This document shows, piece after piece, positions 1 through 64,000 of a stretch of 64,000 bases of DNA. The notes under the pieces are model-generated. The model saw nothing but the letters and a program-made list of their open reading frames with translations. It searched no databases and had not been told where the DNA came from. Position 1 is the stretch's first letter; every line of letters starts with the position of its first letter. The DNA is from Corallococcus soli. Lineage in GTDB: Bacteria > Myxococcota > Myxococcia > Myxococcales > Myxococcaceae. The position numbers were made by a program, and so were the translations under genes. The stretch spans positions 1 through 64,000 of the forward strand of contig NZ_JAAIYO010000010.1 of NCBI RefSeq assembly GCF_014930455.1, written 5' to 3'.

Positions 1-2716
1 CGGAATGGCGGCGCGGCACGACGCGGTCCGGCGTGCGGAGGCGGGTGGCTTCGGGAGCATCAGCGACGCGCTGGGCACGGCGGTGCTGTCTCAGTTGCTG
101 GCGGGAGGCAAGCGGGGGACCGTGTGCGCCACGCCCATCGACTGGGACCGGCTCCAGTGGGAGATGCCGCTCGTCTCCCGCCTCCGTCCCAAGCGAAGCG
201 CGAGCACCGGTCCGACCCACTCCGAGCCGGCCTCCACGCATGTCTCCGCGGAGGAGTTGCTCGCGATTGTCCGGCAAGCCGCGACCGAACTCGTGGGCAG
301 GCCCATCGCGGATGATGCCTCCCTCCTGGAGAGCGGGCTGGATTCGCTTGGCAGCGTGTCGCTGCGCAACCGCCTTGCATCGCGTCTGGGCGTCGAGCTG
401 TCCTCTGCCTTCGTGCTCGAATGTCCGAGCGTGAGCGCGATGGTCCGCTACCTGTCGTCCCTGTCTCCTCGCGCGGCCTCTCGTCCGGTGCCGGCGGTGT
501 CTCACTCCCAGTTGCCGGTGCTTGTGATTGGGGCTGGCATTGGCGGGCTGAGCTTCGCCCGACAACTGGAGAAGGCCGGCACCTCCGTGGTCGTGATGGA
601 CGCCGCCGCGCGCGTCGGAGGGGTCTGGCAATCGCTGGCCAACGCTTCCTCCAAGTTGCAGATTGATTCGCCGGCCTATGACTTCGACAGCACGGCGATG
701 CCCTTGCCCGGTGACCACAGCTGGAAGACCAGCTTCCCGTCCCAGGCGGAGATCCTGACCGGCTGCCAGAGCATGGCGGCCGACCTGATGGGACCCGTGT
801 ATCTCGAAGCTCGGGTCCAGAGCGTGCGCAAGGTCGACCCGTCCGAATACGAGGTCACCTATTCGCGTGCCGGGCGAACGCAGCGCATGCGTGTCTCAGG
901 CGTGGCCGCGATGACAGGGGGACTCCACCGTCCCCGCCGTCACACGTTCCCAGGCGAGGAGGCGTTCGGCGGCCACATCGGGCTGGGCGTCGCCAACGAC
1001 ACACCACTGGAGCGCTTCCGCGGAGCCTCGGTGGTGATCGTCGGTCACGGCGCCTTCGCCGTGGAGAACATGCGCACCGCCCTTGAGAATGGCGCCAGGC
1101 ATGTGACCCTCTTGTGCCGCCAGCAGCACATGGTGCTCTCCACGTTCTGCAACTGGCTGCTCAATTCGAGCAAGGGGGTGATGCCCGTCTCCGACGTGGT
1201 CGACGTGATGCGCCCCTTCTACGCGGCCTGTGGCGTGGAGGTGCAGGACCTGCACTCCCTGGCGCGGGATGCGGCGGGCGAGTGGACGCTGGATCAGGCC
1301 ACGGTGCCGCCCGGCTCCGACCTCTATTTCCTGGCCCAGATGATGGGCAAGCTGCGCATCGTCGTCGGGGAGGCTGCTGGATTCACCTCCAACTCGGTGC
1401 TGACGCAGGACGGGCAGGAGCTCGCGGCGGAGGTCTTTCTCAAGTGCCTGGGCTCGCACACCGACGACTCGGTGCTGCTCGGGCTCTTTGGCGAGGGCAG
1501 CAGGGTGCAGGGGCTCTGGATCAACGGAGACCCCAACCTCATCACGTACAACGACGGCGCGCAGGTGCCGCGCAAGGTCAAGTCGCTGATGTGCGCCAGC
1601 TACGCGTTCTTCGTACAGGCCTTCGCGCCCGCCTACCTGCACTTCCGCGCCCACCCTGACGAGCACGCGCGCGCCCTGGCGCGCCTCACCTCCGCGACCC
1701 CAACGAGCACCGACGCCGAGCGCGTGCTCCTGGAGCTGTGGGACTTCCTGGAGCCGACAAAGCGCGTCCTGGCCGAGCGCACCCTTGAACTCCTTCCGTT
1801 CGACCGCTTCCAGGTCGAGCGCGAAAACGAGTGGGAGCGCTACAGCCGGATGCTGGGCGGCACCGGCGAGGAGGGCCTGGCGCTGTGGCAGCTGCTGCGC
1901 CCGACGCTGTCCCTGGTGCACCGCCGCAATCCCCAGGCTCCCGTCGAGATGCGAAGCCGACATCCGGTCCTGGGCTCGCTGTCCGTGTTCGTGCCGCGCA
2001 GCCAGCGGGTGCTGTTCCTCCCAGGCCAGGGAACCAATGCCCGCCTCGCCCGGACCCTGCTGGAGCGGACCGGCTGGATCGACCGCTCACGCCTGGATTT
2101 CGTCGTACCGGATGCTCCGTATGAGATGCCTGCCTTCACCAATGAGCTGCAGTTGGAACAGGTGGGGCTGAGCAACCTGGTGAGCGCCGGGCTCTACGAC
2201 AAGACGGCCCGCTATCGCGAGTGGCGCGCCGGCTTCGAGGCGCTCTATCAGCAGCACCATCACGGCAAGGCGATCAACGTGACGGATGTGGAGCGCGAAC
2301 AGTGGCGCGTGACGCTGGCGTATCTGCGGGAGATCGTGGAGCGCTACGGTCCCTTCGACGGCATCGCCGGCTTCTGTGAGGGCGCGGCGGTGGCGTCGGT
2401 GGCGCTGCACCTCCAGGCGCGGGGGGAGGACCACGGACTGGGCTCGGTTCGCTTCTTCATCGCCATGGCCCCGTGGCGCTCCCCGATGCACCAGCAGGAA
2501 GGCATGTTCCGCCCCGGCCAGCCCCTCAAGCTGCCCATGCTTCAGATCGTGGGCGACAACGACATGGACGTGTTTCTCGGGGCGGCGCCGCACTTCTATG
2601 CGGACTTCGCGGGCGCCAGTGAGTTCCGCCACCCGGGCCAGCACGTCTATCCCCCGCTGACGCCCGGCCTGGAGGTCAAGCTGCGCCAGTTGATCAACGC
2701 GAGCGCGGTGGCCTGA
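1..2716 (+). CDS. C-terminal part of a cis-AT-style type I PKS: KR tail-ACP-FAD monooxygenase-FSH1-like hydrolase
   Basis: Partial: the frame is open to the left edge, so the first ATG (position 5) is probably internal. Residues below count from that ATG. Residues 1-55 match the end of a KR domain (APIDW-like motif TPIDWDRLQW). Residues 80-150 are an ACP with ESGLDSL, Ser114, of the cis-AT style (GLDSL...LRNRL) unlike the trans-AT ACPs downstream. Residues 172-560 are a flavin-dependent monooxygenase: FAD motif GAGIGGL near 176 and a second nucleotide fold VGHGAFA near 348. Residues about 660-895 resemble FSH1-type alpha/beta hydrolases. The nucleophile elbow reads GFCEG with Cys791 in place of Ser; Asp near 850 (GDNDMD) and His880 (GQHVYP) complete a triad. 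Inferred role: finishing and releasing a polyketide with oxygenation. It is followed after 9 bp by a convergent gene, so it ends its operon. The rest of this PKS lies outside the window. Confidence 0.85.
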   Translation, partial: GMAARHDAVRRAEAGGFGSISDALGTAVLSQLLAGGKRGTVCATPIDWDRLQWEMPLVSRLRPKRSASTGPTHSEPASTHVSAEELLAIVRQAATELVGRPIADDASLLESGLDSLGSVSLRNRLASRLGVELSSAFVLECPSVSAMVRYLSSLSPRAASRPVPAVSHSQLPVLVIGAGIGGLSFARQLEKAGTSVVVMDAAARVGGVWQSLANASSKLQIDSPAYDFDSTAMPLPGDHSWKTSFPSQAEILTGCQSMAADLMGPVYLEARVQSVRKVDPSEYEVTYSRAGRTQRMRVSGVAAMTGGLHRPRRHTFPGEEAFGGHIGLGVANDTPLERFRGASVVIVGHGAFAVENMRTALENGARHVTLLCRQQHMVLSTFCNWLLNSSKGVMPVSDVVDVMRPFYAACGVEVQDLHSLARDAAGEWTLDQATVPPGSDLYFLAQMMGKLRIVVGEAAGFTSNSVLTQDGQELAAEVFLKCLGSHTDDSVLLGLFGEGSRVQGLWINGDPNLITYNDGAQVPRKVKSLMCASYAFFVQAFAPAYLHFRAHPDEHARALARLTSATPTSTDAERVLLELWDFLEPTKRVLAERTLELLPFDRFQVERENEWERYSRMLGGTGEEGLALWQLLRPTLSLVHRRNPQAPVEMRSRHPVLGSLSVFVPRSQRVLFLPGQGTNARLARTLLERTGWIDRSRLDFVVPDAPYEMPAFTNELQLEQVGLSNLVSAGLYDKTARYREWRAGFEALYQQHHHGKAINVTDVEREQWRVTLAYLREIVERYGPFDGIAGFCEGAAVASVALHLQARGEDHGLGSVRFFIAMAPWRSPMHQQEGMFRPGQPLKLPMLQIVGDNDMDVFLGAAPHFYADFAGASEFRHPGQHVYPPLTPGLEVKLRQLINASAVA

Positions 2717-2725
2717 GCGGAGGCC

Positions 2726-3265
2726 TCACCCGGCGAAGAGCTTGCGCACCTGCGCCGGGTCGGGACTTCCACCAAGTGGAAGTTGCAGGAAGGACTGGAG
2801 CTGCCACTTCTGCGTCCTGATGGCTTCCGGCACCACCGGCTTGGACCAGGGGGGATAGACGCGGATGGCGCGCTTGCCGCCCTGGTGGGCGCGGGACATG
2901 ACCCCCTTGTCCACCAGGGTCTTCTGGGTGAACACGAACTGGCCGCGGTGCTCCGCGTCGCCCACGCTCACCACGACGAAGGCCACGCCGTCGTCCCTGT
3001 CGAGTGGCGCGATCTCCCCTTCGGGCACGGGCCGCTTCCACAGCGTCACGAACTGCCCGACCTTGGTGGGGGTCGTCTTGGCCACGCGGAAGACGATGGG
3101 GCGACCGTCGAGCGCGAAGCGGCAGGCGCCATACTCGGCGCTCTCTTCTTCGCGCAGCGCCGGGGTGGTGACGTTCATCCCGGCCGGCGCGTAGGCCTCC
3201 CGGAGGGCGGTCAGGAGATCGTGGGGGAGATGCCCCAGGGCGGGGTCGACCAGGTGTGCGCTCAT
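2726..3265 (-). CDS. MepB family protein
   Basis: A 179-residue protein matching the MepB family, named after the third gene of the Staphylococcus aureus mepRAB operon; the molecular function is unknown. Family hallmarks are visible: the EEESAEYGACRF stretch near residue 40, KTTPTKVGQFVTLWKR near residue 65, GQFVFTQKTLVDKGVMS near 110 and RVYPPW followed by TQKWQL near 140-155. Start chosen at the ATG (complement of 3263-3265) because a GAGGAG ribosome site lies about 8 bases upstream; an in-frame ATG 27 codons earlier exists but lacks such a site, and the chosen length fits the family. It runs convergently to the PKS on its left and lies 107 bp downstream of the methyltransferase, perhaps in the same transcript. 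No link to the polyketide pathway is evident. Confidence 0.85.
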   Translation of the reverse strand: MSAHLVDPALGHLPHDLLTALREAYAPAGMNVTTPALREEESAEYGACRFALDGRPIVFRVAKTTPTKVGQFVTLWKRPVPEGEIAPLDRDDGVAFVVVSVGDAEHRGQFVFTQKTLVDKGVMSRAHQGGKRAIRVYPPWSKPVVPEAIRTQKWQLQSFLQLPLGGSPDPAQVRKLFAG

Positions 3266-3372
3266 GAGGGGGCTCCTCGGCGGATGGACTTCTTGTTTAG
3301 CCTCTTCGAAGCCCTTGGCCAGGATCTGGACGTGCTCGTCAGCCATGGCCTTGAGGAGGCCTGCCCGGCCGC

Positions 3373-4041
3373 TCACCCCAGGGGCGCGACGCGCTTGACG
3401 CCGGAGGCCCCGCCATATGACGACAGCATGTATTCGGCCTTCTCGAAGCGCTCGAGCTCCGCGTGCATCCGCCGGAAGACGGCGCCCGCGTTGTGGTGGC
3501 CTTCGTGGCTGCCGCCGTAGTCGCGCGACAGCCAGACCGTCAGCGGGTTGAAGAGGGCCTTCCAGCCGGTGGCCAGCTGCATGTCTCCGACGAGCACCAG
3601 GCCGCCGGGACGCACGCTGTTCCACAGGCGCTGATAGGCCTCCTGCCAGTGGGGGATGATGGACAGCCCCAGCGTGCACACGCCCGCGTCGAACTGCGTG
3701 GCGCCGTGCTCCCTCCAGTTGAAGCGCGTGACGTCCGCGTGCTTCAGCTCCACGTTGCGCCACCCCGCCTTCTCCACCCGCTCCCGCGCCAACGCGAGCA
3801 TGTCGTCGGAGAAGTCCACCCCCAGGATGTGTCCTTCCGGCCCCACCTTCTCCATCAGGAACGGCAGGTCCTTGCCCGAGCCGCAGCAGACGACGAGGAC
3901 ACGATCGCCCCGGCGCAACCCGGTCCGCCGGAAATAATCAGCCTTCGCGTCGTTGAAGACTCCGGGGAGCTTCGCCTCGTAGGCCCCGGCGCGCTGCCCC
4001 GCGTAGAGGAACGCCACCTGAATGTTTCTCTCCCCGTTCAT
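3373..4041 (-). CDS. class I SAM-dependent methyltransferase (UbiE/small-molecule type)
   Basis: A 222-residue cytoplasmic Rossmann-fold methyltransferase. Motif I is VLVVCCGSGKD (residues 48-58), the acidic residue after strand 2 is Asp76 (GVDFS), HADV near 101-104 is the adenine-side motif, and RPGGLVLVGD (144-153) is the post-strand-5 motif. The substrate cannot be told from sequence; lipid or quinone methyltransferases and natural-product tailoring enzymes share this fold. It is divergent from the trans-AT PKS genes across a 566-bp control region, which makes a role in the same pathway possible but unproven. The ribosome site before the ATG is weak. Confidence 0.82.
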   Translation of the reverse strand: MNGERNIQVAFLYAGQRAGAYEAKLPGVFNDAKADYFRRTGLRRGDRVLVVCCGSGKDLPFLMEKVGPEGHILGVDFSDDMLALARERVEKAGWRNVELKHADVTRFNWREHGATQFDAGVCTLGLSIIPHWQEAYQRLWNSVRPGGLVLVGDMQLATGWKALFNPLTVWLSRDYGGSHEGHHNAGAVFRRMHAELERFEKAEYMLSSYGGASGVKRVAPLG

Positions 4042-4175
4042 GAAGCCCTGTCAGGATGGTCCAGAATGTGGACTGCAAGGATGGCAACTTTTACTGTTAA
4101 AGAGGAGAATCTACGAATTAGTTTGGCTTTCTCATTTCTCGCGAATTTAAGTCAGAACGGATCTTCCGGCTTCTA

Positions 4176-4202
4176 TTGATCTTGGCCGGTAAGCGTCATA
4201 AT
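4176..4202 (+). promoter_or_regulatory. candidate sigma70-like promoter for the trans-AT PKS operon
   Basis: TTGATC (4176-4181, four of six to the -35 consensus) and CATAAT (4197-4202, five of six to the -10 consensus) lie in the AT-rich core, with a 15-bp spacer that is shorter than ideal. It points toward the PKS genes and would give a leader of about 400 nt before 4608. Identified by eye only. Confidence 0.3.
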
Positions 4203-4220
4203 TAAGAATCCGTTAAGAAT
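4202..4220. repeat. direct repeat TTAAGAAT x2 with 11-bp period (possible operator)
   Basis: TTAAGAAT occurs at 4202-4209 and again at 4213-4220, one helical turn apart on the same face of the DNA, overlapping the end of the candidate -10 box. Direct half-sites with 11-bp spacing are typical of OmpR/PhoB-family response regulators. The repeat is seen directly; its use as an operator is inferred. Confidence 0.4.
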
Positions 4221-4297
4221 GGTTTCCTGAAGAGAGAATTTTCCGTCGGGCTTGTCGAAGTACCAGGGGGCGGCTGGGCAAGCTCGCGGGAATCCAC

Positions 4298-4591
4298 ATG
4301 ACGGGGTGGAGGCTGTTCGCCGTGCCTTTTCCGAAGGGTGTGCTGCTACTCGCGGGGTGCTTGGACGTGGACTTCTTGTTGCCGGACCCGCGGGACCTGG
4401 ACGGCTGGCGCTGCGAACGGGCGGGACCTTCGACGTCGGCGGCTCCGTGCCGGGCAGGCCCGGTGCCTCCGGAACGGCCGCCGGGTGATCGCCTGTCGGA
4501 CCGTTTGCGCATGCTGCCGGACGCGCCCCGTATCGAGAGCTGGACTGCCCAGGGGGCGCTGAAGCAGCCCGCCCTCGCGAACCACCGCTGA
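4298..4591 (+). CDS. possible small lipoprotein-like ORF upstream of the PKS
   Basis: A 97-codon ORF ending 16 bp before the PKS start. The N-terminus has a short hydrophobic run ending in LLLAGC (Cys21), which resembles a lipobox, but the charged n-region is weak. The remainder is Pro/Arg-rich with no recognised domain. Third positions are mostly G/C, though less strictly than in the PKS genes, and no good ribosome site precedes the ATG. It may equally be untranslated leader. No homologue recognised. Confidence 0.22.
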   Translation: MTGWRLFAVPFPKGVLLLAGCLDVDFLLPDPRDLDGWRCERAGPSTSAAPCRAGPVPPERPPGDRLSDRLRMLPDAPRIESWTAQGALKQPALANHR

Positions 4592-4607
4592 GCCTGGAGA
4601 CATCACC

Positions 4608-6400
4608 ATGTTGGTTCAGAGACTGGAGTCTCAGGTCCGCCGTGTGCCCGGGCGCACGGCGATTGTCTTCGGTGAGCAGCAGATCACCTTCGCGAGCCTG
4701 TGGGCGGACATCACCGCGCTGGGCGCGTCGCTGGCGAAGCTGGGCGTGGGGCCCGGCACGTCGGTGGCCGCGCTCGTGGACAACCGCCCCGAATTCATCA
4801 CGCTCTTCTTCGCCGTGGCCCTGCGGGGCGCGACGTTGGTGCCGCTCAACCCCGCATCGAAGGAGAGCGAGCTCATCTTCTTCCTGCGCGTGAGCGGCGC
4901 CAGCCAGGTGCTGACGGACGGAGATCACCTGGCGCTGTGCGAGCGCACCTGCGCGCAGCTGGCCCACCGGCCGGGGCTCATCACCCTGGGCGTGGAGGGC
5001 CACGCCGCCCCGCGCTACGAGACCCTGCTGCGCGAAGGGGCCGAGGACGCCGCGAAGGCGTCAGGGCCGCGCGTGGAGCACGACGGGCCGCTGGTGTGCC
5101 TGTTCTCGTCGGGCTCCACCGGCAAGCCCAAGCGCGTGCTGCGCACCCAGCGCAACTACCTCTTCGAGCTGGACGGATTCCAGGCGCTCACGAACGTGTC
5201 CGCCAAGGACCGCGTGCTGTGCTCCATTCCGCTGTACCACTCGCACGGCATCGGCAGCTGCATCCTGCCCAGCCTGTGCGTGGGCGCGCCGCTCATCATC
5301 CTGGAGCCGGTGTCGTCGCGCACGGGCGAAGGGGACGTGCTCTTCCTCCAGAAGCTGCACCGGATGGTGGAGCTCATCCGCGCCGAGCGCATCACCCTGT
5401 TCCCCAGCATCCCCTACGTGCTGCGCGCGATGGCGGAGGACCCGGAGCTGGACGGCAAGGCGCTCGCGTCGGTGCGGCTGTGCTTCTCGTCGGGCAACTT
5501 CCTGGCGCCCTCCGTGTATGAGGCGTTCCTCGCGAAGTTCAGCCTGCCCATCCGGCAGATCTACGGCTGCTCCGAGGGCGGCGCCGTCGCCATCAACATG
5601 GCGAAGGGGCGCAAGTTCGAGCCCCCTTCCGTGGGCCGGCCGCTGCCGGGCATCGAGCTGCGGCTGGTGGACGATGAGGACAAGCCGGTCCCCGTCGGCA
5701 CCGTGGGCGAGGTGATGATCCGCAGTGAAGGCCTGACGGCCGGCTACGCGGACCTGCCGGAGCTGACGGCGGAGGCCTTCCGCGACGGCTTCTTCCGCTC
5801 GGGCGACCTGGGCGTGATGAACCGCGACGGGCGCCTCACCATCACCGGCCGCAAGAAGCTGCTCATCGACACGGGCGGCAAGAAGGTGGACCCGTTCGAA
5901 GTGGAGGCCGTGCTCACCCAGCACCCGCTGGTGAGCGAGGCGGTGGTGCTGGGCGTGCCGGTGCCGTCCGGCAATGAGATCATCAAGGCCGTCGTCGTCA
6001 CCCGCGGGCCCTGCGACAAGGCCGTGCTTTCGGCCTGGTGCCTGGAGCACCTGTCCGACTTCAAGGTCCCGAAGATCATCGAGCTGCGCGACCGCATCCC
6101 CAAGAGCCCCACCGGGAAGATCCTCCGCAAGGAGATGCTCTCCCAGGCGAGCGTGGTGGACGAGCTGCGCACGCTGATGTTCGGCATCCTGCGCCAGGGG
6201 CTCGCCGCCACGGACCGCGAGCGCACGTCGTTCCAGAGCTTCGGCATCGACTCGATCACCATCGTCGAGCTGAACGCGATGCTGGAGGAGCACTTCGGCC
6301 CGCTGCCCAAGACGCTCTTCTTCGAACACGACAACTTCGCGGACCTGCTGGACTACCTGCGCAAGACGCACCCGGAGCGGTTCGCCGCGCTGGTCGCGGA
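4608..6400 (+). other. loading module: acyl-AMP ligase (AL)-ACP1
   Basis: Residues 1-510 are an ANL-superfamily adenylating enzyme with the phosphate-binding motif FSSGSTGKPKR (166-176) and the C-terminal PTGK near 501. ACP1 follows, with Ser549 in FGIDSI. The domain should activate a free carboxylic acid with ATP and load it on ACP1. The starter acid cannot be read from the sequence. Confidence 0.9.
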
Positions 6401-9400
6401 GCTGGGCGCTAACGAGGCGCCCGCCGCTCCGACGCCGGCCCCTGCCGCGCCCGTGACGGCCCCGCCCGTGGTGGCCACCGGGGCCCCCCTGGCGCAGGCC
6501 CCGAAGGCGGAGGACGTGCCCTCCGACGCCATCGCCATCGTGGGCATCTCCGGGCGCTACCCCCAGGCCGCGACGCTGGAGGCGTTCTGGAAGCTGCTGG
6601 CGGAGGGCCGCGACTGCGTCGTGGAGATCCCCCAGGAGCGGTGGGACCACACGCGCTACTACGACGCCCAGCGGGGCGCCACGGGCAAGACGTACGCGAA
6701 GTGGGGCGGCTTCCTGGACGGCGTGGATCAGTTCGACGCGGCCCTGTTCGAGGTGTCGCCGCGCGAAGCGGAGGTGATGGATCCGCAGGAGCGCCTGTTC
6801 CTGGAGACCGCGTGGACGGCGCTGGAGGACGCGGGCTATCCGCGCTCGGCGTTCGTCGGCGGCCGGGACGCGCGCAACCCGGTGGGCGTGTTCGTGGGCG
6901 TGATGTGGGGCGAGTACCAGCTGCTGGGCGCGGAGGACATGGCGCGCGGGCAGCCGGGGCGCTCACCCAAGGCGCACTACTGGTCCATCGCCAACCGCGT
7001 CTCCTACTTCTTCAACCTGCACGGCCCCAGCATGGCCGTGGACACCGCGTGCTCCTCTTCGCTCACCGCCATCCATCTGGCGTGCGACAGCCTGCGGGCC
7101 GGCGAGTGCGAGCTGGCCCTCGCGGGCGGCGTGAACCTGTCGCTGCACCCGGCCAAGTACCTGAAGATGGCGGATGATCAGTTCGCCTCCAGCGACGGCC
7201 GCTGCCGCAGCTTCGGCGCGGGCGGGGACGGCTACGTGCCTGGCGAGGGCGTGGGCGCGGTCGTGCTCAAGCGCCTGGACACGGCGCTGCGCGACGGCGA
7301 CCCCATCCATGCCGTCATCCGTGCCACCGCCATCAACCACGGCGGCAGGACGCGCGGCTTCACGGTGCCCAGCCCCCAGGCTCAGGGCAACGTCGTCGCC
7401 CGCGCCTTCGAGAAGGCGGGCGTGTCGCCGGAGACCGTCTCCTACATCGAGGCGCATGGCACCGGCACGTCGCTGGGCGACCCCATTGAAATCCGGGGCC
7501 TGGGCTTCGTCTTCGAGCGGGCCACGGAGCGCAAGCAGTTCTGCGCCATTGGTTCGGTGAAGTCGAACATCGGCCACCTGGAGGCGGCGGCGGGCATCGC
7601 GGGCCTCACCAAGCTGGTGCTCCAGCTCCAGCACGGACAGCTCGCGCCGTCCCTGCACGCGGCCGAACCCAATCCGCACATCGACTTCGCGGCCACGCCG
7701 TTCGCCCTCCAGCGCGAGCTGGGCGTCTGGAAGCGGCCCACCGTGGTGGTGGACGGGGTCGCGCGCGAGCTGCCCCGTCGCGCGGGCCTGAGCTCGTTCG
7801 GAGCGGGTGGCGCCAACGCGCACCTGCTCGTCGAGGAGGCGCCGAGGCGCGCTCCTCCGGAGGCCACGTCGGGCCCGGTGCTGGTGGTGCTGAGCGCGCG
7901 CTCGGTGGCCCAGTTGAAGGGCTCCGCGCGGGCGCTGCGCGACTTCCTGGGGGCCGGAGGGGTGAAGCCCGGCCTGCGGGAGCTGGCGTACACGCTCCAG
8001 GCAGGCCGTGAGGCCCTGGAGGAGCGGCTGGCCGTCGTCGTGGAGGATGTGGCCGAGCTGCTGCGCGAACTCACGGCGGTGGTGGAAGGCACCGCGCCGG
8101 GAGCACGGACGTGGCGCGGCCGGGCTCCGGTCCCGGCGGGGCAGGGGGAGGTGTCGCTCGACGCCCTGCCCACCGACGTCGAGGGACTGTCGGCGCTGGC
8201 GCGGCAGTGGGCGGCGGGCTCGCGGGTGGCGTGGGCTTCGCTGTACGGCGCGGCGCGCCCCCAGCGCGTGTCGCTGCCGACGTACGTGTTCGACCGTCAG
8301 TCGTTCTGGGTGCGCCGCGCGCCGGAGACCCTGGCGCCGGTGCCCGCGCCCCGGACGGCGCTGCATCCGCTGCTGGAGCGCTTCAGCTCGCGGCTGGGTG
8401 AGCAGCGCTTCTCCACGCGCCTGTCCCAGGACGCGTGGTTCCTGCGCGATCACCGCATCGACGGAGAGCGCGTGCTCCCCGCCGCGGCCATGCTGGAGAT
8501 GGCGCGGGCCGCGGGCTCGCTGTCGGGCGAGGGCGAGGTGCGCGCCCTGACGGACGTGTCGTTCCTTCAGCCGGTCGTCGTCCCGGAGTCGGGCCGCGAG
8601 CTGCACGTTCGCCTGGTGCCTGGAGCCGCGCCGGGCAGCATCCGCTTCGAGATCCTCACCGTGGCGGATGACGGTGAGCGGCTGCTGCATGCGCGCGGCC
8701 GGCTGGAGGTGTCCTCGACGGAGCCCGAGTCCTCCGTGCTGGAGCTGGCGGCGGTGCGGGCCCGGGCCCGGCCTTCGCTGACGCCCACCGCGCTCTACGC
8801 CCGCTTCACCGAGAAGCAGCTCGCGTACGGGCCGACGTTCCAGGTCGTGAACGGGCTGTGGCGTGACGGCGACGCGGTGCTGGCCCTGCTGGAGCTGACC
8901 CCGGAGGTCGCCGGGAGCGCCACGGCGTTCGGCCTCCAGCCGGCGCTGCTGGACGGCGCGCTCCAGGCCCTCCAGGGCTTCTTCGACACCTACGCGGAGA
9001 CGCTGGTGCCGGTGTCGCTGGATCGGCTGCGCGTCCTCGCGCCGCTGGGCACGCGCTGCTTCGTGTACCTGACGCCCTCGCGCGACGAAGCCGTCCGCCG
9101 CGCGGCGGGGGTGCACCGCCATGACCTGGTGCTCGCCCGCGAGGACGGCACGGTGGTGGCCACGCTGTCCGGCGTGACGCTGAAGGCCTGGCGGCGTGAG
9201 ACGTCCGCGGCGCTCGGCGTGTACCGGGCGGAGTGGCGGGCCGCGTCCCCTGTCGGCGGCGACAGCGCGTCGCTTCCGGCGGACACGGTGCTGGTGGAGG
9301 CCGGGGAGGGCACGCTGGATGCGCTGGCGAAGGGGCGCAAGGACGTCCTCTTCCTGCGCGCGGGGCAGGCGCTGCCCCAACTGGACGGGCGGGTCCTCCA

Positions 9401-12400
9401 GGCTTCCGACGCGGAGGACCTGGCGCTGCTGCTGAAGCAGTGGCGGGCGGAGGGCCGGAGCCCGAGCGCCGTGGTCCTCGCGCTGCGGGCGGAGGACGCG
9501 GAGTCCGAAACCCGGGCCTGGGCGCGTCACGGCTTCGACGTGCTGTTCGCGCTGGCGCGGGCCCTGCGGGAGCTCCCTTCGGCCGCCGCGCTCCGCGTCC
9601 TGGTGGTGCTGCCGGTGCTGGACGGCGCGGAGGGCGTGGCGCCTCCGTTCTCCGGCCTCGCGGCGTTCGCGCGCACCTGGACGCTGGAGCGCCCGGACGT
9701 TCGCGTGAAGGTGCTGGCCGCGGATGCCGCCGCCCGTGCCTCCTCGGCCTGGGCCGCGACGCTCCGCGCCGAGCTGGCGGAAGAGGGCGACACGGAGGTC
9801 CTCCTCCGGGGCGACCAGCGGCTGACGCGCGGCTCCTCGGCGGTGACGCCTCCGGCGGAGTTGGAGGCGTTCCGTGCGCGCAAGGGGAGCGTGTACCTGG
9901 TGACCGGCGGCGCCGGGGGCCTGGGCCTCCTGACGGCGGGCTTCCTGGCGGAGCACGGGGCCGGGACGCTGGTGCTCTCCGGCCGCTCCGAGGCCTCCGC
10001 CATCCAGCGAGAGGCGTTCACCGCGCTGGAGGCGAAGGGCGCTCGGGTGGAGTACGTGCGCGCGGACGTGAGCGTGGCGGATGACGCGCGCCGGCTCATC
10101 GAGGAGCTGAAGGCGCGGCACGGTCGCCTGGATGGCGTGGTGCACAGCGCCGGGGTGCTGCGCGACGCGTTCCTGCTGCACAAGACGCGCGAGTCCGCGG
10201 AGCCGGTGCTGGGGCCGAAGGTGGACGGCACGGTGCTGCTCGACGTGCTCACGGCCGACCAGGACCTCCAGTTCTTCCTGCTGTATTCGTCCGTCACGGG
10301 CCGGCTGGGCAACGTGGGCCAGGCGGACTACGCGTTCGCCAACGGCTTCCAGGACGACTTCGCGGAGGCCCGCGCCCGCGAGGTGGCCGCCGGTCGCCGT
10401 CAGGGTCGGACGCTCGCGGTGGCCTGGCCGCTCTGGGCGGACGGAGGCATGCAGCCCGGCGCCGAAGCGCTGGCGGCGATCCGCGAGGCGACGGGGCTGG
10501 TGCCGCTGGACACCGTCTCCGCGTTCCAGGTCCTGTCGCAGGCGCTGGTGTCCGGCCCCTGCGCCATCACCGTCGCGAAGGGCGACCTGGGGCGCTTCCA
10601 GGAGGCCCTGCACCCGCGCCCCGCGCCTGGGCCAGCCGCCGCGACGCCCGTCGCCTCCTCCGGCGTGTCGGACGCGTGGCTGCGTGAGCGCACGGAGCGC
10701 TACCTGCGCGAGGCGCTGGCCCAGGAGGCGGGCATCTCCGCGGACGCCATCGACGGCGCGGTGCCGCTGGAGCGCTACGGCATCACCTCCATCATGGTGC
10801 TGGCGCTCAACGGCCTGCTGGAGCGGCACTTCGGCGCGCTGTCCAAGACGCTCTTCTACGAGTACGAGACGCTGCACGAGCTGGCCGGCTACTTCCTCAC
10901 CCGCCACCGTGAGGCGCTGGGCGCGCTCTTCCGCGACGAAGCCCCCGCGGCCGCCTCCACCAGCCCTGGGGTCTCCCGCCCCATGCCCACGACCGTGGTG
11001 TCCCCGCGCGTCGCGGTGGAGCGCGCTCCGGCGTCCCCGGACGGGGATGAGCCCATCGCCATCATCGGCCTCGCGGGCCGCTTCCCGAAGGCCGACGGCA
11101 TCGACGCCTTCTGGGACGTGCTGAAGGCGGGCCTCGACTGCGTCACGGAGGTCCCGGCGGATCGCTGGGACCTGGACGGCTTCTACGCGCCCGCCCGCGA
11201 CACGGTGGGCCGCAGCTACGGCAAGTGGGGCGGCTTCCTTGACGGCGTGGACTGCTTCGACCCGCTCTTCTTCAACATCTCTCCGCGCGAAGCGGAGCTG
11301 ATGGACCCGAACGAGCGCCTGTTCCTCCAGGCCGCGTGGCACACGCTGGAGGACGCGGGCTACACGCGCGCGGGCCTGCGCAACGAACGCGTGGGCGTGT
11401 TCGCGGGCGTCATGTATTCGGAGTACCCGCTCTGGAACGTGGACGCGCCGAACCGGCTCCGCCAGGGCGCGCCCCCGGCGGCGGTGGCCAACCGCGTCTC
11501 GTTCTTCATGGACTTCCATGGGCCGAGCCTGGTGGTGGACACCATGTGCTCGTCCTCGCTGACGGCGCTGTTCCTCGCCTGCGAGAGCCTGCACCGGGGC
11601 CACGCCACGGTGGCGCTCGCGGGCGGCGTCAACCTGTCGGTGCACCCCAACAAGTACCTCCAGCTCGCGCACGGCAACTTCCTGGCGAGCGACGGGCGCT
11701 GCCACAGCTTCGGCGCGGACGGCGACGGCTACGTGCCCGGCGAGGGCGTGGGCGCGGTGCTGCTCAAGCCGCTGTCGCGCGCGCTCGCCGACGGGGACCA
11801 CATCCACGGCGTGCTGCGCGGCGTGTCCGTCAACCACGGCGGCCGGGCCAACGGCTACACCGTGCCCAGCCCCAACGCCCAGGCGGCGTTGATCCGCCAG
11901 ACGCTGGAGCGCGCCGGGGTGGAGCCCGCCGCCATCAGCTACGTGGAGGCGCACGGCACCGGCACGTCGCTGGGCGACCCCATTGAAATCACCGGCCTGT
12001 GCAAGGCCTTCGAGGCGCCGGAGGTGGAGGCCGCGCCCACCTGCGCCATCGGCTCGGTGAAGTCCAACGTGGGGCACCTGGAGGCGGCGGCGGGCATCGC
12101 CGGCCTGGCCAAGGTGCTGTTGCAGATGAAGCACGGACAGCTCGCGCCGTCGCTGCACTCGGCGACGCTGAACCCGAACATCCGCTTCGAGCGCACGCCG
12201 TTCTTCGTGCCCCAGACGCTCCAGCCCTGGGCTTCCAGGGGGACGCCCCGGCTCGCGTCGCTCAGCTCGTTCGGCGCGGGAGGCTCCAACGCCCACGCGC
12301 TCATCGAGGAGCACCTGCCAGCGGAGGAGACCGCGTGCGGTGACGTGCCGCCGGTGTTCCTCTTCAGCGCACGCGACGGGGAGCGGCTGCGCGAGCTGGT

Positions 12401-15400
12401 GCGGACGTGGGTGGCGTTCCTGGACCGCCAGGGCCCTTCCACGCCGGTCCTGATGGAGCAGGTGGCGCACGCGCTGCAAACGGGGCGTGAGGCGCTGGAC
12501 GAGCGGCTGGCGGTCGTCTGCAAGGACCTGGGCGAGCTGCGCGCGCGGCTGTCGCGTTGGGTGAAGGGCGAAGCCGCCGCGGGCGAGGTGCTGGTCGGGC
12601 GGGGCAGCCGCGAGAAGCGTGACCTGGGCGGCCTGCTGGGCGGGCCCACCGGCGCGGCCTTCCTGCGCATGCTGGTGGAGCAGCGCGAGTGGGAGAAGCT
12701 CGCGGGCGCGTGGGTGAGCGGCGCGGAGGTGGACTGGCTCCTGGGCCGTGGACAGCGGATGCCGCGCCGGCTGTCGTTGCCCGTCTATCCCTTCGCGCGC
12801 GAGCGCTACTGGGTCCCGGCGGAGGTGGAGGCACCGGCGGAGGATGCCGCGTCCACCACGGCGCGGCTCCTGTCGCGCCTCGAATGGGCCCGCGTCTCCG
12901 CTCCGGCCGCTGTGGAGTCCGTGGCGCCGGCGGCGCTGCTGGTGCTCGCTGCCACGCAGGCGCTGCGCGACGCCTTCCTGGCCGCGCGGCCCGCGTCCTC
13001 CGGGACGACGTTCGTGTTCGCGTCCCCGGGCGTCGAGTTCCGCGAGGTCACCGCCGATGACTACGTCATCGATCCGGAGCACCCGGAGCACTTCTCGCGG
13101 GTGCTCGCGGCGCTGAAGGCCCGTGGGCTCGTGTCGGTGTCCATCGTCAACGGCTGGGCGTGGGAGACGGCGGACGACGCGCAGGCCGTGGACTCGCTGA
13201 CCGCGACGGACGACACCGCGCGACTGGCGCTGACGGTGCTGCCCGCGGCCTCGCTGGCCTCCGCCATCGGCTCCGCCGACAAGGCGGGGCTCGTGGGCTT
13301 CACGCTGCTCGTGCGCGAAGGGGCAGGGTGGACGGGCGCCCTGGCCGCCTCCGCCTCCGCCCTCCACCCCGCGCTGCGGATGGCCTGGCCGGAGACGCCG
13401 GTGCGCGCCGTGCGCGTGACGGGAGGCGACGCGGGCCGCGCGGCGAGCCAGCTGCTCGCGGAGCTGCGCCATGCGCCGTCGGGTCTGGCGGAGACGCTCT
13501 ACCGTGACGACGTGCGCTACGAGCGCCGGCTGGCCTCATGGCGCGCGGGCGCCACCCTCCCCACGCCCCTGCGCAAGGGCGGGGTGTACCTGGTCACGGG
13601 CGGGCTGGGCGCGCTGGGCTACGTCCTGGCCACCCACCTGGCCCAGCGCTACCAGGCGAAGCTGTGCCTGCTGGGCCGCTCCGAGCTGGACGCCCCGCGA
13701 CAGGCCCGCATGGACGCGCTGCGGGCCGCGGGCGCGGATCCGATGTACCTGGCGTGCGACGCGGGGGACGAGGCCGCGCTCACGAACGCGGTGGCCCAGG
13801 TGCGCGAGTGCTTCGGCGCGCTGCACGGCGTCTTCCACTGCGCGGGGCTGGTGGATGGCAAGCCCCTGCGCGAGAAGTCCCTGGTCCAGTGGCGCGAAGC
13901 GCTGCGGGCCAAGGTGCGCGGCACGCTGGCGCTGGACTCCGCCACGCGCTCCGTGCCGTTGGACCTGCTGGTGCTCTTCTCCTCGACGTCCGCGCTGCTC
14001 GGCGACTTCGGGGACGGGGACTACGCGGTCGGCAACCGGTTCCTGGACGAGTTCATGCTCGTGCGCGAGGGGCTGCGCGCCCGGGGCGAGCGCGCCGGTC
14101 GCACGGTCACCATCGACTGGCCGCTGTGGCGCGAAGGCGCCATGCACCTCAACGCGGGCGCGGAGCGGCTGTACCTGGAGACCTCCGGGATGCGCTACCT
14201 GGAGTCCGCCGAGGGGCTGGCGTGCCTGGAGGAGATCCTCGCCTCCGGCCAGTCGCAGGCCGTGGTCCTCCCGCGCCAGTCCACCGCCTCCAAGAAGCCC
14301 AAGGCCACGGAGCCCGCTCGCGCTCCGGCGCCCGCGGCCATCGCCGCGCCCGGTGAGGACGCGCTGGAGGCCGAGCTCAAGCAGTTGGTGTCCGGCCTGC
14401 TGAAGATTCCGGTCGCGCGCCTGGACCCCGAGGAGAACCTGGGCGCGTTCGGGTTCGACTCGGTGGGGCTCACGCGCTTCGCCCAGCTCTTGAGCCGCCG
14501 CTTCTCCATCACCGTGACGCCCACCGTCTTCTTCGCGCACAGCACCCTGCGCGACCTGCGGCGCCACCTGGACGAGACGCACGGCCCGGCGCTGCGGGCG
14601 CAGCTGTCCTCCACCGCCCCGGCCGCCGCCACGGGCGGTGACGTGGCGCGCGCGGCCCCTGTCGCTGAGCGCGCGTCGCGGGCCGTGTCGCACGACGAGC
14701 CCATCGCCATCATCGGCATGGGTGGCATCTTCCCGGGCGGCCCGGACCTGGAGTCGTTCTGGCACCTGCTCCAGGAGTCGCGCAGCGCCATCACGGAGAT
14801 CCCCGCGTCGCGCTGGGACTGGCGCACGCACTACGGCGCGAACGTCCCCGAGGAGCGCCGCTCCAACACGAAGTGGGGCGGCTTCATCGACGGGTTGGAT
14901 CGCTTCGACGCGCGCTTCTTCCGCCTCTCCCCGCTGGAGGCGGAGGAGATGGACCCGCAGCACCGGCTCTTCCTCCAGACGTGCTGGAGCACCCTGGAGA
15001 ACGCCGGCTACGCGGTGCAGGAGCTGTCCGGCAAGAAGGTCGGCGTCTTCGCGGGCGTGCAGTTCAAGGACTACGAGCAGTTGATGACGGCGCGCGGCCG
15101 CAGCAGCGCCCACATCAGCACGGGCAATTCGCACGCGCTGCTCGTCAACCGCGTCTCGTACCTGCTCAACCTGCGCGGGCCGAGCGAGGCCATGGACACG
15201 GCCTGCTCCAGCTCGCTCGTGGCCATCCACCGGGCGGTGCAGTCGCTGCGCTCCGGTGAGTGCACGATGGCGCTGGCGGGCGGCGTGTCGTTGATGATGG
15301 ATCCGTTCACCTTCGTGGGCACGAGCAAGCTGGGCGTGCTGTCGTCGGAGGGCCGCTGCAAGACCTTCGACGCGGAGGCCAACGGCTACGTGCGCGGCGA

Positions 15401-18400
15401 GGGCGTGGGCACCGTGCTGCTCAAGCCGCTCAGCAAGGCGCTGGAGGACGGCGACCACATCCACGCCGTCATCCGCGCCACCGCCGTCAACCACGGCGGA
15501 AAGGCCGCGTCCCTCACCGCGCCCAACTCGCGGGCCCAGGCGGAGCTGCTGGTGGACGCCTACGAGCGGGCGGGCATCGAGCCGGAGACGCTGACGTACC
15601 TGGAGGCCCACGGCACCGGCACCGCGCTGGGCGACCCCGTGGAGGTGCAGGGCATCCTGGAGGCCTTCCAGACCCTGGCGACCCGCCGGGGGCGCGCGCT
15701 CAGCGAGACGCACTTCTGCGCCCTGGGGTCGGTGAAGACGAACATCGGCCACCTGGAACCGGCCGCGGGCATTGCCGGCGTATTGAAGGTCGTGCTGTCC
15801 ATGACCCACCAGACGCTGCCCGGCAACCCGGAGCTGCGTCAGCCCAACCCCCTGCTGCGCCTGGAGGGCACGCCCCTCTACCTGCTGCGGCAGACCCAGC
15901 CGTGGGTCGCGCCGCGCGACGCGGCCGGCACCGTCCTTCCCCGTCGCGCCGGCATCAGCTCGTTCGGCTACGGCGGCACCAACGCACACGTCGTCCTGGA
16001 GGAGGCCATGCCCTCCCTTCCCGAAACACGGCCGGGCCAGCCCGGTCCCCAGGTCTTCACGCTGTCGGCCCGCACGCCCGCGCAGCTCCAGGCCTACGCC
16101 GGACGCTTCGCCGAACACCTGCGCCACGAGCGCGCCACCCTGTCCCACGAGGCCGCGTTCGCGAACCTGCTCTTCACGTCGCAGGTGGGCCGCTCCGCGC
16201 TGAAGGAGCGCCTGGCCGTGGTCGTCTCCACCGCCGACGCGCTGGAGGCCGCGCTGCGCGCCTTCGCCCGGGGTGAGCCGCTCCCGTCGCACGCCTTCCG
16301 GGGAGGCCCGGACGCCGCCGCCGCCGAGGGCACGCACTTCGTGACGGGCGAGGACGCGCTCACCGCGCTCGCCCGCAACTGGGTGACGGGCCGCGAGGTG
16401 GACTGGGCCGCCGAGTGGCGCACCCGCGTCCCCGGCTGGAAGCCGCGCCGCGTGCCGCTGCCGAGCTACCCCTTCGAGTCGTCCCAGCACTGGTTCGAGC
16501 AGCGCACCGCCGCGCCGTCGCCGGAGGCCCCCGCCGCGGGGACGGCGCCGGTCGCGGCCGCTGCCGTGTCCGCGGAGGTGGTGGACCGCGCCGCCGTGTC
16601 CGACCGCCTCCGCGCGGACCTGCTGGCCGCCGCGCGTCAGGTGACGAAGGTGCCGGAGCAGGACCTGGACTTCGACGAGGACCTGCGGGAGCTGGGCTTC
16701 GAGTCCATCACGATGATCGAGTTCTGCAAGGCGCTGACGAAGCGCAGCGGGCTTGAGGTGAAGCCGGACGTCTTCTTCGACATGGGCCGCCCGTCGCTGG
16801 GCGCGCTGCACCGCTACCTGATGGAGCGCTTCGCCGGCACCCTGGCGACGCTCGCCCGGCCGGGCGCGGCGGCTTCTTCGCAGGGCGCCGTCCTGGCGCC
16901 TCCCTCCACGTCGTCGCTGGAGGCGCGCGAGGTGCGTGCGTCCGCCCCGGCGAGGCCGGAGCCGGTGGCCATCATCGGCATGGCGGGCGCGATGCCCCAG
17001 TCGCCGGACCTGGACTCCTTCTGGGAGGGCCTGGAGGCGGGCCGCAACCTCATCACGGAGATTCCCTCTGATCGCTGGGACTGGCGGAAGTTCTACGGCG
17101 ACCCGGCGAAGGAGCCCGGCAAGACGACGGTGCGCTGGGGCGGCTTCGTTCCGGACGCGGGCGACTTCGACGCGATGTTCTTCGGCATCTCCGCGCGCGA
17201 AGCGGAGCTGATGGATCCGCAGCAGCGGCTGTTCCTGTCCACCGTGTGGCGGGCCATCGAGAACGCGGGCTACCGGCCGTCGGAGCTGTCGCGCGGACGC
17301 ACCGGTCTGCTGGTGGGCGTGGCGGCCAATGACTACCAGGAGCTCCAGCGCGACTTCGACCTGGACGTGGAGGCGTACACGGCCACGGGCCTCGCGCACT
17401 CCATCCTGGCCAACCGCATCTCGTACCTCCTCAACTTCAACGGGCCGAGCGAGCCCGTGGACACCGCGTGCTCGTCCTCGCTGGTGGCCATCCACCGGGG
17501 CGTGGAGTTGTTGCAGGCGGGCCGCTGCGACACCGTCATCGCGGGCGGCGTGAACCTGCTGCTCAACCCGCGCCTCTTCATCGCCTTCTCCAAGGCGGGC
17601 ATGTTGAGCCCGGATGGCCAGTGCAAGTCCTTCGACAAGCGGGCCAACGGCTACGTGCGTGGCGAGGGCGTGGGCGCCGTCGTGCTCAAGTCCCTGAGCC
17701 GCGCGGAGAAGGATGGCGACCACATCCTCGCCGTCATCCGGGGCACCGCCATCAACCACGGCGGCCGGGCCGCGTCGCTGACCGCGCCCAACACGCAGGC
17801 CCAGGCGGACCTGCTGATGGCGGCGTACACGGCGGCGGACGTGGATCCGGCGTCGGTGGGCTACATCGAAGCGCACGGCACCGGCACCGCGCTGGGTGAC
17901 CCCGTGGAGGTCAACGCCCTCAAGCGCGCCTTCACGGAGCTGCACCGCCGCCAGGGCCGCACCGCCGCGCCTCGCCACTACTGCGGCCTGGGCTCGGTGA
18001 AGACGAACATCGGCCACCTGGAGACGGCGGCGGGCATCGCCGGCATCTTCAAGGTCGTGATGGGCATGAACCGGGGCCTGCTGCCGGCGCACCGGAACTT
18101 CGAGCAGCTCAACCCCCTCATCGACCTGGACGACAGCCCGTTCTTCATCGTGGACCGCACCCAGCCGTGGCGGCGGATGTCCGGCACGGACGGGCAGTCG
18201 CTGCCACGCCGCGCGGGCATCAGCTCGTTCGGCTTCGGTGGCGTCAACGCGCACGTCGTGCTGGAGGAGTACGTCCCGGCGACTCGCGCCGCCGCCCCGG
18301 CCGCCGTCGCGGGCTCCCGGCTGGTGCCCCTGTCCGCCAAGACGCCCGAGGCCCTCACGGCGTCGGTGCGCCAGATGGTGGAGCTGCTGTCGCGGCCCGC

Positions 18401-21400
18401 GCAGGAGGCGCCTCGCGATCCCCACGCGGAGGAGGTGCTGCGGCAGGGCGTGGTGGACGTCGTCGCCCGGATGCAGGACGTGTCCCCCTCGGACGTGGAT
18501 CCCGCCGTCGACCTGGCGGACTACGGCTTTGATCGCGTGCGGCTGTCCGTGCTCGCGGAGGCGCTGACGACCCGCTTCGGCGTGGAGCTGGACCTGGAGG
18601 CCGTCGAGGACGCGGGCAGCGTGGCGGCCATCGCCGCGCGGCTCTCCAGCCTCCGTACGCCTCCGGCGGGGCAGGAGGGCACGTCGCTGGACGACCTGGC
18701 CTTCACCCTCCAGGAGGGGCGTGAGCCCTTCGAGGAGCGGCTGGCGGTGGTGTGCTCGGACGTCGCGGGCCTGCTGGCCGGCTGGCGCGCGTTCCTGGAC
18801 GGACGCGGCGCGGAGAACGTGCTGCGCGGGCGCGTGCGCAAGTCGCGCGACGGCGCGGCGGAGCAGGAGCGACAGGCGGAGCGCGCCCGGCAGTGCGCGC
18901 GCGAGGGCCGCTGGACGGAGCTCGCCGGGCTGTGGGTCGTGGGCACGGAGGTCGACTGGTCGCTCGGGCGGGCTCCCGGGTCGCGCCGCCGTCTGGCGTT
19001 GCCGGGCCACCCGTTCGCTCGCGAGCGGTATTGGATCAGCCCGCGCGAGCCCCGCGCGGTGGTGGCCTCCACGGCGCCCGCGGCCCCCGGGGAGAGTGCC
19101 TTCCCGTCGCGCCTGACGGGCGAGGAGTTCTACCTGCGCGACCACGTCGTCGGGGGGCGCGCCATCCTCCCGGGCGTGGCCTCGCTGGAGCTGGGGCGCG
19201 CGGCGGGTGCCAGCGCTTCGGGCCGGCCGGTGCGCCGCCTGCGCAACATCCTCTGGGTCCAGCCGCTGGTGGCCTCGCCCCAGCCCATCGAGGTCCGCAC
19301 GGAAGTGCGCCCGGTGGACGGCGGCCTCGCCTACGAGGTCCGCACGAAGGCCGACGACGGCTCGCCCGTCATCCACGCCCAGGGCACCATCGTCCTGGAC
19401 GCGGCCATCGGTGAGGCCCCCGCGCGCGTGGACCTGCGCGCGGTGCGCGAGCGCTGCCAGGCGGTGCTGCCGCGGTCGGACACCTACGCCCTCTTCGAGA
19501 GCCGGGGCATGCGCTACGGCCCGTCGTTGCAGACCATCCAGACGCTCTATTCGGCGGACCGGGAAGCGCTCGCGGTGCTGCGCCTGCCCGACGAGGCTCG
19601 CGACGCCGGGGGGATGGTGCTGCACCCGTCGCTGATGGACGCGGCGCTGCAGACCGTCATCAGCTTCCCGGGCGACAGCACGCGCATGTACCTGCCGTTC
19701 GCGGTGGAGACGCTGACCGTCCACGGCGAGCTGGACCCCGAAGGCCACGCCTACGCGCGCCTGCTGGACGAGGACCGCGCCAGCCGTCGCTTCGAGGTCC
19801 TGCTGCTGGACCGCGAGGGCAACGTGCGCGTGCGCTTCGACAACCTGTCGGTCCGCGTCCTCAAGGCGCCCACCGCCAGCGTGGAGGCGGACACCTCCTC
19901 GCGCGTCCTGATGGTGCGCGAGTGGCGCCGTCACGAGGACGCCGCTCCTCCCGCGCCGCGCGCCCTGGATCGCGTGCTGGTGCTGGGCACCGGAGGCCCC
20001 CTGGAGGAGGCGCTGGTGGCCGCGCTCCAGGCCCGTGGGGTGGGCCCGGAGCGGCTGACGTGGGTCCGGGCCGGGGACGCCTTCCGCAAGGGGCCGTCCG
20101 GCTTCGAGCTGTCCCCACAGGAGCCGGAGCACTTCCGTCAGCTCGTCGACGCGCTGAAGCAGGGTGGGGGACTGCCGCAGACCGTCTTCCACCTGTGGGC
20201 GGACGGCGCCTGGAACGTGGGCGAGCCGTCGCGCGGCCTGAAGGCGGGCGCGGTGCTCCACCCGCTGTTCCACCTGTCGAAGGCGCTGCTGGAGGCCCGT
20301 CCGCCGGAGCAGGTGACGGTGGTGCACGCGTTCCACGGGAGCGCGGCGCGCACCCAGCCGCTGTCGGCGGCGATCGGCGGCTTCGCCCGCACACTGCGCC
20401 TGGAGAACCCGCGCCTCGTGCTGCGCTCGGTGTCCTGGGACGACGTGGCCGGGGGCCGTGACACCTGGACGCGCGAAGTCGCGCAGCTGCTGGGCGCACT
20501 GGACGCACCCGGTGGCGGCACGACGGAGACGCGCTTCCAGGCGAAGGACGCCTGGCGTCCGGCCTACGTGCCGGCGATCGTGCCGGAGAAGGCCGTGCCC
20601 CTGCGTCGCGGGGGCGTGTACCTGGTGAGCGGTGGCGCGGGCGGACTGGGCCTGCGCTTCGCGGAGCACCTGGGCCGCACGCTCGGGGCGAAGCTGGTGC
20701 TCGCCGGCCGCTCCGAGCTGACGCCCGCGGTCTCCGCGCGGCTGGAGGCCCTGCGCGCTTCGGGCGCCCAGGTGAAGTACGTGCGCGCCGACGTGTCCTC
20801 GCGCGAGGACGTGGAGCGCTGGGTGTCCGAGGCCCGCGCGGCCTTCGGCGCCATCCACGGCGTGCTGCACGCGGCCGGGCTCAACCGCGACGGCTTCCTG
20901 CTCAAGAAGGGCGTTGGGGACGTGGACGCGGTGCTGGCGCCCAAGGTGCTGGGCACGGCGTACCTCGACGAGTGCCTCGCGACGGAGCAGCTGGATTTCT
21001 TCGCGCTGTTCTCGTCCGCCACGGCGCTGCTGGGCAACGTGGGCCAGGCCGACTACGGCTACGCCAACGAGTTCCTCAACGCCTTCGCCGAAGCCCGCGA
21101 GGCGATGCGCCAGCAGGGCACGCGCCACGGCCTCACCGTGTCCCTCAACTGGCAGTTGTGGGCGGACGGCGGCATGGCGGTGGACGCGGACACCGGCGCC
21201 TGGATGTTCAAGCAGGCCGGCATGCGGCCCCTCACCTTCGACGTGGGCGTCGCGGCCTTCGAGGAGTCCCTGCGCGTCGGCGCCCCCGTGGTGGGCATCT
21301 TCTACGGCGACCGCGAGCGCATCCTCCACGCCTTCGAGGAGGAGAAGGCCCCGCAGGTGTCCTCGTCACCCGCGGCCCCCGCGCCCACCGGCGACGCGCC

Positions 21401-24400
21401 GCGCTCCGAGCGCGTCATCCAGTACCTGAAGGAGGTGCTGGCCCGCACGAGCAAGACGCCCGTGGCCCGCATCGGCGCGGACGAACCGCTGGAGAAGTAC
21501 GGGCTCGACTCCGTGCTCATCATGGGGCTGACCCGCGAGCTGGAGGCCGCCTTCGGAGAGCTGTCGAAGACGCTCTTCTTCGAGTACCAGAGCCTCGCGG
21601 AGCTGGCGGCCTACTTCGTCGCCTCCCACGCGGACACCCTGCGCAAGATGGGGCTGACGGACGCGGTGGAGAAGGCCGCCCCGGTGGCCGTGCCGGAGGT
21701 GACGGGCACCGTGCGTGCCCCGCTGGCCGTGGCCGCCAGGACGCTGGAGGCCACGCACCGCCCCGGCGTGCGCGAGGACATCGCCATCGTCGGCATCAGC
21801 GGTCGCTACCCGGAGGCCGGTTCGATGGACGAACTCTGGGAGAACCTCAAGCACGGCCGCGACTGCATCATCGAGGTGCCGCCGGAGCGGTGGGACCACT
21901 CGAAGTTCTACGACCCGAAGAAGAACACCAAGGGCAAGGCGTACAGCAAGTGGGGCGGGTTCATCCGCGACGTGGATGCCTTTGACTCGCTCTACTTCAA
22001 CATCTCTCCGGCGGAGGCCCGCTTCATGGATCCGCAGGAGCGGCTGTTCCTGGAGGTCGCCACGGAGGCGCTCCAGGACGCGGGCTACACCAAGGCCGGC
22101 CTCAAGGGGGGCCGCGTCGGCGTGTACGTGGGCCTGATGTACAGCCACTACCAGCTCTTCGCGGCGGAGGAGTCGCTCAAGGGCAACGTGATGGCGCTGG
22201 GCTTCTCCTACGCCTCCATCGCCAACCGCGTCTCGTACCACTACGACCTGCGCGGCCCCAGCCTGGCGCTGGACACGATGTGCTCCTCGTCGCTGACGGC
22301 GCTCCACCTGGCATGCCACGCCATCTGGGACGGTGAATGCGACGCGGCCCTGGCCGGCGGCGTCAACGTCTCCATCCACCCGAACAAGTACATCATGCTC
22401 AGCGAGGGCATGTTCTCCTCGTCCGACGGCCGCTGCCGCAGCTTCGGCGAGGGCGGTGACGGGTACGTGCCCGGCGAGGGCGTGGGCGCGGTGCTGGTGA
22501 AGCCGCTCAGCAAGGCGCTGGCGGACGGCGACCACATCCACGGCATCGTGAAGGGCCTGGCCATCAACCACGGTGGCAAGACGAACGGCTTCTCCGTCCC
22601 CAACCCCCACGCCCAGGCGGAGCTCATCGAGGACGCGTGGCGCAAGGCGGGCATCGACCCGCGCGAGCTGGGCTACCTGGAGGCGCACGGCACCGGCACG
22701 TCGCTGGGCGACCCCATCGAGATGACGGCGCTCAACCGCGCCTACCGCAAGTTCGGCCAGGAGAAGCAGGCCATCCCCATCGGCTCCGTGAAGTCCAACG
22801 TGGGCCACCTGGAGTCGGCCGCCGGCATGGTGGGCCTGAGCAAGGTGCTGCTGCAGATGAAGCACGGCCAGCTCGTGCCCTCCATCCACTCCTCGGACCT
22901 CAACCCCAACATCCGCTTCGACGACTCGCCCTTCTACGTGCAGCACGAGTTCGCGCGGTGGGACCGCCGCAAGGACGCGCAGGGCGTGGAGAAGCCGCGG
23001 ATCGCGGGCCTCAGCTCCTTCGGTGCGGGCGGCTCCAACGCCCACGTCGTCCTCCAGGAGCACGTGGCGGACGCCGCGCGCGCGCCCCTGGCCGCGGGCC
23101 CGCACCTCATCGTCCTGTCCGCCCGGAGCGACGAGCGCCTGCGCGCCTACGCCGCGCGGATGGCCCGGCACTTCCGGGGGCCGGCCTCCGGCGAGGCGCT
23201 GGCGGACGTGGCGTACTCGCTCCAGGTGGGGCGTGACGCGCTCGACTTCCGCCTGGCGCTCGTCGTGGAGGACGCGGACGCGCTGGTGGAGAAGCTGGAG
23301 GCCTTCGCGGCTGATGGCACGGCGCAGGAGAACGTCTTCGTGGGCAGCGCGAAGCGCGGGGATGCCTCCGCGCAGCCGCTGGACGACGAAGACGCGGCCA
23401 CGCTGATGCAGCGCTGGGTGGAGAAGGGCCGGCTGCCGAAGCTGGCCGAGCTGTGGGTGCGCGGCGCGGACGTGGCCTGGACGGCGCTGCCGCAGGCGCG
23501 GGGTGCCCGCCGCGTCAGCCTGCCGCCGTACCCGTTCGCGCGCGAGCGGCACTGGTTCCGTCCCGCGCCCATGCCGGAGCTGGGCGCCGGGCCGTCCGTG
23601 CTGCACCCGCTGCTGGACGCGGTGGACGCGGCGCTCAGCCTGGAGTCGGGGCTCGTGTTCCAGAAGACCTTCCGCGCGGAGGAGCGCGTCGTGGCCCACC
23701 ACCGCGTCGCGGGCCGGACGGTGGTGCCGGGCGTGGCGCTGGCGGAGATGGCCTGGGCCGCGGGCCTGGAGGCGCTCGGGGGGCTGTCGTTCTGCCTGCG
23801 CGTGCTGGTGTGGTTGCAGCCGCTCGCGGTGGGGTCCGGCACGTCGCGGGCCCGGGTGCACGTCAAGCGCGAGAAGGGCGACCCGTCCTTCGAGATCTTC
23901 ACCGGAGAGGGCGACGCGCGCGTGGTGCACGCCAAGGGTCGCTACCGGCTGCTGGCGCCGCGTGACGGGGCGCCTCGCGTGGCCCTGGACACGCTGCGCG
24001 ACCGGCTGCCTCGCGTGCAGGGGCCGGAGGCGTTCTACGCGGGCTACGCGTCCATCGGCATCGAGTACGGCGACTTCTTCCGGGGCGTCACCGAGGTGCG
24101 GGCCGCCGGGGACGAAGCGCTGGCGTGGGTGCGCGTGCCGGAGGGCAGCCGCGCCTCCGGTGACGGCTACTCGCTGCACCCCACGCTGGCGGATGGCGCG
24201 CTCCAGGCCATCTCCGCGCTGATGCCCGCGAAGGCGCCGGGCACCACCACCGTGCCGTTCTCGGTGGAGGAGGTGGAGGTCCTGCTCCCGCTGGGCGAAC
24301 AGGTGTTCGCCTACGTCAAGCGCGCGGGCCCGGACTCCTTCAACGTGGCCCTCATCAACCCCCAGGGCGTCGTGTGCGCCCGGCTGCGCGAGGTGTCCAT

Positions 24401-24506
24401 CCGCTCGCTGCGCGCCGCCCCTCAAGCTTCCGCTCCGGTCGCCGCCCCCGTGGAGGGGAACATGGCCGGCTTCTTCCACCTGCCTGTCTGGGTTCCGTCT
24501 CACTGA
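4608..24506 (+). CDS. trans-AT polyketide synthase 1: loading module, modules 1-4 and first half of module 5
   Basis: A protein of 6632 residues that starts the assembly line. Order: acyl-AMP ligase (1-510), ACP1, KS1-DH1-KR1-ACP2, KS2-KR2-ACP3, KS3-ACP4, KS4-[serine-less ACP-like insert]-DH2-KR3-ACP5, KS5-DH3. No AT domain occurs in any module and each KS is followed by the linker typical of trans-AT systems (AYTLQ.GRE ... LPTYPF/RERYW). All five KS keep Cys-His-His (Cys at 815, 2314, 3533, 4288, 5892). The ATG at 4608 has GGAG about 10 bases upstream. The protein ends with FFHLPVWVPSH, which matches the first strand of a KR domain whose remainder opens the next protein, so the polypeptide break lies inside a KR. 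Malonyl units must come from the AT proteins encoded at 59881-63326. Confidence 0.95.
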   Translation: MLVQRLESQVRRVPGRTAIVFGEQQITFASLWADITALGASLAKLGVGPGTSVAALVDNRPEFITLFFAVALRGATLVPLNPASKESELIFFLRVSGASQVLTDGDHLALCERTCAQLAHRPGLITLGVEGHAAPRYETLLREGAEDAAKASGPRVEHDGPLVCLFSSGSTGKPKRVLRTQRNYLFELDGFQALTNVSAKDRVLCSIPLYHSHGIGSCILPSLCVGAPLIILEPVSSRTGEGDVLFLQKLHRMVELIRAERITLFPSIPYVLRAMAEDPELDGKALASVRLCFSSGNFLAPSVYEAFLAKFSLPIRQIYGCSEGGAVAINMAKGRKFEPPSVGRPLPGIELRLVDDEDKPVPVGTVGEVMIRSEGLTAGYADLPELTAEAFRDGFFRSGDLGVMNRDGRLTITGRKKLLIDTGGKKVDPFEVEAVLTQHPLVSEAVVLGVPVPSGNEIIKAVVVTRGPCDKAVLSAWCLEHLSDFKVPKIIELRDRIPKSPTGKILRKEMLSQASVVDELRTLMFGILRQGLAATDRERTSFQSFGIDSITIVELNAMLEEHFGPLPKTLFFEHDNFADLLDYLRKTHPERFAALVAELGANEAPAAPTPAPAAPVTAPPVVATGAPLAQAPKAEDVPSDAIAIVGISGRYPQAATLEAFWKLLAEGRDCVVEIPQERWDHTRYYDAQRGATGKTYAKWGGFLDGVDQFDAALFEVSPREAEVMDPQERLFLETAWTALEDAGYPRSAFVGGRDARNPVGVFVGVMWGEYQLLGAEDMARGQPGRSPKAHYWSIANRVSYFFNLHGPSMAVDTACSSSLTAIHLACDSLRAGECELALAGGVNLSLHPAKYLKMADDQFASSDGRCRSFGAGGDGYVPGEGVGAVVLKRLDTALRDGDPIHAVIRATAINHGGRTRGFTVPSPQAQGNVVARAFEKAGVSPETVSYIEAHGTGTSLGDPIEIRGLGFVFERATERKQFCAIGSVKSNIGHLEAAAGIAGLTKLVLQLQHGQLAPSLHAAEPNPHIDFAATPFALQRELGVWKRPTVVVDGVARELPRRAGLSSFGAGGANAHLLVEEAPRRAPPEATSGPVLVVLSARSVAQLKGSARALRDFLGAGGVKPGLRELAYTLQAGREALEERLAVVVEDVAELLRELTAVVEGTAPGARTWRGRAPVPAGQGEVSLDALPTDVEGLSALARQWAAGSRVAWASLYGAARPQRVSLPTYVFDRQSFWVRRAPETLAPVPAPRTALHPLLERFSSRLGEQRFSTRLSQDAWFLRDHRIDGERVLPAAAMLEMARAAGSLSGEGEVRALTDVSFLQPVVVPESGRELHVRLVPGAAPGSIRFEILTVADDGERLLHARGRLEVSSTEPESSVLELAAVRARARPSLTPTALYARFTEKQLAYGPTFQVVNGLWRDGDAVLALLELTPEVAGSATAFGLQPALLDGALQALQGFFDTYAETLVPVSLDRLRVLAPLGTRCFVYLTPSRDEAVRRAAGVHRHDLVLAREDGTVVATLSGVTLKAWRRETSAALGVYRAEWRAASPVGGDSASLPADTVLVEAGEGTLDALAKGRKDVLFLRAGQALPQLDGRVLQASDAEDLALLLKQWRAEGRSPSAVVLALRAEDAESETRAWARHGFDVLFALARALRELPSAAALRVLVVLPVLDGAEGVAPPFSGLAAFARTWTLERPDVRVKVLAADAAARASSAWAATLRAELAEEGDTEVLLRGDQRLTRGSSAVTPPAELEAFRARKGSVYLVTGGAGGLGLLTAGFLAEHGAGTLVLSGRSEASAIQREAFTALEAKGARVEYVRADVSVADDARRLIEELKARHGRLDGVVHSAGVLRDAFLLHKTRESAEPVLGPKVDGTVLLDVLTADQDLQFFLLYSSVTGRLGNVGQADYAFANGFQDDFAEARAREVAAGRRQGRTLAVAWPLWADGGMQPGAEALAAIREATGLVPLDTVSAFQVLSQALVSGPCAITVAKGDLGRFQEALHPRPAPGPAAATPVASSGVSDAWLRERTERYLREALAQEAGISADAIDGAVPLERYGITSIMVLALNGLLERHFGALSKTLFYEYETLHELAGYFLTRHREALGALFRDEAPAAASTSPGVSRPMPTTVVSPRVAVERAPASPDGDEPIAIIGLAGRFPKADGIDAFWDVLKAGLDCVTEVPADRWDLDGFYAPARDTVGRSYGKWGGFLDGVDCFDPLFFNISPREAELMDPNERLFLQAAWHTLEDAGYTRAGLRNERVGVFAGVMYSEYPLWNVDAPNRLRQGAPPAAVANRVSFFMDFHGPSLVVDTMCSSSLTALFLACESLHRGHATVALAGGVNLSVHPNKYLQLAHGNFLASDGRCHSFGADGDGYVPGEGVGAVLLKPLSRALADGDHIHGVLRGVSVNHGGRANGYTVPSPNAQAALIRQTLERAGVEPAAISYVEAHGTGTSLGDPIEITGLCKAFEAPEVEAAPTCAIGSVKSNVGHLEAAAGIAGLAKVLLQMKHGQLAPSLHSATLNPNIRFERTPFFVPQTLQPWASRGTPRLASLSSFGAGGSNAHALIEEHLPAEETACGDVPPVFLFSARDGERLRELVRTWVAFLDRQGPSTPVLMEQVAHALQTGREALDERLAVVCKDLGELRARLSRWVKGEAAAGEVLVGRGSREKRDLGGLLGGPTGAAFLRMLVEQREWEKLAGAWVSGAEVDWLLGRGQRMPRRLSLPVYPFARERYWVPAEVEAPAEDAASTTARLLSRLEWARVSAPAAVESVAPAALLVLAATQALRDAFLAARPASSGTTFVFASPGVEFREVTADDYVIDPEHPEHFSRVLAALKARGLVSVSIVNGWAWETADDAQAVDSLTATDDTARLALTVLPAASLASAIGSADKAGLVGFTLLVREGAGWTGALAASASALHPALRMAWPETPVRAVRVTGGDAGRAASQLLAELRHAPSGLAETLYRDDVRYERRLASWRAGATLPTPLRKGGVYLVTGGLGALGYVLATHLAQRYQAKLCLLGRSELDAPRQARMDALRAAGADPMYLACDAGDEAALTNAVAQVRECFGALHGVFHCAGLVDGKPLREKSLVQWREALRAKVRGTLALDSATRSVPLDLLVLFSSTSALLGDFGDGDYAVGNRFLDEFMLVREGLRARGERAGRTVTIDWPLWREGAMHLNAGAERLYLETSGMRYLESAEGLACLEEILASGQSQAVVLPRQSTASKKPKATEPARAPAPAAIAAPGEDALEAELKQLVSGLLKIPVARLDPEENLGAFGFDSVGLTRFAQLLSRRFSITVTPTVFFAHSTLRDLRRHLDETHGPALRAQLSSTAPAAATGGDVARAAPVAERASRAVSHDEPIAIIGMGGIFPGGPDLESFWHLLQESRSAITEIPASRWDWRTHYGANVPEERRSNTKWGGFIDGLDRFDARFFRLSPLEAEEMDPQHRLFLQTCWSTLENAGYAVQELSGKKVGVFAGVQFKDYEQLMTARGRSSAHISTGNSHALLVNRVSYLLNLRGPSEAMDTACSSSLVAIHRAVQSLRSGECTMALAGGVSLMMDPFTFVGTSKLGVLSSEGRCKTFDAEANGYVRGEGVGTVLLKPLSKALEDGDHIHAVIRATAVNHGGKAASLTAPNSRAQAELLVDAYERAGIEPETLTYLEAHGTGTALGDPVEVQGILEAFQTLATRRGRALSETHFCALGSVKTNIGHLEPAAGIAGVLKVVLSMTHQTLPGNPELRQPNPLLRLEGTPLYLLRQTQPWVAPRDAAGTVLPRRAGISSFGYGGTNAHVVLEEAMPSLPETRPGQPGPQVFTLSARTPAQLQAYAGRFAEHLRHERATLSHEAAFANLLFTSQVGRSALKERLAVVVSTADALEAALRAFARGEPLPSHAFRGGPDAAAAEGTHFVTGEDALTALARNWVTGREVDWAAEWRTRVPGWKPRRVPLPSYPFESSQHWFEQRTAAPSPEAPAAGTAPVAAAAVSAEVVDRAAVSDRLRADLLAAARQVTKVPEQDLDFDEDLRELGFESITMIEFCKALTKRSGLEVKPDVFFDMGRPSLGALHRYLMERFAGTLATLARPGAAASSQGAVLAPPSTSSLEAREVRASAPARPEPVAIIGMAGAMPQSPDLDSFWEGLEAGRNLITEIPSDRWDWRKFYGDPAKEPGKTTVRWGGFVPDAGDFDAMFFGISAREAELMDPQQRLFLSTVWRAIENAGYRPSELSRGRTGLLVGVAANDYQELQRDFDLDVEAYTATGLAHSILANRISYLLNFNGPSEPVDTACSSSLVAIHRGVELLQAGRCDTVIAGGVNLLLNPRLFIAFSKAGMLSPDGQCKSFDKRANGYVRGEGVGAVVLKSLSRAEKDGDHILAVIRGTAINHGGRAASLTAPNTQAQADLLMAAYTAADVDPASVGYIEAHGTGTALGDPVEVNALKRAFTELHRRQGRTAAPRHYCGLGSVKTNIGHLETAAGIAGIFKVVMGMNRGLLPAHRNFEQLNPLIDLDDSPFFIVDRTQPWRRMSGTDGQSLPRRAGISSFGFGGVNAHVVLEEYVPATRAAAPAAVAGSRLVPLSAKTPEALTASVRQMVELLSRPAQEAPRDPHAEEVLRQGVVDVVARMQDVSPSDVDPAVDLADYGFDRVRLSVLAEALTTRFGVELDLEAVEDAGSVAAIAARLSSLRTPPAGQEGTSLDDLAFTLQEGREPFEERLAVVCSDVAGLLAGWRAFLDGRGAENVLRGRVRKSRDGAAEQERQAERARQCAREGRWTELAGLWVVGTEVDWSLGRAPGSRRRLALPGHPFARERYWISPREPRAVVASTAPAAPGESAFPSRLTGEEFYLRDHVVGGRAILPGVASLELGRAAGASASGRPVRRLRNILWVQPLVASPQPIEVRTEVRPVDGGLAYEVRTKADDGSPVIHAQGTIVLDAAIGEAPARVDLRAVRERCQAVLPRSDTYALFESRGMRYGPSLQTIQTLYSADREALAVLRLPDEARDAGGMVLHPSLMDAALQTVISFPGDSTRMYLPFAVETLTVHGELDPEGHAYARLLDEDRASRRFEVLLLDREGNVRVRFDNLSVRVLKAPTASVEADTSSRVLMVREWRRHEDAAPPAPRALDRVLVLGTGGPLEEALVAALQARGVGPERLTWVRAGDAFRKGPSGFELSPQEPEHFRQLVDALKQGGGLPQTVFHLWADGAWNVGEPSRGLKAGAVLHPLFHLSKALLEARPPEQVTVVHAFHGSAARTQPLSAAIGGFARTLRLENPRLVLRSVSWDDVAGGRDTWTREVAQLLGALDAPGGGTTETRFQAKDAWRPAYVPAIVPEKAVPLRRGGVYLVSGGAGGLGLRFAEHLGRTLGAKLVLAGRSELTPAVSARLEALRASGAQVKYVRADVSSREDVERWVSEARAAFGAIHGVLHAAGLNRDGFLLKKGVGDVDAVLAPKVLGTAYLDECLATEQLDFFALFSSATALLGNVGQADYGYANEFLNAFAEAREAMRQQGTRHGLTVSLNWQLWADGGMAVDADTGAWMFKQAGMRPLTFDVGVAAFEESLRVGAPVVGIFYGDRERILHAFEEEKAPQVSSSPAAPAPTGDAPRSERVIQYLKEVLARTSKTPVARIGADEPLEKYGLDSVLIMGLTRELEAAFGELSKTLFFEYQSLAELAAYFVASHADTLRKMGLTDAVEKAAPVAVPEVTGTVRAPLAVAARTLEATHRPGVREDIAIVGISGRYPEAGSMDELWENLKHGRDCIIEVPPERWDHSKFYDPKKNTKGKAYSKWGGFIRDVDAFDSLYFNISPAEARFMDPQERLFLEVATEALQDAGYTKAGLKGGRVGVYVGLMYSHYQLFAAEESLKGNVMALGFSYASIANRVSYHYDLRGPSLALDTMCSSSLTALHLACHAIWDGECDAALAGGVNVSIHPNKYIMLSEGMFSSSDGRCRSFGEGGDGYVPGEGVGAVLVKPLSKALADGDHIHGIVKGLAINHGGKTNGFSVPNPHAQAELIEDAWRKAGIDPRELGYLEAHGTGTSLGDPIEMTALNRAYRKFGQEKQAIPIGSVKSNVGHLESAAGMVGLSKVLLQMKHGQLVPSIHSSDLNPNIRFDDSPFYVQHEFARWDRRKDAQGVEKPRIAGLSSFGAGGSNAHVVLQEHVADAARAPLAAGPHLIVLSARSDERLRAYAARMARHFRGPASGEALADVAYSLQVGRDALDFRLALVVEDADALVEKLEAFAADGTAQENVFVGSAKRGDASAQPLDDEDAATLMQRWVEKGRLPKLAELWVRGADVAWTALPQARGARRVSLPPYPFARERHWFRPAPMPELGAGPSVLHPLLDAVDAALSLESGLVFQKTFRAEERVVAHHRVAGRTVVPGVALAEMAWAAGLEALGGLSFCLRVLVWLQPLAVGSGTSRARVHVKREKGDPSFEIFTGEGDARVVHAKGRYRLLAPRDGAPRVALDTLRDRLPRVQGPEAFYAGYASIGIEYGDFFRGVTEVRAAGDEALAWVRVPEGSRASGDGYSLHPTLADGALQAISALMPAKAPGTTTVPFSVEEVEVLLPLGEQVFAYVKRAGPDSFNVALINPQGVVCARLREVSIRSLRAAPQASAPVAAPVEGNMAGFFHLPVWVPSH
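6522..10930 (+). other. PKS module 1: KS1-DH1-KR1-ACP2
   Basis: KS1 residues 640-1076 (Cys815, His950). DH1 has HRIDGERVLP with His1282 and DGALQ with Asp1449. KR1 has TGGAGGLG near 1765 and Tyr1908; the LRD motif keeps the Asp that marks B-type reduction. ACP2 has Ser2061 in YGITSI (Thr where Asp is usual). Predicted outcome: a double bond, or a saturated unit if the trans ER acts. Confidence 0.87.
11047..14600 (+). other. PKS module 2: KS2-KR2-ACP3
   Basis: KS2 residues 2147-2571 (Cys2314 in TMCSSS, His2449). There is no DH. KR2 has TGGLGALG near 2996 and Tyr3139; LVD at the stereo motif indicates B-type. ACP3 has Ser3285 in FGFDSV. Predicted outcome: a retained beta-hydroxyl of D configuration. 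Confidence 0.87.
14694..16840 (+). other. PKS module 3: KS3-ACP4 (no processing domains)
   Basis: KS3 residues 3363-3797 with Cys3533 and intact AHGTGT and NIGHLE histidines; ACP4 with Ser4033 in LGFESI. No KR, DH or MT lies between them. The unit should stay a beta-ketone unless processed in trans. No HMG-synthase beta-branching cassette is present in the window. Confidence 0.87.
16957..21650 (+). other. PKS module 4: KS4-(serine-less ACP-like insert)-DH2-KR3-ACP5
   Basis: KS4 residues 4118-4555 (Cys4288). Residues 4606-4682, inside the post-KS linker, look like an ACP whose carrier site reads DYGFDRVRL with Arg4643 at the serine position. DH2 has HVVGGRAILP with His4846 and DAALQ with Asp5011. 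KR3 has SGGAGGLG near 5339, Tyr5483 and an NRD motif (B-type). ACP5 has Ser5635 in YGLDSV. Predicted outcome: a double bond. Confidence 0.86.
18423..18653 (+). other. degenerate ACP-like domain inside the KS4 flanking linker
   Basis: PKS1 residues 4606-4682. The helix pattern and hydrophobic spacing follow an ACP, but the phosphopantetheine serine is replaced by Arg4643 (GFDR instead of GFDS), so it cannot carry a chain. It interrupts the linker between the LSAK strand and FTLQEGRE. LINKS-type helical insertions are known at about this place in other trans-AT ketosynthases; whether this is one of those cannot be settled by eye. Confidence 0.7.
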
Positions 24507-27500
24507 AGACCGCCATGCGATCGAACCTCGTCCTCATCGTCACGCCGAAGCATGCCCGGGGCCTGGATGTCGCCCTGGCCCGTCACCACGCCGATGCCCC
24601 GGTGCTCCAGCTGGTGCTGGGCTCGCAGGACCGTCAGCTCTCCGAGGGCGTCTGGGAGGTGGACGCCTGGGACGCGGAGGCGCTCGCGCGCCGCGTGACC
24701 CCGCTGGACGGCGTGGGCCTCATCTACTTCCTGGGCGGCCTCCAGTTCGAGGACGTGGACCTGGAGGACGACCGCGCGGTGCAGGAGACGCAGGAGCGCG
24801 GCGTCCTGTCGCTGTTCCGCCTGACGCGCGCGCTGCGCAAGCACCTGGGCAAGGACGGCCCGGAGCTGCGCGTCGCCACCAACGACACCCAGCGCATCCT
24901 CCCGGACGACGAGCCCCGCCCGTTCGGCGCGTCGCTGCACGGCTACCTCAAGGTGATGACGCAGGAGTACCGCCGCCTGCGGATCCGCTGCGTGGAGCTG
25001 TCGCTGCGCACGCTGCCGGAGCGTCCGTCGGACGCGCAGCTGAACGCCGCCATCGGGCCGCTGCTCGCGCCCGCGGCGGGGCCGGGCCTCACCGAGGTCG
25101 CCATCCGCAATGGCGCGCCCTTCACGCGGGCGCTGGAGCGCGTGCAGCTGCCTCCCGCTCCGGCGGCCCCTTTCCGCAAGCACGGCGTGTACCTGGTGCT
25201 GGGCGGCGCGGGCGGCATCGGCACGGTGTTCAGCCAGTGGCTCGCGAAGCACTACCAGGCCCGGCTCGTCTGGGTGGGGCGCCGGCCCCTGGGTGAGGAC
25301 CGGGCCCAGGACGTGGCGGCCATCGAGAAGCTGGGCGGCAAGGTGCTGTACCTCCAGGCGGACGCGACGGACGCGCGGCAGCTTCGCGAGGGCCTCAAGC
25401 GCGTGCACGCGGAGTTCGGGCCGGTGAACGGCGCGGTGCACTCCGCCATCGTCCTGCGCGACAAGCTCATCGACTCCATGGACGAGGAGTCGTTCCGCGT
25501 GGCGCTCGCGCCCAAGGTGCAGGGCAGCGTCGCGCTGTACCGCGCGCTGCGCGATGAGCCGCTCGACTTCCTGATGTTCTTCTCCTCCGCGCAGTCTTTC
25601 GCGGCCAACGCGGGGCAGAGCAACTACGCGGCGGGCTGTGCCTTCAAGGACGCCTTCGCCACCTGGCTGTCCGGCCGGTGCGCCTTCCCGGTCAAGACGG
25701 TCAACTGGGGCTACTGGGGGTCGGTGGGCATCGTCGCGTCCGACCAGTACCGGGAGAAGCTGGCGTCGCGCGGCGTGTTCTCCATCGAGCCCGACGAGGG
25801 CATGGAGGCGGTGAGCCGCCTGCTGGGCCACGGGGTGTCACAGGTCATGGCCTTCAAGGGCAGCGAGCAGCTCTTCATGGAGCTGGGAGTCCGGCGCGAG
25901 TACGAGCGGCGCGTCTTCGCCGTGGGGCAGCGCTCGGTGATGGAGGAGCTGTCGGCGCCGGTGCCCGCGCTCACGGAGAACGCGCGCGCCTGGGCGGCGG
26001 TGACGGCCTTCGGCAGGGACCTGCTGCGCACGTCGCTCCAGCGCATGGGCGTGCTGCGCGCGGTGGGGGAGCGCTACACGCGCGACTCGCTCCGGGACCG
26101 GCTGCGGCTGGTGCCCGCGTACGAGCGGCTCCATGACGCGCTGCTGGCCATCCTCGTGGACGCGGGGCTGCTGCTGGTGGACGCGGACGGGTTCGTCACG
26201 GGCGAGGCGGTGCTCGTGCGCACGGAGGACGGGGCGGCGCAGCTGGAGGCGCTCTGCCAAGCGTTCCCGGAGATGGAGGCGCTGGCCCGGCTCATCCACA
26301 CCTGCGTGGTGAAGTACCCGGAGGTGCTCACGGGCGCGCTGCCGGCGACCGAGGTCATCTTCCCCGGCTCGTCGATGCACCTGCTGGAGAACATCTACAA
26401 GAACAACGCCACCGCGGACTACTTCAACGACATCGTCACGCTGGTCGCCCGGCGCTATGTCGAAGCGCGGCTGGCGGAGCTGCCGGCGGGCGTGCCGGTG
26501 CGCATCCTGGAGGTGGGCTCCGGCACGGGTGGCACCAGCGCGCGCGTGCTGGAGGGCCTGCGCCCGCTGGGCGACCGGGTCCGCTACGTCTACACGGACA
26601 TCTCCAAGGCGTTCCTCACGTTCGGGCGCAAGACGTACGGCACGCGCTACCCGTTCGTGGAGTTCTCCCTGCTGGACATCGAGAAGGATCCGCTCGCGCA
26701 GGGCTACGAGGGCGGCAGCTTCGACCTGGTGCTGGCCACCAACGTGCTGCACGCCACCGCGCGGATGCGCGACACGATGGGCAACCTCAAGGTCCTGCTG
26801 AAGGCGAATGGGTGCGTGGCCATCAACGAGGCCACGTCCGTGCAGGACTTCACCACGCTCATCTTCGGCATGCTGTCCGGCTGGTGGGCGTTCGCGGACG
26901 CGAACCAGCGGCTGCCGGGCTCGCCGCTGCTGGGCATCCCCCAGTGGACCGACGTGCTGCGCGCCGAGGGCTTCCGCCGCATCACCCCCATGGGGCGCTC
27001 CGGCATCGAGTCGCAGGCGCTCAACCAGCACGTCATCGTCGCGGAGAGCGACGGCGTCGTGCGCGTGCCCTGGGCGTCGCTCGACGCGCCTGCGGTCGCC
27101 TCCGTGAAGCCCGAGCCCGTGACGCCCAAGGCCCCGCCGCCGCCCGCGCCGGTGGAGGCGCCCCGCGCCGCGCCCGCAGCGAAGCCGGCGTACGCGCCCG
27201 CGCTGCCGGCTCCGGCCGCGCGCCCGGCCCCGGGCCCCTCCGTGGACGTCCCGGCGGCGGTCGCCGCTTCGGTGGCCCAGGTGCTGGAGCTTGCCCAGAC
27301 GCAGGTGGACCGCAACGAGCGGTTCCTGGACATGGGCGTGGACTCGGTGCTCGCCGTGGAGATCGCCCGCGTCATCGGCGAGCGGCTGTCCATCGAGCTG
27401 CGCAGCACGGAGCTGTTCAATTACTCCTCGGTCGCGGAGCTGGCCCGCTACATCGGTGACACCTTCAGCCACGAGCTGGGTGGCACCCAGGCCCCGGCGC

Positions 27501-27880
27501 CGCTCGCGACCTCCGCGTCCGAGAGCGACCTGTTCGCTCCCGCCGCCGCCGTCGCGAAGCCCGCGGCCCCCGCCGTGACCGTGGCCGAAGTGCAGGCGCC
27601 GCGCGCCCCCGTGGCGCCGCGCGCTTCCACGGGCGACCGTCTGCGCAAGGCGGAGGACGCCATCGTCCAGGGCGTCGCGGAGGTGCTGGACATCCCGCCG
27701 GACACGCTGGGGCGCGACGACGCCTTCACCGAGTTCGGCGTCGACTCCGTGCTCGCGGTGGAGATCATCAACCGCATCAACACGTCGCAGGGTCTGGACC
27801 TGCGCAGCACCGACCTCTTCAACTTCTCCAGCGTCCGCGCGCTGGCGAAGCACGTCGTGGAGGACCTGGGCGCTGGTGGC
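21778..27880 (+). other. PKS module 5 (split over two proteins): KS5-DH3 | KR4-cMT-ACP6a-ACP6b
   Basis: KS5 is PKS1 residues 5723-6152 (Cys5892); DH3 has HRVAGRTVVP with His6365 and DGALQ with Asp6529. PKS2 continues with KR4 (LGGAGGIG near 228, Tyr371, LRD, B-type), a C-methyltransferase (SAM motif ILEVGSGTGG, residues 664-673) and two ACPs (Ser944 and Ser1078, both GVDSVLAVEI). Predicted outcome: an alpha-methylated double bond. The tandem ACPs are recent-looking duplicates. Confidence 0.85.
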
Positions 27881-30800
27881 GAAGAAGTCGCCGCCGAGCC
27901 CGCGCCGGCCCGCGCTTCCGCAGCCCCGGTGGACGACGTGGCGGACCTCTTCGGTCCGGCTCCGGGCGCAGCGGCCCGGCCCGCCGTGGAGGCCCCGCGC
28001 CCTGCGGCCCCTGCCCGGAAGGTGGACGCGTCGTTCACAAGCGACTTCCCGAACATGGACGACGACGAGCCGGTGCGCGCCGCCATGCCGGTCGCGCCTC
28101 GCGCCGCGCAGCCCGCGTCCTACACCGCGCCGACCCAGGCCGCGCCGCCCGCGTCCTTCTCCGCGCAGGCCCCGGTCGCGCCTCGCGCCTCCACGTCCGC
28201 GTCCTTCTCCGCCCAGGCTCCGGCTTCGGGACCGCTGACGGTAGCCATCATCGGCATGTCGGGCCGCTTCCCGGGCGCCCGGAACCTGGACGAGTTCTGG
28301 GACAACCTGCGCGAGGGTCGCAACGCCATCGGTGAGCCGCCCACGGGCCGCTGGGACGTGGAGCGCTTCTACGGTGGCGCCGAGCGCCGCTCGCAGAAGC
28401 CCTTCAGCCCGCGCGCGGGCTTCCTCGACGACGTGGAGTCCTTCGATCCCATCTTCTTCGGCATCTCGCCGAAGGAGGCGGAGATGATGGATCCGCAGCA
28501 GCGCCTGTTCCTTCAGGAGGCGTGGCGGGCGCTGGAGGACGCGGGCTACCCCAGCCGCGTGCTCAGCGAGAAGCGCTGCGGCGTCTACGCGGGCTGCAAC
28601 GCGGGCGACTACACGCTGACGCTCCGGCAGAACGGCGTGATGGACGAGCCGTACTCCCTGATGGGCAACTCCGGCTCCATCCTGCCGGCGCGCATCTCGT
28701 ACCTGCTCAACCTCAAGGGCCCCAGCATCGCGCTGGACACCGCGTGCTCGTCCTCGCTGGTGGCGCTGCACCTGGCGTGCGAGGCCATCCGCAACGGCAG
28801 CCTGGAGATGGCGCTCGCGGGCGGCGTGACGGTGATGACCACGCCGGAGTTCGCGCTGCTGGCGCACGAAGCCGGCATGCTGTCCTCCACCCGGCAGTGC
28901 CGCACCTTCGACAACAGCGCGGACGGCTTCGTGCCCGCCGAAGGCGTGGGCGTCGTCGTCCTCAAGGAGCTGAACGCGGCGCTGCGCGACGGCGACGTCA
29001 TCCACGGCGTCATCCGCGGCACCGGCATCAACCAGGACGGGAAGACCAACGGCATCACCGCGCCCAGCGCCCCGTCGCAGACGGCGCTGGAGCTGTCCGT
29101 CTGGTCGCAGGCGGGCATCACCGCCGAGTCCCTGGACTACGTGGAGGCGCACGGCACCGGCACCCGCCTGGGAGACCCCATCGAGGTCCAGGCGCTCACG
29201 GATGCCTTCCGGCGCTCCACGGACGGGCGGCAGATCTGCGCCATCGGTTCGGTGAAGTCGAACATCGGCCACACCATCATGGCCGCGGGCGTCGCGGGTA
29301 TCCTCAAGGTGCTCCTGTCGCTGCGCAACGAAGCCCTGCCGCCGTCGCTGCACTTCGAGCAGCCCAACGAGCACATCCGCTTCGAGCAGTCCCCGTTCTT
29401 CGTCAACGCCCGCCTGCGCGACTGGCGCCGCGGCACCTCCCGCCCGCGCCGGGCTGCGGTGAGCTCCTTCGGCTTCAGCGGCACCAACGCGCACGTCATC
29501 CTGGAGGAGGCGCCCATCGTGAACTCGGGCGCCTCACCCGAGCGCGCCGCGTGGCTCTTCACGCTGTCCGCGAAGTCCGCTCCGGCGCTCGAGCGGCGCC
29601 TGGCGGACCTGGGCCGCTGGCTGGACCGGGACGCGGGCCGCACGTCGCTGGAGGACGTGGCGTACACGCTGCTCTGCCGCCGCTCGCAGTACCCGGTGCG
29701 CGTGGCCCTGGTCGCCGCCAACGTCCGGGAGCTGCGCGCGCAGGTGGCCGCGCTGGTCTCCGGCGCGACGGCCGAAGGCACGCGCAGGCATGACCTCAAG
29801 GCGAGCCCCGTCCCCGTGGAGGCGCTGCACGAGGAGCTGGGCCGCCGCCTGATGGACGAGCTGGTCGCCTCCGGCATCCGCACCGCGGACGCACCGCGCA
29901 AGCTGACCGTGCTGGCCGAGCTGTTCGTGAAGGGGTACGAGCTGCCCTGGGAGCAGTTGTTCTCCTCGGCGCGCACCGTGCCGCTGCCCACCTATCCGTT
30001 CGACGCCACCCGCTATTGGGTGGCCGAGGGCTCCGCGCCCGTGGCCCGCATGCCTTCCGCGCCGCAGGCCCCCGTGGCCGCCGAGCCCGCGGACCCGGGG
30101 CCGACGGGCATGCTCCTGATGGAGCGCACCTGGACGCCGTCCACCTGGGGCCAGGAGCGCATCTCCACCGGGACGCTGGTGGTGGTGACGTCGCGCGACT
30201 CGGAGGCGCTTGCCCGCAGGTGGGACCTGGCGCCGGAGCTTCGCGACTACCGCTTCATCTTCGTGCAGCACGACGAAGGGGCGCCTCGCGACGCGCGCAC
30301 GCTGGTGGTGCCGCCGGGTGACATCGCCCGGGGCAGGGAAGTGGCCGCGGAGATCGCCCGCCGGGTGGAGGACGTGTGCGGCTTCGTGGACCTGTCCGAC
30401 GTGCTCGCTTCGCCCCGCTCCGACGTGGTGGACGCCCTGGGCAAGACGGCGCTCCTCCAGGAGCTGCTGCGGGCGCGGCTGGAGGGCCGCCGTGAGGGGT
30501 CCTTCGCGGTGCTGCACTTCACCCGGGGCGCGCAGGGCTTCCAGACGGCGCGGCCGACGCTCGCGGGCGCTTCGTTCGCGGGCCTGATGCGCGTCATCGG
30601 CGCCGAGTACCAGGGCGTCACCGCGCGCACGGTGGACCTGGATGATTCGCCGGACACCGAGCAGTCGCTGCCCTCGCTCCTGCTGCGAGAGATGGCCACG
30701 CGCGACGACGCGGTGGAGGTCTGCATCCGGCGGGGCACTCGCTACGGCTACACCCTCACGGTGCGCGAGCGCCGCGAGCTGGCGGACTTCGACGCCCGCT

Positions 30801-33568
30801 CGCCGCACTTCGCTCCGGCCGACGACGTGGTGGTCATCACGGGCGGCACGGGAGGCATCGGCCGGGCAATGGCGCGCGAGTGGATGCGCCGGGGTGCCCG
30901 CAAGCTGGTGCTCATGGGGCACAACGACCTGCCGGACCGGCGTGAGTGGGACCGGCTGCTGGCGGACCCGTCCACGTCGCAGGGCGTGCGCGTGCGCATC
31001 CAGGACCTGCGCGCCATGGAGGACGCGGGCGCGCGCGTGGAGCTGTACTTCGGACCGCTGACGGACGAGCCCGCGCTGCGTCGCTTCTTCGACCGGGTGC
31101 GCCGGGAGCTGGGCCCCATCCGGGGCGTCTTCCACTGCGCGGGGGCCTTCGTGAACGGGCACCACCCGTTCATCTACCGCGAGACGGAGGACATGCGCCG
31201 CGTGCTGGAGCCCAAGATTGAGGGGCTCATCACGCTGGACCGCGTGCTGGCGCAGGACGACCTGCTCTTCTTCAACCTCTGCTCGTCCATCTCCGCGACC
31301 TTCCCCATGCTCGCCGTGGGCATCGTGGACTACTCGCTGGGCAACGCGTTCCTCGCGTCGTTCGCGGACTACCAGTTCCAGCGCGGGCGCCGCTGCTTCC
31401 AGTCCATCGCGTGGACCAACTGGCGCGACGTGGGCATTGGCGAGGTGGACAGCGCCAACTACCGGCAGCTCGGCCTGAAGGCGCACTCCACCGGTCAGGG
31501 CATCTTCATGACCGACCGGGCCATGGCGCTGCTCGGCCAGGCGCCCGTGGTCGTCGCCGGTGTCTTCGACCTGGAGCGCGCGACGCCGGAGCGGTTGATC
31601 GCCCTGCGGCAGGACGCGGACGAGCGGCGCCAGTTCCTGCGCGTGGATGAGACGACGCGCAGCCAGGTGCAGGCCTCCTCCGACGTGGACGAGACGACGC
31701 GCCAGTGGCTGCGCAGTGTCTTCTCCACGGAGCTGAAGCTGCCGGCCGGGGTGCTGGAGGACAGCACCCGCTTCGAGGACCTGGGCGTGGACTCCATCCT
31801 CATGGTGGACCTGCTGCGCAAGGTGGAGAAGGAGCTGGGCAGCAAGGTCGACCCGACGGCCTTCCTGGAGTACCCGACCATCCTGGAGCTGACCCGCTAC
31901 TTCTTCGTGAAGCACGGCGAGGCCGTGCACCGCGCATCGGGCACGCTCAGCGCCCCGCCGAAGGCGCAACAGGCCCCAGCGGCTCGGGTGCCCGCGCAGG
32001 TGTCCGCGCAGGTGTCCGCGCCGGGTCCCGTCACGGGACAGCCGGTGGCCCCCGCGGGGACCTCGTCGCTCACGGGCGCGCCGTTCCCGGTGGCCGTCAT
32101 CGGCATCGGGTGCCACTTCCCTCGCTCGAAGGACACGCAGGCCTTCTGGGAGAACCTGAAGGCGGGCTTCAACGGCATCGGTGACGTCCCGGGCTCGCGC
32201 TGGAACGTGTCGGAGTACTTCAACCCCGTGCACACGCCCGGCCGCACCATGAGCCGGTGGGGTGGGTTCATCGACGGCATCGAGGACTTCGACGCGGCCT
32301 ACTTCGGCCTGCGCGCGGAGGTCGCGCCGCACGTGGATCCGCTCATGCGCCAGATGCTGGAGGCGAGCGTGCAGTGCATGCGCGACTCCGGCTACGAGAA
32401 CGCCCAGCTCTCCAACGCCCGCATGGGCGTGTTCGTGGGCTCGCGCGCCGGCACCTACGCCCGGCGCATCGAGACGATGCTCCCCGACAGCATCGTCGGC
32501 GTGGGGCAGAACTTCATCGCCGCGCACGTCTCGCACCTGCTGAACCTGCGCGGGCCGGCCATGGTGGTGGACACCGCGTGCTCGTCGTCGCTCACGGCGC
32601 TGCACCTGGCCTGCCAGAGCCTGATGACCGGCGACTCCGACATGGCGCTGGTGGGCGGCGCGGACCTGCTGCTCGACGAGGAGCCCTTCCTCACGCTCAG
32701 CGAGGCGCGGGCGTTGTCGCCGGACGGGCGGTGCTTCACGTTCGATCAGCGCGCCAACGGCTTCGTGCCGGGCGAGGGCTGCGGCGCGATGATCATCAAG
32801 CCGCTCGCGCGCGCCATCGCGGATGGCGACCGCATCTACGGCGTCGTGGAGGCCACCGCGCTCAACAACGACGGCCGCACCATGGGCATCACCACGCCCA
32901 ACCCGGAGGCCCAGTACGAGGTCATCAAGGACGCCCTGCGGCGCGCGAACGCCAGCCCCGCGAGCGTGAGCTACGTGGAGGCGCACGGGACGGGGACGAT
33001 GATTGGCGACCCCATCGAGCTGCGCGGCCTGTCGCGCGTGTTCCGGGAAGCCACCGACGAGCGGGCCTTCTGCGCGGTGGGCAGCGTGAAGTCCAACATC
33101 GGCCACCTGTTCAGCGCCGCCGGCATGGCGAGCCTCATCAAGGTGCTGCTGTGCCTGCACCACCGGCAGCTCGTGCCCACGCTGAACTGCGAGACGCCCA
33201 ACCCGCGCTTCGCCTTCGCGGAGTCGCCGTTCGTCCCCAACACCGTGCTGAAGCCCTGGGAGCCGCGTCACGGCGCCCGCCGCGCGGGCATCAGCGCCTT
33301 CGGCTTCGGCGGCACCAACGCGCACGTCGTCCTGCGTGACTTCGAGCCGTCCCAGGTCCAGGGCTACCGGCAGGTGCGCAGCGCCCTGCCGCCCGTCCAG
33401 TTCGCGCGCAAGCGCTACTGGCTGGAGCCGCGCCACCGTCAGGCGCCGGCCCCGGTGGCCACCCCCGCTTCTCCGGCGCGCGCGCCGGAAACCCTTCCGC
33501 CCATGTTGGAGCTCACCTGGAACGACGCGCCCGCCGCGTCGCCTGGCGTCTCCACCTCCGCAGCCTGA
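24515..33568 (+). CDS. trans-AT polyketide synthase 2: rest of module 5, module 6 and KS7
   Basis: About 3017 residues from the ATG at 24515: KR4, C-methyltransferase, ACP6a, ACP6b, KS6, KR5, ACP7, KS7. This ATG is 8 bp after the PKS1 stop; an upstream in-frame start at 24374 would overlap PKS1 by 44 codons and is less likely. No strong ribosome site is visible, so translation may be coupled to PKS1. The frame is offset by one base from PKS1, and the N-terminus RSNLVLIV begins at the second strand of a KR fold. KS6 (Cys1411) and KS7 (Cys2689) keep their catalytic triads. Pro/Ala-rich linkers separate the ACPs from KS6. The protein ends about 75 residues after KS7 with a shortened linker, so KS7 must pass its chain to the DH that opens PKS3. 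Confidence 0.94.
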   Translation: MRSNLVLIVTPKHARGLDVALARHHADAPVLQLVLGSQDRQLSEGVWEVDAWDAEALARRVTPLDGVGLIYFLGGLQFEDVDLEDDRAVQETQERGVLSLFRLTRALRKHLGKDGPELRVATNDTQRILPDDEPRPFGASLHGYLKVMTQEYRRLRIRCVELSLRTLPERPSDAQLNAAIGPLLAPAAGPGLTEVAIRNGAPFTRALERVQLPPAPAAPFRKHGVYLVLGGAGGIGTVFSQWLAKHYQARLVWVGRRPLGEDRAQDVAAIEKLGGKVLYLQADATDARQLREGLKRVHAEFGPVNGAVHSAIVLRDKLIDSMDEESFRVALAPKVQGSVALYRALRDEPLDFLMFFSSAQSFAANAGQSNYAAGCAFKDAFATWLSGRCAFPVKTVNWGYWGSVGIVASDQYREKLASRGVFSIEPDEGMEAVSRLLGHGVSQVMAFKGSEQLFMELGVRREYERRVFAVGQRSVMEELSAPVPALTENARAWAAVTAFGRDLLRTSLQRMGVLRAVGERYTRDSLRDRLRLVPAYERLHDALLAILVDAGLLLVDADGFVTGEAVLVRTEDGAAQLEALCQAFPEMEALARLIHTCVVKYPEVLTGALPATEVIFPGSSMHLLENIYKNNATADYFNDIVTLVARRYVEARLAELPAGVPVRILEVGSGTGGTSARVLEGLRPLGDRVRYVYTDISKAFLTFGRKTYGTRYPFVEFSLLDIEKDPLAQGYEGGSFDLVLATNVLHATARMRDTMGNLKVLLKANGCVAINEATSVQDFTTLIFGMLSGWWAFADANQRLPGSPLLGIPQWTDVLRAEGFRRITPMGRSGIESQALNQHVIVAESDGVVRVPWASLDAPAVASVKPEPVTPKAPPPPAPVEAPRAAPAAKPAYAPALPAPAARPAPGPSVDVPAAVAASVAQVLELAQTQVDRNERFLDMGVDSVLAVEIARVIGERLSIELRSTELFNYSSVAELARYIGDTFSHELGGTQAPAPLATSASESDLFAPAAAVAKPAAPAVTVAEVQAPRAPVAPRASTGDRLRKAEDAIVQGVAEVLDIPPDTLGRDDAFTEFGVDSVLAVEIINRINTSQGLDLRSTDLFNFSSVRALAKHVVEDLGAGGEEVAAEPAPARASAAPVDDVADLFGPAPGAAARPAVEAPRPAAPARKVDASFTSDFPNMDDDEPVRAAMPVAPRAAQPASYTAPTQAAPPASFSAQAPVAPRASTSASFSAQAPASGPLTVAIIGMSGRFPGARNLDEFWDNLREGRNAIGEPPTGRWDVERFYGGAERRSQKPFSPRAGFLDDVESFDPIFFGISPKEAEMMDPQQRLFLQEAWRALEDAGYPSRVLSEKRCGVYAGCNAGDYTLTLRQNGVMDEPYSLMGNSGSILPARISYLLNLKGPSIALDTACSSSLVALHLACEAIRNGSLEMALAGGVTVMTTPEFALLAHEAGMLSSTRQCRTFDNSADGFVPAEGVGVVVLKELNAALRDGDVIHGVIRGTGINQDGKTNGITAPSAPSQTALELSVWSQAGITAESLDYVEAHGTGTRLGDPIEVQALTDAFRRSTDGRQICAIGSVKSNIGHTIMAAGVAGILKVLLSLRNEALPPSLHFEQPNEHIRFEQSPFFVNARLRDWRRGTSRPRRAAVSSFGFSGTNAHVILEEAPIVNSGASPERAAWLFTLSAKSAPALERRLADLGRWLDRDAGRTSLEDVAYTLLCRRSQYPVRVALVAANVRELRAQVAALVSGATAEGTRRHDLKASPVPVEALHEELGRRLMDELVASGIRTADAPRKLTVLAELFVKGYELPWEQLFSSARTVPLPTYPFDATRYWVAEGSAPVARMPSAPQAPVAAEPADPGPTGMLLMERTWTPSTWGQERISTGTLVVVTSRDSEALARRWDLAPELRDYRFIFVQHDEGAPRDARTLVVPPGDIARGREVAAEIARRVEDVCGFVDLSDVLASPRSDVVDALGKTALLQELLRARLEGRREGSFAVLHFTRGAQGFQTARPTLAGASFAGLMRVIGAEYQGVTARTVDLDDSPDTEQSLPSLLLREMATRDDAVEVCIRRGTRYGYTLTVRERRELADFDARSPHFAPADDVVVITGGTGGIGRAMAREWMRRGARKLVLMGHNDLPDRREWDRLLADPSTSQGVRVRIQDLRAMEDAGARVELYFGPLTDEPALRRFFDRVRRELGPIRGVFHCAGAFVNGHHPFIYRETEDMRRVLEPKIEGLITLDRVLAQDDLLFFNLCSSISATFPMLAVGIVDYSLGNAFLASFADYQFQRGRRCFQSIAWTNWRDVGIGEVDSANYRQLGLKAHSTGQGIFMTDRAMALLGQAPVVVAGVFDLERATPERLIALRQDADERRQFLRVDETTRSQVQASSDVDETTRQWLRSVFSTELKLPAGVLEDSTRFEDLGVDSILMVDLLRKVEKELGSKVDPTAFLEYPTILELTRYFFVKHGEAVHRASGTLSAPPKAQQAPAARVPAQVSAQVSAPGPVTGQPVAPAGTSSLTGAPFPVAVIGIGCHFPRSKDTQAFWENLKAGFNGIGDVPGSRWNVSEYFNPVHTPGRTMSRWGGFIDGIEDFDAAYFGLRAEVAPHVDPLMRQMLEASVQCMRDSGYENAQLSNARMGVFVGSRAGTYARRIETMLPDSIVGVGQNFIAAHVSHLLNLRGPAMVVDTACSSSLTALHLACQSLMTGDSDMALVGGADLLLDEEPFLTLSEARALSPDGRCFTFDQRANGFVPGEGCGAMIIKPLARAIADGDRIYGVVEATALNNDGRTMGITTPNPEAQYEVIKDALRRANASPASVSYVEAHGTGTMIGDPIELRGLSRVFREATDERAFCAVGSVKSNIGHLFSAAGMASLIKVLLCLHHRQLVPTLNCETPNPRFAFAESPFVPNTVLKPWEPRHGARRAGISAFGFGGTNAHVVLRDFEPSQVQGYRQVRSALPPVQFARKRYWLEPRHRQAPAPVATPASPARAPETLPPMLELTWNDAPAASPGVSTSAA
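28088..28212 (+). repeat. direct repeats in the Ala/Pro linker before KS6
   Basis: An 18-bp sequence coding PVAPRA is repeated exactly (28088-28105 and 28172-28189), and a 14-bp sequence coding ASFSA is repeated (28151-28164 and 28199-28212). The copies build a flexible Ala/Pro-rich linker between ACP6b and KS6, probably by local duplication. Confidence 0.75.
28230..31940 (+). other. PKS module 6: KS6-KR5-ACP7
   Basis: KS6 is PKS2 residues 1239-1667 (Cys1411) and lacks the usual KWGGF motif (RAGFLDD instead). KR5 has TGGTGGIG near 2109 and Tyr2273; at the stereo motif Asn2214 replaces the Asp seen in all other KRs here, so it is predicted A-type. ACP7 has Ser2427 in LGVDSI. There is no DH. 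Predicted outcome: a retained beta-hydroxyl of L configuration. Confidence 0.85.
31994..32017 (+). repeat. 12-bp tandem duplication in the linker before KS7
   Basis: GCGCAGGTGTCC occurs twice head to tail (31994-32005, 32006-32017), coding AQVSAQVS in the flexible linker between ACP7 and KS7. A slippage product with no inferred function. Confidence 0.8.
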
Positions 33569-36290
33569 GCCCGAATTCCATGAGCGACATCCAAGCGTTT
33601 GAAGTCACCACGGTCATCCGCAACGACGACTACGTCGTCCGCGATCACCGCGTGCACGGCGCGCGCATCATGCCGGGCGTCACCTTCCTGGACATGGTGT
33701 ACCGGGGCCTGGCGCGCTTCTGGGAGCCGTGGCGCGTCGAGCTGAAGAACATCCTCTTCCGCCACCCCATCGTCACGTCGGAGGAGTTCGACCGGCGCGT
33801 GAAGTTCTCGTTCGTCCCCAACCACTCCGCGTCGTCGAAGGTGGTGCTGAACGTCACCGCCACCAGCCTGAAGGAGAAGGCGGGCGTCGCCATCACCAGC
33901 GTCTGGGAGGAGCACTTCTGGGGCGAGGTCGTCCTGCACGACACGCCGCTGCAGGGCTCGCTGGACCTGGAGCGCCTCAAGGCCGGGGCCGTGCAGGTGA
34001 CGGACCTGGACGAGGCATACGCCATCGCCCGGGGGCTGGACATCCAGCACCGCGAGTTCATGAAGGGCGCGGGCCGCATCTGGCGCGGCGCGGACTCGGT
34101 GCTCGCGGAGGTGGGCCTGGGCGACGTGGCGCGTCCGTACGAGCAGCGCTTCCTGCTGCACCCCACCTACCTGGACACCTCCACCCTCATCCCGGTGCTC
34201 TTCCACGCGGGCAAGGCCGCCACGCGTCAGCCCTACATCCCCCTCTTCATCGAGTCCTTCCGGATGGCGGGTCCGCTGGTCGGGCCCGTGTACGTGCACG
34301 CCGTCGACCCGGGGGACAAGGCGTTCTCGGACGACCTGGTCCACGGGGACCACGACCTGTACGACGCGCGCGGCCGGCTGCTCGCGCGGTTCGTGAAGCT
34401 GACCGGCAAGCGCATCCGCAACGAGGATCTCATCACCCGGCTGTCCGGCTCCGACACCCGCGAGCCCGTACCCGCGCGCGCGCAGCGTCCGGTGGCGGCG
34501 CCCGCCGTGGCGACGTCTTCAGGCGGGGCCTCCGGGGCGCCTTCCTCCCAGGAGGAGCGGCTCGCCCGGGTGGAGGCGGAGCTGGCGGAGCTGGTGGGCG
34601 CCACCGTCCAGGTGCCCGGCGACGAGCTGCCGCGTGACCGGGGCTTCTACGAGCTGGGGCTGGACTCCACGCACCTGCTGGGGCTCGTGCGCAAGCTGGA
34701 GGAGCGGGTGGGCGCGTCGCTGTACCCGACGCTGCTCTTCGAGCACAACGACCTCTCCAAGCTGGCGAAGTACCTGCTCGCGGAGCACCCCGCGGCGTTC
34801 CAGGAGCGCGCCGGGACGAAGCCTTCCGTCGCCGTGAGCGCGCCCGTGGCGTCCGCGCCGCGCGGTCCGGCGGAGACGGTGTACTGCCGGCCGGAGTGGT
34901 TCCCCGCGCCCGCGGAGGCTTCCAGTCCGCTGACGGGCTGGACGCTGCTGCTCGCCTCGGAGCCGGAGGCACGGGACGCACTGGCGTCCGCGCTGGGTGA
35001 GGCTTCAAGCCGGCTGGTGTGGCTGCGCCCGGCGGAGGCCTTCGCGCACGAGGGCGCGGAGCGCTTCGCGGTCCGTCCAGGCTCGCATGAGGACGGCGCG
35101 CGCGTGCTCGCGGCCCTGGCCGAGGCGGGCCGCGCGGTGTCGCGCGTGGTGCTGATGGCGCCGCGGGGCGGGGTCGCGACGGAGACCGGGGGGCTGTTCC
35201 TTCTCCAGGGCGTGGTGCGCGCGCTGCTCGAGCGCGGCGGCACGGAGCCGGTATCACTGCTGGCCGTGCACGAGGACGTGGCGGAGCACGCGGCCTTCGT
35301 GGCGCTCGGCGGCTACCTGCGTTCGCTGCGCGTGGAGGTGCCCCGCATGACGGGGCGCACCGTGGCGCTGGTGCCGGGCACGGCGTGGGCGGACGTGGGC
35401 GCGCGCGTGGCGGTGGAGCTGCGCACCCCTGGTTCGGACGCGGTCCGCCATGGGGCGGGGACCCGCTTCGTCCAGGCCCTTCAGGAGCTGAAGCCCGGCG
35501 CGGGCGCTGGACTCCCCGTGCGGGCCCGGGGCGTCTACCTCATCACGGGTGGTGCCGGTGGCCTGGGGCTCATCGTCGCGCGGCAGTTGGCGCGGCGTGG
35601 GGCCGGGGTCGTGGTCCTGGTGGGGCGCTCCGAACTGGACGCGACCCGCCGCGAGCGGTTGCAGGCGCTGGATGGCTGCGGCGCCACGGTGATGTACCAG
35701 CGCGCGGACACGTCCTCCGAGGCGGCGGTCCAGGCCCTGTGCGCGCGCGTGCGGGAGCGCTTCGGTGCGCTGCACGGCGTGGTGCATGGCGCGGGCGAGA
35801 CGCGCGATGCGCTGGTGCGGCAGAAGTCGGTGGAGGACATGCGCTCGGTGCTCGCGCCCAAGGTCCATGGCACGCGGCTGCTGGACGCGGCGACGCGCGA
35901 CGACGACCTGGACTTCTTCCTCCTGCTGTCGTCGCTCTCCGCGCTGACGGGCAACGTGGGCCAGTCGGACTACGCCCACGCCAACGCCTTCATGGACGCG
36001 TTCGCCCACGAGCGCGAGCGGCAGCGTGGCCTGGGCCTGCGTCGCGGGCGCACCGTGTCCATCAACTGGCCGCTGTGGCGTGAAGGCGGCATGCAGGTGG
36101 AGGCCGGCGCCGAGCAGGCCATGTGGCGTCACTTCGGCGCCATCCCCCTGGAGACGGCCGCGGGTCTGGAGGCCATGGACGCCGCGTTCCGGCTGGACGG
36201 GGCCCAGCTCGCGGTGCTGTCGGGAGACGCCGCGCGCCTGCGCGAGTCCTTCCACGTCCGCTCGCTCGCGGCTCCGGCGTCCGTTGCGGC
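32086..36290 (+). other. PKS module 7 (split over two proteins): KS7 | DH4-ACP8-KR6
   Basis: KS7 is PKS2 residues 2525-2943 (Cys2689, AHGTGT, NIGHLF). It is divergent: the usual MDPQ.R reads VDPLMR, and the post-KS linker is cut down to LPPVQFARKRYW. PKS3 opens with DH4 (HRVHGARIMP, His23; LDTST, Asp199, without the following Gln/His), then ACP8 (Ser363 in LGLDST) and KR6 (TGGAGGLG near 655, Tyr798, B-type TRD). The ACP sits between DH and KR, and no second ACP precedes KS8. Predicted outcome: a double bond. Confidence 0.83.
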
Positions 36291-39200
36291 CCCGGCGACG
36301 GCGAGCGGCGCGGCGCTGGAGCAGGACGAGCCCATCGCCATCGTGGGCGTGAGCGGCCAGTACCCGCAGGCGGAGGACCTGACGGAGTTCTGGGCCAACC
36401 TGAAGGCCGGACGCGACTGCGTCACGGAGGTGCCTCGCGAGCGCTGGGACGTGGACGCGCTCTTCGACGCGGACCCGGCGCGCAGCGTGGAGGGCCGTTC
36501 GTACAGCCGTTGGGGCGGCTTCCTGCGCCACGCGGATCGCTTCGACCCGCTGTTCTTCAGCCTGTCTCCGCGCGAGGCCGGCTACATGGATCCGCAGGAG
36601 CGGCTGTTCCTCCAGACGGCCTGGAGCGCTGTGGAGGACGCGGGCTACAAGGCCAGCGAGCTGAACCGCTCGCGCGTGGGCGTCTTCGTCGGCGTGATGT
36701 GGGGCCAGTACCAGCTGCTGGGTGTGGACGGTCAGGACCCGGTGCTGCCGCTGAGCTCGTCGTTCTCCTCGGTGGCCAACCGCGTCTCGTTCTCGCTCAA
36801 CCTCAAGGGGCCCAGTCTGGCGGTGGACACCATGTGTTCGTCGTCGCTCACCGCGCTGCACCTGGCGTGTGAGAGCCTGCGGCGGGGGGAGTGCGAGCTG
36901 GCGCTCGCGGGCGGCGTGAACGTGCAGCCCCACTCCAGCAAGTACGTGTTGCTCAGCCAGGCGCGCATGCTGTCGGCGGATGGCCGCTGCCGCGCGTTCG
37001 GCGAGGGTGGCACCGGCTACGTGCCCGCGGAGGGCGTGGGCTGCGTGGTGCTCAAGCCGCTGCGCCGCGCGGTGGCGGACGGCGACGTCATCCACGGCGT
37101 CATCCTGGCCAGCGCGCTCAACCATGGTGGGCGCACCGGCGGCTTCAGCGTGCCGGACCCCATCGCGCAGGCGGAGGCCGTGCGCGAAGCGCTCACCCGC
37201 GCGCACGTCGCGCCGGAGGAGGTCTCCTACATCGAGGCCCACGGCACCGGCACGTCGCTGGGGGACCCCATTGAAATCGCCGGACTGGTGAAGGCGTTCG
37301 GTGGCGGAAACCGGCGCGGCGAGCCGTGCGCCATCGGCTCCGTGAAGTCGAACATCGGCCACGCGGAGTCCGCGGCGGGAGTGGCGGCGCTGACCAAGGT
37401 GCTGCTCCAGCTGCGCCATGGCGAGCTGGTGGCGTCGCTGCACGCGGACACGCTCAACCCGTCCATCGACTTCCAGGGCGCGGGCTTCCAGGTCACGCGC
37501 AAGAACGCGCCGTGGCCCCGCCGCACGGAGCTGCGCGACGGCGTGACGGTGGAGCTGCCCCGCGTGGCGGGCCTCAGCTCCTTCGGCGCGGGTGGCTCCA
37601 ACGCGCACGTCGTGGTGCGTGAGTACCTGCCGGTGAAGCAGCCGGCGCGCGCCCAGGACGTGGCGCCCCAGCTCGTCGTGCTGTCCGCGCGGGACGAGGA
37701 GCGGCTGCGCGAGTACGCCCAGCGCCTGTTGGCCGCGCTGTCCGCGCCGGGCGCCGCATGGCGGCTGGATGACGTCGCGCACACCCTCCAGGTGGGACGC
37801 GACGAACAGGCGGAGCGCCTGGCCGTCGTCGCCCGGACGTCCTCGGAGCTGGTGGCGGCCCTGGACGCGTTCTGCCGGGGCACCCTGGCGGAGGGCGTGC
37901 ACCGGGGCACCCGTCGCAGGGCGGGTGGGGCTGGCGCGCTGGCGGAGACCGCTTCGCTCGACGCCGTGGCCCGGCACTGGGTCGCTGGTGGCGCGGTGGA
38001 CTGGACGCGCCTGGGCCGGAGCACGGCGGCCCGGCGCATCTCGCTGCCGACCTATCCCTTCCTGAAGGAGCGCTTCTGGCCGCCGGAGCCCCGGGCCCGC
38101 GAGTCGGTCCAGGGGGCGGTGGAGGTCCGCCGCGCGCCGTCGCTGTTCGAGCGGCAGACGTCCTCCGGAGGCATGCACCGCTTCGAGCGGCGCTTCACCT
38201 CCCACGAGCCGCTGCTCGCGGATCATCGCTTCCAGGGGCAGGCGCTGCTGCCGGGCGCCGCGATGCTGGAGCTGGCGGTGGGCGCGGCCAGCCTGATGAC
38301 CGGCGGCGCCGTGGCGCGCGTCCAGACGCTGTCATGGCTGCGCCCGGTGGTCGTCGGGACGGAGCCCGCCGTGGTCGCGGTGGAGGTGCGCCACGCACCC
38401 GAGGGCGTGACGTTCGAGCTGCGCGCGGGCACGGAGGACGACATGGGCCAGACGGTGGCCCGGGGCTCGCTCTCCTCCGGCGCGGTGTCGCCGGTGTCGA
38501 AGGTGGACGTGGCCGCGCTCCAGCGTCGGTGCACGCGGCGCCTGGAGCGCGAAGAGGTCTACGCGCGCTTTGCCCGCGTGGGCTTCGAGTACGGCCCCTC
38601 GCTGCGCCTCATCGACTCCATCCAGGTGGGGGAGGGTGTCGCGCTGACGCGGGTGCGGCGTGACGGCACGGGTGGGGCGTCCTGGATGGACACCGCGCTC
38701 ATGGACGCCGCGCTCCAGACGGTGGTGGCACTGGGGCCCGACGAAGGGGAGGCCAGCCGCTTCCTGCCTGCCTCGCTGTCAGGGGTGGAGCTGCACCGGC
38801 CGATGACGGCGGAGCTCTACGTATGGACGCGGGCCCTGGAGACGGGCTCCGACGACGCGCGCGAGTTCGCGTTGGACCTGCTGGATGGCGAAGGAACCCT
38901 CCTGGCGCGGGTGGCCTCGCTGCGCATCCAGCGCGTGGCCGCCGCCGCGCGCCCGGCGCCGACGCCGTCCGAGCTGCTCTTCCAGGTGCCCCGGTGGGTG
39001 TCCGCGCCGCACGGCGCCTCAGGGGCGGTATCCGTGGGGACGGTGCTCGTCCACGGTGGAAGCGAGGCGCGGGGCCTGGAAGCGGCGCTGCTCCAGGCGG
39101 GAGCGAAGCGCGTGGTGTCCGTGCGGCCCGATGCCGGATTCTCCGAGCGGGACGATGGCAGCTTCACCGTGGCGCGGAGCGCGGCGGACTACCAGCGGCT

Positions 39201-42200
39201 CCTGCAGGCCCTGCGGAGTCGCGGAGACTTCCCGTCGGGCGTGCTGGTCGTCGCGGACGCCACCCCGGTGGGCGTGGGCGCGGAAGGCGTTCGCGCCGCG
39301 ATGGCCCGGGGGCCGGGCGAGTGCTTCCTGCTGGCGCAGGCCCTGCTGTCGGAGCGGCTGGAGCAGCCGGTGCGCATGCTCTACGTGCACCGTCCGGAGG
39401 TGGCCGGTCCGCGCGCGCTGGACGTCGCGGTGGGCGGCATGGCGCGCTCGCTGGTGAAGGAGAACCCCTCGCTGCGCATGGGCGTGGTGGCGGTGTCGGA
39501 GCTCGAAGGGGCGGCGCTCGCGGAGCGGCTGTGCGCGGAGCTGGTGAAGGGCACGGAGTCAGAACTCCGGCTGCACGGGCCTTCGACGCGGGAGGTCCGC
39601 GCCTGGACGGCGTGGACGCCTTCCACCACGAACGGGGCCGTTCGGCTGCGTGAGCGCGGCACGTACCTGCTCACTGGCGGTCTGGGCGGCCTGGGCCGCG
39701 TGGTGGCGGGCCACCTGGCGGAGAAGTGCCACGCGCGGCTGGTGCTGGCGGGCCGCTCCCCGGCGGATGCGCGCATCGAGCAGGAGCTCTCCCGCCTGCG
39801 GGCGAAGGGCGCGGAGGTCCTCTACGTGTCGGCCGACCTGGGCCGCGACGAGGACGTGGCGCGGCTGGTGCGGGAGGCGCACACGCGCTTCGGCGCGATC
39901 CACGGCGTGTTCCAGGTGGCGGGCGTCCTGCGGGACGGGCTCGCGGTGAGGAAGACGGCGGCGGACTGGGACGCGGTGCTGGGCTCCAAGGTGTACGGCA
40001 CCGTGGCGCTGGATGAGGCGCTCGCGGCGGAGCCGTTGGACTTCTTCGTCGCGTTCTCCTCGCTGGCGGGGGTCTTCGGCAACGCGGGGCAGGCGGACTA
40101 CGCCTTCGCCAACGCGTTCCTCGCGGAGCACCTGCGCCTGCGGGAGCGGCGGCGCGCCGCTGGCCAGCGCACGGGCGCTTCCGTGTGCGTGGACTGGCCC
40201 TGGTGGGAAGAGGGCAGCATGGCGCTGGATGCCAGGGCGCTCGCGGGCATGGAGGAGCGCATGGGGTTGCGTCCGCTCTCCACCGCGGACGGCCTTCGCG
40301 CCCTGGAGGCGTGCCTGGCGGCGGAGCAGTCGCAGGTGGCGGTCGCGTGGGGCGTGCCCGACACACTGCGCGCGGCCTTTGGCTCCCTGGGCGCCGCCCA
40401 GGACGTCCGGCCCGTCGAGACCGCCGCGAGTGAAGTGGACGAAGCGGTCGTGGCCCGCGTGGCGCAGGAACTCAAGCGCGTGCTGGCCCGCCAGAACCGT
40501 CTGCGGCCCGAGCAGATTGATTTGGACGAGTCCTTCTCCGCCTACGGCGTCGACTCCGTGGCGGTGATGAACATGACGGCGGAGCTGGAGCGCGCGTTCG
40601 GCGAGCTGCCGAAGACGTTGTTCTTCGAGCACCCGACGCTGCGCGAGCTGTCCCGCTTCCTCACGGTGAGCCGCACTCCGGCCGCGCGCCGCTTCGCGGG
40701 CCTGGGCGCGGAGCCCACGCGGACCGCGCCGCCGCCTCCCCCCGTGCGGGCGGTGGTGCCTGCTTCCCCGAAGTCGCCCGCGCCCCGCCAGACGACGACG
40801 GACGACCGCATCGCCATCGTCGGCGTGAGCGGCCGTTATCCGCAGGCGCCGGACCTGGAGGCGTTCTGGTCCAACCTGGTGTCCGGCCGCGACTGCATCA
40901 CGGAGGTGCCGCCCGAGCGTTGGGACGTGGAGGCGTTCTTCGACGCGAACAAGGACCGGGTGGGCACGACGTACACCCGCTGGGGTGGCTTCCTCGAAGG
41001 CATCGACCGGTTCGACCCGCTCTTCTTCCGCATCGCCCCGCGTGACGCGGAGTTCATGGATCCGCAGGAGCGGCTGTTCCTGGAGACCGTCTGGGAGGCG
41101 ATGGAGGACGGCGGGTACGCGAAGCGCACGCTGGAGAAGCGCCCCGTGGGCGTCTTCGCGGGCGTGATGTGGGGCCAGTACCAGCTGCTCCAGGCGCGCG
41201 TGGGGGACGGCGTGGTGTCGCCGGGCTCCATCTTCGCGTCGGTGGCCAACCGCGTCTCGTACGCGATGGACTTCCGCGGGCCCAGCCTCGCGGTGGACAC
41301 CATGTGCTCCTCGTCGCTCACCGCGCTGCACCTGGCCTGCGAGAGCCTGCGCCGGGGTGAGTGCGAGGTGGCGTTCGCGGGCGGCGTCAACCTGTCGCTG
41401 CACCCGTCCAAGTACACGCTGCTGAGCTTCCAGAAGTTCGCGGCCAGCGACGGCCGGTGCCGCGCGTTCGGTGAGGGCGGCGACGGCTACGTGCCCGGCG
41501 AGGGCGTGGGCGTCGTGATGCTCAAGCCGCTGGCGAAGGCGGTGGAGGACGGCGACCGCATCCACGCGGTCATCCGCGCGAGCGCGCTCAACCACGGAGG
41601 CAAGACGAACGGCTTCTCCGTGCCCAACCCCAACGCCCAGGGAGAGCTCATCGCCCGGACGCTGGCGGCCGCCGGGGTGCGCCCGGATGAGGTGTCCTAC
41701 GTGGAGGCCCACGGCACGGGCACCGCGCTGGGAGACCCCATCGAGCTGGCGGGCCTGAGCCGCGCGTTCGGCGTGGCCAAGGCGTCCCAGTCGACGTGCG
41801 CCATCGGCTCCGTGAAGTCGAACATCGGGCACCTGGAGGCGGCCGCTGGCATCGCCGCGCTCACCAAGGTGGTGCTCCAGATGCGGCACCGCAAGCTGGT
41901 GCCGTCACTGCACGCCGAGACGCTCAACCCACACCTGCGCTTCGAGGGCACCCCCTTCGTCGTGCAGCGCGAGCTGGCGGACTGGACGGTGGCGGGAGAC
42001 CGCCCCCGCGTGGCGGCCATCAGCGCGTTCGGCGCGGGCGGCTCCAATGCCCACGTCGTGGTGGAGGAGTGGCCGCGGGACGAACGGGGCGTGGAAGCCA
42101 CGGGCCCGCAGGCGTTCCTGCTGTCGGCGCGCAACGAGGAGCGGCTGACCGCGTACGCCGCGCGCATGGCGGCGTTCCTGCGCGGCACGGCGCCCGTGCC

Positions 42201-45200
42201 TGGCGCGGCGCCTTCCGCCTCCGCGCCGAAGCGGCACGCGGCGCTGGTGGGGGAGCTGAAGGACCTGCTCGCCCGCGAGCTGGGCCTCGCCGCAGAGTCG
42301 CTGGACGCGACCGAGCCGATGCGTGACTACGGCATGGACGAGGTGCTGTTCGCCCGCCTGCTGGAGCGCGTGACGGAGCGCTGGGCCGTGGAGGTGTCGC
42401 CCACGCTGCTGGCCGAGTCTCCCTCGCTGGAGACGCTGGCCACGGTGCTGGCGCGCGAGCTGCCGGCGCCCGTCGAGGTGCTCCCCGAAGCGCGGCCCGC
42501 CGTGGCCCGGGGCCCGGCGTTGTCGCTGCGGGAGCTGGCGTACACGTCGCAGGTGGGCCGTGACGCCTTCGAGGAGCGGCTGGCCATCATCGCCTCGTCC
42601 GTGGAGGAGCTGGCGCAGCGCCTGGAGGCGATCGCGCTCGGCGAAGGGGAAGGGGAGGGCGTGTTCCGGGGCAACAGCACGCAGGGTGGCAAGGACCTGT
42701 CGCTGCTCTGGAATGGCGAAGAGGGCTCCGCCTTCGTTCGCTCGGCCCGCAGCAACGGCCGCGTGGAGAAGCTGGCGCGGCTCTGGACGCTGGGCGCGGA
42801 CGTGGACTGGGCGGTGCTGCACGAGCTGGACCGGCCCCAGCGCGCGCACCTGCCCGCGTACCCGTTCGCCCGGGAGCGCTACTGGATCGACGAGGTGCCG
42901 TCCTCGGGCCCCGGGACTTCGTCCCCGGCGCGCCTGGCGCTCGCGCCGGGTGAGGCCCTCACGTTGGAGCAGACGCTGTCCCCCGGCGCGTGGCTGGTGG
43001 ACGACCACCGCGTCGGAGGCACGCGGATCGTCCCGGCGGCGGCCCTGGTGGAGCTGGCCCGCGCGTCCGCGCGGCGGCTGGGCCTGCTGGGCGCTTCGGA
43101 CCTGCGCGACGTGGCCTTCCTGAAGCCGCTGGTCGTGGAGGCGGCGACGCGCACCTTCGTGCGGCTCACCCCGGACGGCACGTCGGTGGGCTTCGTCATC
43201 CACTCGGAGCGGGGCGAGGTGCTGACGCGCGGGCAACTGGTGCCTTCGGTCGGTGGCGCACCGGAGCGCGTGGCGGTGGAGCGGCTGCGGCAGCGGCTGC
43301 CCCGGACGCTGGAGGCGGCGGCCTTCTACGCGGGCATGGCGCGCGATGGCCTCGCCTACGGCCCCACGTTCCAGGTCGTCAGCGAGGTCTTCACGGATGG
43401 ACGCGAAGCGCTCGTTCGGCTTCGCGCTCCCGACGCCCTCCGCGCCGCGACGCCGCGAAGCCTGCAGGAAGCGGTGTTGCTGGACGGAGGACTCCAGGCC
43501 ATCGGCGGCCTGCTGGCGTCCGCGCCCGCGAGCGCGACCCGGGGCCTGCCCTTCGCCTTCACGGAGGTCCGCATCGCGCGGGCCCTGCCGGCGGAGGCCT
43601 TCGCCCACGTGGTGATGAACGCCACGGGCGGCTACGACGTGACGCTGACGGAGGACTCCGGTGAGGTGTGCTGGAGCCTGCGCGGCGTGCTGCTGAAGGG
43701 GCCGCAAGCGCAGGCCCCGGCGGCGCTCGACGTGGCGAACGCCTCGCCCGCCGCTCGCGGGACGGACGCCGCGCTCGCCCCGAAGGCGGCGACGACCGCG
43801 CGTCAGGCCCTCACCACCTCGACGCCCGAGGACTCCGCCTTCCTCGCACCCGCGTGGGTGGCCACGCCGCTCGCGAACACCGGCGCGGCGGTGCGCGCGC
43901 CGGGCTCGCGGTCGGTGCTCGTGGTGGCGCCGGAGGCGTGCTCGGGGATGGACGTGGCGCTCGCCGGCCAGCATGGCGAGGACGGGGTGTACCGGCTCGT
44001 GCTGAGCACCCGGACGCGGCAGGTGGGGGCTCGGGCGTGGGAGGTCATCGGCTCCGACGTCGCGTCGCTCACCCAGGGCCTGACGGGGCTGGGCGTGTCG
44101 CGGCTGGACGACGTGTACTTCCTGGGCGGCTGGGCCGAAGCAGAGATGGCTCCCACGGACCTGGACGCGCTGGAGCGCGGACAGGAGCAGGGCGTGCTCG
44201 GGCTGTTCCAGCTCGTGAAGGCCCTTCGCGGTCGCGACCTGCTGTCGCCGTCCCTGCGCCTCAAGGTCGTGACGAACGACACCTGGGCCCATGGAGGCCG
44301 GCCGTCGCTCAACGCGCAGGCGGCCAGCCTCTTCGGGCTCGCGTCCGCGGTGGCCAAGGAGTACGGCGCGCGGACCGCGGTGGTGGACGCGAGCCTCCAG
44401 GACGTGCGGCAGCCCGAGGGCGGCCTTCCGGGCCGCTGGGTGACGGCCTTCTTCGCCTTCCTGCTGTCGCTGCTGCTGCGCCGTCCGGCGGCGTCGCCGG
44501 GGGCGACGCAGGTGGCCCGGCGCATCGTCGATGAGCCGGTGTCGGATGATCCGCGCTGGATCCTCCTGCGCGGCAAGGAGCGGCTGCGTCAGGAGCTGCG
44601 GCCGGAGCCCCTGGCCGTGGCGAGCACCGCGCCGTTCCGGGAGAAGGGCGTCTACGTCATCGTCGGTGGGACGTCGGGGATCGGCTTCGAGCTGGCGCGT
44701 CACCTGGCGCGTGGCTTCCACGCGAAGCTGGTGCTGGTGGGTCGGCGTGAGGAGGACGCGCGCGTGCGCGAGGGCCTCGACACCCTCCAGCGCGACGGCG
44801 GCGAGGCGATGTACGTGCGCGCCGACGTGACGCGCCCCGAGGCCGTCTCCGCCGTGTTCCGCGAGGCGATCGCGCGGTGGCGTGGGGTGAACGGGGTCGT
44901 GCACTCCGCCATGGAGCTGAACGACCGCGTGCTGGAGAAGATGGACGAGGACACCTTCCGCCGGACGCTCGCGGCGAAGGTGCGCGGCTCCGCCGTGCTG
45001 TGGAAGGTGGCCCGCGAACAGTCGGCGGACTTCGTCGTCTTCTTCTCCTCCGCGTCGTCCTTCTCCGCCATTCCCGGCCAGTCCAACTACGCCGCGGGCA
45101 ACGCGTTCCAGGATGCGTTCGTGCGCGGCCTCCGGGCCAGTGGCTACGGAAGCCTCCAGGTCATCAACTGGGGCTTCTGGGGCTCCGTGGGAGCGGCCGC

Positions 45201-48200
45201 GTCCGAGGAGAACCGCGAGCGCTTCGCCTCCATGGGCATCCGCTCCATCCAGCCCGAGGAGGGGATGGAGGTCCTGCGTCGCCTCATCGCCTCGGGTGTG
45301 CCCCAGGCGGTGTACGTGAAGACGGGCCCCGGGCCGGTCCTCCCCGTGGCGGAGGAGCCCGCCGTGGTGGCCTCGCCGTCGCCCGCCCCCGAGGTGCTCC
45401 CGGTGGCCGCCCTCCCGGTGGCCGCGCCCGTCGTGAAGACGTCCCCTGCCGTCGCGCCTCCCACCGGGGATGCGCTGGCGGAGACCGTTCGCGACGAGGT
45501 CGTCCAGGTGCTGTCGCGCGTGCTGCGAGTGCCGCAGAAGCGCGTCCGGGGTCAGGAGACCTTCGATGCCTACGGCATGGACTCCCTCGCCACGGTGGAG
45601 ATCACCCGCGCGCTGGAGGCGTCCTTCGGCAAGCTGCCCGCGACGCTGATGTTCACGCAGAACTCCGTGCAGCGGCTCACGGAGTACCTGCTCCAGCACC
45701 ACCGTCCCGGCGCTGAGCAGCTCCACGCGAAGCGCCACGGGGGAGCCGCGTCCGGCTCCGACACCACCCCGGTGCTGGCCGCCGCACCGACGGAGGCGGT
45801 CTCCTTCCCGGTGGCCCTCCCTCCGTCGGACCTGACGCTGACCCCACCGTCCGCCGCCATCGCGCGGGCCCCCCGGTCCGCGCCGCCGGTGGTGAACGCC
45901 AAGGAGATCGCCATCGTCGGCATGAGCGGGCGCTACCCGGAGGGCCAGGAGCCCGGTGGGTTCGCGGCGCTCCTGCGCGAGGGCCGCAGCTCCGTCACGG
46001 AGATCCCCGCGGAGCGCTGGGACTGGCGCGACTACTACGTCGAAAACCCCACGCGGCCCGGTGACGTGTACAGCAAGTGGGGCAGCTTCCTGCCCGACGC
46101 GTACTGCTTCGATCCGGCCTTCTTCCGCCTCACGCCCCTCGAGGCGGAGTTCCTGGATCCCCAGGAGCGCCTCTTCACCGAGGCGGCGTGGAGCGCGGTG
46201 GAGGACGCGGGCTACACGCCGTCCTCCCTGGGTGAAGCGGACCGCAAGGTCGGTGTGTTCGTCGGCGTGATGAACAACCACTACGAGCACCTGGCGGGTG
46301 AGTCCTGGGGCCGTGGGCAGGTGACCAACGCGGGCTCGCGCTACTGGTCCATCGCCAACCGCGTCAGCTTCCTGTGCGACTTCCAGGGCCCCAGCATGGC
46401 CGTGGACACCGCGTGCTCGTCGTCGCTCGTGGCGCTGCACCTGGCGTGTGAGAGCCTGCGGCGCGGCGAGTGCCGCGCGGCGCTGGTGGGCGGCGTCAAC
46501 CTCATCCTCCACCCGAAGCACTTCGTCGCCTACAGTGCGATGAACATGTTGAGCGTGGATGGCCGCTGCAAGTCGTTTGGCGACGGCGCCAACGGCATCG
46601 TCCTGGGTGAGGGCGTGGGCGCGCTCGTGCTCAAGCCCCTGGACGCGGCGCTGCGCGACGGTGACAACGTCTACGCGGTCATCCGTGGCACGGCGACCAA
46701 CGCGGGCGGCCGGACCAGTGGCTACACGGTGCCCAACCCCCGCGCGCAGGCGGAGGTCGTCGGACAGGCGCTGGACGACGCGGGCATCGACCCGCGCACG
46801 CTGGGCTACGTGGAGGCGCACGGCACCGGCACGGACCTGGGCGACCCCATCGAGGTGGCCGGGCTGACGCAGGCGTTCTCCCGCTTCACGAACGACCGGG
46901 CCTTCTGCGCGCTCGGGTCGGTGAAGTCGAACGTGGGCCACCTGGAGTCGGCGGCCGGCGTCGCGGGCCTGACGAAGATCCTCCTCCAGCTCAAGGAGAA
47001 GAAGCTCTTCCCGTCGCTCCACGCGGACACGCTGAGCCGGAAGATCGACTTCGAACAGACGCCGTTCTACCTCCAGCGCGAGCTGCGTGACTGGCCGCGT
47101 CCGGAAGGCCACCCGCGCCGGGCCGCGCTCAGCTCCTTCGGGGCGGGCGGCGCCAACGCCCACGTCGTCCTGGAGGAACTCGTGGAGCGCCCCGTGGCGA
47201 CCGGGAACGCGCGTCCCGGCCCCCAGGTGGTGGTGCTCTCCGCGAAGAGCCCCGAGCGCCTGCGCGCCCGGGCCGAGCAGCTCCTGGCCCACCTGACCCA
47301 GCTGCCGGAGCACGAGCAGCCGTCGCTCGCCGACCTGGCCTTCACGCTCCAGGTGGGACGCGAGGCGATGGACCACCGCTGGGCGCTCGTCAGCGACAGC
47401 CTGGAAGACCTCACGCGGCGCCTGGGGGCCTGGCTCGACGGCGCCGCCGTGGACGGCCTGCACACCGGCCAGCGCGACGAGGACGCGGACGGCCCCGCGG
47501 ACGAGGTCGTGGAGCAGGCGCTGTCGCGACAGGATGGCGAAGCCCTGGCCGCGCTCTTTGCTTCAGGCGCCACGCTGGACTGGACGCGCCTGCACGTCCG
47601 GGGCTCACGCCGCCGGGTGTCGCTGCCCACGTATCCCTTCGCCCGGGAGCGCCATGCCTTCCCCGGCCTGCCGCTGGGCCCGGCCCGCCTGCCCGACGCG
47701 CAGGCCCCGTCCCGGCCCTCCGCTCCGGAGGTGTCCGTCGTGGCGGCCCGTCCGCACCCGCTGCTGGAGTCCAACGCCTCCACGCTGCGCGAGCACAAGT
47801 ACGTCACCGTCTTCACCGGCGCCGAGCAGGTCCTCACCGACCACGTCGTCGGTGGACACCGGCTGCTGCCCGCCGCGGCGATGCTGGAGATGGCGTGCGT
47901 CGCGGCCTCGCTCGCGTCCGAGGAGCCCGTCCTGGGCGTCACCGACCTGCGCTGGCGTCGCGCCCTGCGCGTGGGCGATGCGCCGGTGACGGTGGAGACG
48001 CACCTGGAGGGCCGCGACGGCGCGCTCGTGTGCACGCTGCGCGCTCCGGCGGAGGAGGGGGGCCAGGTCTTCGCGGAGGGCACCGTCATCACCGCGGAGC
48101 ACGACGCACCCCAGCCCCCGGAGCCCCTGTCGCTGGATGAGACGCGCGCGCGGATGACGCACACCGTGACCGCGGACGCCTGGTACGCGGGGTTCGCGGC

Positions 48201-50139
48201 GGGCGGCTTCTCCTACGGCCCGGCCTTCCGCGCCGTGAAGGAGGTCCACGTGGGCGAGCGCGAGGCGCTGGCCCGGCTGGAGCTGCCCCCCACCGAGGAC
48301 GCCTCCGCCTTCTTCCTGCCGCCCGGGCTGGTGGACGGAGCCTTCCAGGTCGTCGCGGCCCTCACCGCGCGGCGCCCTGACGCCGCGTACCTGCCCTATG
48401 CCGTCGGCGAAGCGCACCTGCACGGACCGCTGCCGTCCATCTGCTGGGTGCACGTCGTGGCCAGGTCCCCGGAGGACGACGGCGCCGTGCTGAAGTTCGA
48501 CGTGGAGCTGGTGACGGAGCAGGGCGAGGCGCGCGTCAGCTTCCTCGACTTCACCCTGGTGCGCCTCCGGGCCCCGGCCGCGCCCACCCTGGCGCCCGTC
48601 GCCCCCCGCGTGCCGCCCGCCGCGTCTCGCGTGGCGCCCGCCGCGCTCACGGTGGTCCCGGCCGAACCGCCCCCGGCCGTCCCCGCGTCCGTCGTGGAGT
48701 ACCTCCAGCCGGAGTGGGTGGAGGAGGCCGCCGTCCACGGGGAGGGCCCCGACGACGCCCTGGACATGCTGCTGCTGTTCGACGTGGACGACGCGGTCCG
48801 CGAACGCATCCAGCACCTCACCGACGGCGCCGTCCGCACCGCCCTCGTCCTGCCCGGAGACGCCTTCCGCCAGGAAGACGGCCTGCGCTTCCACGTGCGC
48901 CCGCACGCGGCGGAGGACTACGAGCGGCTCCTCGACGCGCTCTGTCAGGAGGGCTTCGTCCCGGACCGCGTCCTGCACCTGTGGTCCCGCCGCACCGACA
49001 CCGTCCCCGGGGCCCAGGCCTCGGACGTGCTCGACCACGGCACCCGCTCCGTCTTCACCCTGAGCCAGCTGCTGCTGCGCGAAGACCTGCCCCGCCAGGT
49101 GCGGCTCGTCTATGCCTACATGTCAGGCACCGAGCAGGCGGCCGTGCATGCCACGGCCTCGGGCCTTGGCAAGTCCCTCTGGTGGGAAGATCCGGATTTC
49201 GTGTACAAGACCGTGCAATTCGGGAATGCGGTAGAGTTGGAAAGTTACGATTTCCTTGAGTCGTTGATTCTGGAGCTGACGGTCCGGGAGCCCGAGGGTC
49301 GGGACGTCCGGTTCGTGAATGGAAGGCGTCTGGTCATGCGTTGGGGGCGGTTCGAGCCCGGGGCCATGGGGGCCGGGCACAGGGTCCTTCGGGAGCGAGG
49401 CACGTACCTGGTCCTGGGTGGCCTGGGGCGGCTCGGGTGGCTTTGCGCCGAACACCTGGCGCGGACCGTCCAGGCCCGGCTCGTGCTGACCGGCCGTCAG
49501 GCCGCGACCCCCGAGCGCGAGGCGCGGATGGAGTCGCTTCGCCAGCTGGGCGCGGAGGTGCTGTACGTGCCGGTGGACCTGGGAGTGGCTTCGGAGGTGA
49601 CGGCGCTGGTGGAGGCCATCCACGCCCGCTTCGGCACCCTGCACGGCGTCTTCCACAGCGCGGGGGAGAACCGTGACGGCCTGCTGGGGACCAAGTCCCT
49701 GGCGGAGCTGGACGCGGTGCTCGGCCCCAAGGTGGACGGCTCGCTGCTGCTGGACGCGGCGCTCAAGGACGAACCGCTGGACTTCTGGATGGCCTTCTCC
49801 TCCCTGAGCGCGATGCGCGGCAACGCGGGCCAGACGGACTACGCCGCCGCCAGCAGCTTCCTGGATGCGTTCTGCGTCGGGCGTGAGGCGCTGCGCGCCC
49901 GGGGCGAGCGCTCCGGCCGCACGGTCTCCATCGCCTGGCCCCTGTGGCGGGACGGCGGCATGCACGTGGACGCGGCGTCGCTTGAATGGATGCGCGAGCG
50001 CTTCGGCCTGGTTCCGCTGTCCACCGCCGCCGGCCTCAAGGCGCTCGAGGATGGGCTCATGCCTGGCGGGCCCGCCCACTTCGCGGTCCTCGAACGCGTC
50101 CGGGACGCCCGCGACCCTGCCTCCGCGAGGGTCGGCTGA
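33580..50139 (+). CDS. trans-AT polyketide synthase 3: rest of module 7, modules 8-9 and most of module 10
   Basis: A protein of 5519 residues: DH4-ACP8-KR6, KS8-DH5-KR7-ACP9, KS9-[serine-less ACP-like insert]-DH6-KR8-ACP10, KS10-DH7-KR9. KS cysteines are at 1086, 2576 and 4279. The ATG at 33580 lies 11 bp after the PKS2 stop without a clear ribosome site, suggesting coupling. Every module here carries KR and DH, so this protein should write a run of conjugated double bonds. It stops right after KR9; the matching ACP opens PKS4. The stop is TGA followed by C, and the 23 codons from there to the PKS4 ATG are open in the same frame. KR8 holds a hydrophobic stretch (residues 3620-3633). Confidence 0.95.
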   Translation: MSDIQAFEVTTVIRNDDYVVRDHRVHGARIMPGVTFLDMVYRGLARFWEPWRVELKNILFRHPIVTSEEFDRRVKFSFVPNHSASSKVVLNVTATSLKEKAGVAITSVWEEHFWGEVVLHDTPLQGSLDLERLKAGAVQVTDLDEAYAIARGLDIQHREFMKGAGRIWRGADSVLAEVGLGDVARPYEQRFLLHPTYLDTSTLIPVLFHAGKAATRQPYIPLFIESFRMAGPLVGPVYVHAVDPGDKAFSDDLVHGDHDLYDARGRLLARFVKLTGKRIRNEDLITRLSGSDTREPVPARAQRPVAAPAVATSSGGASGAPSSQEERLARVEAELAELVGATVQVPGDELPRDRGFYELGLDSTHLLGLVRKLEERVGASLYPTLLFEHNDLSKLAKYLLAEHPAAFQERAGTKPSVAVSAPVASAPRGPAETVYCRPEWFPAPAEASSPLTGWTLLLASEPEARDALASALGEASSRLVWLRPAEAFAHEGAERFAVRPGSHEDGARVLAALAEAGRAVSRVVLMAPRGGVATETGGLFLLQGVVRALLERGGTEPVSLLAVHEDVAEHAAFVALGGYLRSLRVEVPRMTGRTVALVPGTAWADVGARVAVELRTPGSDAVRHGAGTRFVQALQELKPGAGAGLPVRARGVYLITGGAGGLGLIVARQLARRGAGVVVLVGRSELDATRRERLQALDGCGATVMYQRADTSSEAAVQALCARVRERFGALHGVVHGAGETRDALVRQKSVEDMRSVLAPKVHGTRLLDAATRDDDLDFFLLLSSLSALTGNVGQSDYAHANAFMDAFAHERERQRGLGLRRGRTVSINWPLWREGGMQVEAGAEQAMWRHFGAIPLETAAGLEAMDAAFRLDGAQLAVLSGDAARLRESFHVRSLAAPASVAAPATASGAALEQDEPIAIVGVSGQYPQAEDLTEFWANLKAGRDCVTEVPRERWDVDALFDADPARSVEGRSYSRWGGFLRHADRFDPLFFSLSPREAGYMDPQERLFLQTAWSAVEDAGYKASELNRSRVGVFVGVMWGQYQLLGVDGQDPVLPLSSSFSSVANRVSFSLNLKGPSLAVDTMCSSSLTALHLACESLRRGECELALAGGVNVQPHSSKYVLLSQARMLSADGRCRAFGEGGTGYVPAEGVGCVVLKPLRRAVADGDVIHGVILASALNHGGRTGGFSVPDPIAQAEAVREALTRAHVAPEEVSYIEAHGTGTSLGDPIEIAGLVKAFGGGNRRGEPCAIGSVKSNIGHAESAAGVAALTKVLLQLRHGELVASLHADTLNPSIDFQGAGFQVTRKNAPWPRRTELRDGVTVELPRVAGLSSFGAGGSNAHVVVREYLPVKQPARAQDVAPQLVVLSARDEERLREYAQRLLAALSAPGAAWRLDDVAHTLQVGRDEQAERLAVVARTSSELVAALDAFCRGTLAEGVHRGTRRRAGGAGALAETASLDAVARHWVAGGAVDWTRLGRSTAARRISLPTYPFLKERFWPPEPRARESVQGAVEVRRAPSLFERQTSSGGMHRFERRFTSHEPLLADHRFQGQALLPGAAMLELAVGAASLMTGGAVARVQTLSWLRPVVVGTEPAVVAVEVRHAPEGVTFELRAGTEDDMGQTVARGSLSSGAVSPVSKVDVAALQRRCTRRLEREEVYARFARVGFEYGPSLRLIDSIQVGEGVALTRVRRDGTGGASWMDTALMDAALQTVVALGPDEGEASRFLPASLSGVELHRPMTAELYVWTRALETGSDDAREFALDLLDGEGTLLARVASLRIQRVAAAARPAPTPSELLFQVPRWVSAPHGASGAVSVGTVLVHGGSEARGLEAALLQAGAKRVVSVRPDAGFSERDDGSFTVARSAADYQRLLQALRSRGDFPSGVLVVADATPVGVGAEGVRAAMARGPGECFLLAQALLSERLEQPVRMLYVHRPEVAGPRALDVAVGGMARSLVKENPSLRMGVVAVSELEGAALAERLCAELVKGTESELRLHGPSTREVRAWTAWTPSTTNGAVRLRERGTYLLTGGLGGLGRVVAGHLAEKCHARLVLAGRSPADARIEQELSRLRAKGAEVLYVSADLGRDEDVARLVREAHTRFGAIHGVFQVAGVLRDGLAVRKTAADWDAVLGSKVYGTVALDEALAAEPLDFFVAFSSLAGVFGNAGQADYAFANAFLAEHLRLRERRRAAGQRTGASVCVDWPWWEEGSMALDARALAGMEERMGLRPLSTADGLRALEACLAAEQSQVAVAWGVPDTLRAAFGSLGAAQDVRPVETAASEVDEAVVARVAQELKRVLARQNRLRPEQIDLDESFSAYGVDSVAVMNMTAELERAFGELPKTLFFEHPTLRELSRFLTVSRTPAARRFAGLGAEPTRTAPPPPPVRAVVPASPKSPAPRQTTTDDRIAIVGVSGRYPQAPDLEAFWSNLVSGRDCITEVPPERWDVEAFFDANKDRVGTTYTRWGGFLEGIDRFDPLFFRIAPRDAEFMDPQERLFLETVWEAMEDGGYAKRTLEKRPVGVFAGVMWGQYQLLQARVGDGVVSPGSIFASVANRVSYAMDFRGPSLAVDTMCSSSLTALHLACESLRRGECEVAFAGGVNLSLHPSKYTLLSFQKFAASDGRCRAFGEGGDGYVPGEGVGVVMLKPLAKAVEDGDRIHAVIRASALNHGGKTNGFSVPNPNAQGELIARTLAAAGVRPDEVSYVEAHGTGTALGDPIELAGLSRAFGVAKASQSTCAIGSVKSNIGHLEAAAGIAALTKVVLQMRHRKLVPSLHAETLNPHLRFEGTPFVVQRELADWTVAGDRPRVAAISAFGAGGSNAHVVVEEWPRDERGVEATGPQAFLLSARNEERLTAYAARMAAFLRGTAPVPGAAPSASAPKRHAALVGELKDLLARELGLAAESLDATEPMRDYGMDEVLFARLLERVTERWAVEVSPTLLAESPSLETLATVLARELPAPVEVLPEARPAVARGPALSLRELAYTSQVGRDAFEERLAIIASSVEELAQRLEAIALGEGEGEGVFRGNSTQGGKDLSLLWNGEEGSAFVRSARSNGRVEKLARLWTLGADVDWAVLHELDRPQRAHLPAYPFARERYWIDEVPSSGPGTSSPARLALAPGEALTLEQTLSPGAWLVDDHRVGGTRIVPAAALVELARASARRLGLLGASDLRDVAFLKPLVVEAATRTFVRLTPDGTSVGFVIHSERGEVLTRGQLVPSVGGAPERVAVERLRQRLPRTLEAAAFYAGMARDGLAYGPTFQVVSEVFTDGREALVRLRAPDALRAATPRSLQEAVLLDGGLQAIGGLLASAPASATRGLPFAFTEVRIARALPAEAFAHVVMNATGGYDVTLTEDSGEVCWSLRGVLLKGPQAQAPAALDVANASPAARGTDAALAPKAATTARQALTTSTPEDSAFLAPAWVATPLANTGAAVRAPGSRSVLVVAPEACSGMDVALAGQHGEDGVYRLVLSTRTRQVGARAWEVIGSDVASLTQGLTGLGVSRLDDVYFLGGWAEAEMAPTDLDALERGQEQGVLGLFQLVKALRGRDLLSPSLRLKVVTNDTWAHGGRPSLNAQAASLFGLASAVAKEYGARTAVVDASLQDVRQPEGGLPGRWVTAFFAFLLSLLLRRPAASPGATQVARRIVDEPVSDDPRWILLRGKERLRQELRPEPLAVASTAPFREKGVYVIVGGTSGIGFELARHLARGFHAKLVLVGRREEDARVREGLDTLQRDGGEAMYVRADVTRPEAVSAVFREAIARWRGVNGVVHSAMELNDRVLEKMDEDTFRRTLAAKVRGSAVLWKVAREQSADFVVFFSSASSFSAIPGQSNYAAGNAFQDAFVRGLRASGYGSLQVINWGFWGSVGAAASEENRERFASMGIRSIQPEEGMEVLRRLIASGVPQAVYVKTGPGPVLPVAEEPAVVASPSPAPEVLPVAALPVAAPVVKTSPAVAPPTGDALAETVRDEVVQVLSRVLRVPQKRVRGQETFDAYGMDSLATVEITRALEASFGKLPATLMFTQNSVQRLTEYLLQHHRPGAEQLHAKRHGGAASGSDTTPVLAAAPTEAVSFPVALPPSDLTLTPPSAAIARAPRSAPPVVNAKEIAIVGMSGRYPEGQEPGGFAALLREGRSSVTEIPAERWDWRDYYVENPTRPGDVYSKWGSFLPDAYCFDPAFFRLTPLEAEFLDPQERLFTEAAWSAVEDAGYTPSSLGEADRKVGVFVGVMNNHYEHLAGESWGRGQVTNAGSRYWSIANRVSFLCDFQGPSMAVDTACSSSLVALHLACESLRRGECRAALVGGVNLILHPKHFVAYSAMNMLSVDGRCKSFGDGANGIVLGEGVGALVLKPLDAALRDGDNVYAVIRGTATNAGGRTSGYTVPNPRAQAEVVGQALDDAGIDPRTLGYVEAHGTGTDLGDPIEVAGLTQAFSRFTNDRAFCALGSVKSNVGHLESAAGVAGLTKILLQLKEKKLFPSLHADTLSRKIDFEQTPFYLQRELRDWPRPEGHPRRAALSSFGAGGANAHVVLEELVERPVATGNARPGPQVVVLSAKSPERLRARAEQLLAHLTQLPEHEQPSLADLAFTLQVGREAMDHRWALVSDSLEDLTRRLGAWLDGAAVDGLHTGQRDEDADGPADEVVEQALSRQDGEALAALFASGATLDWTRLHVRGSRRRVSLPTYPFARERHAFPGLPLGPARLPDAQAPSRPSAPEVSVVAARPHPLLESNASTLREHKYVTVFTGAEQVLTDHVVGGHRLLPAAAMLEMACVAASLASEEPVLGVTDLRWRRALRVGDAPVTVETHLEGRDGALVCTLRAPAEEGGQVFAEGTVITAEHDAPQPPEPLSLDETRARMTHTVTADAWYAGFAAGGFSYGPAFRAVKEVHVGEREALARLELPPTEDASAFFLPPGLVDGAFQVVAALTARRPDAAYLPYAVGEAHLHGPLPSICWVHVVARSPEDDGAVLKFDVELVTEQGEARVSFLDFTLVRLRAPAAPTLAPVAPRVPPAASRVAPAALTVVPAEPPPAVPASVVEYLQPEWVEEAAVHGEGPDDALDMLLLFDVDDAVRERIQHLTDGAVRTALVLPGDAFRQEDGLRFHVRPHAAEDYERLLDALCQEGFVPDRVLHLWSRRTDTVPGAQASDVLDHGTRSVFTLSQLLLREDLPRQVRLVYAYMSGTEQAAVHATASGLGKSLWWEDPDFVYKTVQFGNAVELESYDFLESLILELTVREPEGRDVRFVNGRRLVMRWGRFEPGAMGAGHRVLRERGTYLVLGGLGRLGWLCAEHLARTVQARLVLTGRQAATPEREARMESLRQLGAEVLYVPVDLGVASEVTALVEAIHARFGTLHGVFHSAGENRDGLLGTKSLAELDAVLGPKVDGSLLLDAALKDEPLDFWMAFSSLSAMRGNAGQTDYAAASSFLDAFCVGREALRARGERSGRTVSIAWPLWRDGGMHVDAASLEWMRERFGLVPLSTAAGLKALEDGLMPGGPAHFAVLERVRDARDPASARVG
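36331..40690 (+). other. PKS module 8: KS8-DH5-KR7-ACP9
   Basis: PKS3 residues: KS8 918-1347 (Cys1086 in TMCSSS); DH5 with HRFQGQALLP (His1549) and DAALQ (Asp1709); KR7 with TGGLGGLG near 2032, Tyr2174 and LRD (B-type); ACP9 with Ser2326 in YGVDSV. Predicted outcome: a double bond. Confidence 0.87.
42229..42471 (+). other. degenerate ACP-like domain inside the KS9 flanking linker
   Basis: PKS3 residues 2884-2964. It is ACP-like in pattern, but the carrier site reads DYGMDEVLF with Glu2921 at the serine position. It interrupts the same linker position as the KS4 insert, between LSARNEERL and AYTSQVGRD. The other post-KS linkers in the line have no such insert. Confidence 0.7.
44437..44478 (+). 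other. short hydrophobic segment within KR8
   Basis: PKS3 residues 3620-3633 read WVTAFFAFLLSLLL followed by two arginines. It is strongly hydrophobic but only 14 residues, short for a transmembrane helix. It lies between the structural and catalytic halves of KR8. Confidence 0.55.
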
Positions 50140-50560
50140 CCGCCCCCCGCGTCTTCACTCTTCCTTCCAAAACCCTCCCGTCCGTACGCCACACCCAAGG
50201 TTCTCACCATGAAAAGCACCCCGGAGTGGAACGTCGAACCCGCCGAAGGCGCGCCGCCGCAGCTGCCCGAGCAGCAGCTGTCCATGCGTGACCGGCTGCG
50301 CCTCACCGAGAGCGCGGAGTCCCACCTGAAGGAGCTGCTGTCGGCGGAGACGAAGCTCCCGCTCGTCTCCATCGAGGCGCAGAAGCCGCTGCAGAAGTAC
50401 GGCATCGACTCCATCCTCATCTCCAACCTCACGCGCAAGCTGGAGGGGACGTTCGGCCCGCTGCCGAAGACGCTCTTCTTCGAGCACAAGACGCTGAGCT
50501 CGGTGGCCGAGTACTTCGTGGACCACCACCGGCCGCAGCTCGTGAGGGCGGTCGGGTTCT
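45901..50560 (+). other. PKS module 10 (split over two proteins): KS10-DH7-KR9 | ACP11
   Basis: PKS3 residues: KS10 4108-4536 (Cys4279); DH7 with HVVGGHRLLP (His4755) and DGAFQ (Asp4919); KR9 with GGLGRLG near 5278 and Tyr5421, where the usual Asn four residues on (YxxxN) is Ser5425. The ACP is at the N-terminus of PKS4 (Ser68 in YGIDSI). Predicted outcome: a double bond if KR9 is active. Confidence 0.86.
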
Positions 50561-53500
50561 CCCCGGAGGATGCCCTCTTCCTGTCCGCAAGCGCCTCCCA
50601 GGCCGCCGTCGCCGGCCCCACGCCGGAGGCCCCTCCGGCGCCGTCGCGCCCCCAGGCCCCGGACGCCGCGGGCCGCGGACAGGCCAGCCGCTTCTGGCGC
50701 CGCGACGGCGCCAAGGCCCCGCGCGCTCCGGAGCCGCGCGCCAGCGAGCCGCCCATCGCCATCATCGGACTGGCGGGCCGCTACCCGGACGCGGACGACG
50801 TGGCGCAGTTCTGGGACAACCTGAAGTCCGGCCGTGACTCCATCCGTGAGATCCCCGCCGACCGCTGGGACGTGGAGAAGTACTTCGAGCCGGTGAAGAA
50901 CCGCCTGGGCCGCACCTACAGCAAGTGGGGCGGGTTCGTGCGCGACCACGACCGCTTCGACCACCGCTTCTTCTCCATGTCCAAGGCGGACGCGGACTTC
51001 ACCGACCCGCAGGAGCGCGTCTGGCTGGAGTGCGTCTGGCACGCGCTGGAGGACGCCGGCTACACGCCGCAGGGCCTGCACGGCAAGCGCGTGGGCGTGT
51101 TCGTCGGCGTGATGTCGAACATGTACCAGAAGCTGGACGTGGTGGTGGATGGCTACGCCATCGCGCCGGTGGCGTCCGCCGCCTCCATCGCCAACCGCGT
51201 GTCGTACCAGATGGACTTCACCGGCCCCAGCCTCACGCTGGACACGATGTGCTCCTCGTCGCTCACCGCCATCCACCTGGCCAGCGAGAGCCTCAAGCGC
51301 GGCGAGTGCGACGTGGCCATCGCGGGCGGCGTCAACCTCATCGTCCACCCGAACAAGTACGTGATGCTGAGCCTCAACGGCTTCCTCTCCACCGACGGCC
51401 GCTGCCGCAGCTTCGGCGAGGGCGGCGACGGCTACGTGCCCGGCGAGGGCGCGGGCGCGGTGGTGCTCAAGGCCGCGACCGCCGCGGAGGCGGACGGCGA
51501 CCACGTCTACGGGCTCATCCGGGGCAGCTCCATCAACCACGGCGGCCGCGTCAACGGCTACACCGTGCCCAGCCCCACGGCGCAGGCCTCCCTCATCGAG
51601 GACGCCTTCACCCGCGCGGGCGTGAACCCGCGCCGGCTGAGCTACGTCGAAGCGCACGGCACCGGCACGTCCCTGGGCGACCCGGTGGAGGTGCGCGCGC
51701 TCTCCATCGCCATGGAGAAGCAGACGACGGAGCGGCAGTTCTGCGCCATCGGCTCGGTGAAGTCGAACATCGGGCACCTGGAGTCCGCCGCCGGCATCGC
51801 GGGCCTCACCAAGGTGCTGCTCCAGATGCACCATGAGCAGCTGGTGCCGTCGCTGCACAGCGACAAGCTCAACCCGAACATCGACTTCCGCAACTCCCCC
51901 GTCTACGTGCAGCGCGCGCTGACGGACTGGGCGCCCGCGTCCTCGGCCACCGGCGAGGCGCAGCCGCGCATGGCGGCCGTGAGCGGCTTCGGCGCGGGCG
52001 GCTCCAACGCCCACGTCATCATCGAGGAGGCCCCGGCCCCCCGGTCGCGCGCCGCGGAGGACGCCACGGGGGCTCGCGTGGTCCTGCTGTCGGCGGCCAC
52101 GCTGGAGCAGCTGCGCGACTACGCGCGGCGCTTCATCGCGTTCCTGGAGGCGCCGGGCGCCTCCCGTCCGACGCTCGCGGAGGTGGCCTTCACCACCCAG
52201 GTGGGCCGCGTGGCGCTGGATGAGCGCATCGCGTTCGTGGTGAGCAGCACGGGCCAGCTGCTGGAGCGCCTGCGCGCCTTCGCGGCGGGCGCGGCGTCCC
52301 AGCCGGACACCTACCGGGGCACCGTCAAGGAGGGCGGCTCCGGGGGCGTGGCGGCCTCGCTCGTCAGCGGCCCGGAGGGCGCGGAGATCGTCCGCATCCT
52401 GATGGCCGGTGGCAACTTCACCAAGCTGTGCCAGCTCTGGGCCATGGGCCTGGACGTGGAGTGGGCCGGCCTCTACGGCGCCCAGCATCCCCGCCGCGTG
52501 TCGCTGCCCGGCTACCCCTTCGCGCGCACCCACTGCTGGGTCCCGGAGTCCTCGCAGGCCGCCGCCCCCGTCGCGCGGGCGAGCGCCGCGCCGCCGGCCA
52601 TCACCCCGGTCGCCGCCGCGCCCGTGGCCGCCACGGACGCGGATCCGCTGCACGAGCTCATCCTCAACGCCGTCTCCGTCGTCAACCCCGTGGCGCGCGC
52701 GGACATGACCGTGGATCAGCTCCTGTTCGAGGAGCTGCACTTCGACTCCATCATGCTCGCGCAGCTCAACACGCGCCTGATGCAGTCGTTCCCGGACCTG
52801 GCCCTGTCCCCGGAGCTCTACTCGCCGGAGATCACCATCCGGAAGCTCGCGGACAAGCTGCGCGAGCTCCAGGGCGGCCCCGTGACGGCCGCGGCGCCGG
52901 CCCTGGAGTCCTCCACCACCCCGGCCCCGGCCACCGCCTCCGCGAGCGTCGCGGGCGAGGTCCCGGACCGCGTGGAGACCTTCCCGGAGGTGGCGGCCAT
53001 CCGGCGCTGGAACGGGGTGCTGGAGCAGGCGGGCATGGCGCCGCTGCTGCCCCTGGAGGGCCCCAACGGCGTCGTCATCCAGCAGGGCGAGGCGTCGCTG
53101 CTCAACTTCTCCACCTATGACTTCCTGGGGCTCGCGTCGGACCGGCGCGTGAAGGACGCGGCCATCCAGGCGGCGGGGCACTTCGGCACGTCCGCGTCGG
53201 CCAGCCGGCCGGTGTCCGGTGAGATGCCGCTGTACCGCGAGTTCGAGCAGAAGCTGGCCACGTTCATGGGCACCGAGCACGCGGTGCTCTTCGTGTCCGG
53301 CCACGCCACCAACGTCACCACGCTGGAGATCCTCATCGGGCAGGGGGACCTGCTGCTCGTCGACGAGGCCAGCCGCGACCGCAACCTGGCCGAGGGCGGC
53401 TTCGTGTCCGGCGCGGAGGTGATGGTCTTCCCGCACAACGACCCGGCCGCGCTGGACGCCCTGCTCACCCAGGTGCGCAACCGCTACCGCAAGGTCGTCA

Positions 53501-55545
53501 TCGCGGTGGAGGGCATCTACACGCGCGACGGTGACATCCCGGACCTGCCGCGCTTCGTGGAGCTGAAGAAGAAGCACCACGCGTTCCTGCTGGTGGACGA
53601 GGACAACTCCTTCGGCGTCCTGGGCGCCACCGGCCGCGGCGTGTGCGAGCACTTCGGCATCGCCCCCGGCGAGGTGGACATCCACTCGGGCGGCATCAAC
53701 AAGTCGCTCGCCAGCTGCGGCGGCTTCGTCGCGGGCGACCGCGCGCTGGTGGACTACATCAAGCACCACGCGACCAGCCTCATCTTCGCCGTCTCCATCT
53801 CCCCCATGAGCACCGCCTCCGCCATCAAGGCCCTGGACGTGCTGGAGGCGGAGCCCGAGCGGGCGAAGCGCGCCCGCGACACCGCCAGCCTCCTGCGCGG
53901 GGAGCTCGTCTCGCGCGGCTGGAAGGCGGGCGGCAGCGAGGGCAGCCCCTACGTCGTCGTCACCGTGCCCGACACCACGGCCAGCCTGGCCCTGGCGCAC
54001 GCGCTGCGGCAGAAGGGCGTCGTGGCGGACTGGCGCGGCGCGAACGACCTGGGCGAGGACCGCGCGCAGATCATCTTCTGCGCCACCGCCGAACACACCG
54101 AGGACCACGTCCTGCGCGTGCTCGAAGCCCTGGAAGGCGAACTGCCCAGGCTGACCGCGGGCGACGCCCGGCTGGCGGCCCTCGTGACCCCGGCGGAGGC
54201 CGAGTGGCGCAAGGCCTTCGGGCCCTCGCTGGACCACCGCATCGCCCGCGACGCGGCGGGCCTGCGCTCGCAGGCGCCGGTGTTCGAAGGTGAGGTCCCC
54301 ACCGAGCTGTACCGGGTGGCGGAGTTCCCGGAATACAAGAATATGACGAAGCGCCTCACCACGGTGGCGCCGGACCAGTTCCTGTACTTCAAGCCGCATG
54401 AGGGCCGCGTCAGCGATACCATCTGCGTCGGCGGCCGACGGATGATCAACTACTCCAGCTTCAACTACCTGGGCCTGTCCGGGAACGATGAGGTGGTCGC
54501 GGGGGCCCAGACGTCGGTGGAGCGCTACGGCACGTCGTCGTCCGCCAGCCGCCGGGGCAGCGGCACCTTGCAGGTGCACCGCGAGCTGGAGAAGGAGCTG
54601 GCGGACTTCATCGGCGTGGAGGAGGCCATCGTCTTCGACGCGGGCCACAACACCAACGTGAGCACGGTGGGGCACCTGTTCGGCAAGGGCGACCTCGTGC
54701 TGCACGACTCGCTCAGCCACAACAGCCTCATCCAGGGCGCGCTGCTGTCGGGCGCGGACCGCCAGCCCTTCCCGCACAACGACTACGACGCGGTGGACGC
54801 CATCCTCACCAACCTGCGCGGCCGCTACCGCCGCGTGGGCGTCATCATCGAGGGCATCTACAGCCAGGACGGCGACATCCCGGACCTGAAGAAGTTCATC
54901 GAGGTGAAGAAGCGCCACCAGGCCATCCTCTTCATCGACGAGGCGCACTCCATTGGCGTCATCGGGCCGTCGGGCCGGGGCGTCGCGGAGCAGTTCGGCG
55001 TGGATCCCGCCGACTGCGACATCCTCATGGGCACCATCAGCAAGAGCCTGGCGACGTCCGGCGGCTACGTGGCCGGCAGCCGCGCGCTCATCGACCTGCT
55101 GCGCGAAACGCCCTGCTACCGCAACAACGTCAACCTGTCCGCCGCGGTCGCGGGCGCGGCGCTGGAGGCCGTGCGCGTGCTGCGCCGCAACCCGGAGAAG
55201 GTGGCCACGCTGCACGCGCGCGCCAACCTCTTCCTCACGCTCGCCAAGGCGCACCAGCTCAACACGGGCCTGAGCAACGGGAGCGGCATCGTCCCGTTGA
55301 TGACGTACAGCTCCGCGCTGGCCTACCGCATGACGTACGCGCTGCTGGAGATGGGCGTCACCGTCCATCCGTTCACGTACCCCGTCGTCCCGGAAGGACA
55401 GGCCCGCCTGCGCTTCTTCATCACGGCGGACCACACCGAGGAGCAGATCCGCTTCACCGTGAAGGAGATGGCGCGCGTCGCGCGCGACTTCCACGCGGAA
55501 CAGGCAGCCGCGGGCAAGCCGCGTCTGTCCAACACCGGGAGCTGA
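50209..55545 (+). CDS. trans-AT polyketide synthase 4: ACP11, KS11-ACP12 and tandem alpha-oxoamine synthase release domains
   Basis: A protein of 1778 residues ending the line. ACP11 (Ser68) belongs to module 10. KS11 occupies 182-608 (Cys348 in TMCSSS, AHGTGT, NIGHLE). ACP12 has Ser847 in HFDSIM. Two PLP-dependent alpha-oxoamine synthase domains follow, AOS1 (928-1320) and AOS2 (1358-1768). Such enzymes condense an acyl thioester with an amino acid, lose CO2 and free an alpha-amino ketone; here they replace a thioesterase. AOS2 keeps the ring-stacking His1504, the DEAHS motif (Asp1577, His1580) and the PLP lysine Lys1612 in SKS. AOS1 keeps Lys1165 and Asp1130 but has Arg1056 and Asn1133 at the two histidine positions. 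The start ATG is preceded by only a weak AAGG. Confidence 0.94.
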   Translation: MKSTPEWNVEPAEGAPPQLPEQQLSMRDRLRLTESAESHLKELLSAETKLPLVSIEAQKPLQKYGIDSILISNLTRKLEGTFGPLPKTLFFEHKTLSSVAEYFVDHHRPQLVRAVGFSPEDALFLSASASQAAVAGPTPEAPPAPSRPQAPDAAGRGQASRFWRRDGAKAPRAPEPRASEPPIAIIGLAGRYPDADDVAQFWDNLKSGRDSIREIPADRWDVEKYFEPVKNRLGRTYSKWGGFVRDHDRFDHRFFSMSKADADFTDPQERVWLECVWHALEDAGYTPQGLHGKRVGVFVGVMSNMYQKLDVVVDGYAIAPVASAASIANRVSYQMDFTGPSLTLDTMCSSSLTAIHLASESLKRGECDVAIAGGVNLIVHPNKYVMLSLNGFLSTDGRCRSFGEGGDGYVPGEGAGAVVLKAATAAEADGDHVYGLIRGSSINHGGRVNGYTVPSPTAQASLIEDAFTRAGVNPRRLSYVEAHGTGTSLGDPVEVRALSIAMEKQTTERQFCAIGSVKSNIGHLESAAGIAGLTKVLLQMHHEQLVPSLHSDKLNPNIDFRNSPVYVQRALTDWAPASSATGEAQPRMAAVSGFGAGGSNAHVIIEEAPAPRSRAAEDATGARVVLLSAATLEQLRDYARRFIAFLEAPGASRPTLAEVAFTTQVGRVALDERIAFVVSSTGQLLERLRAFAAGAASQPDTYRGTVKEGGSGGVAASLVSGPEGAEIVRILMAGGNFTKLCQLWAMGLDVEWAGLYGAQHPRRVSLPGYPFARTHCWVPESSQAAAPVARASAAPPAITPVAAAPVAATDADPLHELILNAVSVVNPVARADMTVDQLLFEELHFDSIMLAQLNTRLMQSFPDLALSPELYSPEITIRKLADKLRELQGGPVTAAAPALESSTTPAPATASASVAGEVPDRVETFPEVAAIRRWNGVLEQAGMAPLLPLEGPNGVVIQQGEASLLNFSTYDFLGLASDRRVKDAAIQAAGHFGTSASASRPVSGEMPLYREFEQKLATFMGTEHAVLFVSGHATNVTTLEILIGQGDLLLVDEASRDRNLAEGGFVSGAEVMVFPHNDPAALDALLTQVRNRYRKVVIAVEGIYTRDGDIPDLPRFVELKKKHHAFLLVDEDNSFGVLGATGRGVCEHFGIAPGEVDIHSGGINKSLASCGGFVAGDRALVDYIKHHATSLIFAVSISPMSTASAIKALDVLEAEPERAKRARDTASLLRGELVSRGWKAGGSEGSPYVVVTVPDTTASLALAHALRQKGVVADWRGANDLGEDRAQIIFCATAEHTEDHVLRVLEALEGELPRLTAGDARLAALVTPAEAEWRKAFGPSLDHRIARDAAGLRSQAPVFEGEVPTELYRVAEFPEYKNMTKRLTTVAPDQFLYFKPHEGRVSDTICVGGRRMINYSSFNYLGLSGNDEVVAGAQTSVERYGTSSSASRRGSGTLQVHRELEKELADFIGVEEAIVFDAGHNTNVSTVGHLFGKGDLVLHDSLSHNSLIQGALLSGADRQPFPHNDYDAVDAILTNLRGRYRRVGVIIEGIYSQDGDIPDLKKFIEVKKRHQAILFIDEAHSIGVIGPSGRGVAEQFGVDPADCDILMGTISKSLATSGGYVAGSRALIDLLRETPCYRNNVNLSAAVAGAALEAVRVLRRNPEKVATLHARANLFLTLAKAHQLNTGLSNGSGIVPLMTYSSALAYRMTYALLEMGVTVHPFTYPVVPEGQARLRFFITADHTEEQIRFTVKEMARVARDFHAEQAAAGKPRLSNTGS
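52990..54168 (+). other. AOS1: degenerate alpha-oxoamine synthase domain
   Basis: PKS4 residues 928-1320, homologous to AOS2 over its full length (NFSTYDFLGL start, VDEDNSFGVLG, GGINKSLASCGG). Two cofactor-contact histidines are lost: ASRDR (Arg1056) where AOS2 has LSHNS, and DEDNS (Asn1133) where the family has DEAHS. Lys1165 remains. It is probably inactive or altered and may act as a structural partner of AOS2. Confidence 0.75.
54280..55542 (+). other. AOS2: alpha-oxoamine synthase domain with intact catalytic residues
   Basis: PKS4 residues 1358-1768: NYSSFNYLGLSG start, His1504 in DSLSHNS (stacks on PLP), DEAHS with Asp1577 and His1580, GTISKSLATSGGY with Lys1612 for the PLP Schiff base. 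All family-conserved residues that can be judged by eye are present. Confidence 0.88.
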
Positions 55546-55579
55546 GTCGTCCCGGAAACGACTTCCGAAAGGAAAACAG

Positions 55580-56269
55580 ATGTCACTGATTGAGTTGAAC
55601 GGAGTCGAGAAGAGCTACCAGATGGGTGAGATGCTGGTGCAGGCGCTCAAGGGCGTCGACCTGTCCATCCGCGAGCAGGAGTTCATGGCCGTGGTCGGCC
55701 CGTCCGGTTCGGGCAAGAGCACGCTGCTCAACCTGATTGGCACCATCGACGAGCCCACCGCGGGCTCGGTGTCCCTCAAGGGCCAGGACGTCAACAAGCT
55801 GAAGGACAACGAGCGCACGGAGCTGCGCAACCGCACCATCGGGTTCGTCTTCCAGCGCTTCAACCTGGTGCCGGTGCTCACCGCGCTGGAGAACGTGTCG
55901 CTGCCCCTGGAACTGCAGGGCATCAAGGCCGCGGAGGCCCGCAAGCGCGCGCTGGCGGCGCTGGAGGAGGTGGGGCTGGCCGCCCAGGTCCGCCACCGTC
56001 CGGATCAGCTCTCCGGCGGTCAGCAGCAGCGCGTCGCCATCGCGCGGGCGCTGGTGACCAACCCCTCGCTGGTCATCGCGGACGAGCCCACGGCCAACCT
56101 GGACTCGGACACGTCCCAGAAGATCATCGAGCTCATGCGCAACCTCAACACGCGCCACAAGACCACCTTCATCTTCTCCACGCACGACCAGCGCCTGCTG
56201 GGGCACGTGGACCGGCTCGTCCACCTGCAGGACGGCCGCATCATCAGCGCCCCCGGTGCACACTCATGA
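55580..56269 (+). CDS. ABC transporter ATPase, LolD/MacB type
   Basis: A 229-residue cytoplasmic ATPase: Walker A GPSGSGKST (40-48), Q-loop FVFQRFN, signature LSGGQQQR, Walker B LVIADEPT and the switch STHDQ. Length and motifs fit the LolD/MacB/FtsE subfamily, which works with FtsX-fold permeases to move lipids, lipoproteins or hydrophobic products rather than import nutrients. AAAGGA before the ATG is a good ribosome site. It starts 34 bp after PKS4 and overlaps the permease by 4 bp (ATGA), so it is co-transcribed with the PKS genes and likely serves product export. Confidence 0.92.
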   Translation: MSLIELNGVEKSYQMGEMLVQALKGVDLSIREQEFMAVVGPSGSGKSTLLNLIGTIDEPTAGSVSLKGQDVNKLKDNERTELRNRTIGFVFQRFNLVPVLTALENVSLPLELQGIKAAEARKRALAALEEVGLAAQVRHRPDQLSGGQQQRVAIARALVTNPSLVIADEPTANLDSDTSQKIIELMRNLNTRHKTTFIFSTHDQRLLGHVDRLVHLQDGRIISAPGAHS

Positions 56270-57498
56270 TTTCCACGTTCTTCGCCGTCGCCTTCCGCAA
56301 CATCCTCAAGAACCGCCGCCGCTCGCTCGTCACGCTGCTGGCCTTCGGCGTGGGCTTCGCCGCGCTGTCGCTGTTCCGGGGCTACACCACCAACGTCTTC
56401 GAGGAGCTGCGCAGCTCCGCCATCCTGGACGAAGGCCTGGGGCACCTGACCATCTCCAAGGAGGGCTGGCGGGAGAAGGGCAGCCTGGATCCGGAGAAGT
56501 ACCTGCTCACGAAGGACGAGCTCGACAAGGTCGCCGCCATCGTGAAGGCGGAGCCGGGCGTGGTGATGGTCAGCCCGAAGCTCAACCTGGCGGGGCTCGC
56601 GTCCAACGGCAAGGTGTCGCAGATCTTCATCGCCGAGGGCGTCGTCCCGGAGGACTTCAAGGCGCTCAGCCGCGCGGACGCCAAAGTGCGCTCGAAGCTC
56701 AGCCAGCAGACCCCCGACGCGGTGGAGATCGGCGAGGGCCTGGCGCGCCTGATGGACATCCAGGGCGGCGAGGGCTCCGCGGTGCTGTCGGGCGTGACGC
56801 TCGCCGGGCAGATGAACGCCATCGACGTGCAGGTGGTGCGCGCGTTCAACACCGGCGTGCCGGACACCAACGACAAGTTCGTGCGCATGCCGCTGGAACT
56901 GGCGCAGCAGCTGTATGAGACGGACCGCGCGGACCGCATCCTGGTGCTGCTCAATGACGTGGAGGCCACGGAGGCCACCCGCACGAACCTGCTCACCAAG
57001 CTGCGCGGGGCGGGGCTGTCCATGGAGATCAAGACCTGGGAGGAGCTGTCCGTCTTCTTCGCGGGCACCAACGAGATGCTGGGCATCCTGCTGAGCTTCA
57101 TGGGCAGCATCGTGCTGGTCATCGTGGTGATGAGCGTCATCAACACCATGGGCGTGGCCGTCATGGAGCGCACGCGGGAGATCGGGACGCTGCGCGCGCT
57201 GGGCCTGAAGAAGCAGGGCACCGTGACGCTCTTCGCCCTGGAGGGCGCGATGCTGGGCGTGCTGGGGTGCCTCATCGGCACCGCCATCCACACCGCCGTG
57301 TGGGCCGTCATCAAGGTGGCGCAGCCCATGTACACGCCGCCGGGCTTCTCCGAAGAGGTGCCCTTCGTCATCGCCTACGTGCCGGAGTTCCTCGTGGGGC
57401 TGGGCTTCTTCATGGTCGTCTTCGCCCTGTTCGCGGCCATCCTCCCCGCCTCGCGCGCCTCCAAGCAGTCGGTGGTCGTCTCGCTGGGCCACATCTGA
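56266..57498 (+). CDS. ABC transporter permease, FtsX/LolE/MacB fold
   Basis: A 410-residue inner-membrane protein with the classic layout: TM1 near 22-40, a large periplasmic domain (about 45-270), then TM2 (about 272-297), TM3 (about 318-345) and TM4 (about 372-395). The motif RTREIGTLRALGLKK after TM2 is typical of FtsX-family permeases. It overlaps the ATPase by 4 bp, so the two are translationally coupled. Together they form a transporter that takes a substrate from the inner membrane to a periplasmic carrier, probably the LolA-like protein next door. Confidence 0.9.
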   Translation: MISTFFAVAFRNILKNRRRSLVTLLAFGVGFAALSLFRGYTTNVFEELRSSAILDEGLGHLTISKEGWREKGSLDPEKYLLTKDELDKVAAIVKAEPGVVMVSPKLNLAGLASNGKVSQIFIAEGVVPEDFKALSRADAKVRSKLSQQTPDAVEIGEGLARLMDIQGGEGSAVLSGVTLAGQMNAIDVQVVRAFNTGVPDTNDKFVRMPLELAQQLYETDRADRILVLLNDVEATEATRTNLLTKLRGAGLSMEIKTWEELSVFFAGTNEMLGILLSFMGSIVLVIVVMSVINTMGVAVMERTREIGTLRALGLKKQGTVTLFALEGAMLGVLGCLIGTAIHTAVWAVIKVAQPMYTPPGFSEEVPFVIAYVPEFLVGLGFFMVVFALFAAILPASRASKQSVVVSLGHI

Positions 57499-57567
57499 CG
57501 AATATCCCGGGGGATGGGTCGTCCTTAGGGGCAGAGCCTGTCCCTTCTTCCTGAAAGTGGTGCTGTG

Positions 57568-58305
57568 ATGAAGATGCTTCGGAATCTGCTGGGCCTGGGG
57601 GTGCTGCTGGTCGCGAGTGTCGCCGCCGCGGACGTGGACGGCATGGCCATCATCCGCGAGGCGGACCTGTCTCGTGGCAACTCCGAGGGCGTCGTGTGGG
57701 ACGTCAAGGTGGAGGAGGCCACGGGCTCCAAGAAGACCGTGGGCGAGTACCAGGTGTCCGGCAAGGGCTACAACAGCCTGGTCGAGTTCACCGCCCCGGC
57801 GAACACCAAGGGCCGCAAGCTCCTGATGGTGGAGCGCAACATGTGGTTCATCCGCCCGGGCCTCAGCCGCCCGGTGCCCATCTCCCCGCGCCAGCGGCTG
57901 CTGGGCAGCGCGGCCAACGGCGACCTGGCGTCCACCAACTACGGCGGCGCCTACGTCATCGAGAAGATGGCCGAGGCCAAGGTGGGCGAGAAGGACTGCT
58001 ACCTGTTCGACCTCAAGGCGGCCACCAACAACGCCACCTACGACCGTATCCGTTACTGGGTGGCCAAGGACTCCACCGTTGGCGTGAAGGCGGAGTTCCT
58101 CACCTCGTCGGGCAAGCTGCTCAAGAGCGCCACCTTCGAATACGACAACCAGGCCGAGTTCCAGGGCAAGGCGCGCAAGTTCATCTCGAAGATGGTCATC
58201 CATGATCCGGCGGCCACGGACTCGGTGACGACGCTGTCGTTCCGCAACGTGCGCGCGACGCCGGTGCCGGACTCGAAGTTCAACCTCAACCTCATCGCCC
58301 GCTGA
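57568..58305 (+). CDS. LolA-like outer-membrane lipoprotein-sorting-type periplasmic protein
   Basis: A 245-residue exported protein. A signal peptide is clear (MKMLRN, hydrophobic core, cleavage near VAAA-D21). The middle shows features of the LolA-like family often annotated as outer membrane lipoprotein-sorting protein: KGRKLLMVERNMWF, ISPRQRLLGSAANGDLASTNY. The fold binds acyl chains. ATG at 57568 was chosen over the adjacent GTG at 57565. It lies 69 bp after the permease. Proteins of this kind next to LolCDE-like ABC pairs, and in aryl-polyene clusters, are thought to ferry hydrophobic molecules across the periplasm; that role here is inferred. Confidence 0.85.
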   Translation: MKMLRNLLGLGVLLVASVAAADVDGMAIIREADLSRGNSEGVVWDVKVEEATGSKKTVGEYQVSGKGYNSLVEFTAPANTKGRKLLMVERNMWFIRPGLSRPVPISPRQRLLGSAANGDLASTNYGGAYVIEKMAEAKVGEKDCYLFDLKAATNNATYDRIRYWVAKDSTVGVKAEFLTSSGKLLKSATFEYDNQAEFQGKARKFISKMVIHDPAATDSVTTLSFRNVRATPVPDSKFNLNLIAR

Positions 58306-58313
58306 AGCGGGCA

Positions 58314-58348
58314 GGTCGTCCCGGGGCCTTCGCGCACCCGGGACGGCC
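58314..58348 (+). terminator. strong hairpin between the LolA-like and outer-membrane genes (no U-tract)
   Basis: A 12-bp stem, GGTCGTCCCGGG (58314-58325) pairing with 58337-58348 (one G-T wobble), around an 11-nt loop. It starts 9 nt after the LolA-like stop and ends just before the AGGAG ribosome site of the next gene. Without a T-run it is a poor intrinsic terminator; it may stabilise the upstream mRNA or tune expression of the next gene. Confidence 0.45.
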
Positions 58349-58361
58349 CAGGAGTCGTGGC

Positions 58362-59864
58362 GTGCATCGGTCGGTGGCAGCGTGGGTAGCAGGGCTCCTC
58401 GTGTTCGTGGGTGGGAATGTCCACGCCCAGGACGCACGGACGCCGGTGGCGTCGGACGCGGAGGCCTCGGACGCGGAGGCCCTGGGTTCGGAGGGCGCCG
58501 ACGGTTCGGAGGGCTCCGGGGGCTTGGAGGGCGCCGGGGGCGAGGGGATGCCGGGCGCCGCCGGGACGCCCGTGCCGGACGCCGCGCTGCCGCAGGGCCC
58601 GATGGCGGACCCCACGGAGGACGACCTGGGCGCCTCCTACGAGGAGCCCCCCGTCGAGGACACCTTCCAGTACCGGGTGCGGCTGGTGGCCACGGGGCGC
58701 CTGCTGGGCCTGTCGGACGGGCCGCAGAACCCGCAGAACCTGTTCCTGCGCATCCCCGACCGCTCCGGCACCGTGGAGGGCCGGCCGGAGTTCGAGCTGA
58801 ACATGGGCCGGTGGGCGTTCTCCTTCCGGCCGCGCTTCCAGCTCAACCTGGCGGCCTGGCCGGACGGCGTCCCTGGCGGGGACGAAATCGACAACAACGA
58901 GTTCATCCTCCAGTGGTACGCGCGCTGGTCCCTGACGGACTCGCTGTTCGCGTCCTTCGGCAAGGAGAACCTCCAGTGGGGGCCGTCGCAGTTCTTCTCC
59001 CCCTCCAACCCCTTCTTCCTGGAGAACTTCCGCGCGGACCCCATCACGGAGGGGCGCGGCAGCTACTTCGCGCGCGTCACCTGGGTGCCGGACATCCGGT
59101 GGACGGTGAGCGCGCTGGCCAACCTCTTCGAGGAGGAGGTCACCAACCCCACGCGCGTGTTCGAGCGCCAGTACGCCCTCAAGGCGGACTACCAGGGCGA
59201 CCGCATCCAGGGCAGCCTCATTGGCGCCTACGGTGAGCGCAGCCGCATGCAACTGGGCGGCTACGGCATCTGGACGGCCAGCGACGCGTGGCTCATCTAC
59301 GGCGAGGGCAAGGTGGCCGCGCGCAACGCGGCGCTCTACCCGGTGGTGGATGGCGCGTCACCCTTCGGCGCGAGCATGGCGGTGCTGCCCAAGGACGACC
59401 AGGCCAACGCGACGGTGCTGGTGGGCAGCTCGTACACGCTGCAGATGAACGTCACGGTGACGGCGGAGCTGCTGCACAACAGCTCCGGCTACAGCAGCGC
59501 CCAGCAGGACCTGTACTTCGCGCTGCGCCGCAGCGCCTCGGGCGCGCTGTTCTCCCAGGGCCCGGAGGCCGGCTTCGCGGCCCAGGTGCTGGGACAGACG
59601 GCGTCCCCGGGCCTGCGCTTCACGGGCCGCAACTACGGCGTGCTTCAGGGCCGCTATGGCTGGGGGGATGACGGCGAGGTGCTGCTGCGCTGGTCCCACG
59701 GCCTGGACGACAACTCCGGCAGCATCGTGGGGATGACGTCCTTCCCGCTGGGCGACCACGTCTCGGCCGTCGCGCTGGGTGTCTACAACTACGGATCCAC
59801 CGACAGCGAGTCCGCGAGCGTGCTGCGGTACACGGGGCTCGCGGGGCTGGAATACACGTTCTGA
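58362..59864 (+). CDS. outer-membrane beta-barrel protein
   Basis: A 500-residue exported protein starting with GTG, with AGGAG about 8 bases upstream. The signal peptide ends near residue 22 (GNVHA-Q). An acidic Gly/Ser/Glu-rich low-complexity stretch (about 25-75) follows, then alternating hydrophobic/polar strands with many aromatic residues (for example FELNMGRWAFSFRPRFQLNL, 20 residues), turns rich in Asp/Gly, and a C-terminal strand ending in Phe (LEYTF), the usual recognition signal for BAM-mediated insertion. The family was not recognised with confidence. Its place after an ABC pair and a LolA-like carrier suggests an outer-membrane acceptor or exit pore for the polyketide product. 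Confidence 0.75.
   Translation: MHRSVAAWVAGLLVFVGGNVHAQDARTPVASDAEASDAEALGSEGADGSEGSGGLEGAGGEGMPGAAGTPVPDAALPQGPMADPTEDDLGASYEEPPVEDTFQYRVRLVATGRLLGLSDGPQNPQNLFLRIPDRSGTVEGRPEFELNMGRWAFSFRPRFQLNLAAWPDGVPGGDEIDNNEFILQWYARWSLTDSLFASFGKENLQWGPSQFFSPSNPFFLENFRADPITEGRGSYFARVTWVPDIRWTVSALANLFEEEVTNPTRVFERQYALKADYQGDRIQGSLIGAYGERSRMQLGGYGIWTASDAWLIYGEGKVAARNAALYPVVDGASPFGASMAVLPKDDQANATVLVGSSYTLQMNVTVTAELLHNSSGYSSAQQDLYFALRRSASGALFSQGPEAGFAAQVLGQTASPGLRFTGRNYGVLQGRYGWGDDGEVLLRWSHGLDDNSGSIVGMTSFPLGDHVSAVALGVYNYGSTDSESASVLRYTGLAGLEYTF
58452..58481 (+). repeat. 15-bp perfect tandem duplication in the acidic linker
   Basis: TCGGACGCGGAGGCC occurs twice head to tail, coding SDAEASDAEA in the low-complexity region after the signal peptide of the outer-membrane protein. 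Such units change copy number easily. Confidence 0.85.
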
Positions 59865-59880
59865 AGGACGAGGTCGCGCC

Positions 59881-62358
59881 ATGGTGACGTTTGTGTTTCC
59901 CGGACAGGGGGCCCAGAAGAAGGGCATGGGCAAGGTCCTGTTCGACGCCTTCCCGGAGCAGGTGCGCATCGCGGACGAGGTGCTGGGCTACTCCATCCGC
60001 ACGCTGTGCGAGCTGGACCCGGAGCGGCAGCTCGCGCAGACGCAGTTCACCCAGCCCGCGCTCTACGTGGTGGGCGCGCTGGCGTGGATGAAGCGGCAGG
60101 CGGAAGGCGCCCGCGCCCCGGACTTCGTCGCCGGCCACTCGCTGGGGGAATACAACGCGCTGCTCGTCGCGGGCGTGTTCGACTTCGCCACCGGCCTGCG
60201 CTTGGTGAAGCGGCGCGGGGAGCTGATGTCCCAGGCCAACGGCGGCGCCATGGCGGCCGTCATCGGGCTGGATGAGACGGCCATCCGGGGCGTCCTGTCC
60301 GACGCGCGGCTCACCACGCTGGACGTGGCGAACCTCAACACGCCGTCGCAGACGGTCATCGCCGGCCCGCGCGAGGACATCATCAAGGCGCAGGAGGCCT
60401 TCGACAAGCGCGGCGGCCGCTACGTGGTGCTCAACGTGAGCGCGCCGTTCCATTCGCGCTACATGCGGCCCGCGCAGGAGGCGTTCTCCGAGTTCCTCCA
60501 GGGCTTCACCTTCAAGGACCCGTCCATCCCGGTCATCGCCAACACCACCGCGCGGCCGTACGTCCCGGGCAGCGTGCGCGCGAACCTGTCCGAGCAGCTG
60601 CGCAGCCCGGTCCGCTGGTGCGAGACGGTCCGCTACCTGCTGGCGCGCGGCGTGTCACGCTTCGACGAGGTGGGGGAGAGCGAGGTCCTCACCAAGATGG
60701 TCGGGCAGATCCAGAAGGAGGCGGGTCCGCTGGAGCTGCGCGCGGAGCTGGCCTCGCCCGTGGCCGTCCCTTCCGTGCGCGCGGCGCAGGAGCCCGTGGT
60801 CGCGGGGCGGCCCGCTCCGGCGTCCGTGCGGCTGGAGTCCGTCCGGGACGTCGCCGCGCCCGCGCGCCCGCTGGCGGAAGCCACGCCCGTCCGTGAGCTG
60901 GCGCCGGCCGTGCGCGCCACGGAGCCGGCGGCCCCCGCGCGGCCCCGGTCCGACGGTGGCCGCGCGCATGCCGCGTCCACGCCCGCGTCGGAGGCGATGC
61001 TGGTGCGCCCGGACAACCTGGGCAGTGAGGCGTTCCGGCGCGAGTACCAGGTGCGCTACGCCTACTACGCGGGCTCCATGTACCGGGGCATCGCGTCGGA
61101 GGAGCTGGTGGCGCGCATGGCCCGCGCGGGGCTGCTGGCCTTCTACGGCACGGCGGGCCTGTCACCGGAGCGCGTGGAGCGCGCCATCACCGACATCCGC
61201 GCGAGCGTGGGCCCGGGGCTCACGTTCGGCATGAACCTGCTGAGCACCGGCCACGAGTCGGAGCTGGTGGAGCTGTTCCTGCGCCACGGCGTGGACGTCA
61301 TCGAAGCCTCCGCCTACGTGCAGCTGACCCCCGCGCTGGTGAAGTACCGGCTCGCGGGCCTGTCGCGCCGGCCGGACGGCTCCATCGCCGCGCGCAACCG
61401 CCTCATCGCGAAGGTGTCCCGCCCGGAGGTCGCGGAGGGCTTCTTCGCGCCCGCGCCGGAGCGCCTGGTGAAGAAGCTGCTGGAGCGCGGCGAGGTCACC
61501 GCGGAGCAGGCGGACCTGGCGCGCCACGTCCCGCTGGCGGACGACGTGTGCGTGGAGGCGGACTCGGGCGGGCACACCGACCAGGGCGTGGCCTACGTGC
61601 TGATGCCCGCCATGCTGCGCCTGCGCGACGCCATGGCCGCGAAGCACGGCTACAAGCAGGTGGTGCGGGTGGGGGCCGCAGGCGGCATCGGGACCCCGGA
61701 GGCCGCGGCGGCGGCGCTGATGCTGGGCGCGGACTTCCTCGTCACGGGCTCCATCAACCAGTGCACCGTGGAGGCCGGCCACAGCGACGCGGTGAAGGAC
61801 CTGCTGGAGAAGATCAACGTCCAGGACACCGACTACGCGCCCGCGGGCGACATGTTCGAGATGGGCGCCCGCGTGCAGGTGCTCAAGAAGGGCGTCTTCT
61901 TCCCGGCGCGCGCCAACCGCCTCTACGACCTGTACCGCAACTTCAACTCGCTGGACGAACTGGACGAGGCCACCCGCCGCACGCTCCAGGAGAAGTACTT
62001 CAAGCGCAGCTTCGAGGCTGTCTTCGAGGAGGTGCGCCAGTACAAGTCCGCCGCCGAGGTCGAGAAGGCCGAGCGCGACCCGAAGTACAAGATGCGCCTC
62101 ATCTTCAAGTGGTACTTCGCCTACACGAACCGGCTGGCCTTCAAGGGCGAGCGGGAGAACCAGGTGGACTTCCAGGTCCACTGCGGCTCCGCGCTGGGCG
62201 CCTTCAACCAGTGGGTCAAGGGCACGCCGCTGGAGGGCTGGCGGGCGCGTCACGTGGACGAGCTCGCGGAGAAGCTGATGACGGACACCGCCCACCTGCT
62301 GGGCCAGCGGATGCGCGCGATGATGGGCCACCCGCCGCTGCTGCGCGCCACCGGCTGA
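59881..62358 (+). CDS. trans-acting acyltransferase-enoylreductase (AT-ER, PksE type)
   Basis: An 825-residue cytosolic protein. Residues 1-300 are a malonyl-type AT: FVFPGQGAQ at the start, GHSLGE with Ser87 and FHS with His191. After a Pro/Ala-rich linker (about 300-370), residues 374-825 are an FMN-dependent enoylreductase of the PfaD family (DSGGHTDQG near 560, AAGGIGTPEAAAAA near 600, GSINQCTVEAGHS near 622). The AT should load malonyl on the AT-less modules. The ER can saturate selected enoyl intermediates in trans; which modules it serves is not encoded visibly. The N-terminus closely follows Bacillus PksE as I remember it. The ATG at 59881 has an AGGACGAGG ribosome site; an earlier in-frame start at 59779 would overlap the preceding gene. 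Confidence 0.93.
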   Translation: MVTFVFPGQGAQKKGMGKVLFDAFPEQVRIADEVLGYSIRTLCELDPERQLAQTQFTQPALYVVGALAWMKRQAEGARAPDFVAGHSLGEYNALLVAGVFDFATGLRLVKRRGELMSQANGGAMAAVIGLDETAIRGVLSDARLTTLDVANLNTPSQTVIAGPREDIIKAQEAFDKRGGRYVVLNVSAPFHSRYMRPAQEAFSEFLQGFTFKDPSIPVIANTTARPYVPGSVRANLSEQLRSPVRWCETVRYLLARGVSRFDEVGESEVLTKMVGQIQKEAGPLELRAELASPVAVPSVRAAQEPVVAGRPAPASVRLESVRDVAAPARPLAEATPVRELAPAVRATEPAAPARPRSDGGRAHAASTPASEAMLVRPDNLGSEAFRREYQVRYAYYAGSMYRGIASEELVARMARAGLLAFYGTAGLSPERVERAITDIRASVGPGLTFGMNLLSTGHESELVELFLRHGVDVIEASAYVQLTPALVKYRLAGLSRRPDGSIAARNRLIAKVSRPEVAEGFFAPAPERLVKKLLERGEVTAEQADLARHVPLADDVCVEADSGGHTDQGVAYVLMPAMLRLRDAMAAKHGYKQVVRVGAAGGIGTPEAAAAALMLGADFLVTGSINQCTVEAGHSDAVKDLLEKINVQDTDYAPAGDMFEMGARVQVLKKGVFFPARANRLYDLYRNFNSLDELDEATRRTLQEKYFKRSFEAVFEEVRQYKSAAEVEKAERDPKYKMRLIFKWYFAYTNRLAFKGERENQVDFQVHCGSALGAFNQWVKGTPLEGWRARHVDELAEKLMTDTAHLLGQRMRAMMGHPPLLRATG

Positions 62359-62378
62359 AGTCCAGCAAGGGGATCCCC

Positions 62379-63326
62379 ATGAAGAAGCCCGTCGTCCTGA
62401 TGTTCTCCGGCCAGGGGTCCCAGCATCACCAGATGGCGCGCGAGCTGTGGGACAAGCACGCGGGCTTCCAGGCGTGGATGACGCGCCTGGATGCCGTGGC
62501 GCGCCGCCTGCTGGGCGCCTCCGTGGTGGAGGAGCTTCACGGCGCCTCGCGCGGGCAGCCCTTCTCCCGGCTGCTGGCCACGCACCCGGCCATCTTCATG
62601 GTGGAGTACGCGACGGCGCGGGCGCTGGAGGAGGCCGGGGTGCGGCCGGACTTCGTCCTGGGCGCCAGCCTGGGCGAGTTCGCCGCCGCGGCGGTGGCGG
62701 GGGTCCTGGAGCCCGAGGAGGCCCTGAGCCTCGTCATCGCGCACGCCCGCGCGCTGGAGTCGCACGGGGCGCCCGGGGGCATGCTCGCCATCCTGGGCGA
62801 GCCCCGGCTGCATGACACCGAAGCGGAGCTGCGGGAGCACAGCGAGCTGGCCTCGGTGAACTTCGCCACGCACTTCGTGGTGAGCGGCACCACGCCCGCG
62901 CTCCAGCGCATCAAGGCGTGGCTGGACGGCCGGAGCATCACGAGCCTGGAGCTGCCCGTGACGCGCGCGTTCCACTCCGCGCTGATGGACCCCGCCCGGC
63001 CCGCCTTCACGGAGGCGCTGCGCGCCGTCACGCCCCGCGCGGCGCGGGTGCCGCTGGTGTCGTGTCTGGAGGCCCGCGTGGTGCATGGCGTGGCGCCGGA
63101 CTACTTCTGGGAGGCCACGCGGCGGCCCATCCGCTTCCGCGACGCCGTGCGCGTCCTGGAGGCCCGGGGGCCGTGCGTCTACGTGGACGCGGGGCCCTCC
63201 GGCACCCTGGCCACGTTCCTCAAGTACGGCCTGCCGAAGCAGAGCGCCTCCGTGGCCGTGCCGGTGCTGACCCCGTTCGGCAAGGACCTGGACGGGCTGC
63301 GCGCGGCGGCGACCGCGGCGGCCTGA
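62379..63326 (+). CDS. second discrete trans-acyltransferase/acylhydrolase (PksD-like)
   Basis: A 315-residue AT-fold protein: MFSGQGSQ at 8-15, VLGASLGE with the nucleophile Ser97, AFHS with His199, and the C-terminal GPSGTLATF motif. The elbow has Ala96 where malonyl-ATs have His (GHSLGE), which resembles Bacillus PksD and other members suspected of hydrolysing stalled acyl groups. Phe198 beside the histidine is usual in malonyl-ATs, so a second loading AT cannot be excluded. AAGGGG before the ATG is a good ribosome site; it lies 20 bp after the AT-ER gene. It probably supports or proofreads the assembly line in the cytosol. Confidence 0.9.
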   Translation: MKKPVVLMFSGQGSQHHQMARELWDKHAGFQAWMTRLDAVARRLLGASVVEELHGASRGQPFSRLLATHPAIFMVEYATARALEEAGVRPDFVLGASLGEFAAAAVAGVLEPEEALSLVIAHARALESHGAPGGMLAILGEPRLHDTEAELREHSELASVNFATHFVVSGTTPALQRIKAWLDGRSITSLELPVTRAFHSALMDPARPAFTEALRAVTPRAARVPLVSCLEARVVHGVAPDYFWEATRRPIRFRDAVRVLEARGPCVYVDAGPSGTLATFLKYGLPKQSASVAVPVLTPFGKDLDGLRAAATAAA

Positions 63327-63349
63327 GTTCCGGTAGAACGCCCGGCGTC

Positions 63350-64000
63350 ATGCGTCCTCCCGCACAGCCCGCCGCGCCAGCGCGAGCCCCGCTGCCCGTC
63401 TGGCTGCCCTGGGCGCTCACGGCGCTGATGCTGGCCCATCACGTCGGGCTGTGGGCCTGGACGTCCGCCCGTCGCGACATCCCGCTGCTCGTGCTGTTTG
63501 AGCGCTGGGATTCGAGCCACTACAGCACCCTCGTGCTCCAGGGCTACGTCTGGCCGCTGTGGGCCTTCCTGCCGCTCTACCCGGGCGCGGTGTGGCTGCT
63601 GCGCCAGGGGCTGGGCGGGACGCTGCCGCCGCAGGTGGTGGGCAGCCTGCTGTCCACGCTGTGCCTCCTCGCCTTCGTCGCCTGGAACACGCGCTGGGGT
63701 CGCCAGGGGCGGTTGGGCGGCGCCATGACGGCGACCACCGGGTGGGGCTGGTTCCTGCTGCTCTACGGGCCCGCGAGCTTCACCCTGCACTCGCACCACA
63801 CGGAGGGCCTCTTCCTCCTGCTGTCCTTTGGCGCGCTGGCCTTCGCCTCGCGTGGGGCCCTGCTGCCGTGCGCGCTGCTGGTGGCGCTGTGCGTGTGGAC
63901 GCGCAACCAGGGCGTGTTCGTGGCCATCACCGCCGCGCTCCTGCTCGCCGCGCGTGAGCCTTCATGGCGGGGCCGCTGCACGCGCTTCGCCACCCTGGGG
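63350..64000 (+). CDS. partial multi-pass membrane protein, PIG-V/Gpi18-like mannosyltransferase type
   Basis: An ORF of 217 codons open to the right edge, starting at ATG 63350, 23 bp after the acyltransferase. Hydrophobic segments near residues 18-38, 65-85, 95-113, 128-146, 150-168 and 172-195 mark a polytopic inner-membrane protein. FERWDSSHYSTLVLQGY (residues 50-66) matches the luminal WDS.HY motif of PIG-V-type GT-C glycosyltransferases, and HHTEGLFLLL and WTRNQG further on fit the same family. Inferred role: lipid-linked sugar transfer, not obviously tied to polyketide synthesis. This may mark the right end of the cluster or, less likely, glycosylate the product. Confidence 0.65.
   Translation, partial: MRPPAQPAAPARAPLPVWLPWALTALMLAHHVGLWAWTSARRDIPLLVLFERWDSSHYSTLVLQGYVWPLWAFLPLYPGAVWLLRQGLGGTLPPQVVGSLLSTLCLLAFVAWNTRWGRQGRLGGAMTATTGWGWFLLLYGPASFTLHSHHTEGLFLLLSFGALAFASRGALLPCALLVALCVWTRNQGVFVAITAALLLAAREPSWRGRCTRFATLG

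Follow-up and report, generated by a model that had tools for sequence, protein, structure and literature searches.

Among the alpha-oxoamine synthases (AOS), the heterodimeric serine palmitoyltransferase (SPT) of eukaryotes is described as unique, the other members being homodimers, in excerpts of a review (PMC6148460). A natural single-chain chimera of a catalytic and a non-catalytic AOS unit is documented for the coccolithovirus SPT in excerpts of that review and of a second paper (PMC6148460, PMC5371807). As for bacterial systems, SgaB of P. fluorescens is presented in excerpts of PMC12134224 as an AOS with SPT activity that is dimeric by size and partners the PKS SgaA, and a table passage of a survey lists seven AOS-type entries with one such domain in each (PMC3870968). 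Searches of open-access literature turned up no title or abstract opening that mentions a PKS with a tandem AOS. Here we describe a PKS protein of Corallococcus soli in which two AOS domains follow each other, and compare their active sites with those of single AOS domains and of the eukaryotic SPT subunits.

The tandem AOS and its PKS setting

The window, that is, the whole stretch of 64,000 nucleotides that was analyzed, begins with the first base of its contig, and the upstream part of the cluster lies outside it. The upstream PKS proteins, scanned in pieces with Pfam, comprise a loading adenylation domain and an ACP from 4608, followed by KS modules that extend to 50139 and contain numerous DH and KR domains. 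No acyltransferase was matched by Pfam in the PKS proteins and pieces scanned, and the region 59779–62358 encodes a stand-alone AT that has a nitronate-monooxygenase-like part; KS modules lacking an integral AT together with a separate AT identify the system as a trans-AT PKS. LolD-, LolE/MacB- and LolA-like genes are found at 55580–58305. The terminal PKS protein has a third-position GC of 0.96–1.0 across its domains, and its features are as follows.

50209..55545, + strand: one open frame of 1778 aa, the terminal trans-AT PKS protein with the order ACP-KS-ACP-AOS1-AOS2 (Pfam, NCBIfam and motif scans)
50326..50514, + strand: first ACP, residues 40–102 (PF00550, E 2.1e-15)
50752..52026, + strand: KS, about residues 182–606, with DTMCSSS, HGTGT and NIGHLE motifs (Pfam, NCBIfam and motif scans)
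52651..52878 (limits approximate), + strand: second ACP directly before AOS1, with LHFDSI at residue 843 (recognized by motif, not by a Pfam match)
52981..54168, + strand: AOS1, about residues 925–1320, full AOS fold predicted, own site dismantled and partner loops largely kept
54169..54300 (limits approximate), + strand: linker of ~45 residues between AOS1 and AOS2
54301..55503, + strand: AOS2, about residues 1365–1765, own-site residue set complete

Both domains belong to the AOS family by fold and by sequence. AOS1 (window 52960–54177) and AOS2 (54268–55542) match 3a2b with E values of 1.1e-57 and 4.1e-64, respectively, without overlap, and each of them independently matches SPT, KBL, ALAS and BioF chains. 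These non-overlapping matches within one frame confirm the initial annotation of two full-length AOS domains in a single polypeptide; the identity between the two is 38–39%. The 1778-aa protein gave no ketoreductase match in the Pfam, NCBIfam and motif scans, and since no ketoreductase follows the last KS in the protein, the chain handed over to the AOS pair is probably a beta-ketoacyl thioester.

Reciprocal changes in own-site and partner-site residues

AOS1, AOS2 and 72 single-AOS homologs were aligned with the S. multivorum SPT, which served as the numbering reference. AOS stretches shorter than 330 aa and near-copies were left out before the counts, 47 of the 72 rows were labelled PKS-type by clade, and two rows (L033 and L055) have a stop codon inside the stretch used. 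Two sets of positions were drawn from excerpts of PMC10196870 and PMC3870968: an own-site set of 10 own-chain cofactor/substrate contacts, and a partner-site set of 9 positions in the loops which, in AOS homodimers, reach into the site of the other subunit (SPT 80–85 and 271–274). These loops were taken as opposite-chain on the basis of excerpts of three papers, namely the convention and a sentence of PMC10196870, in which Phe83, Leu84, Met271 and Phe272 of one subunit's core are set against the other subunit, PMC3870968, in which Ser272 is contributed by the other subunit, and PMC5519370, which is cited for an opposite-chain contact of Ser-429/B. Positions 52, 111, 114 and 278 were inspected and left out of the scoring. 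The site features of the two domains are listed below.

53374..53376, + strand: R1056 of AOS1, replacing the PLP-stacking His (SRDRN from 1055)
53596..53607, + strand: D1130-E-D1132-N1133 of AOS1, DEDN replacing DEAH (DEDNS from 1130)
53692..53703, + strand: G1162-I-N1164-K1165 of AOS1, with Thr and Ser of G-T-x-S-K gone and Lys kept (GGINKS from 1161)
53782..53793, + strand: I1192-F-A-V1195 of AOS1, largely kept loop toward the partner's PLP-phosphate site (as in AOS dimers in excerpts of PMC10196870 and PMC3870968), Ala1194 replacing Ser
54073..54075, + strand: I1289 of AOS1, replacing the substrate-carboxylate Arg
54553..54558, + strand: R1449-G1450 of AOS2, replacing a partner-contacting hydrophobic pair (F83-L84 in SPT)
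54718..54720, + strand: H1504, PLP-stacking His of AOS2 (LSHNS from 1502)
54937..54948, + strand: D1577-E-A-H1580 of AOS2 (DEAHS from 1577)
55042..55044, + strand: K1612, Schiff-base Lys of AOS2 (GTISKS from 1608)
55120..55131, + strand: R1638-N-N-V1641, altered partner-reaching loop of AOS2
55411..55413, + strand: R1735, substrate-carboxylate Arg of AOS2

At 8 of the 10 own-chain contacts, AOS1 carries a residue seen in none of the 72 homologs (F972, R1056, T1105, D1132, N1133, G1162, N1164 and I1289 versus Y, H, S, A, H, T, S and R in the homologs, respectively), and only Asp1130 and Lys1165 are kept. Seven of the eight columns are invariant in 72/72 homologs and the eighth consists of 69 Ser and 3 Gly. 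Because AOS1 deviates at 5/5 of the columns His138, Ala212, His213, Thr241 and Arg367 (SPT numbering), all of which are invariant in 72/72, these departures are not due to chance. In addition, one extra residue is inserted next to the missing stacking His, and the N-terminal Tyr-Phe pair common in homologs (53/72 and 57/72, respectively) is present in AOS2 but replaced by Leu-Leu in AOS1. The AOS catalytic set of Lys, Asp, two His, Thr and Arg is incomplete in AOS1, the structural glycines of which are kept, and the lost residues suggest that its own active site is dead. AOS2 keeps 10/10 own-site positions, including the whole catalytic set. The initial annotation had correctly read, numbering included, His1504, Asp1577, His1580 and Lys1612 in AOS2 as well as Arg1056 and Asn1133 in place of the histidines and the retained Asp1130 and Lys1165 in AOS1; beyond these, AOS1 has also lost Tyr, Ser, Ala, Thr, Ser and Arg, and the partner-reaching loops of AOS2 are changed.

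In those loops, R1449, G1450, R1638, N1639 and N1640 of AOS2 (positions 83, 84, 271, 272 and 273) are each unseen at their positions in the 72 homologs, and among the AOS1 residues P1001, V1002, I1192, F1193 and A1194 this is true only of P1001. Counting never-seen residues over the whole domains, AOS1 has 8/10 at the own site, 1/9 at the partner site and 42/370 in the rest, and AOS2 has 0/10, 5/9 and 35/370, respectively. The hypergeometric P values were 1.9e-6 and 0.72 for the own site and partner site of AOS1, and 1 and 8.4e-4 for those of AOS2, the last value being partly post hoc because the AOS2 loop had been noticed before the position sets were drawn up. In scores, AOS1 reached −6.52 at the own site (lowest homolog −0.52) and −1.48 at the partner site (10/72 homologs lower), and AOS2 had an own-site score of 0.00 and a partner-site score of −3.86, under all 72 homologs (minimum −3.09). 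When 16 hand-chosen divergent single homologs were scored alike, they showed 0/10 own-site, 0–2/9 partner-site and 11 to 64 other never-seen residues, so that those of AOS1 outside the sites are no commoner than in divergent singles. The sequences thus bear a reciprocal signature, strong for the own-site residues and moderate for the partner loops.

The human and Arabidopsis SPT subunits were scored at nine own-site positions, R367 being omitted because the LCB1 stretches end before it. The own site is intact except for Ser243 to Thr in human SPTLC2 and Arabidopsis LCB2a, and is changed at 9/9 positions in human SPTLC1 and at 6/9 in Arabidopsis LCB1, which retains Tyr54, His138 and Asp210; at the own site, these established heterodimer subunits thus match the expectation for a catalytic and a dead half. 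Residues 210–216 are strikingly alike in AOS1 (DEDNSFG) and Arabidopsis LCB1 (DESNSFG). The partner-site score fails to separate LCB1 (SPTLC1 −3.86, Arabidopsis LCB1 −3.10, both low through the 81–85 turn) from LCB2 (SPTLC2 −4.02, LCB2a −3.09; homodimeric SmSPT −0.93), and eukaryotic SPT is only a partial control there; the 271–274 loop reads C/V-F-S-A in LCB1 and V/L-Y-A-T in LCB2, the latter being within the repertoire of the homologs. The own-site minus partner-site difference, which ranges from −0.02 to 3.09 in the 72 homologs, falls below this range for AOS1 (−4.89) and SPTLC1 (−4.37) and above it for AOS2 (3.86) and SPTLC2 (3.16); by subtraction, Arabidopsis LCB1 (−1.92) is below the range and LCB2a (2.23) inside it.

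Origin and distribution

In the best trees, AOS1 and AOS2 group with PKS-fused AOS domains (and Nocardia rows). When the own-site columns were removed and LCB1 and LCB2 were added, AOS1 and AOS2 still grouped with the PKS-AOS domains (100/96) and LCB1 was placed elsewhere. The initial annotation had proposed an independent bacterial version of the LCB1/LCB2 arrangement, which agrees with the best tree but is not settled by the AU test, in which AOS1 with LCB1 was not rejected (p 0.163); the best tree thus favors, short of proof, an origin independent of LCB1. A sister relationship of AOS1 and AOS2 is absent from the best tree and was not rejected by the AU test either (p 0.069).

Of 195 genomes of the phylum searched, 83 had a match at E <= 1e-60; in 49 of these, the tandem's own genome among them, the match reached E <= 1e-75. 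Two AOS matches in one frame were found only in the tandem's own genome (195 genomes, E <= 1e-60, up to 9 candidates scored per genome). The loci around the phylum matches were rechecked by tblastn at 1e-20, leaving out stretches below 330 aa; many of their flanks measured just 1.5 kb or ran into a contig end. Most of the stronger matches are in frames of about 700 to 2500 aa, and the AOS of the fetched loci is generally, though not in every case, located close to the C terminus. The single PKS-type AOS domains are 45–52% identical to AOS2 and 37–45% to AOS1. One frame of 26,159 aa, in G018, was rejected as masked bases (72,000 N in 100,000 bases read). Six exact AOS1 peptides led to 26 loci, in which tblastn with both domains gave no second tandem AOS, a non-exhaustive search limited to close relatives. 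The plasmid matches listed (25 of 662 records) span at most ~1.4 kb and therefore represent a single AOS. Among the matches listed from 96 family genomes, no DNA match outside its own genome spans both AOS domains, the best lying within AOS2 at 70%. These searches leave a single tandem, too few to measure selection on the pair.

Proposed arrangement and comparison with known systems

Residues 925–1778 were modelled with AlphaFold2 in two runs, one with the homologs aligned on AOS2 (A3, 27 rows) and one with the homologs aligned on AOS1 (A4, 33 rows), since MAFFT in trials placed every homolog on the same half; the AOS1-half alignment was anchored by six full or near-full AOS1 copies. Mean pLDDT was 79.2 (A3) and 75.6 (A4), with pTM of 0.82 and 0.80. 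In fold searches with the tandem models, the AOS2 half matched 3a2b with Z of 51.7 over 390 residues at 1.7 Å, and the AOS1 half with Z of 45.7 over 385 residues at 1.7 Å. For two domains of equal size, pTM values of 0.82 and 0.80 should require confident relative placement, and at this level of overall model confidence a canonical AOS1:AOS2 interface may be supposed; such pairing may not be specific, as AlphaFold2 might pair any two AOS domains. The best 50 fold matches listed contain single-domain AOS chains and no fused pseudo-dimer, which excludes nothing.

We consider it likely, from the sequence signature and the models, that AOS1-AOS2 is a single-chain pseudo-heterodimer with one active site, hosted by AOS2 and completed by AOS1. 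The two domains would form one pseudo-dimer, most simply inside one chain. AOS2 would hold the sole working PLP site, supplying the lysine, the aspartate, both histidines, Thr/Ser and the carboxylate arginine, and AOS1 would supply the loops that a homodimer takes from its other subunit, i.e. the A998-S-R turn and 1192–1195. With the AOS1-hosted site dead, the own-site residues of AOS1 and the AOS2 loops completing that site would be free to change. The vacated pocket may be held by new contacts, e.g. of Arg1638 or Arg1449 of AOS2 with Asp1132 of AOS1. At the end of the trans-AT PKS, the pair would receive from the ACP before it a chain that is probably a beta-ketoacyl thioester, carry out decarboxylative condensation with a PLP-held amino acid, and then release an alpha-amino ketone; its interface, cofactor stoichiometry, activity, amino acid and product are given here as we infer them. 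The fused pseudo-heterodimer suggested in the initial annotation is supported by the reciprocal signature: in such an arrangement the catalytic half keeps its own site and may lose its partner loops, and the dead half does the reverse, as is broadly seen, with imperfect AOS1 loops (Pro1001, Ala1194). Three observations count against the pseudo-heterodimer, namely the Pro at position 83 of AOS1 (Pro1001), never seen in 72 homologs, the Ala at the trans-phosphate Ser (273), seen in 3/72 homologs and 0/47 of the PKS-type, and the retention of the Schiff-base Lys and Asp in AOS1.

PKSs are dimers, and single PKS-AOS fusions carry one AOS per chain, so AOS2 might instead pair in trans with AOS2' of the second PKS chain, the mode to which single-AOS synthases are bound, and AOS1 with AOS1' in an inert or structural role. 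The complete own-site set of AOS2 and the imperfect AOS1 loop at 83 and 273 fit such homodimers, which are nonetheless unlikely: an AOS2 homodimer would need the loops of AOS2 to complete the AOS2 sites, yet these loops carry R, G, R, N and N (83, 84, 271–273; 0/72 homologs), and the loops of AOS1 are mostly family-like though they would face only a dead site. The same loop changes in AOS2 are left unexplained if AOS1 is a role-less leftover of duplication or domain capture. Such simple decay would agree with the 8/10 changed own-site residues and with the tandem being in no other of the 195 phylum genomes, but we regard it as very unlikely, because the off-repertoire residues of AOS1 are concentrated in the active site and are not commoner elsewhere (42/370) than in divergent single homologs, and because AOS1 has retained its structural glycines, Asp and Lys, an open frame and a fold predicted to be intact.

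Its location directly between the ACP and AOS2 would suit AOS1 as a gatekeeping or docking domain that inspects or passes on the chain carried by the ACP without building the AOS2 site. We give this little credence, as it accounts neither for the kept partner loops of AOS1 nor for the changes in AOS2. Hardly to be expected is that AOS1 still binds PLP via Lys1165 and Asp1130, both of which are kept, for a different reaction: the stacking His, the Ala under the ring (now Asp), the phosphate Thr/Ser, the O3' His and the carboxylate Arg are all changed, and so are the AOS2 loops that would reach the AOS1 site.

On balance, we lean toward the view that bacteria independently evolved an obligate AOS heterodimer, in one chain and as a PKS release machine, repeating the step of eukaryotic SPT (duplication, loss of one site and matching loop loss). 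If the single-chain pseudo-heterodimer is true, it would offer a tractable bacterial system, so far without indication of a membrane complex, in which to study the need for LCB1, a model for a homodimeric PLP enzyme becoming half-of-sites, and a new kind of chain-release unit for trans-AT PKSs. The reciprocal-loss test, own site versus partner-reaching loops, can be tried on further duplicated pairs of AOS or fold type I enzymes.

Among known systems, the PKS-type single AOS domains (47 rows) have all ten own-site residues and one AOS each, and are expected to be homodimers. The P-protein of glycine decarboxylase, a fold type I PLP enzyme, has one half that lost its cofactor site, and its halves are fused in many organisms; its family and reaction differ from those of AOS. 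As in eukaryotic SPT, there are two AOS paralogs here, one with its own site intact (AOS2, like LCB2) and one with its own site dismantled (AOS1, like LCB1). Unlike eukaryotic SPT, the tandem occupies a single bacterial chain that is part of a PKS, and both Lys and Asp persist in AOS1: the non-catalytic unit of a heterodimer would lack the Schiff-base Lys, and AOS1 has Lys (K1165) where human SPTLC1 has Asn and Arabidopsis LCB1 has His. The loop at 272–274 is F-S-A in the LCB1s and F-A-V in AOS1, the Ala at 273 being the letter of human and Arabidopsis LCB2 rather than the Ser of LCB1. In the coccolithovirus SPT, the unit with the Lys comes first and is followed by an SPT1-like C-terminal part, an order reversed in AOS1-AOS2, and acyl-CoA was used in its assay, whereas the substrate of AOS1-AOS2 would be an ACP thioester. 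The proposed AOS heterodimer would have precedents in the LCB1/LCB2 pairing and in the fused coccolithovirus SPT, and its bacterial PKS form would be new.

Genes flanking the assembly line

The contig begins within a frame that lies upstream of the trans-AT polyketide synthase (PKS), and the genes on either side of the assembly line were as follows.

2-2716, + strand: frame at the contig edge, with an ACP, an NAD/FAD oxidoreductase-like part and an FSH1-type serine hydrolase
2726-3763, − strand: MepB-like gene, between the contig-edge frame and the PKS start and on the strand opposite to both
55580-58305, + strand: LolD-like ATPase, LolE/MacB-like permease and LolA-like protein, immediately 3' of the alpha-oxoamine synthase (AOS) gene

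The three Lol- and MacB-like genes possibly have a role in export or self-protection.

AOS domains in other genomes

In the genome search of the phylum, long frames with a single AOS domain were frequent in Myxococcota (loci L007-L035 and L066-L085), several of them being approximately 2300 aa long; one-gene relatives of SgaA/SgaB, the PKS and AOS of P. fluorescens, and sphingolipid-like producers may be among them. The homolog search also returned a 26,159-aa frame in contig G018:C100 (L086-L090), which was rejected as an artefact of masked bases. Three Streptomyces loci (L044, L045 and L054) each carried one AOS within a long frame, and an additional AOS approximately 7 kb away belonged to a different branch of the tree.

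Relation to eukaryotic serine palmitoyltransferase

In the first AOS tree, eukaryotic LCB2, the catalytic subunit, adjoined the bacterial PKS-AOS clade on a long branch (support 100/97); in the second tree it stood beside this clade with support of only 59/17. LCB1, the non-catalytic subunit, was placed apart from this neighbourhood in the AOS trees.
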